Shown here piece by piece: positions 1 through 24,539 of a stretch of 24,539 nucleotides of DNA. The notes beneath the pieces were generated by a model. That model was given only the letters and a program-made list of their open reading frames with translations, made no database searches and was not told the DNA's origin. Where the stretch lies: positions 1-24,539 of IMG/VR virus record IMGVR_UViG_3300028416_000081; one strand, written 5' to 3'. This DNA comes from a virus. A program made the translations under genes and the position numbers. Numbering within the stretch: position 1 is the stretch's first letter; each line of letters opens with the position of its first letter.

Positions 1-2
1 CA

Positions 3-2039
3 GCACCTAAAAAGGCTATACGTCCATTGCTTAGAGATATTGACTGGGAATTATTTTATAATTGGATAGAAGCCAGAGGCTTCTCAGGGTTCAAAGATGA
101 CCAGACCTACTCGTGTAACAGGGACTTGGATAATAAAGATTTTGACGGCAAGTATGATAGTACATGCTATAATGATAAAGGAGAGCTTAAACAGTACGTT
201 CCTGCTAGAGAGTATTTAAGACAGTTGCATGACAGGCCTTTAGGAATACCTATGTATCAAAATATGGCTCAGGATTTATTCTGGTTAGCTTGTAGGGGTG
301 TAGGTAAATCATTCTCCGTAAGTGTTGGAATTGTACTACACGAGCTAATTACTGACGGTGCAAAAGAGTATACACTTGACAACTTAAAAAATCCTTCTAA
401 AGTTGAGATATTTGTAGGTGCAGCCTTATCTGCAAAATCCTCAGATTTGTTGGCTAAAACAAAGCAAGGAATGACTAGACTTCCTGGAGCCTATGAAGAT
501 GCCAATGAGTATTCCCCATCTCCAATGGCCAAAACAATGGCTGGAACACTTGCTCCAAATAACATGAAGAACAAATGGAGACATGAATATGATAAGAAAA
601 TTGGTGGAGCTTGGCAAAAAAGAGGTTCTGGGTCAAATATAAATCACGGTATCTATACTACGGAAAATCCTGAAGCTGCGGCTGGTGGACGTTATTCTGT
701 AGCAGTAGTAGAGGAGTGGGGACTTCTTGGTAACTCATTAGTTGTTCACGGTTCTAATACTGCAACAATGATGGACTATCCTTGGAAGTTTGGTTCTTCT
801 GTATGGATTGGTACTGGTGGTAACGTTGAGAAAATACAGGAAGGTGAGATTATGTTTAGAAACCCTAGAGGTTTTGAGGCATTAGCCTTTGAGGATACTT
901 GGGAAGGTACAGGTAAAATAGGATGGTTTGTTCCGGCTTATTACGGAATGAATGCTTTTAAAGATGAGAATGGGAATACAGATGTTCCTGCAGCACTTGC
1001 TTTTATAGAGAAGCGTAGAGCAGAAAAAGCAAAAGCTAAAGATTCTTCAGCATTATCATTAGAGATGATGAATTATCCTATAAAGCCTAGTGAAATGTTC
1101 TTAAATGCAAAAGGTGCGTTTTTCCCTCAAGCAGAATTAAAAGCTCATTTAGCAGCCGTAAAATCAAGCCCTTTAAAGTATGTTGATTCACACTGGCACG
1201 GAGAGCTTGTATGGCAATCAGATGGTACTCTTAAGTTTGAATATGGAGATGTAGGAAAACTTATTAAAGAATTTCCCGTAAAAGACAATAAGGACAAACC
1301 TGGTGTTATTGAGATATTTGAGATGCCCAAAAAGAAGTCTGGAGAGGTTATTGCTGATAGGTATATACAAGGAACGGATACTTATGATGATGATGAGTCT
1401 GTAACAAATTCTTTAGGGTCAACATTTATATTAGATTTGTGGACCAACAGAATAGTTGCAGAATACACAGGAAGAAGAGGAACTAAAGAATTTTATGAGA
1501 TTACAAGAAAGCTAAACATATTTTACAGAACAAAGCACAATTACGAGCAAAACAAGAAAGGTCTTTATACTTATTATGAGAATAAAAACTCTACGCATTT
1601 GCTATGTGATACTCCTGAGTCCCTTAAAGATGTTGCAGACATTACTATCTCTAAGGTTGGAAATAAGAGAAAAGGAACAACTGCATCAGCACCAATTAAT
1701 GCTTATGGTTTAAGATTAATTCTTGACTGGTTACTAGAACCTGCTTACGGTGAAGATCCTAATAGTGAAATACTGAATTTGCACAAGATAAGGTCTGTAG
1801 GACTTCTTGAAGAGATGATAGCCTTTAACAAAGACGGCAACTTTGATAGGGTCTCTGCTATGATTATGGTAATGATAATTAAAGAAGACTTGTTTAAGTT
1901 TGTAGATAGGAAGCAAAAAGAAAAAGTAAAATCATTATCTCAAGACTCTTTCTTTACAAGAAACTATAAATCACAAGGACACAGGAACTTGCCTGCATCA
2001 ATACAAAAAGAAATGAGTAATAACTTGCATATTAAATAA
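3..2039 (+). CDS. terL: Terminase large subunit (5' partial)
   Basis: This is the ATPase-nuclease motor that cuts and pumps DNA into the prohead through the portal. The reading frame is open to the left edge of the window, so the true start lies upstream; the first in-frame start-like codon is TTG at 27 and is probably internal. Numbering from that codon, the Walker A motif is CRGVGKS (89-95) and the Walker B motif is VAVVEE (225-230). The C-terminal RNase H-like nuclease shows acidic residues at D451 (GTDTYDDD), E507 (NYEQNK) and D607 (NFDRVSAM), the usual spacing for TerL. At 670+ aa it matches the long terminases of crAss-like Bacteroidetes phages. The portal gene follows after 40 bases, as is normal. 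Function is secure; the closer lineage is inferred. Confidence 0.93.
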   Translation, partial: APKKAIRPLLRDIDWELFYNWIEARGFSGFKDDQTYSCNRDLDNKDFDGKYDSTCYNDKGELKQYVPAREYLRQLHDRPLGIPMYQNMAQDLFWLACRGVGKSFSVSVGIVLHELITDGAKEYTLDNLKNPSKVEIFVGAALSAKSSDLLAKTKQGMTRLPGAYEDANEYSPSPMAKTMAGTLAPNNMKNKWRHEYDKKIGGAWQKRGSGSNINHGIYTTENPEAAAGGRYSVAVVEEWGLLGNSLVVHGSNTATMMDYPWKFGSSVWIGTGGNVEKIQEGEIMFRNPRGFEALAFEDTWEGTGKIGWFVPAYYGMNAFKDENGNTDVPAALAFIEKRRAEKAKAKDSSALSLEMMNYPIKPSEMFLNAKGAFFPQAELKAHLAAVKSSPLKYVDSHWHGELVWQSDGTLKFEYGDVGKLIKEFPVKDNKDKPGVIEIFEMPKKKSGEVIADRYIQGTDTYDDDESVTNSLGSTFILDLWTNRIVAEYTGRRGTKEFYEITRKLNIFYRTKHNYEQNKKGLYTYYENKNSTHLLCDTPESLKDVADITISKVGNKRKGTTASAPINAYGLRLILDWLLEPAYGEDPNSEILNLHKIRSVGLLEEMIAFNKDGNFDRVSAMIMVMIIKEDLFKFVDRKQKEKVKSLSQDSFFTRNYKSQGHRNLPASIQKEMSNNLHIK

Positions 2040-2055
2040 TTAATCCATACATTTG
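2024..2055 (+). promoter_or_regulatory. Bacteroidetes-type promoter before the portal gene
   Basis: A perfect TAnnTTTG -7 box (TACATTTG, 2048-2055) lies between terL and the portal gene. CTTG at 2024-2027 is a plausible -33 element, 20 bases upstream. The portal ATG is at 2080, leaving a short leader. The match is to the known consensus of Bacteroidetes primary sigma factors; activity is inferred. Confidence 0.6.
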
Positions 2056-2079
2056 TGGGTTTAACTACGTCTATATACT

Positions 2080-4488
2080 ATGTATAACAAAAATACGGGG
2101 ATGCCCGCACAGAAAAAGGCATACTCTCAGAAAAATACCAAATGGAGAAAAGACTGCATTAATGGTGCTGAGAATGCAACAATATCTAATGGAGGCCCTT
2201 TAAGGAAGTCCTTAATAAACAAAAGAATAAACTACGACCTGTATTCAGATATACTAGACCCTGCAGATGTAGAAAGAACTTGTAATCCAAACAAAATATC
2301 AGGATTAGAAGCTCCTGCAAGAATGATGAACTATCCAATATGTAATCCCAAGATTGATTTACTTGTTGGAGAGTCTATTGCTAGGAAATTTGACTGGATG
2401 GTTAGAGTTATTAATCATGACGCAATAACTGATAAGGAAGTTAAGTTAAAACAAAAGCTTAAAGAGCTTATGATGAGGCATGTTAAAGAACAAGCTGATG
2501 ATGAGCAAGTAGAAAAAGAATTTAAAAAGTTTCAAAAATTTGCAAACTTTGAATATCAAGACATTAGAGAGCGCAGAGCTACTCACATTCTTAAATACTT
2601 ATATGGGCACCTAAGAGCTGATCATTTATTTTCTAAAGGATTTAAAGACGCTTTAATTTGCGCTGAAGAAATATACCAGTGTGACGTAGTTGCAGGTGAG
2701 CCTATAATGACTAGGTTAAATACTAAGAACGTAGAAACAATAAGGTCTGGTGAGTCTCAATATATTGAAGATTCTGATGTAATTATAGTTTGGGGATATC
2801 ATTCTCCAGGAAAAATTATTGATGACTACCATGAGTACCTTACACCTAAAAATATAGATTCTATAGAAAATGGGTTAAATGACACTTCTGCTAGCAAAGG
2901 TCTTAATATTGGAGATAGTGAAGGCTTGCCGTTAAAGGTGAATGAGGGAATACTTTTATCTTCTTTGGAAAACAATACTCAAGAAGGATCCACATTTGAT
3001 CAAGACGGGAATATACTTGTAAGAAAAGTTTACTGGAAGTCTATGAGAAAGATGAAAAAGGTAAAGTATTATGATGATGAGGGTGATGAACAGTATGAGT
3101 TATTTCCAGAACAATACCAGATTGATGTAGATGCTGGTGAGGAAGAAGAAATTCTTTGGCTTAATGAGTGGTGGGAAGGTCATAAAATAGGTGGTGGTCA
3201 TGAAGGAGATTCTGATGATAAAGCTATTTATGTTAGGATGCAGCCAAGACCAATACAGTTTAGGTCTATGGAAAACCCTTCTAAATGTTATCCTGGAATT
3301 GTTGGAACAATATACAATACTAATGACAACAAAGGAGTTTCATTAATGGACAGAATGAAGCCTTTCCAGTATTTATACAATGTTCTTGCATACAACAGTG
3401 AAATGGCTATTGCCAAGAACCACGGAAAAATAATGAGACTAGATTTATCTCAAGTTCCTGAAGAATGGGATATTGACCAGTGGTTGTCTTTTGCACAAGG
3501 AACAAACCTTGCAGTATTTGATTCTTTTAAAGAAGGAAATAAAGGTGCTGCTCAAGGAAAACTTGCTGGAGGTATGTCAGCACAAGCTCCTGTAATTGAC
3601 CTAGAAATGGGTAATACAATACAGTTGTATCAGAACATGATGGCATTCATTAAAAATGAAATGGGTGAAATATCAGGTGTATCTGCAACAAGGTTAGGCC
3701 AAATACAAAATAAGCAAGCAGTAGGTAATGTTGAGCAAGAGATTACTCAAACTTCAATGATTACTGAGTATTGGTTTGCTGAGCATGATTATACTAAGCT
3801 TAGAGTATTAAACACTTTATTGGAGACAGCTAAGCATGCATGGAAGGATCAGAAAAACAAGAAAGTTCAATATGTTCTTGATGACGCATCTACTATGATG
3901 TTTGAAATAGATGGTACTGAGTTTAATGAATGTGAATATGGAATACAAATAACTGACGGGTCTAAGAGTCATGAACTACTTGGAACCATGAAGCAGTTAT
4001 CTCATGCAGCTATTCAAAATGGAATACTAAACTTTTCACAGTTAATTGATATTTACTCTACAGATTCTATTGCATCTATTAAGCGTAAAATTGAAGCTAG
4101 TGAAAATGATAAAGCTGAAGCTGACGCTAAACAACAAGAGCAAGCTCAGAAAATGCAACAAGAACAAATTGCTGCAGCAGCAGAGGCTGAAGAAAAAGCA
4201 AAAGACTTTAAGCGTGAAGAATGGGATAGGGAAGACCTTAGAATGGTTGCAGAAAACCAAAACAATCTGGAAATAGAGCGTATGCGTCAAGATAATGTTG
4301 ATGGTAAGTTTTATGACAAAACAAATTCTGACGCATCCATAACATTGCAGAAACTAAAGAATGAGGCTGATAAAATCCAAAAGGATTATGAGTTAAAAAA
4401 GAGACAGCAAGTAGAAGTGGAAAGGCACAATAAAGTATCTGAAAAGAATGAGTTAAAAAAAGCGTCACAAAATAGTGGCGCTAAATAA
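2080..4488 (+). CDS. Portal protein
   Basis: It forms the dodecameric ring at the capsid vertex through which DNA enters and leaves, and to which the terminase and neck attach. The assignment rests on position directly after terL, on length (802 aa), and on an N-terminal region with NYDLYSDILDPADVERTCNP and YPICNPKIDLLVGE, a pattern I recognise from portals of crAss-like and related Bacteroidetes phages. Residues of about 340-640 carry the globular core. The C-terminal segment of about 668-802 is highly charged and Gln/Lys/Glu-rich, predicted to be a long coiled coil, and may reach into the capsid or contact the scaffold. The ATG follows a TAnnTTTG promoter by 24 bases and has no Shine-Dalgarno sequence. 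Confidence 0.88.
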   Translation: MYNKNTGMPAQKKAYSQKNTKWRKDCINGAENATISNGGPLRKSLINKRINYDLYSDILDPADVERTCNPNKISGLEAPARMMNYPICNPKIDLLVGESIARKFDWMVRVINHDAITDKEVKLKQKLKELMMRHVKEQADDEQVEKEFKKFQKFANFEYQDIRERRATHILKYLYGHLRADHLFSKGFKDALICAEEIYQCDVVAGEPIMTRLNTKNVETIRSGESQYIEDSDVIIVWGYHSPGKIIDDYHEYLTPKNIDSIENGLNDTSASKGLNIGDSEGLPLKVNEGILLSSLENNTQEGSTFDQDGNILVRKVYWKSMRKMKKVKYYDDEGDEQYELFPEQYQIDVDAGEEEEILWLNEWWEGHKIGGGHEGDSDDKAIYVRMQPRPIQFRSMENPSKCYPGIVGTIYNTNDNKGVSLMDRMKPFQYLYNVLAYNSEMAIAKNHGKIMRLDLSQVPEEWDIDQWLSFAQGTNLAVFDSFKEGNKGAAQGKLAGGMSAQAPVIDLEMGNTIQLYQNMMAFIKNEMGEISGVSATRLGQIQNKQAVGNVEQEITQTSMITEYWFAEHDYTKLRVLNTLLETAKHAWKDQKNKKVQYVLDDASTMMFEIDGTEFNECEYGIQITDGSKSHELLGTMKQLSHAAIQNGILNFSQLIDIYSTDSIASIKRKIEASENDKAEADAKQQEQAQKMQQEQIAAAAEAEEKAKDFKREEWDREDLRMVAENQNNLEIERMRQDNVDGKFYDKTNSDASITLQKLKNEADKIQKDYELKKRQQVEVERHNKVSEKNELKKASQNSGAK

Positions 4489-4563
4489 CTTTTTAGCTAT
4501 AGAAGTTGCTACTTTATTTTCTTGAGGGAGTAAAAACACTAGGAAGTATAGAATATTAATTAT

Positions 4564-4571
4564 TACATTTG
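4564..4571 (+). promoter_or_regulatory. Bacteroidetes -7 box before the scaffold/capsid genes
   Basis: TACATTTG is a perfect TAnnTTTG match in the 102-base gap between portal and scaffold genes. No convincing TTTG -33 element is found 17-23 bases upstream; the nearest TTG is around 4522-4524, which is too far. The site would drive the scaffold and capsid genes, whose products are needed in quantity. The rest of the gap holds only a weak 6-bp inverted repeat overlapping the portal stop. Confidence 0.55.
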
Positions 4572-4580
4572 TAAAATAAG

Positions 4581-4585
4581 AGGAG
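4581..4585 (+). promoter_or_regulatory. Shine-Dalgarno-like site of the scaffold gene
   Basis: AGGAG, within AAGAGGAG, sits five bases before the ATG at 4591. It is the only clear Shine-Dalgarno sequence at a gene start in this window; other starts have A-rich leaders. Confidence 0.55.
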
Positions 4586-4590
4586 AACAT

Positions 4591-5793
4591 ATGAAGTATA
4601 ACGGATTAGAAGGTATTGATATAGATGCCTTAGCAAATTCTGAGGAGTCTATTGTAGAACCAGTAATCAGTACTGAGCCTTTGGTTGAGGATGTTACAGG
4701 TACAGAGAGGCAAACAGGAGATGAATTAAATAAAGCACCAGACGTAGAGCCGGAGCCAGATGCAGAAGAAGGCATTAGCTTAGAGGAGTTGGCAAACCAA
4801 GGTGATGAAGATGAAGAAATAATTGAAGAAGAGGTAAGCCTAAATAACGAGGATGGTATCAAAGATACTTCTCAAGCTCCTGCAAAGACTAAAGGGAAAT
4901 CTCCCTCTTCTCAGATACCTTATGCTTCTCTAGCCTCTGCCCTTTATGATGCAGGAGTTTTATCTGAAGATGATGAGCTAGAGAATGTTGAGGATGCTGA
5001 AGCGCTTATGTCGCTTATGGCAAAACAAATAAAAGCTAATGAGCTTTCTGACCTTAATGACACTCAAAAAGAATATTTAGAAGCTTTAAGATCAGGTGTG
5101 CCACATCAAGAATATGCTGCAGCAAAAACTACTGCATCTCAATATGAAGCCTTAACTGATGAGGTTATTGAAGGTGATGAGAAAATGCAGCATGAGCTTG
5201 TTAGAAGAAGCTTTATAGTTAAGGGTTTTTCAGATGCTAAAGCTAAAGCGTATGCTGACAGTTTAACAAGTCCTGAAGAGGCTATTGCTGCTAAGTCAGA
5301 ATTAATTGCCCACTCTATTGCAGAGGTAGAACAAAAGTCTGCAGCAAACAAAGCTATTAAAGCTGCTGAAGCTAAAAAAGAAGCGGAATATTTATCTGAA
5401 TTAAAATCTAAGATTAATGAATCTTCAGAAATAATTCCAGGAATTAAGATTAATGCAACTACAAAGACAAAAATCTACAACTCTTTAGTTACTCCGGTAG
5501 AGAATAAAGGTGGTGGAGAATTGGCAAATGACGTTATGAAAAAGTATTCATCAGATGATGATTACAAAACTAGGCTTCATGCTCTAGATGTTATTACAAA
5601 AGGATTTACTGATTTCAGTAAAATTGCAAGAACAGAAAAGAGTAATGCTGTTAGAGATTTAGACACAGTGCTGAAAACAACTAGCAATAGTGTTGGAGGT
5701 TCAGGAAAATCTGCAGCAGACAGAATTAAAGGAAGCACAACTAGAAGTATTGGCGCTAAAATGCCAGACTTTGGTTCAATGAATAAAAAGTAA
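4591..5793 (+). CDS. Putative scaffolding / prohead core protein
   Basis: It probably directs capsid shell assembly from the inside and is then lost. No catalytic motif is visible. The first 90 residues are extremely acidic, rich in Glu and Asp (for example DEDEEIIEEE), followed by a Ser/Lys/Pro linker. The middle, about 120-280, is rich in Ala, Glu and Lys and predicted to be helical or coiled-coil. The C-terminus is basic, as expected for a segment that docks on the capsid protein. Composition, 400-aa length and position directly before the major capsid gene fit a scaffold. It has its own -7 box and a Shine-Dalgarno site. There is no recognisable protease motif, so how it would be removed is not shown. 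Family assignment is by context. Confidence 0.65.
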   Translation: MKYNGLEGIDIDALANSEESIVEPVISTEPLVEDVTGTERQTGDELNKAPDVEPEPDAEEGISLEELANQGDEDEEIIEEEVSLNNEDGIKDTSQAPAKTKGKSPSSQIPYASLASALYDAGVLSEDDELENVEDAEALMSLMAKQIKANELSDLNDTQKEYLEALRSGVPHQEYAAAKTTASQYEALTDEVIEGDEKMQHELVRRSFIVKGFSDAKAKAYADSLTSPEEAIAAKSELIAHSIAEVEQKSAANKAIKAAEAKKEAEYLSELKSKINESSEIIPGIKINATTKTKIYNSLVTPVENKGGGELANDVMKKYSSDDDYKTRLHALDVITKGFTDFSKIARTEKSNAVRDLDTVLKTTSNSVGGSGKSAADRIKGSTTRSIGAKMPDFGSMNKK

Positions 5794-5818
5794 AAACTAA
5801 TAAATTTAAAATAAACGT

Positions 5819-7303
5819 ATGGCAACTGGAAGACTTTCAGAATTACAGATTACGGATGCGACTACTTGGAAAGGTTTAACAACTGAAAACCACTTAGGAG
5901 CAATCTGGCAACAAGCCCCTCAGAAAGTATCTGACATGATCACTATGATCCAACAAAACAAGTTTGGAAACAATATTGATAGTGTACTATCTGCATTTCC
6001 AACATTGGAATTTGAAGATGACAGAGACTTTACTTGGGACCTTCAATCACAAGGATTGGACAATATTCCTTTAGTGGAATGTAGAATTGACGGTGTAGCC
6101 GTTACTCCTGCAGACACTCCAGGAAAAAACTTTACACAATTTGAATTAGTATTTGGAAAAGATTGGTTTTCTGATACAGAAAGAATTGTAGGTGAATTAA
6201 ATGAGATTTATCCTGTATTAATTCAGGAAGAGCCTGTACAAGAAGGTTCTAACTGGGTATACACTTGTGTAATGGATACAGGTAGTGCTGACATGTTTAT
6301 TCCTTATGAAGAAGTAACTGCAGGAAAGATTTTCTCTGGTGAATTTTCTCCAGTGGAAAGAACTATGTCTAGAAAAGGTAGAGAGCTTAAGCACAAAAGC
6401 TTAATTTCTATGCAAAATGGATTTTCTCAAATTAGAATCCAAAAGAAGACTCCTGGAAACATGAGTAAAAAGAAAATGGGATCTTACTATGTAGACAATG
6501 ATGGTAAAGCAGTTAAATTCTGGCAACACTATGAGTCTTACATGTTTGATAACGCATTTAGAGAAGACATCAACAAAATGTTAATGTTTGGTACTTCTAA
6601 CAAGTCTGCAGATGGTCAGTACAAAGTTAAAGGTAAATCAAGCTACGCTATTACTGAAGGGTCTGGTATCCGTCAGCAAATGGAAGCAGCTAACTCTAGC
6701 TTTTACAATGCATTCTCTATTGAAGATTTAAGCTCTAGATTATTAGATTTATCTGAAGGTAAATTAAAGTCTGATGAAAGAGCATTTGTATTGAGAACTG
6801 GAGAGCGTGGAGCATATGAGTTCCATAAGTCTTTAGAGCAATTTTCTCAATTGTTTACTCCATTGTTAAACCAAGACAGAATGTACAAAGCATCTGCTAG
6901 TGGTATTTCTCAAATGGAATTAGGATATGGTGGACAGTTTGTTGAGTTCATTGGACCTAACAACGTAAAAGTTAACTTATCTGTGGATTCTATGTATGAT
7001 GACAGAAACCGTAACAAATTAGCTCACCCTAAAGGTGGAGTTGTTGAAAGTTACCGTTATGATATCTTTGATATAGGAACTTCTGGTGGAGCACCTAACA
7101 TCCAAAAAGTGGCTGTTAAAGACCAACCAATTATCCATAAATATATTGCTGGTTTAAGAAACCCTTATGATCCAGATGGTGCATTTAGCGCAATTGGAAC
7201 TGCAGAAGATGCTTGGGAAGAGCACAAGTACTACTGTGGAGCTGCAATTGTTAGAGATCCATCTAGAACTGCAAGTTTCATAAACAACTTACAAGCAGCC
7301 TAA
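5819..7303 (+). CDS. Major capsid protein
   Basis: It builds the icosahedral shell and should have an HK97-type fold. At 494 aa it matches the usual length of crAss-like major capsid proteins, and its place after portal and scaffold and before the connector is canonical. The N-terminal motif ITDATTWKGLTTENHLGAIW, a conserved central stretch with KFWQHYESYMFDNAF (about 239-253), and FVLRTGERGAYEFHKSLEQF (about 323-342) look like this family. No collagen- or Ig-type decoration is fused to it. The gene is followed directly by a stable hairpin, consistent with a strongly expressed message. The start is fixed by the ATG after an A-rich leader 25 bases behind the scaffold stop. Confidence 0.85.
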   Translation: MATGRLSELQITDATTWKGLTTENHLGAIWQQAPQKVSDMITMIQQNKFGNNIDSVLSAFPTLEFEDDRDFTWDLQSQGLDNIPLVECRIDGVAVTPADTPGKNFTQFELVFGKDWFSDTERIVGELNEIYPVLIQEEPVQEGSNWVYTCVMDTGSADMFIPYEEVTAGKIFSGEFSPVERTMSRKGRELKHKSLISMQNGFSQIRIQKKTPGNMSKKKMGSYYVDNDGKAVKFWQHYESYMFDNAFREDINKMLMFGTSNKSADGQYKVKGKSSYAITEGSGIRQQMEAANSSFYNAFSIEDLSSRLLDLSEGKLKSDERAFVLRTGERGAYEFHKSLEQFSQLFTPLLNQDRMYKASASGISQMELGYGGQFVEFIGPNNVKVNLSVDSMYDDRNRNKLAHPKGGVVESYRYDIFDIGTSGGAPNIQKVAVKDQPIIHKYIAGLRNPYDPDGAFSAIGTAEDAWEEHKYYCGAAIVRDPSRTASFINNLQAA

Positions 7304-7310
7304 AAATAAA

Positions 7311-7346
7311 TATTGCTGGGGAGTATTAATTTATTCCCCAGCATTA
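7311..7346 (+). terminator. Hairpin terminator or attenuator after the capsid gene
   Basis: The arms TGCTGGGGA (7314-7322) and TCCCCAGCA (7335-7343) pair perfectly over 9 bp, and the stem can extend inward by G-T, T-A and A-T pairs around a TTAATT loop. It starts 10 bases after the capsid stop. The 3' side is AT-rich but lacks a true T-run, so termination may be partial and it may also protect the capsid mRNA 3' end. Confidence 0.6.
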
Positions 7347-7368
7347 TATTAATAAGAGAAGAGAAGAG

Positions 7369-8232
7369 ATGAGTATAAAAGAGAAGAAAAGATTTAAAGC
7401 TCCAAACAAGACAGTAATTGTTAAGCCAATAATGAGAACAAGGAATCCAAACGTAACGGATCCAAATCATGAAGCTTACTTTTTGTTTGGAAATTCTACG
7501 GTAAGATATGACTTACCATTGGATAGACAAGGTAACTTGCATAATCCATTTGAAAGTGATGAGGAAAAAGAATGGTTAGAAGAAATGCTAGATGTTGATT
7601 TAAACATTTACAAAAGAAGAGATAACCATTGGCACGGATTTAAAGTTGTTTTAGGTAAAACTGAAAAGAAATTAAATCTACAGAATCCTAAAGATTATAT
7701 GGATTGGCTAGTGCTAAAAGCAAATAAGATGCATATTGCCCCAAGTGGAGATGCTATGAATAACAGACAAACATACCGTTACGCATTGGTAGCTGAAGAG
7801 TTTGATGTTAAGACAAAAGTTTCTGCTTCTGACAAAAGAAAAAAAGCTTATAAAGCTGCAGGAAAGTTAGAAGAAGGTGGCAAACAAGTAATGTTAGATT
7901 TCTTAAAGGTATATGGTAAAAAAGTATCTCCTGGATCTAAAGTAGATTTCTTAGTAGCTGCAATTGATGACATTATAATGAATGATATTGATAAGTTCTT
8001 AGATGTTACTGATGATAGAGACAACTACGAGGTTAGACTACTTATTGCAGACGCAGTTGATTGTGGAGCAGTAAAAAAAGATGGTAGAAAATACACGTTA
8101 CCTGGTGGAGATGATTTATGTGCTAAAGGAGACTCACCTACAATTGATAATGTAGTAGTCTACTTACAAGCTCCAGCAAATCAAGATATCTTAACATTGC
8201 TAAAAACAAGAGTGCAAACAGCTAAAGACTAA
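7369..8232 (+). CDS. Conserved phage protein, probable head-associated
   Basis: I do not recognise a named domain. The 287-aa protein is soluble and mixed in charge, has no signal peptide, and contains few cysteines. Visible features are an N-terminal basic segment, a central Lys-rich helix (about 150-165) and an Asp-rich segment with NDIDKFLDVTDD (about 204-215). It lies between the capsid gene and the connector gene, the position where crAss-like genomes carry a conserved protein of similar size, so a role in the capsid or neck is inferred from context. It is separated by 6 bases from the next gene. The leader before its ATG is an AGAG purine run rather than a clear Shine-Dalgarno site. Confidence 0.6.
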   Translation: MSIKEKKRFKAPNKTVIVKPIMRTRNPNVTDPNHEAYFLFGNSTVRYDLPLDRQGNLHNPFESDEEKEWLEEMLDVDLNIYKRRDNHWHGFKVVLGKTEKKLNLQNPKDYMDWLVLKANKMHIAPSGDAMNNRQTYRYALVAEEFDVKTKVSASDKRKKAYKAAGKLEEGGKQVMLDFLKVYGKKVSPGSKVDFLVAAIDDIIMNDIDKFLDVTDDRDNYEVRLLIADAVDCGAVKKDGRKYTLPGGDDLCAKGDSPTIDNVVVYLQAPANQDILTLLKTRVQTAKD

Positions 8233-8238
8233 AATTAG

Positions 8239-8943
8239 ATGAACAACCTAGAGATGAAAAATGAGTTCTTGATACTCTATGATAAGTTTACTAACTTTGA
8301 TGCTCCCGGATATGAGGATGAGGAAATAAGTGTATTCTTAACAAAAGGACAAGAGCGTGTATTCTTTGGGCATTTTAATCCGCTAGCCAATAAATACCGT
8401 GAAGGTTTTGAGGAAACGGAGTCTAGAAGAAAAGATATAAAAGAGTTGGTAAAGGGGGCTAAAGGATTGGCTCCTGCTACTGACCAAACAGAAGCGCTTC
8501 CAAATGGAAAGCTCTTTGATTTGCCATCAGATTGCTTATATGTTATAAGTGAAGAGATTGTGTTAGAATCTGATAATAACTGTTTAAACAACAAGAGGAT
8601 AATGGTAAAACCAGTAACTCATGATGAATACAGTATTAATGTTAAAAATCCTTTTGCAAGACCAGACAAAGACCTGGCATGGAGGTTAGACATTAACGGA
8701 GGAAGACATGAAATTATAACTGATGGTACTTCAATTAAAAGTTATGACATAAGATATGTTGAAACTTTAAGGCCAATAATAATAGGCGCTAATGTTATTG
8801 ACGGAGTGCTAGGGCCTCTAGATTGTAAATTTAACAGCATACTACATAAAAGAATTGTAGATGAAGCTGTAAAGATTGCAACAGGAGTTACAAACCCAGA
8901 GCAATACCAGATTAAGACAATAGAGAATAACGAAAATGAATAA
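8239..8943 (+). CDS. Head-tail connector (ring-protein-1-like)
   Basis: It probably forms the ring below the portal that links head to tail. The N-terminal half contains FLILYDKF, then APGYEDEEISVFLTKGQERV (about 22-41), a pattern I recognise from the ring-1 or neck proteins of crAss-like and related Bacteroidetes phages, followed by FDLPSDCLYVISEEI (about 93-107) and a C-terminal helical segment with LHKRIVDEAVKIATGVTNPEQ. The length (234 aa) and place after the capsid genes match. It starts 6 bases after the stop of the preceding gene, so the two are likely co-translated. Assignment is by motif recognition without a search. Confidence 0.72.
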   Translation: MNNLEMKNEFLILYDKFTNFDAPGYEDEEISVFLTKGQERVFFGHFNPLANKYREGFEETESRRKDIKELVKGAKGLAPATDQTEALPNGKLFDLPSDCLYVISEEIVLESDNNCLNNKRIMVKPVTHDEYSINVKNPFARPDKDLAWRLDINGGRHEIITDGTSIKSYDIRYVETLRPIIIGANVIDGVLGPLDCKFNSILHKRIVDEAVKIATGVTNPEQYQIKTIENNENE

Positions 8944-8972
8944 ATAATTATTTAAACTTAAATTAATAAAGA

Positions 8973-10226
8973 ATGGCAACATTTAGTCAAAATGACATTA
9001 ACTTAATGTTCTTAGGTGCGGCAGCTACTAAAACAACTGGAGGGATTGACTCTCTTAACGTTGGAGAAATAGGGCTTTTCACACCAGGTGGAACAAGACT
9101 TACAGAATCAAGTGCAGCTACTGCGGATGAATTTGTAATTGTAACAAAATATAGCGCAACTGCAGACCCTTTGGTTTCTGGTGCTATTAAGAAAGCTAAC
9201 ATTAAAAAAGCTAACGTAAAAGCTCATGAAGCTGCAACTCAGCAGTCTGATTTTATTGGGTTTAACGGTACTTCAGGAGCTATTGAGGTTGTTGCTGATA
9301 ATTTTTACAATGTAAGAATTAACTTAGCTCAGCACTGCACTTCTAACAAAGGAGGAATGGAAGTAAAGCATGGAAGTTATACTTCTGATGTAACTGCTAC
9401 TCAATCTGAGATTGCTGCAGGTTTACATTCTAGCTTAGTAAATAACTTCATTAAAGATGCTGACCAAGTAATTAAATTTGAGCGTCTTAACTCTCACGCA
9501 GGTGTTGCTTTAGGAACTGCTGTAGGTCCAGTTAACTTTGTAAAAGGTTCTAAATACATCAAAGCTGATGATATTGATGACGCTACTACAAATGCTGCTT
9601 TAGCTGTTGGTGGATACTTAAGAGTAGGTACTGCTGTAACTGATCCAGTATACAAAATTGTTGCTATTGATGCCGCAAATGATATTGCTGAATTAGATGT
9701 TGCTTACCAAGGAGCTACTGCTGAAATTGCTGACACTGCTTTAGAAAGTATTTCTGCTGCAAATGAAGTTGGTACTGATTGGGGTATTAAAGCTGAAGGT
9801 CAAGAATTAAAATTTGTTGTAGGAAAATTACACAACAACGTTGTTTCTTACACTTTAGGATTAGAAAACTTTGGAGCTACTGCTTTAACTAATGCTGCTG
9901 CTGCTTCTATTGGATCTGGATCTGAAAGATATGCAAAAGAATTAGAATGGTTCTTACAAGGAAATGAAGGTAACTATTTCAGAATGGGTGAACCTCATAT
10001 CTTTGATGCAAGAGCAACTGCTAACGGTGGTTATGATATGATTACTCTTACTTATGAAGAAGTATATACAGGGTCTATCACTGCAGGACCAATCAGAAAA
10101 GTATTTACTGTACTTGTTCCTGAAACTGCACCTAACTATGCTATCGCTGGTACATCTGATGATATTACTGACGTATTAGAAGTGCTGGTTTATGGATCAG
10201 CAAACGGTAACTTAGCTGTATCATAG
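8973..10226 (+). CDS. Putative major virion structural protein (tail-tube or capsid-auxiliary type)
   Basis: The exact role is not recognised. The 417-aa protein is Ala/Gly/Thr-rich and predicted to be mostly beta. Outer segments (about 1-170 and 265-417) enclose an insert at about 185-255 with GYLRVGTAVTDPVYKI and LDVAYQG, resembling a small beta-barrel or Ig-type insertion seen in some tail-tube and sheath proteins. A short lysine-rich repeat, AIKKANIKKANVK, lies at 71-83. Leucine is written mainly as TTA and alanine as GCT in the central part, and a strong terminator follows directly; both fit abundant expression. Its place after the connector fits a tail tube, but a head decoration protein is also possible. 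Confidence 0.55.
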   Translation: MATFSQNDINLMFLGAAATKTTGGIDSLNVGEIGLFTPGGTRLTESSAATADEFVIVTKYSATADPLVSGAIKKANIKKANVKAHEAATQQSDFIGFNGTSGAIEVVADNFYNVRINLAQHCTSNKGGMEVKHGSYTSDVTATQSEIAAGLHSSLVNNFIKDADQVIKFERLNSHAGVALGTAVGPVNFVKGSKYIKADDIDDATTNAALAVGGYLRVGTAVTDPVYKIVAIDAANDIAELDVAYQGATAEIADTALESISAANEVGTDWGIKAEGQELKFVVGKLHNNVVSYTLGLENFGATALTNAAAASIGSGSERYAKELEWFLQGNEGNYFRMGEPHIFDARATANGGYDMITLTYEEVYTGSITAGPIRKVFTVLVPETAPNYAIAGTSDDITDVLEVLVYGSANGNLAVS

Positions 10227-10261
10227 TAGAAAAGAAAATCTTTTCACTTTTCAATAAATCT

Positions 10262-10302
10262 AAAAAGGGAAAGAGGATTAAATATTCTCTCTCCCTTTTT
10301 TT
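10262..10302 (+). terminator. Intrinsic terminator
   Basis: AAAAAGGGA (10262-10270) pairs with TCCCTTTTT (10292-10300). After one mismatch, AGAG pairs with CTCT, giving a long stem closed by an AT-rich loop. The 3' arm ends in seven T residues. It sits 36 bases after the stop of the 417-aa gene and 17 bases before the next ATG. Confidence 0.85.
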
Positions 10303-10318
10303 GTAAACTAAAATTAAA

Positions 10319-10882
10319 ATGGCGTTAGATTTAAACCTATCAGTATGTAATAGCTCTAATTGTGCTTCAGTTACTATAACTGACACAACAGGGCTTTATG
10401 ATGCTGCAAATAATACAGGAGGTTACGGAACTCCTAATGCTAATGCAAATGATGCAACTGCAGCCACAATAGTTATAACCTATCAAGACGGCTCTAGCAA
10501 TACTACAGATGTATTAAGTCAGATGCCTAGCACCCAAACAGAAGATAGTTTTTCTTTTTCAGAAATAACTTTGCCGTCAACTTTAGATGGAGAATATTCT
10601 GTAAAATACACGGTAACAAACCCTAATGGAACATATACTGAGGATGTATGCTTAATACTTACTTGTAATGCTAGGTGTTGTATTGATAAGATGTGGGCAA
10701 AAGCAGCAGAGGAAGCTTCTTATGATTGTGGATGTGATAGCTATATGAAGAAAGCAATGCAGGCGGAGGGAATGCTTAAGTCTTTAAAAAACTCTGCAAT
10801 ATTCAGTAATGAGGTAGCAAGAGATAAGATGCTTGCAACTATTCAAAGGCTGTGTAAAATGGAAAATTGTAATTGTAAATAA
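10319..10882 (+). CDS. Cys-rich tail-associated protein
   Basis: The function is unknown. The 187-aa product has two parts. Residues 1-115 are predicted beta-sandwich, with an N-terminal SVTITDTTGLYDAANNTGGYG stretch followed by Thr-rich strands, like other phage structural proteins I associate with Bacteroidetes phages. Residues 110-187 are helical and cysteine-rich. The whole protein has eleven cysteines: C10, C15, C111, C116, C120, C121, C137, C139, C179, C184 and C186. The pairs and CxC motifs could bind zinc or form disulfides. It is the first gene after the terminator and opens the fibre cluster, so it may anchor or organise fibres. The start follows an A-rich leader. Confidence 0.6.
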   Translation: MALDLNLSVCNSSNCASVTITDTTGLYDAANNTGGYGTPNANANDATAATIVITYQDGSSNTTDVLSQMPSTQTEDSFSFSEITLPSTLDGEYSVKYTVTNPNGTYTEDVCLILTCNARCCIDKMWAKAAEEASYDCGCDSYMKKAMQAEGMLKSLKNSAIFSNEVARDKMLATIQRLCKMENCNCK

Positions 10883-10900
10883 TATAAAAAAAATAATAAC

Positions 10901-11980
10901 ATGGCAAATTGCGGAAATTGCAATGACGATGAAATAATTGTTTTACCAGCAGGAAAACAAGGTGATCAAGGTATTCAAGGTGTTGCAGGAAATAATGGCG
11001 CAGACGGCTCTAATGGAGCTACATGGTTTACTGGCACAACTGGCCCTCACGTTAGTATTGGTAATGATGGAGATTTTTATCTAGACTCTACAACGGGAGC
11101 TATATATAACAAAACTTCTGGAACATGGGGTGCAGCAATAATAACTGTAACTGGAGTTGCAGGATTGGCTGGAGCTGATGGATCCTCATTTCTCACTGGG
11201 GCTGGAGTTCCGGGTGCTGGATTGGGAAATAATGGAGATACATATGTAAATCTTGGATCTTCTCTACTTGACCTATATACAAAATCTGGAGGCGCGTGGA
11301 CAGCTACAGGGCTCACTCTAAAAGGTGCTACTGGATCTGCAGGTTCTAATGGTACAAATGGAGCCAACGGGACTAACGGAACTAATGGTACTGACGGAAC
11401 AAAGCTGATACAAGGCTCAGGGGTTCCTGCTTCAGGGCTAGGGGAAGATGGTGATACGTATATAGACAATGCAAACAACAACATGTACCTTAAGGTCACG
11501 GGATCTTGGACTTTAACTGGAAATATTGGAACAGGAAGCATACCTGCAGGACAGGAGCATTTATTTAATGCAAAAAGCATTGTAAGTCAATACTTGTCTG
11601 ATTCAGATACAGCCACTTTAGAATTTTCTGATGATGCAAACTCTCCTCACTTTGATTACGGAAGTAATTTTATAACAAGCACTTGGACTTCTCCAGGAGC
11701 TTTGACAGGAGTAAAAATTGGAATAGTCTTGAATGTAGAGCTAGTAACAAATGGAACCGGAGCTCCAGGAACAATAACTGCAAGAATAAGAAAAAACGGA
11801 GGTGTTATTGAGACGTTAACAGGATCTTTAAACACTGCAGGAGATATTATAACCTTGCAAGGAGAAACTTCTGCAACAACGTTTGCAGCTTCAGATATAG
11901 TTATTTGCGAGCTCCAGGCAGCAGCAGGTGCTACATTTCAAATAAAAACATTACCAGGATCTATATTCTATAACGTATAA
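10901..11980 (+). CDS. Collagen-like tail fibre with C1q-like head
   Basis: It is probably a trimeric fibre. The N-terminus has a CGNC motif (4-7) and VLPAGKQGDQG, shared with the next protein and probably a virion-attachment segment. Three Gly-x-y tracts, about 18-42, 85-95 and 142-168 (the last rich in GTNGTNG), alternate with three copies of a roughly 40-residue unit at about 41-80, 96-141 and 168-210. That unit has the pattern GxxGDxYxD followed by a Y-K-G-W core. The C-terminal 215-359 region is a beta-rich C1q/TNF-like jelly roll (SIVSQYLSDSDTATLEF to the end), a common trimerising and ligand-binding head. Position and composition support a receptor-binding fibre; the ligand is unknown. 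Confidence 0.75.
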   Translation: MANCGNCNDDEIIVLPAGKQGDQGIQGVAGNNGADGSNGATWFTGTTGPHVSIGNDGDFYLDSTTGAIYNKTSGTWGAAIITVTGVAGLAGADGSSFLTGAGVPGAGLGNNGDTYVNLGSSLLDLYTKSGGAWTATGLTLKGATGSAGSNGTNGANGTNGTNGTDGTKLIQGSGVPASGLGEDGDTYIDNANNNMYLKVTGSWTLTGNIGTGSIPAGQEHLFNAKSIVSQYLSDSDTATLEFSDDANSPHFDYGSNFITSTWTSPGALTGVKIGIVLNVELVTNGTGAPGTITARIRKNGGVIETLTGSLNTAGDIITLQGETSATTFAASDIVICELQAAAGATFQIKTLPGSIFYNV

Positions 11981-11991
11981 AAATAAAAAAT

Positions 11992-12450
11992 ATGAGTTGC
12001 AAAACATGTACAACAACAGTAGTGCTTCCTAAAGGTGATGCAGGAGTGGCTGCTGAAGGATGGAAATGTATAAAATATAATGAGTCTGAAGGTGGAGATT
12101 CTGTGATAGCACAAGGAGAAACAACTTTAACACAAATGTCAACAACAGCATTGGCTTCAAAGATGCATCAAGTACATTCAACAATGTCTTTAAATATTCT
12201 TGGAGATGGTTCCCTTAATACAATAATGAGAGTATATGTAGGCTCTACTGAAGTTAAAAGAGTCAACAATAGATTTGGAAGTGATGTAGAATCTACAACA
12301 AGAGAGCTTCCAATGTTTTGGAGAGGAAGTGTTAATAAAGATGAAGTAATATCCTTAACATTTGAAGCTACAACTGTTAATGGAATTTCTGATGTAGAGA
12401 TACAGGATCATTCAATACTTGTTAACCAAGAGTCTGAAGATGCTAGCTAA
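11992..12450 (+). CDS. Small tail fibre with shared CxxC N-terminus
   Basis: The 152-aa protein begins with CKTC (3-6), then VVLPKGDAG, matching the N-terminus of the collagen-like fibre before it, so both may attach at the same virion site. A single short Gly-rich spacer replaces the long collagen tracts. Residues of about 25-148 form a predicted beta-sandwich, with STMSLNILGDGSLNTIMRVYVG and a closing VEIQDHSILVN, resembling a C1q-like head. It is 11 bases downstream of the previous stop, with leader AAAATAAAAAAT. It could be a second receptor-binding protein or a cap on the longer fibre. Confidence 0.6.
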   Translation: MSCKTCTTTVVLPKGDAGVAAEGWKCIKYNESEGGDSVIAQGETTLTQMSTTALASKMHQVHSTMSLNILGDGSLNTIMRVYVGSTEVKRVNNRFGSDVESTTRELPMFWRGSVNKDEVISLTFEATTVNGISDVEIQDHSILVNQESEDAS

Positions 12451-12460
12451 AAAACAATAA

Positions 12461-13045
12461 ATGAAAACATTACTTGAAAAAAGAGCAACAATAATGGCTC
12501 TACAATACAAGCATAGCGAGTTTAGTAATACTCTCGCTACTGCTTTATCTAACGGAACATGTGCTGAATGTATGCTAGACAAAAATGCTGCAATACTAAT
12601 GGCTATAGACGCTGTAAAAAGGTATCAGGTTTTTGATGCAAACACTCAGGATGTAGTAAAGGTTACTGCAACAAGAAACCTTCCAGGAAGTGTGACTATC
12701 TTGCTTGAGGAAAACTCTACTTCAATAGTAAAATATTCTGGAGACGGTACAGGAAGTGATGTTGTAGAGACATTTAAAAGCGCTGTAGATTCTGGAACTA
12801 ATTACCATACTTTAATTGACGGTAATTGCTTATACATATATACTCTTGAAGGAGAAAGTTCTATGGGAACTATTACTGCTCCTGTAATTCAGATTGGAGA
12901 TGATGTGCTAGCTACTACAGAAGTAGATAATGCCTACATAAGCATTGAGGATTTAATAGATATAGATAGCTTTAATTGCCTTACAGAAGAACAGCTTTGT
13001 AATATTATATCTTACGCAAAAAAGTTTTTAAACAAAATAACTTAG
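12461..13045 (+). CDS. Hypothetical protein in the fibre cluster
   Basis: I do not recognise this 194-aa protein. The N-terminal 50 residues are helical and include CAEC (34-37). The middle, about 58-140, is predicted beta-rich, with repeated Thr/Ser/Gly strands. The C-terminal 30 residues form a helix with two cysteines in NCLTEEQLCNII. An alternative start at codon 12 (ATG in RATIMAL) would give a 183-aa product; the first ATG is preferred because it follows an A-rich leader directly. The helix-beta-helix layout and the shared CxxC feature suggest a structural partner of the neighbouring fibres. Confidence 0.5.
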   Translation: MKTLLEKRATIMALQYKHSEFSNTLATALSNGTCAECMLDKNAAILMAIDAVKRYQVFDANTQDVVKVTATRNLPGSVTILLEENSTSIVKYSGDGTGSDVVETFKSAVDSGTNYHTLIDGNCLYIYTLEGESSMGTITAPVIQIGDDVLATTEVDNAYISIEDLIDIDSFNCLTEEQLCNIISYAKKFLNKIT

Positions 13046-13049
13046 AAAA

Positions 13050-13343
13050 ATGAATGATAACAAAAATTTAGAAAGAAAAGTGCAAATGTTGCTAGATAAA
13101 TCTCTAGTAGACAGCAAGCCTTTAGTGATAACTGATACAGCAGTAAATGTTGGTATTGACGGATATGCAGTGTACGCAATGACAGATACAGTATTCACAA
13201 CTTTAGATAATGGGACAACAGGAAATTCTTTAGTAGGCCCAACCTTACCTGCAGGACATGTTTGGTTTATACCAATCTTAGGGTCTGTAGAATTAGCAAG
13301 CGGCTCAGTTATAATATATCAAAACAACATATTAGGAAATTAG
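13050..13343 (+). CDS. Small beta-rich fibre or decoration protein
   Basis: The 97-aa product has a charged N-terminal helix of about 20 residues, then beta strands with VYAMTDTVFTTLDNGTTGNS, LPAGHVWFIPILGS and LASGSVIIYQN. This Thr/Gly-rich pattern ending in an SG-x-VIxY strand is one I associate with small phage fibre or spike accessory proteins. It starts 4 bases after the preceding stop, which points to co-translation. No catalytic motif is present. Function is not established. Confidence 0.5.
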   Translation: MNDNKNLERKVQMLLDKSLVDSKPLVITDTAVNVGIDGYAVYAMTDTVFTTLDNGTTGNSLVGPTLPAGHVWFIPILGSVELASGSVIIYQNNILGN

Positions 13344-13359
13344 TAATAAAAAATAAATT

Positions 13360-14100
13360 ATGTTATCATTAGGCTTAGGACTAGGTATTAATAAGTTTTC
13401 AGGGTTTTTAGGAAATGTTATAAAAAATTTCACTATAGATAAATCGTTTTTACTTGACGGTGTAGATGAAAATTTCACTGTTAACAGTGGGCTTGACACT
13501 ACTATAATGTCAGGAAGTAATTCTTGGTCTATTAGCGTTATGATGAAATACACAGGGTTCATCAATTTATTTGGTGATGGTGACTCAGCAACAGCATCTG
13601 ACCCTACTACAAAATCCTTTGCAATACTCATAAATGGTGGTGGGGTTCAAGTATATTATAATACGTTTAGTGGTATTTGTGCAACTAGCGGAGGTGTTAT
13701 AAGTACTAGCGGGTGGTCTTTTATTACATTTAACTATGACAAATCATTAAGCTCTAATAGAGGTCAAATATTTGTTAATGGTTCGCAAATTAACGTACCT
13801 ACAAATACTTTACCAGCTACGGAATTAGATTCTACTGGAGTGTACAAGTTCTTTTCTCAATTTAACTCAGCAGCGTTATTTGATAGAGTGTTAACATTGG
13901 CAGAGCATCAAGATTACTATAACAACGGAGAGCCTAAAGACCCACAGGCACTATTTGGTAGTAGCTGTAAACTGTTTTTAAATCCGGACAATAGTGGCAA
14001 CACTGCACCGTTTACAATCACAGATTCCGTTAACGGCTTATCTGCGACTTCTGTAAATATGGAAGATAGCGATAAAACAACAGACAGCCCTTATAGTTAA
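13360..14100 (+). CDS. LamG-like (concanavalin-type) adhesin
   Basis: The 246-aa protein has an N-terminal MLSLGLGLG motif, shared in form with the 227-aa protein encoded two genes downstream, then a LamG/concanavalin-like domain at about 28-190. Signs of the domain are SFLLDGVDENFTV at the start, SWSISVMMK, GWSFITFNYDK, GQIFVNG, and the closing FDRVLTLAEHQDYYNNGEP, the usual end strand and helix of Laminin_G_3-type folds. Such domains bind glycans in phage fibres, so this is a candidate receptor-binding protein. The last 55 residues are Ser/Asn/Asp-rich and of unknown role. The start follows AATAAAAAATAAATT. Confidence 0.68.
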   Translation: MLSLGLGLGINKFSGFLGNVIKNFTIDKSFLLDGVDENFTVNSGLDTTIMSGSNSWSISVMMKYTGFINLFGDGDSATASDPTTKSFAILINGGGVQVYYNTFSGICATSGGVISTSGWSFITFNYDKSLSSNRGQIFVNGSQINVPTNTLPATELDSTGVYKFFSQFNSAALFDRVLTLAEHQDYYNNGEPKDPQALFGSSCKLFLNPDNSGNTAPFTITDSVNGLSATSVNMEDSDKTTDSPYS

Positions 14101-14118
14101 TTACAAAAATAAATAGAT

Positions 14119-14340
14119 ATGAACAACATTTATTACATTATTCCAGCAGAAGATATTGAGATTCTACAATACAACAACATAATAGAGTTTCCTGATACTG
14201 CACTATGGAGCTTAGACAGAAGTAAATTTGTATGCAAAACAGAGGTGGGTTCTGAGCCTTTAGCTGAATACACAAATTACACAAGAGAAGAAATTAAATT
14301 AGAAATACAGGGGGCTGAGTGGTCTCCTGAAGAATTGTAA
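14119..14340 (+). CDS. Small hypothetical protein between adhesin genes
   Basis: The 73-aa product is acidic, has no membrane segment and no recognisable motif. It has the look of a compact alpha/beta protein: strands in NIYYIIPAEDIEIL and FVCKTEVG, then a charged C-terminal helix. Short genes beside fibre genes are sometimes fibre chaperones or caps, but nothing here proves it. The A-rich leader and tight spacing (18 bases behind, 23 ahead) support it as a real gene. Confidence 0.5.
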   Translation: MNNIYYIIPAEDIEILQYNNIIEFPDTALWSLDRSKFVCKTEVGSEPLAEYTNYTREEIKLEIQGAEWSPEEL

Positions 14341-14363
14341 TAATTATAATTAAAAAAATAAAT

Positions 14364-15047
14364 ATGCTTGGATTAGGAGTAGGAACAACTTTTGGAGGAG
14401 GGGGTGGAGATAATAGAGCAGGGATACAATATAAAAGACCCGTAGATACTTTAGTTACAACATCTTACGCGATATATGATGACGGCTGGCAGCGTGCTAA
14501 TGGTAAGTACAACTATCCTAGACCGGCAAACCCTTTATATTCTCAGGAGCTAGACGTTGCTACAGACCCGACAGGTAATACACTATTGCACGATAATGCC
14601 TTTGGTAACAAAATAAGGTTTACTGATGAATCCGGTGTTGCTTCTTTAGATATTCAAAGAATTTATACCATTGATAACTTAACCGGCTTAGGCTATTACG
14701 TTACTGCTAATGCTAATAACAAAGGAACTTGGGCAGATACTTTTGGAGTGGGTGGATTACTTGAACAAAGAAATGCAGATAATTTGGCAGGGTATAATGA
14801 TTACTTTTGCGCTAATCATCATATGTTAGACACTTTAATAAATTATCAAGGTTTAGCAACTGCAAACCCTATATTATTGCCTTATCGTAGGTTATATAAA
14901 GACCACATAGCAAGTTCAAACATTAGACCGAACACAACAACCGGAACACCAATGACTAGGTTTTATCTTAATTGGCAAGTTGGTATTTGGTATGCAGGTA
15001 TTTTAACAGCGTCAAGGCACATGTTAATGACTAGAATACATTTTTAA
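14364..15047 (+). CDS. Putative adhesin with Gly-rich N-terminus
   Basis: The 227-aa protein starts with MLGLGVGTTFGGGGG, comparable with MLSLGLGLG in the LamG protein encoded two genes upstream, and this may be a common attachment peptide. The rest, about 16-227, is rich in Asn, Tyr, Leu and Gly and has two aromatic clusters, GYNDYFCANHHMLD (about 151-164) and FYLNWQVGIWYAG. I do not recognise a fold. The layout, anchor-like N-terminus plus a separate globular part, fits a receptor-binding protein. Codon use looks slightly different from flanking genes (GGCTGGCAGCG near 14484), which may reflect exchange. Confidence 0.5.
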   Translation: MLGLGVGTTFGGGGGDNRAGIQYKRPVDTLVTTSYAIYDDGWQRANGKYNYPRPANPLYSQELDVATDPTGNTLLHDNAFGNKIRFTDESGVASLDIQRIYTIDNLTGLGYYVTANANNKGTWADTFGVGGLLEQRNADNLAGYNDYFCANHHMLDTLINYQGLATANPILLPYRRLYKDHIASSNIRPNTTTGTPMTRFYLNWQVGIWYAGILTASRHMLMTRIHF

Positions 15048-15058
15048 AAATATAAATT

Positions 15059-15370
15059 ATGATAACAATAGAAGAAGGATTAATCCTAAATAATCCAACA
15101 GCAAAAATTACTGCAATAACATATGTGCAGGATAGCAATTTAATAAGTGTACAGATACTCTTTAAAGAAGAAGGTAGTGTATTTGACCACTCTAGAGAAT
15201 ACATCTTTGAAAATGAAACGGGTGAAGATATGGTTTATGCTGATGTATTAGAATTAGTTAAAAGTCACGAAATTATAGGAGTTTTATTTGGAGGAGAAGC
15301 TCAAAGTTCTAGTCAAGGAATAATTTCCTCTACTGTAAACGCAATTAAAAACATATTCACTTCAAATTAA
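15059..15370 (+). CDS. Small hypothetical protein
   Basis: The 103-aa product is acidic and predicted alpha/beta, with strands around ITAITYVQ and LISVQILFKEE, a helix near DVLELVKSHE, and a Ser/Gln/Gly-rich tail (QSSSQG) ending in an amphipathic segment VNAIKNIF. The tail could insert into an oligomer or contact a membrane, but this is speculative. It lies 11 bases after and 10 bases before its neighbours. No named family is recognised. Confidence 0.5.
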   Translation: MITIEEGLILNNPTAKITAITYVQDSNLISVQILFKEEGSVFDHSREYIFENETGEDMVYADVLELVKSHEIIGVLFGGEAQSSSQGIISSTVNAIKNIFTSN

Positions 15371-15380
15371 AAAATAAAAT

Positions 15381-16529
15381 ATGAGTGCAAATGGAATAAA
15401 TCCAGCTAAAATTAAAAGAGTAGAAAGTCCTGTAAGTGAAAACTTAAGAATGATTGTAATAACTCCTGAAGGAAAAATGCAATCCGTACCTAAAAATGCA
15501 ATTTTAGAAGGTGAGAATAACGAAACTATTACAGAGTCACAATCTGCAAACAACATTACTATGTTGGCAGAAGGTAACAATGATTTTGTTATCACGGCCT
15601 CATGTATCCCTAAATGCACCTCTATAGGTCCTGTTGTACATGGAGAACCTTTTCAATGGTCTTTTCTGTTTAATAACACAGACCACGGGACTAGCTTCTT
15701 TACAAGTGTAAACGGAAATTCAAGCACAACAAACTTAGATGTAAACTACCCTATAGTTAAAAGCGTACTTCACTTTAGTATAAATAATGATGAATCTACA
15801 CAAGCTGTAGGAACATCTATAGGAGCAACAGTAGGAGTCTCTACAGCGCAATGCAATGCTTCAAGGTCTGTATCATCAACAGGATTTAGGATTTTTGGTA
15901 ATGGCACAACATGGACAGCTAACGGACCTCAAGCAAATGCTTTTTCTGTGCATTCACTGGTTTCGGGAAAAACCACACTAGCTAACACAGCTAACACTAA
16001 CTCTGTAGACTATAGAGAAGTTCAGATGACTTACGTAGGTAACAACAATTACAGAATTAAAAGGTTTTGGAGTGGTTTAGCAGGTAACGCTGTGGCTTTT
16101 CAATTAGTAGATAACACTACGAATGCAGTAGTAACAACAGCACCTACATCTGATGACGTTGTTGTAGTATCAAATTATGGTACTTACAGGACTAGTATTA
16201 ATTTGTATCGGTGGGTACTTACAGGGCAGTTTACCAACACTTTTTTAGAAAACAATAATTTTTGGGTGCACGGTATGTTTGAATTGTGGATGAAAGCATT
16301 CTCCGTTACTGATACTACTTCTTTGCTACGTTGGCAAGAAAAGTCAGGAGTTACAACATACAAGCTTTATAGGGATACGCAAGAAGATTTAAGCTCTAAA
16401 CAACTTATTTATTCAGGTTCATTGCTGGAGTTTAAAGACTCTGGATTGTCTTCTGACACTAAATACTACTACGAGTTAGAAGATCAAACAAACACAGAGG
16501 TAACAAGGTTTAATATAATTACAAAATAA
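15381..16529 (+). CDS. Putative tail fibre with fibronectin-III-like C-terminus
   Basis: The 382-aa protein starts with an anchor-like segment, IKRVESPVSENLR (11-23), repeated in the next protein (KALKRLESPLDENAR). Residues 60-300 are predicted beta-rich with many Asn, Thr and Ser. Residues 305-378 look like a fibronectin type III domain: SLLRWQEKSGVTTYKLYRD, then SGLSSDTKYYYELED, with the expected Trp, the Y-x-Y strand and the loop. Fibronectin III domains are common spacers in phage tail proteins. It is probably a structural or receptor-binding fibre. The start follows TTAAAAAATAAAAT. Confidence 0.6.
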   Translation: MSANGINPAKIKRVESPVSENLRMIVITPEGKMQSVPKNAILEGENNETITESQSANNITMLAEGNNDFVITASCIPKCTSIGPVVHGEPFQWSFLFNNTDHGTSFFTSVNGNSSTTNLDVNYPIVKSVLHFSINNDESTQAVGTSIGATVGVSTAQCNASRSVSSTGFRIFGNGTTWTANGPQANAFSVHSLVSGKTTLANTANTNSVDYREVQMTYVGNNNYRIKRFWSGLAGNAVAFQLVDNTTNAVVTTAPTSDDVVVVSNYGTYRTSINLYRWVLTGQFTNTFLENNNFWVHGMFELWMKAFSVTDTTSLLRWQEKSGVTTYKLYRDTQEDLSSKQLIYSGSLLEFKDSGLSSDTKYYYELEDQTNTEVTRFNIITK

Positions 16530-16534
16530 TATAC

Positions 16535-17338
16535 ATGGCAGCAAACAGAAACATTAAAGCGTTAAAAAGACTAGAGTCACCTCTAGACGAAAATGCAAGA
16601 GTACCAATAATGGACTCATTAAGCAGGGAGTTTTCAGTATCAATAAAAACTCTATCAGATGAAATCCTAAAAGGAGGGTCACTATCAGGAAGTGCTTCAG
16701 GCATTGAGTTTACTGGTGGTTTTGCTGGCAAACCTTTATCCAATCAGTATGTATGGCAAAACGGTGCAGGTATTAACTACACAGCATCAGATGTAACAGC
16801 AGGAATATTCAAGACTTTTAGCTTAGATTCAGCAGTACAAGCAGCAGTTGATACACCATATTGGACAGACCCAGTACCAGCAAGTCACACAGGTAAAGGT
16901 GTGTTTGGAGGATCATATTTACCAGAAGGAGTTACAAATGTATTTGATTATACTAGTGTGGATGCAGATACTTATGAAGACGGAACAAACGTGAAAACTA
17001 TTGGTGGATTAGATTTTTCACAATTAGCGGTTGGTGATAAAGTTGAATTAAGATTTGACTTTAACGCTATACCACAAATTGCAAATACTACCTTGCAACC
17101 AGCAATATGGTATAAAAACAGAGATGCGTCTAACAATGTAACTTTTACTTTCCCACTAACAGCACAGCCAATTTTTTACGGTACTGGAACCGTAGGGAAA
17201 ACGTATTTGAACAGGATAGAAATGAGCATTTATATTGCTTCTCAAGAGGACATTAATGCTTTAGGTCACTTCTCTGTAAAAAGTGATAACCCAATTATAA
17301 TACAACCTTTAAGTACATTATTCACATTAGTAAGATAA
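16535..17338 (+). CDS. Putative tail fibre sharing the ESP anchor motif
   Basis: The 267-aa product shares the N-terminal pattern IK-x-x-x-R-x-ESP-x-x-EN-x-R (8-22) with the preceding protein and then diverges. Residues 45-100 are Gly/Ser-rich, followed by predicted beta strands with YWTDPVPASH, YEDGTNVKTIGGLDFSQL and a region LHFDF-like around 170-180. The C-terminal part, IEMSIYIASQEDINALGHFSV, ends in a beta strand SDNPIIIQPL. No named domain is recognised. It starts five bases after the previous stop. A carbohydrate-binding jelly roll is possible from strand spacing only. Confidence 0.55.
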   Translation: MAANRNIKALKRLESPLDENARVPIMDSLSREFSVSIKTLSDEILKGGSLSGSASGIEFTGGFAGKPLSNQYVWQNGAGINYTASDVTAGIFKTFSLDSAVQAAVDTPYWTDPVPASHTGKGVFGGSYLPEGVTNVFDYTSVDADTYEDGTNVKTIGGLDFSQLAVGDKVELRFDFNAIPQIANTTLQPAIWYKNRDASNNVTFTFPLTAQPIFYGTGTVGKTYLNRIEMSIYIASQEDINALGHFSVKSDNPIIIQPLSTLFTLVR

Positions 17339-17357
17339 AATATAAAAAGATAAAATT

Positions 17358-20300
17358 ATGGCAATTAGAATAGAGCGTAATGAAGCAGGAAACTGTATAA
17401 ACTTCCACGGGGCAAGTAATCCAACATATTGGAACGCCTGTTTAAGTGGTGAAGTAGATATTGAAGATACTGGTGCTGTCAATGTAATAAACGATATTAT
17501 TACAGCGCAAACAGGAGTAACGGAATATGAATATTATAGAGTACCTTTTACAGAGTTTGTAGACGCTGACGGCAATGCGTTTGCAGACGCTCAAGATGCT
17601 GCTGACTACATAACTGAGAAAGCTAATGTAATTGGATTGTCTGGCGAAGGTATTGACCTTACAGGAGAGACAGTATGCTTTTCTTTAGATGCCACGAGTA
17701 CAAGTATAATGTTAGACACAGGTCACGCTTTTGGCGTTAACACTATAAAAGCTAATGCAAATGCAGACGGCACTATACATATAGTGTCTAATGATGGTGC
17801 TGATGATATTACTCATTTTCACCACTTAGATGCAACTAATACTTGTGTAAACGGAAATCCTGTAAGTGGCGGGCTGCAAGATGTAGTCAACACATTAAAT
17901 GAACTTTTCACAGTGGGTGCTTTTGAAAGTATAGTAATAGCCGATCCATACAGTACTATGGTTGCTGATGTAAGCGGAGTTAGCACAACAACGTCTTATG
18001 TAGGTTACGGGATAGACCCAATTGGTACTGATGTTTATGGTTCAACAAATACTAATTCGCAAAATGGATATAAAACAGTTGAAACAATTGATCAGGCAGG
18101 CGAATATTTCACATTTGATATCAGGGTTGAAGGCACAATAGGTTTTGGGTTAGTTCATTCACAAGACAGCTATAATGACGGCTATTGGAGTGGCAATTCT
18201 ACTTATGCAGACCCTACGACCTTTGGCGTAAGCAATAGCGGGCATAGTGGCTTTCAATTTTCTCATTGGTTTCACCCAACGCCAAACGGCTCTTGGACTA
18301 ACTACGGAGCTAACACAGGCTACTCTATGAGAGCAGGTTGGTCTAATTTTAACGGTACTGATGAGCAAGCTGATTGGTTAGCTGGTAACCCTATAAAAGT
18401 TAGGGTTGGTATTGATACAAATGGATACATTTCCATTGATACCTTAAGGAATGGTACTGATTGGGTTGTGCACGCAAGAACTTCATACCCTATTGTTGAT
18501 GGAGCTGAGTTTCATTTAGGAATTAAAACTAATCATACAGGTGCTAGAGTTCACACTTTGCCAAAAGTTCACTTGTTAGAACCTGCTGCACCTACTATGT
18601 ATTTTAGGTATGCTGAATCACCAGATAACGTATTCAAAAGTCCTTTATTTTTAACAACAGAAGAAGCAGAATACTACGACACTATAAAAGGCGGCTCAGG
18701 AACATATACCACGCTGAATTTACCTGATGACCCTACAAATACTCTTTGGTATGTACCTGATACGGAGTATACAGGTAATGGTGTTGCAGCCCCTAGTGGT
18801 AATACTTTTGAGGGTAACTCTATAAACTGGACTGAAATAACAACACAAACTAATGCTGATTTAGTACCGATTTCTTTTTCTAATCAAACTGTAACAGTAA
18901 GTGAATTAAGCTCTGTGAATATACAGGTTCATCCGCAAGGTGCTTCTTGGAACACGAATATTGTAGATACTGACAGTAGCGGCTTGTTGTTAGACAACAC
19001 AAGTTTTCATGTTTACGGAACAGCTCCTGCAGTAACTGGAGACAATGTAGCTAACCCTAGTGATAGTTACGAAATTGAAATAGTCAGGAGCAATTCTTAT
19101 GGATCCTCATCAGGGATTTTAACTGTTGTAGTTGAGAATCTCACAGCTCCTATTATAACTCCTATTACTGGATTTACTCACAATGCTAGTTCTACAGCCT
19201 TGGCTTCTTCTAGTAAGATGGACTCTGGTTCTGTTATTACTATGGATGAAGACCTTAAAGACTTAGAAAGATTTATAATATTAAAGTCTTACGTAGAGAC
19301 AAATATTTTACCTTCAATTCTGGCTACGGGTGGTAAATATTACATAGGTGTATTAAACTCTGGAGCTAACGTTTCCTCTGTTGAAGATGCTGACTGGGAT
19401 GTTGCCTTTGTCTGGGAATATCAAACCCCTACAACTCATAAGTATAGGGTTATTAAAGATGGAGTTCAACAATGGAGTGTAGGCATTGGAAGTAACACAT
19501 CTGCACTATTTGATTATGCTATTGAGTCACATGATGGTTACGTACACATGATTGCTTGTAATGCCAACGCAATTAATACAGAACCTTCTCCTGAGTTTGG
19601 TGGAACCTTTACTAATGCAACAGAAGTTACTCTGGATGAGTCTTACCCATTAACTATATCAATGGCATACGTAGGTTCTGATGATGCTAAATTTGAGACA
19701 ACGGGATTAAGTGAGATTGTAACTCCTTTGCCTGATGATTTTATTCAAGTAACAGCAAATCCATCTCACACCCTATTATTTGATGGTCAAGCAGCAATTC
19801 CAACTTTACAAGCTGGATATACTTATAGATTTATGGTAGGAGATACTAAGTACTCAGACCTGTCTACAAGCACAGGATTACATGCTGATGATGACTTAAG
19901 ATTTACTGCGGATGGAATTACTGAATATACTACAGGAATTACAAGAGTTGGAAATCCAAATGATGTAGATACTTTTGGTATGCATACAGCTTATGTAGAA
20001 TTTACTGTACCTTCTAATGTTCCGCCTTTACAATGGTATACTGACCATAATGGAATTGGCTCTGCAACTGGAATTACTATTTCAGGCTCTACTTATGTTG
20101 TCCCTGTAACTGGGGTTACTATTGAAGGACCTACAGCAAACTTTACTGGAAATGTAATCAACTCAGGAAGTAATGGGTGGATTTCTCTTAACGAGCAACT
20201 TCATGCAGGGGAACGCCTTGTTCTTGACTCTGCGTTTTTACAAGACCTTAATTCTGCTCTTCCTGACAATTGTATTTTTTGGGTTGGACTTAAAGATAGT

Positions 20301-21719
20301 AGCTGGTCAAATACAAGTACAGGTACTGGAGCATTTAAAGGGTCTGCTGCTATTCGTTTTTATAACACAGCTAGTGCTACTGAGCCAGGGCTTCGTATGT
20401 TGGGTTATGCAAATGGAGGTGTCAGCTCTCAGCTTTACACAGCAAGTGTTGCTAATGCAAATGCCTTTATTGAAATAACTGGCTCTGGTAATAACATTAG
20501 ACTAGGATACACTGCTTCTACTAGCTATAACGCTAGTAGTACTACTTATGGCAATTGGGATGGAAACTCAAAAGTGCAAACAGGCGAACAAGGATATGGT
20601 ATTAGTGGCATTGATGTAGTAATTTATTGGCAAGCTATTGCTAACAATACTGTTGGGTTTGATATATCTGATGTTGATTTTACAGGATTAACAGAAATCA
20701 ATATACCAACACCTACAGTGACTAATGATACATCTTGGACTAAAGCTTTAGATTTTAGTGGTTCTAATGAGCACACTAAACAAGTTGCTAGTTGGATACA
20801 GGTACAACCATTACAAATGGGTGGGTTAGCTAACACAGTTGATTTAGGTACTACTTCACAAGGTGATACGTCTAATAACACATCTGCTAGACCTTGGGCA
20901 ACAGCAGTTGTATTCAAGTCAGATGGTTACAGTGGTACTCAAATGATATGGAATCAAGGAGAAGGCTCTTCAAATGGAGATGATAATATCTCATTAGTTT
21001 TAGGCGGTAATGGAGAACTTAGCTTACAATGGGGGCGACAAGGAACAGGAGTTAATAAATGTAGAATAGCTCAGAACATATCCTCTTCTAATTGGTATGG
21101 AATTTCTATAGCTCATAATGGAGTAAGGCTAGGAGGTAATAATGCTTCTGCGTCTAACTTAGCTAATTGTTTTAACATTAAACTAATGAGTAGTGCGGAT
21201 TCATTTGTTTCAATAAGTAGTAATCTATCTACTTCAGCTAACTGGGTACAGACAGGTCAAAGAATGGATAGAACTGTAGCAGGTGACTTTACTATTGGTG
21301 GTAGAGGAAGCGGATATAGTTTTAGAGGTAAAGTTGCTAGTATGGTAGTTACTACATTACTTCAAGGTGGCTATAGTAGCGCTCAAATGCCTGAAGGAAC
21401 TATGGTTGGTTCCAACCAAGCAAAGATGATGATTACTGACCCTGTTAAATGGGTTGCTACTTATAAGGTTAGATTAGGTTCGGGTAACCCTAATGGTTTA
21501 TTTAGAAAATCTGCTGAGAGATTTGCAACGAATTATTACACACCTACAGGCGCTTATCAGTCAACTTTAGTGTGGTTAATGGGAGATGGTGCTAGCGATT
21601 CTTATTCTAATGGAGTAAGGAACTATATCTACCCGTCTGACCAAAACTCTAGTAAGATGCAACTTAATAGTATGGTATCTAATGATATTGAGAATGTAAA
21701 TATCTCAGGATTAAGTTAA
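17358..21719 (+). CDS. Large multidomain tail fibre / receptor-binding protein
   Basis: At 1453 aa it is the largest gene in the window. The N-terminus has NCINFHGASNPTYWNACLSG (12-31), probably the virion attachment. Residues of about 185-410 form a beta-rich unit with many aromatic residues. Residues 411-600 contain MYFRYAESPDNVF and a later NPSDSYEIEIVRSNSYGSS, a module I associate with marine phage tail proteins. Repeat A (605-791) and repeat B (930-1118) are diverged duplicates. Between them, 795-905, is a cupredoxin-like module with most metal ligands lost. Residues 1125-1335 resemble LamG (RPWATAVVFKSDG, MIWNQGEG, NWYGISIAHNG, GKVASMVVTTL). The last 110 residues include WLMGDGASDSYSNGVRN and a terminal VNISGLS. 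It is a probable host-range determinant; the ligand is unknown. It closes the fibre operon. Confidence 0.72.
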   Translation: MAIRIERNEAGNCINFHGASNPTYWNACLSGEVDIEDTGAVNVINDIITAQTGVTEYEYYRVPFTEFVDADGNAFADAQDAADYITEKANVIGLSGEGIDLTGETVCFSLDATSTSIMLDTGHAFGVNTIKANANADGTIHIVSNDGADDITHFHHLDATNTCVNGNPVSGGLQDVVNTLNELFTVGAFESIVIADPYSTMVADVSGVSTTTSYVGYGIDPIGTDVYGSTNTNSQNGYKTVETIDQAGEYFTFDIRVEGTIGFGLVHSQDSYNDGYWSGNSTYADPTTFGVSNSGHSGFQFSHWFHPTPNGSWTNYGANTGYSMRAGWSNFNGTDEQADWLAGNPIKVRVGIDTNGYISIDTLRNGTDWVVHARTSYPIVDGAEFHLGIKTNHTGARVHTLPKVHLLEPAAPTMYFRYAESPDNVFKSPLFLTTEEAEYYDTIKGGSGTYTTLNLPDDPTNTLWYVPDTEYTGNGVAAPSGNTFEGNSINWTEITTQTNADLVPISFSNQTVTVSELSSVNIQVHPQGASWNTNIVDTDSSGLLLDNTSFHVYGTAPAVTGDNVANPSDSYEIEIVRSNSYGSSSGILTVVVENLTAPIITPITGFTHNASSTALASSSKMDSGSVITMDEDLKDLERFIILKSYVETNILPSILATGGKYYIGVLNSGANVSSVEDADWDVAFVWEYQTPTTHKYRVIKDGVQQWSVGIGSNTSALFDYAIESHDGYVHMIACNANAINTEPSPEFGGTFTNATEVTLDESYPLTISMAYVGSDDAKFETTGLSEIVTPLPDDFIQVTANPSHTLLFDGQAAIPTLQAGYTYRFMVGDTKYSDLSTSTGLHADDDLRFTADGITEYTTGITRVGNPNDVDTFGMHTAYVEFTVPSNVPPLQWYTDHNGIGSATGITISGSTYVVPVTGVTIEGPTANFTGNVINSGSNGWISLNEQLHAGERLVLDSAFLQDLNSALPDNCIFWVGLKDSSWSNTSTGTGAFKGSAAIRFYNTASATEPGLRMLGYANGGVSSQLYTASVANANAFIEITGSGNNIRLGYTASTSYNASSTTYGNWDGNSKVQTGEQGYGISGIDVVIYWQAIANNTVGFDISDVDFTGLTEINIPTPTVTNDTSWTKALDFSGSNEHTKQVASWIQVQPLQMGGLANTVDLGTTSQGDTSNNTSARPWATAVVFKSDGYSGTQMIWNQGEGSSNGDDNISLVLGGNGELSLQWGRQGTGVNKCRIAQNISSSNWYGISIAHNGVRLGGNNASASNLANCFNIKLMSSADSFVSISSNLSTSANWVQTGQRMDRTVAGDFTIGGRGSGYSFRGKVASMVVTTLLQGGYSSAQMPEGTMVGSNQAKMMITDPVKWVATYKVRLGSGNPNGLFRKSAERFATNYYTPTGAYQSTLVWLMGDGASDSYSNGVRNYIYPSDQNSSKMQLNSMVSNDIENVNISGLS
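19170..19730 (+). repeat. Internal fibre repeat, copy A
   Basis: This encodes residues 605-791 of the 1453-aa fibre. It pairs with copy B at protein level: ITMDEDLKDLERFIIL matches ISLNEQLHAGERLVLD, KYYIGVLNS matches IFWVGLKDS, and TTGLSEIVTPLP matches FTGLTEINIPTP. The copies are separated by the cupredoxin-like module. Confidence 0.6.
20145..20711 (+). repeat. Internal fibre repeat, copy B
   Basis: This encodes residues 930-1118 of the 1453-aa fibre, the diverged partner of copy A. It precedes the LamG-like region directly. Confidence 0.6.
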
Positions 21720-21730
21720 GATAGTAAAAG

Positions 21731-21758
21731 ATCCCTCACTTTAACCGGTGGGGGATTT
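21731..21758 (+). terminator. Hairpin terminator after the fibre operon
   Basis: ATCCCTCAC (21731-21739) pairs with GTGGGGGAT (21748-21756), 9 bp with one T-G pair, around an 8-base loop. It is followed by TTTATTG, a short T-rich stretch. It lies 11 bases after the stop of the large fibre and ahead of the lysis promoter. Confidence 0.7.
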
Positions 21759-21764
21759 ATTGCT

Positions 21765-21774
21765 TATCGCGATA
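21765..21774. promoter_or_regulatory. Palindrome upstream of the lysis promoter
   Basis: TATCGCGATA is a perfect 10-bp palindrome between the terminator and the -7 box. It could be a protein-binding site, but the copy is single and short. Confidence 0.2.
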
Positions 21775-21820
21775 TACAATAAATTTTTAACAAAAACAAA
21801 AATAGTACACATTTTATTTG

Positions 21821-21828
21821 TATTTTTG
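21821..21828 (+). promoter_or_regulatory. Bacteroidetes -7 box before the lysis genes
   Basis: TATTTTTG matches TAnnTTTG, 31 bases before the endolysin ATG. A near match (TTTATTTG) ends directly upstream at 21820. No TTTG -33 element is evident; the upstream DNA is A-rich instead. It probably drives late lysis genes. Confidence 0.5.
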
Positions 21829-21859
21829 TATATTAATTCGTACTTTTTAATCACAATTT

Positions 21860-22336
21860 ATGACTGACAGAGATATTTACAAAGAGATACAAGAGTATTT
21901 TGTTGTGCAGGAGTTTGTTAGCTCTAAAGTTTATAAGAAGCATGGTGATAGAGCTTGGAAGTTTATATGTCCAAGATTACTTGAAACAATGTTATTTATA
22001 AGAAAAGAGCTTGGTAGGCCAATTAAAATTAACACTTGGCACATTGGTGGCAGGTTTTCTCAAAGAGGCCTTAGAAGTAATCTAGGATCAATATTCTTAA
22101 GCAAATTTAGAAAAGGAAGAATGTACTTGTCTGCTCACGTAATGGGTAGAGCTGTAGATTTTGATGTTCAAGGAATGACTGCACCTGAAGTGCGTCAGTG
22201 GTTAAAAGGAAAGTATAAGGAACTTCCTTACAAGATACGCTTAGAAAATAAAATGAATGGCAAACAAATTTCTTGGGTGCACTTAGATATGTTTTATGAA
22301 GAAAAAAATAAGAAGGTATATTTATTCAATATATAA
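21860..22336 (+). CDS. M15-type peptidase endolysin
   Basis: It probably cleaves peptide crosslinks or stems in peptidoglycan to release progeny. The 158-aa protein has the M15 zinc-site pattern: SAHVMGRAVDFD (91-102), giving H93 and D100, and SWVHLDM (138-144), giving H141 with D143 close by. It has no signal peptide, so access to the cell wall should depend on a holin. The N-terminal 60 residues are basic and helical. The protein is short, comparable with Peptidase_M15_3-type endolysins, and S138 occupies the place where some M15 enzymes carry the catalytic acid. Its stop overlaps the next start by one base (TAATG). Confidence 0.8.
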   Translation: MTDRDIYKEIQEYFVVQEFVSSKVYKKHGDRAWKFICPRLLETMLFIRKELGRPIKINTWHIGGRFSQRGLRSNLGSIFLSKFRKGRMYLSAHVMGRAVDFDVQGMTAPEVRQWLKGKYKELPYKIRLENKMNGKQISWVHLDMFYEEKNKKVYLFNI

Positions 22337-23001
22337 TGGAATACTTGAAAAACACTTATGCACTAGTTGCAACTGTTATTGCATTAATATTGGGATACAA
22401 GTCCTGTTCCAAGGAGCCTTCATTATTAGCTCCGGAAGTAATTTCTAGAACAATATATGTAGACTCTTCAAGAACTAACTATGAACACTACAAAGATAGT
22501 GTTGAGAATTGGGTTCACTTTTCATATTCAGAAATTCCTGAAATAAAAAAAGATGGAGTTGTAACAAGATACATATACCTAGATAACAAAACAGACAGCG
22601 TAGCAATAGACTCTATTGTTTTAAATAATCCAATAGACACATTTTACTACGGAAAAAAAGATAGCCTCTTAGAATACAGTATAAGAGTCTATGGAGTTGT
22701 AAAGCCATCCAAGATTGAGATGGAATACAACATCTTGAATAAAATCTACAAAGATTCAGTATACGTGAGAGATTCTATCCACGTAGAACAAAAAGAAAAA
22801 GTCAGAGTTAATCAGCTCTATGTTGGTTTTGAAACTAATATTACTCCAGAGCTAGACCGCCCTTACCTTACACTAGACCTTGTAACTAAAAAAGGTTGGA
22901 TGTATGGCGCAGGGATAGGGTATGACTTTAATGATAATCAGAAATATATAAAAGCAAAAATAGCAAAAGTAATAAGCTTCAGAAAAAAACAACAAAGATA
23001 A
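22336..23001 (+). CDS. Membrane-anchored spanin-like lysis protein
   Basis: The 221-aa protein has an N-terminal hydrophobic helix (about 6-20) followed by YKSCSKEP, a poor match to a lipobox; C24 could still be lipidated. The rest is periplasmic in type: charged, rich in Asp/Ser/Tyr, with DSVYVRDSIHVEQKEKV before a C-terminal beta-rich stretch, YVGFETN and KKGWMYGAGIGYDF, that resembles outer-membrane strands. Placement between endolysin and holin-like genes and the membrane anchor suggest a spanin or envelope-spanning lysis factor. There is no C-terminal membrane helix, so a classical two-end u-spanin is not clear. TAATG overlaps link it to both neighbours. Identification is by context. Confidence 0.5.
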   Translation: MEYLKNTYALVATVIALILGYKSCSKEPSLLAPEVISRTIYVDSSRTNYEHYKDSVENWVHFSYSEIPEIKKDGVVTRYIYLDNKTDSVAIDSIVLNNPIDTFYYGKKDSLLEYSIRVYGVVKPSKIEMEYNILNKIYKDSVYVRDSIHVEQKEKVRVNQLYVGFETNITPELDRPYLTLDLVTKKGWMYGAGIGYDFNDNQKYIKAKIAKVISFRKKQQR

Positions 23002-23231
23002 TGACTTCAAACTACAACGACATAGCAGGACTAATAACAATAGCAAGCGCATCATTAATGAAAATATTAAACGCACTAGAATTAACTGACATTAATAGCT
23101 GGTCAATAGCATTAACAGGTATAGGAGGTCTTATCTATTTATATTACAAGGTAAAAGCAACAAGAACAGAAAGTAAAACAAAAGACATAGAATATAAACT
23201 TGCAAAAAGAAAATTAGATGAAAAAATTTAG
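23001..23231 (+). CDS. Holin-like small membrane protein 1
   Basis: The 76-aa product has two hydrophobic segments, about 9-24 and 33-49, a short acidic loop (LELTDIN), and a basic C-terminal tail rich in Lys and Glu. This is the shape of a class II type holin that would make holes for the endolysin. It starts within the stop of the preceding gene (TAATG) and overlaps the next gene by 14 bases. The location in a lysis cassette is the main evidence. Confidence 0.55.
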   Translation: MTSNYNDIAGLITIASASLMKILNALELTDINSWSIALTGIGGLIYLYYKVKATRTESKTKDIEYKLAKRKLDEKI

Positions 23232-23433
23232 TGAAGCATTAAAAGATAACTACGCAACAATAGTGGGGGCGGTACTAATGCTATTGGCAATAACAATATA
23301 CACAATATCATTCTTTTCAGAATTTGATATGGCATGGTATGAAGCTGTAGCAATGATGGTTGTAGGTTGGATATTCTTAATGGCAAAAGATAAGTACTTT
23401 GAAAAGTTGATTTCAGTATTTATTAAAAAGTAG
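23218..23433 (+). CDS. Holin-like small membrane protein 2
   Basis: The 71-aa product starts inside the end of the preceding gene in another frame. It has two hydrophobic helices, about 13-33 and 40-55, joined by a short FSEFDMAW turn, and a basic C-terminus (LISVFIKK). Two small membrane proteins in tandem could be a holin and an antiholin, or one may be unrelated to lysis. The overlap makes coupled expression likely. Confidence 0.5.
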   Translation: MKKFSEALKDNYATIVGAVLMLLAITIYTISFFSEFDMAWYEAVAMMVVGWIFLMAKDKYFEKLISVFIKK

Positions 23434-23441
23434 TATATTTG
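23407..23441 (+). promoter_or_regulatory. Bacteroidetes-type promoter before the metallophosphoesterase
   Basis: TATATTTG (23434-23441) matches TAnnTTTG directly after the holin-like gene. TTG at 23407-23409 is a possible -33 element, though the 24-base gap is a little long. The ATG is at 23480. Confidence 0.5.
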
Positions 23442-23479
23442 TAAAATATATAAAAACAATAGTCACATATAAAACGTTT

Positions 23480-24514
23480 ATGAGCAAAGAGGAGTTAAAG
23501 CAGAAGTTAAGAGAGAAGCCTGGATATATGAAGTCAGGAGCACCAAACTTATCAAGAATATTTGGAGTATCTAAAAAGTTAGCAAGAGCTGCAGTAAGAG
23601 AAGTTTCTTATGAAGAGCGTACAAATAAAGACAAGGTTATAATAATAAACGACACAAAAACACAATATCAAGATTTCCTAGAATGGCAGGCTGAAAAAAA
23701 TGCCACAGAAGCTATAGAAGAAGAAATTGAGGATATATTTTATATTGAAACACCTCTAGTTAAGGAACAAGAAGGAATGCACATATTGATGGGATGTAAT
23801 CATGTTCCATTTGAAAATAAGCAATTACACAAAGGAGTAATGCAACTAATTGAAGACTACAACGTTATTGTAAAAGGCTTTCATTTAATGGGAGATTTCT
23901 TAGATTTAAACGCATTAAGCTCTCATGACAAAGGAAAGTTTACTGCAATTCCAGGGTTAACTTTGGATTCAGAGTATGAGTCAGGAAATAAATTGCTTGA
24001 TGAATTTGAAGCTGTATTACCTGAAGATTGTTGGAAAACATATATTTATGGCAACCATGAAGACAGACACAATAGGTGGATGTCAAGCATGGATAATGCA
24101 AAGACACCTTTAAGATCACCTAAAGAAGCTTTAAATCTAGATGAAAGAGGATACTTAGTTAAAACAAGCTGGAGTCAAGATTACATTACGTTAGGTAATG
24201 ACTTTGATATATTCCATGGTATTTACTTTAGTATACACAATGCTAAAGCTCATTTAGACAAACTTAGAAGGTCTTGCGCCTACGTGCATACGCATAGAAT
24301 TCAAAATTACAGAGAAGGTAATATGGCTGCGTTTAACATAGGTGCTTGCGCAGATTTTAAATCTAAAGCATTTAACTACGCTACAAGACCAATGAAACAA
24401 CAATGGGCTAATGGATTTGCAATTAATATGATTGACAACAAAGGAAAATCTAATGTCACTCAAGTTAATGTAAATGAAGATGGCCATTTCTGGTTTGGTG
24501 GTAAATTTTACTAA
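23480..24514 (+). CDS. HTH-metallophosphoesterase fusion protein
   Basis: The C-terminal two thirds, about 100-310, is a calcineurin-like metallophosphoesterase: GDFLD (138-142), GNHEDR (191-196), HG at 246-247 and HTHR at 270-273, the usual two-metal site. Motif I is unusual: it reads GCNH (105-108), with Cys106 where the DxH motif normally has Asp. The first 45 residues, with PGYMKSGAPNLSRIFGVSKKLARAAVREV, look like a helix-turn-helix, followed by an acidic linker (about 70-90). Such phage proteins may act on nucleic acid or nucleotides, but the substrate is unknown. It has its own promoter and is not part of the lysis cassette. No signal peptide. Confidence 0.72.
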   Translation: MSKEELKQKLREKPGYMKSGAPNLSRIFGVSKKLARAAVREVSYEERTNKDKVIIINDTKTQYQDFLEWQAEKNATEAIEEEIEDIFYIETPLVKEQEGMHILMGCNHVPFENKQLHKGVMQLIEDYNVIVKGFHLMGDFLDLNALSSHDKGKFTAIPGLTLDSEYESGNKLLDEFEAVLPEDCWKTYIYGNHEDRHNRWMSSMDNAKTPLRSPKEALNLDERGYLVKTSWSQDYITLGNDFDIFHGIYFSIHNAKAHLDKLRRSCAYVHTHRIQNYREGNMAAFNIGACADFKSKAFNYATRPMKQQWANGFAINMIDNKGKSNVTQVNVNEDGHFWFGGKFY

Positions 24515-24532
24515 ACATAAAACATAAAACAA

Positions 24533-24539
24533 ATGATAA
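24533..24539 (+). other. Possible start of the next gene
   Basis: ATG at 24533 follows an A-rich leader containing the repeat AAACATA, the type of leader seen at other starts here. Only two complete codons fit in the window, so this is a hint. Confidence 0.25.

Follow-up and report, generated by a model that had tools for sequence, protein, structure and literature searches.

The window analysed here, a 24.5-kb virus record, encodes a major capsid protein approximately 40% identical to that of the Bacteroides phage crAss001, and its crass-type major capsid, portal and terminase genes match PHROG families with E-values of 2e-90, 1e-129 and 2e-92, respectively. On the grounds of these matches, of the capsid identity and of a gene order that is the same in close relatives among viral contigs, the sequence assigns this phage to the Crassvirales, as an aquatic relative of crAssphage from the gut. 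DNA comparison against GenBank phages did not return any near-identical relative. Twelve genes on one strand span positions 10319-21719 (Table 1), with the lengths given by the first-pass annotation, which had described them as a modular array of fibre genes. The array is real, but g10319 and possibly g12461 look like parts of a tail hub rather than fibres. Behind the array (21860-23433), several small genes resemble lysis genes by inspection, including those for a peptidase-like 158-aa protein and for membrane proteins. Loci identified in viral contigs are designated below with L numbers (L013, L033 and so forth).

Table 1. Genes and features of the window discussed in the text, with the evidence for each
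Feature	Position	Strand	Evidence
Major capsid protein, crAss-like	5819..7303	+	PHROG 11589 E 2e-90; 40% identity to crAss001
Auxiliary capsid protein, crAss001 gp36 position	8973..10226	+	Profile match to gp36, hhalign E 5.5e-8
g10319, predicted tail hub protein A (crAss001 gp38-like), candidate fibre-docking hub subunit	10319..10882	+	AlphaFold2 fold
g10901, motif-1 protein, collagen-like, 359 aa	10901..11980	+	CxxC + VLPxGxxG; Pfam Collagen E 1.5e-6
g11992, second motif-1 protein, without collagen repeats, 152 aa	11992..12450	+	CxxC + VLPxGxxG
g12461, possible tail hub protein B (crAss001 gp39-like)	12461..13045	+	Weak profile comparison and position
g13050, ~90-aa protein adjoining motif-2 gene, candidate motif-2 socket	13050..13343	+	Gene order in family
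g13360, motif-2 protein, LamG-like body, 246 aa	13360..14100	+	MLSLGLG start; Laminin_G_3 E 2.5e-4 (under Pfam cutoff)
g14119, 73-aa accessory protein after LamG gene	14119..14340	+	No family match and no relatives found
g14364, motif-2 protein, Lcl_C-like body, 227 aa	14364..15047	+	MLGLGVG start; Lcl_C via homologue
g15059, 103-aa accessory protein paired with Lcl_C-like body	15059..15370	+	Homologues after that body in L054 and L033
g15381, motif-3 protein, 382 aa	15381..16529	+	KRxESPxxENxR common with g16535
g16535, motif-3 anchor (residues 1-57) and mobile 211-aa body (residues 57-267)	16535..17338	+	Body in 55 ORFs
g17358, large fibre protein, 1453 aa, partner of g16535 body	17358..21719	+	Cyanophage homologues; gene order

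Three pairs of array proteins had been reported to share a short N-terminal motif and to diverge completely behind it. The shared starts read MANCGNC..VLPAGKQG in g10901 and MSCKTC..VVLPKGDAG in g11992 (pair 1), MLSLGLG in g13360 and MLGLGVG in g14364 (pair 2), and KRVESPVSENLR in g15381 and KRLESPLDENAR in g16535 (pair 3). Motifs 1 and 2 follow the reported wording, whereas the shared part of motif 3 is KRxESPxxENxR, the leading IKxxx being out of register between the two proteins. In shuffle tests over the first 45 residues, pair 3 reached p = 8e-5, against p ~0.05 for each of pairs 1 and 2, which fail multiple-test correction on their own, and the remainders of all three pairs presented no similarity (p 0.39 to 0.91). 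Within the window alone, pair 3 is hence convincing and pairs 1 and 2 are marginal, the latter two gaining support from relatives: profiles built exclusively from relatives recovered g10901 (E 3e-4), g11992 (E 0.008) and g13360 (E 0.0017). The same approach did not recover g14364 (E 7); one of its homologues likewise starts with MFGLGLG, and it is mainly through this homologue that g14364 is placed in the motif-2 class, motif 2 being very short. The pattern of shared N-termini and divergent remainders is thus borne out, with unequal support among pairs.

The values of p ~0.05 reached by pairs 1 and 2 within the window would also be compatible with chance matches in an ordinary row of unrelated fibre genes. 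This explanation is very improbable, since it is contradicted by the relatives, in which profiles recover three of the four pair-1 and pair-2 proteins and the gene-order associations described below are strong. The labels initially given to the bodies held in part. The LamG assignment of g13360 is weak, its match falling under the Pfam cutoff, and strong in other motif-2 proteins, whereas no Pfam match was obtained for C1q or fibronectin heads in the array proteins.

Relatives of the auxiliary capsid gene were identified at 70 loci in viral contigs, and g10319 presented 56 homologous ORFs, 43 of them below 90% identity. With motif 1 defined as CxxC followed by [IV]PxG, a cysteine-rich start was observed in the first or second gene behind the g10319 homologue at 30 of 41 non-redundant loci, compared to 23 of the 876 other ORFs with 120 or more residues. 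A looser form, such as a single cysteine followed by [IV]PxG, is displayed at this position by several of the other loci, and at some loci no CxxC protein follows the g10319 homologue. The C-terminal 130 residues of motif-1 proteins were alike in 10 of 630 pairs. The comparison with relatives proposed by the first-pass annotation hence reveals conserved N-termini followed by variable C-termini for motif 1 and, as detailed below, for motif 2. One locus (L076, 11852-16709) has three consecutive motif-1 genes (330, 315 and 971 aa), where the window has two; the C-terminal ends of the first two are alike, which suggests a duplication.

The AlphaFold2 model of g10319 (pLDDT 92) provided a candidate for the structure next to which these motif-1 genes lie. 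Alignment with VIA-align against 7qoj_G, the tail hub protein A (gp38) of crAss001, extended over residues 5-187 (Z 9.2, 154 aligned residues, rmsd 4.3) and covered the whole model; this match ranked 14 by Z and fell outside the first 50 with Foldseek alone, most other top matches encompassing the beta domain alone (about 95 residues). Comparison of sequence profiles with hhalign aligned the C-terminal ends of the two proteins but did not link them with confidence (P 0.036). Each of the two ends in a cysteine-rich helical part, and both genes come after the auxiliary capsid gene, with one homing endonuclease in between in crAss001. By its model, g10319 most likely has the two-domain fold of gp38. 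Searches with tblastn against GenBank phages returned no significant match for g10319 or the auxiliary capsid protein, and PDB sequence searches returned nothing significant for g10319, g13050 or g16535. The case for g12461 is weak: profile comparison with gp39 yielded P 0.0043 over 30 columns, with controls at 0.15 to 0.44, and this protein is possibly tail hub protein B.

In crAss001, fibres dock via short N-termini (residues 1-38 of gp21, 1-58 of gp29 and 1-26 of gp22), with the 26 N-terminal residues of gp22 held by a hub that is stabilised by disulfides, and two head fibres lodged in two kinds of hexon pocket, for which the authors proposed unrelated proteins in other crassviruses (PMC10172136). 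Based on gene order and on their cysteines, the motif-1 proteins would likely sit on the g10319 hub. The same precedent could be read the other way, with the fibres hanging on the capsid and their short N-termini filling hexon pockets like those of gp21 and gp29, and such a reading would fit an array that begins right after the auxiliary capsid gene and a locus (L033, see below) at which a head-closure protein and a g14364-type body are fused. We consider capsid docking a serious but doubtful alternative, because, of the two genes that flank the motif-1 genes, g10319 and possibly g12461 look tail-hub-like, and because the disulfide-stabilised hub of crAss001 suits a cysteine-rich N-terminus.

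A scan of viral contigs with a degenerate DNA pattern encoding MLGLGLGI and one further residue yielded 14 matches, among them nine ORFs of at least 50 codons, seven of which are distinct; the five others, nine-codon ORFs of one family, were left out. In these five (L095, L100, L101, L107 and L108), the ORF MLGLGLGIK-stop lies ~100 bases before a conserved gene starting with MSTQTRSTPLPVP. A gene of the g13050 family was found directly upstream of six of the seven distinct motif-2 ORFs. Independently of this pattern, a motif-2-like gene comes after the g13050 homologue in the window and in five loci picked by their capsid gene, with starts reading MLSLGLG, MFGLGLG, MSLGLGL, MLGLALH, MYGYFHT and MYGYYNN. 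In total, the g13050 family comprises 12 members and one fusion, each with a motif-2-like gene directly downstream. The bodies behind motif 2 include LamG, Lcl_C, arabinofuranosidase-like and other domains, are mostly unrelated to each other and are carried by unrelated phages. The codons of motif 2 vary synonymously, and the constraint therefore acts on the protein.

The simplest reading of this gene order is that g13050 is a likely candidate for the socket that receives the motif-2 peptide. Its model (pLDDT 78) is cupin- or barrel-like, and fold searches returned cupin- and barrel-like matches with Z up to 7.4, within the usual background and with no secure match among them. At one locus (L105, 10703-11506), the gene directly before a motif-2 LamG gene encodes a 267-aa protein that has LPAGTNxIG-type repeats and ends in a g13050-type domain; this hints at an arrangement with the g13050-type protein on the inner side and the motif-2 protein on the outer side. 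No significant match to g13360 or to a g13050 homologue was detected among GenBank phages with tblastn, and a literature search, weak evidence in itself, found no report of the motif-2 string. Small proteins are encoded behind the motif-2 genes of L059, L105 and L019 at the place of g14119, to which no homology was found.

Shared N-termini might also operate in assembly or translation, for instance as chaperone-binding sequences, and not as virion anchors. Motif 2 is very short and begins at residue 1, and the small accessory genes g14119 and g15059, which could encode chaperones, adjoin the fibre genes. This possibility is nonetheless improbable: the synonymous variation of motif-2 codons speaks against a DNA or RNA signal, the g13050-type domain of L105 ends a longer fibre-like protein, and in L124 the body of g16535 stands behind a T7 tail-fibre anchor domain.

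The body of the second motif-2 protein offered further evidence of exchange. g14364 itself had no Pfam match, and scanning viral contigs directly with it gave no relatives; its homologue L054_8675 matched Lcl_C (E 7.7e-11). At L033 (8746-9885), a body of this Lcl_C-like type stands behind an N-terminus matching the head-closure protein Hc1; the contig holds crAss-like genes together with sheath and tape-measure genes, and the protein is either a real fusion or the product of a chimeric assembly. A g15059-type protein of ~103 aa is encoded directly after the Lcl_C-like body in the window, in L054 (9328-9639) and in L033 (9821-10144), and one of these three phages, L033, has a different N-terminus ahead of the body. 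This suggests g15059 as a candidate cognate chaperone or accessory protein of the Lcl_C-like body. The presence of this body led us to consider a diversity-generating retroelement and its target proteins (tentaclins), and no template/variable repeat pair was found within the window, itself a genome fragment.

The clearest case of a body on exchangeable N-terminal parts, as the first-pass annotation had envisaged for the array, is that of g16535. Its body shares 86% identity with that in L013, whose portal and tape-measure genes belong to a different phage type, and ~42% with those in cyanophages. Scanning with this body identified 49 loci, which, together with the window and reference loci, add up to 55 ORFs, a few of them from a contig included twice. 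Their N-termini fall into 21 unrelated clusters and measure 13 to 300 residues, lengths that depend on the start codon chosen. The N-termini all join the body just ahead of an EFTGGF-type sequence, and behind 47 of the 55 ORFs a g17358 homologue comes next. Homologues of g17358 were also detected in 15 cyanophage records, most with at least 80% coverage at 33-38% identity, one of which (PSS2) is annotated as 'fiber Ig/hemolysin'. A search of 84,980 genomes of bacteria and archaea did not find the body of g16535. In sequence terms, the same body thus stands on unrelated N-termini in different phages, very clearly so for g16535 and with L033 as a second case.

In L124, the N-terminus before the g16535 body is a Phage_T7_tail domain (Pfam E 5.9e-14), by which the fibre of T7 is attached to its tail. 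Since this and other N-termini join the body at the same place, residues 1-57 of g16535 appear to occupy the position of an anchor. Motif 3 loosely resembles other fibre N-termini, in that a profile of relatives' fibre N-termini scored g16535 at E 0.061 and gp22 of crAss001 at E 0.13, neither significant, the N-termini of gp21 and gp29 not being among the listed matches. For g15381, direct scanning of viral contigs identified no relatives. It is conceivable that motif 3, as opposed to motifs 1 and 2, arose when a single fibre N-terminus was recently duplicated locally, and does not define a docking class, given that g15381 and g16535 are neighbours and that no relative was found with a clearly homologous motif-3 N-terminus. 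We regard this origin as rather unlikely, for the body of g16535 also follows 20 further N-termini, which include an established tail anchor domain.

The position of the array can be compared with that of cultured relatives. In the marine crAss-like Cellulophaga phage phi14:2, the auxiliary capsid gene (gp099) and a hub-like gene (gp098, profile E 2.4e-4) are followed by gp097, gp096, gp094, gp092 and gp091, all annotated as virion proteins from MS/MS. Both phages present the succession of auxiliary capsid, hub-like gene, fibre array, lysis-type genes and metallophosphoesterase, whereas the fibre N-termini and bodies of phi14:2 differ, with gp097 showing an IQVKR...W...P-type start as in crAss001 gp25. 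By analogy, the proteomics of phi14:2 supports the presence of several fibre proteins per virion at this position, though not of the same proteins. The earlier suggestion that one virion carries many adhesins is thus supported by position, and the window's own fibres would presumably be incorporated likewise. With crAss001 (Kehishuvirus primarius), the phage of the window shares a Crassvirales virion and, by predicted fold over the whole length of g10319, gp38; unlike in the window, where fibre genes lie within and behind the hub gene region and have different N-termini, those of crAss001 lie elsewhere (around gp21-gp29).

The cyanophage fibre pairs S-CREM2 gp129/gp130 and S-CRES1 gp91/gp92 combine, like g16535 and g17358, the ~42% identical 211-aa body with a large fibre homologue, but their N-termini, hosts and virion types are wholly different. 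Modules for host recognition are known to be common to the unrelated and morphologically distinct Alteromonas phages A5 and V22 (PMC10579305), and Klebsiella receptor-binding proteins are modular (PMC8262889). Those systems also join an anchor to an exchangeable specificity part; in contrast to them, the window combines several N-terminal classes in one array, and its cassette spans cyanophages and crAss-like phages.

Overall, these results are consistent with the array being the host-recognition section of a crAss-like phage, with a hub subunit, three anchor classes, replaceable bodies and a mobile cassette, a reading to which we assign a probability of roughly 0.75. In this scheme, g10319 would most likely be a subunit of the tail hub, a collar holding the fibres, around which at least three classes of fibre would be arranged, each characterised by a short attachment piece at its N-terminus. 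For the three fixed docking points of the first-pass annotation, which are still putative, gene order links motif 1 to the predicted hub protein and motif 2 to its small upstream partner. The cysteine-rich class would likely be fixed at or near the hub, the hydrophobic MLxLGxG class likely to g13050, encoded just upstream, and the KRxESP class would constitute a third mode of attachment. The body behind each piece, which would contact the receptor, could be replaced by recombination, and the g16535 body and g17358 form a two-gene cassette to which each carrier adds its own N-terminus at a fixed junction. Carriers were observed among crAss-like phages and cyanophages, in addition to one phage with a different type of portal and tape-measure genes. 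The computations thus show the N-terminal classes, the variability of the bodies, the junction, the cassette and the hub-like predicted fold of g10319, from which we infer the contacts, the sequence of parts along the fibre, receptor binding and the incorporation of these very proteins into the virion. The known hosts of crAss-like phages are Bacteroidota. The odds appear evenly balanced for a broader proposal, in which g13050-type proteins and MLxLGxG would form a general plug-and-socket couple in unrelated phages, so that many kinds of lectins or enzymes could be hung on a virion given the seven-residue start and the small gene upstream, and the g16535-g17358 cassette moves between cyanophages and Bacteroidota phages via one fixed junction.

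The modularity of fibres and their exchange between unrelated phages are already known (PMC8262889, PMC10579305), as is, from crAss001, the docking of fibres whose short N-termini occupy pockets of the hub or of hexons (PMC10172136). As far as our searches reach, three features look new: the pairing of motif 2 with g13050, the cysteine-rich class beside a crAss-like hub and how widely the cassette is distributed. If the proposed organisation is correct, a single crAss-like virion would show several different adhesins via separate attachment classes, and short N-terminal pieces would tell which fibre goes where. Fibre proteins could then be assigned in many uncultured crAss-like genomes, with g13050 as a named partner for one of the anchors. 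Fibre parts would moreover cross between phages of very different hosts, which would bear on the evolution of host range.
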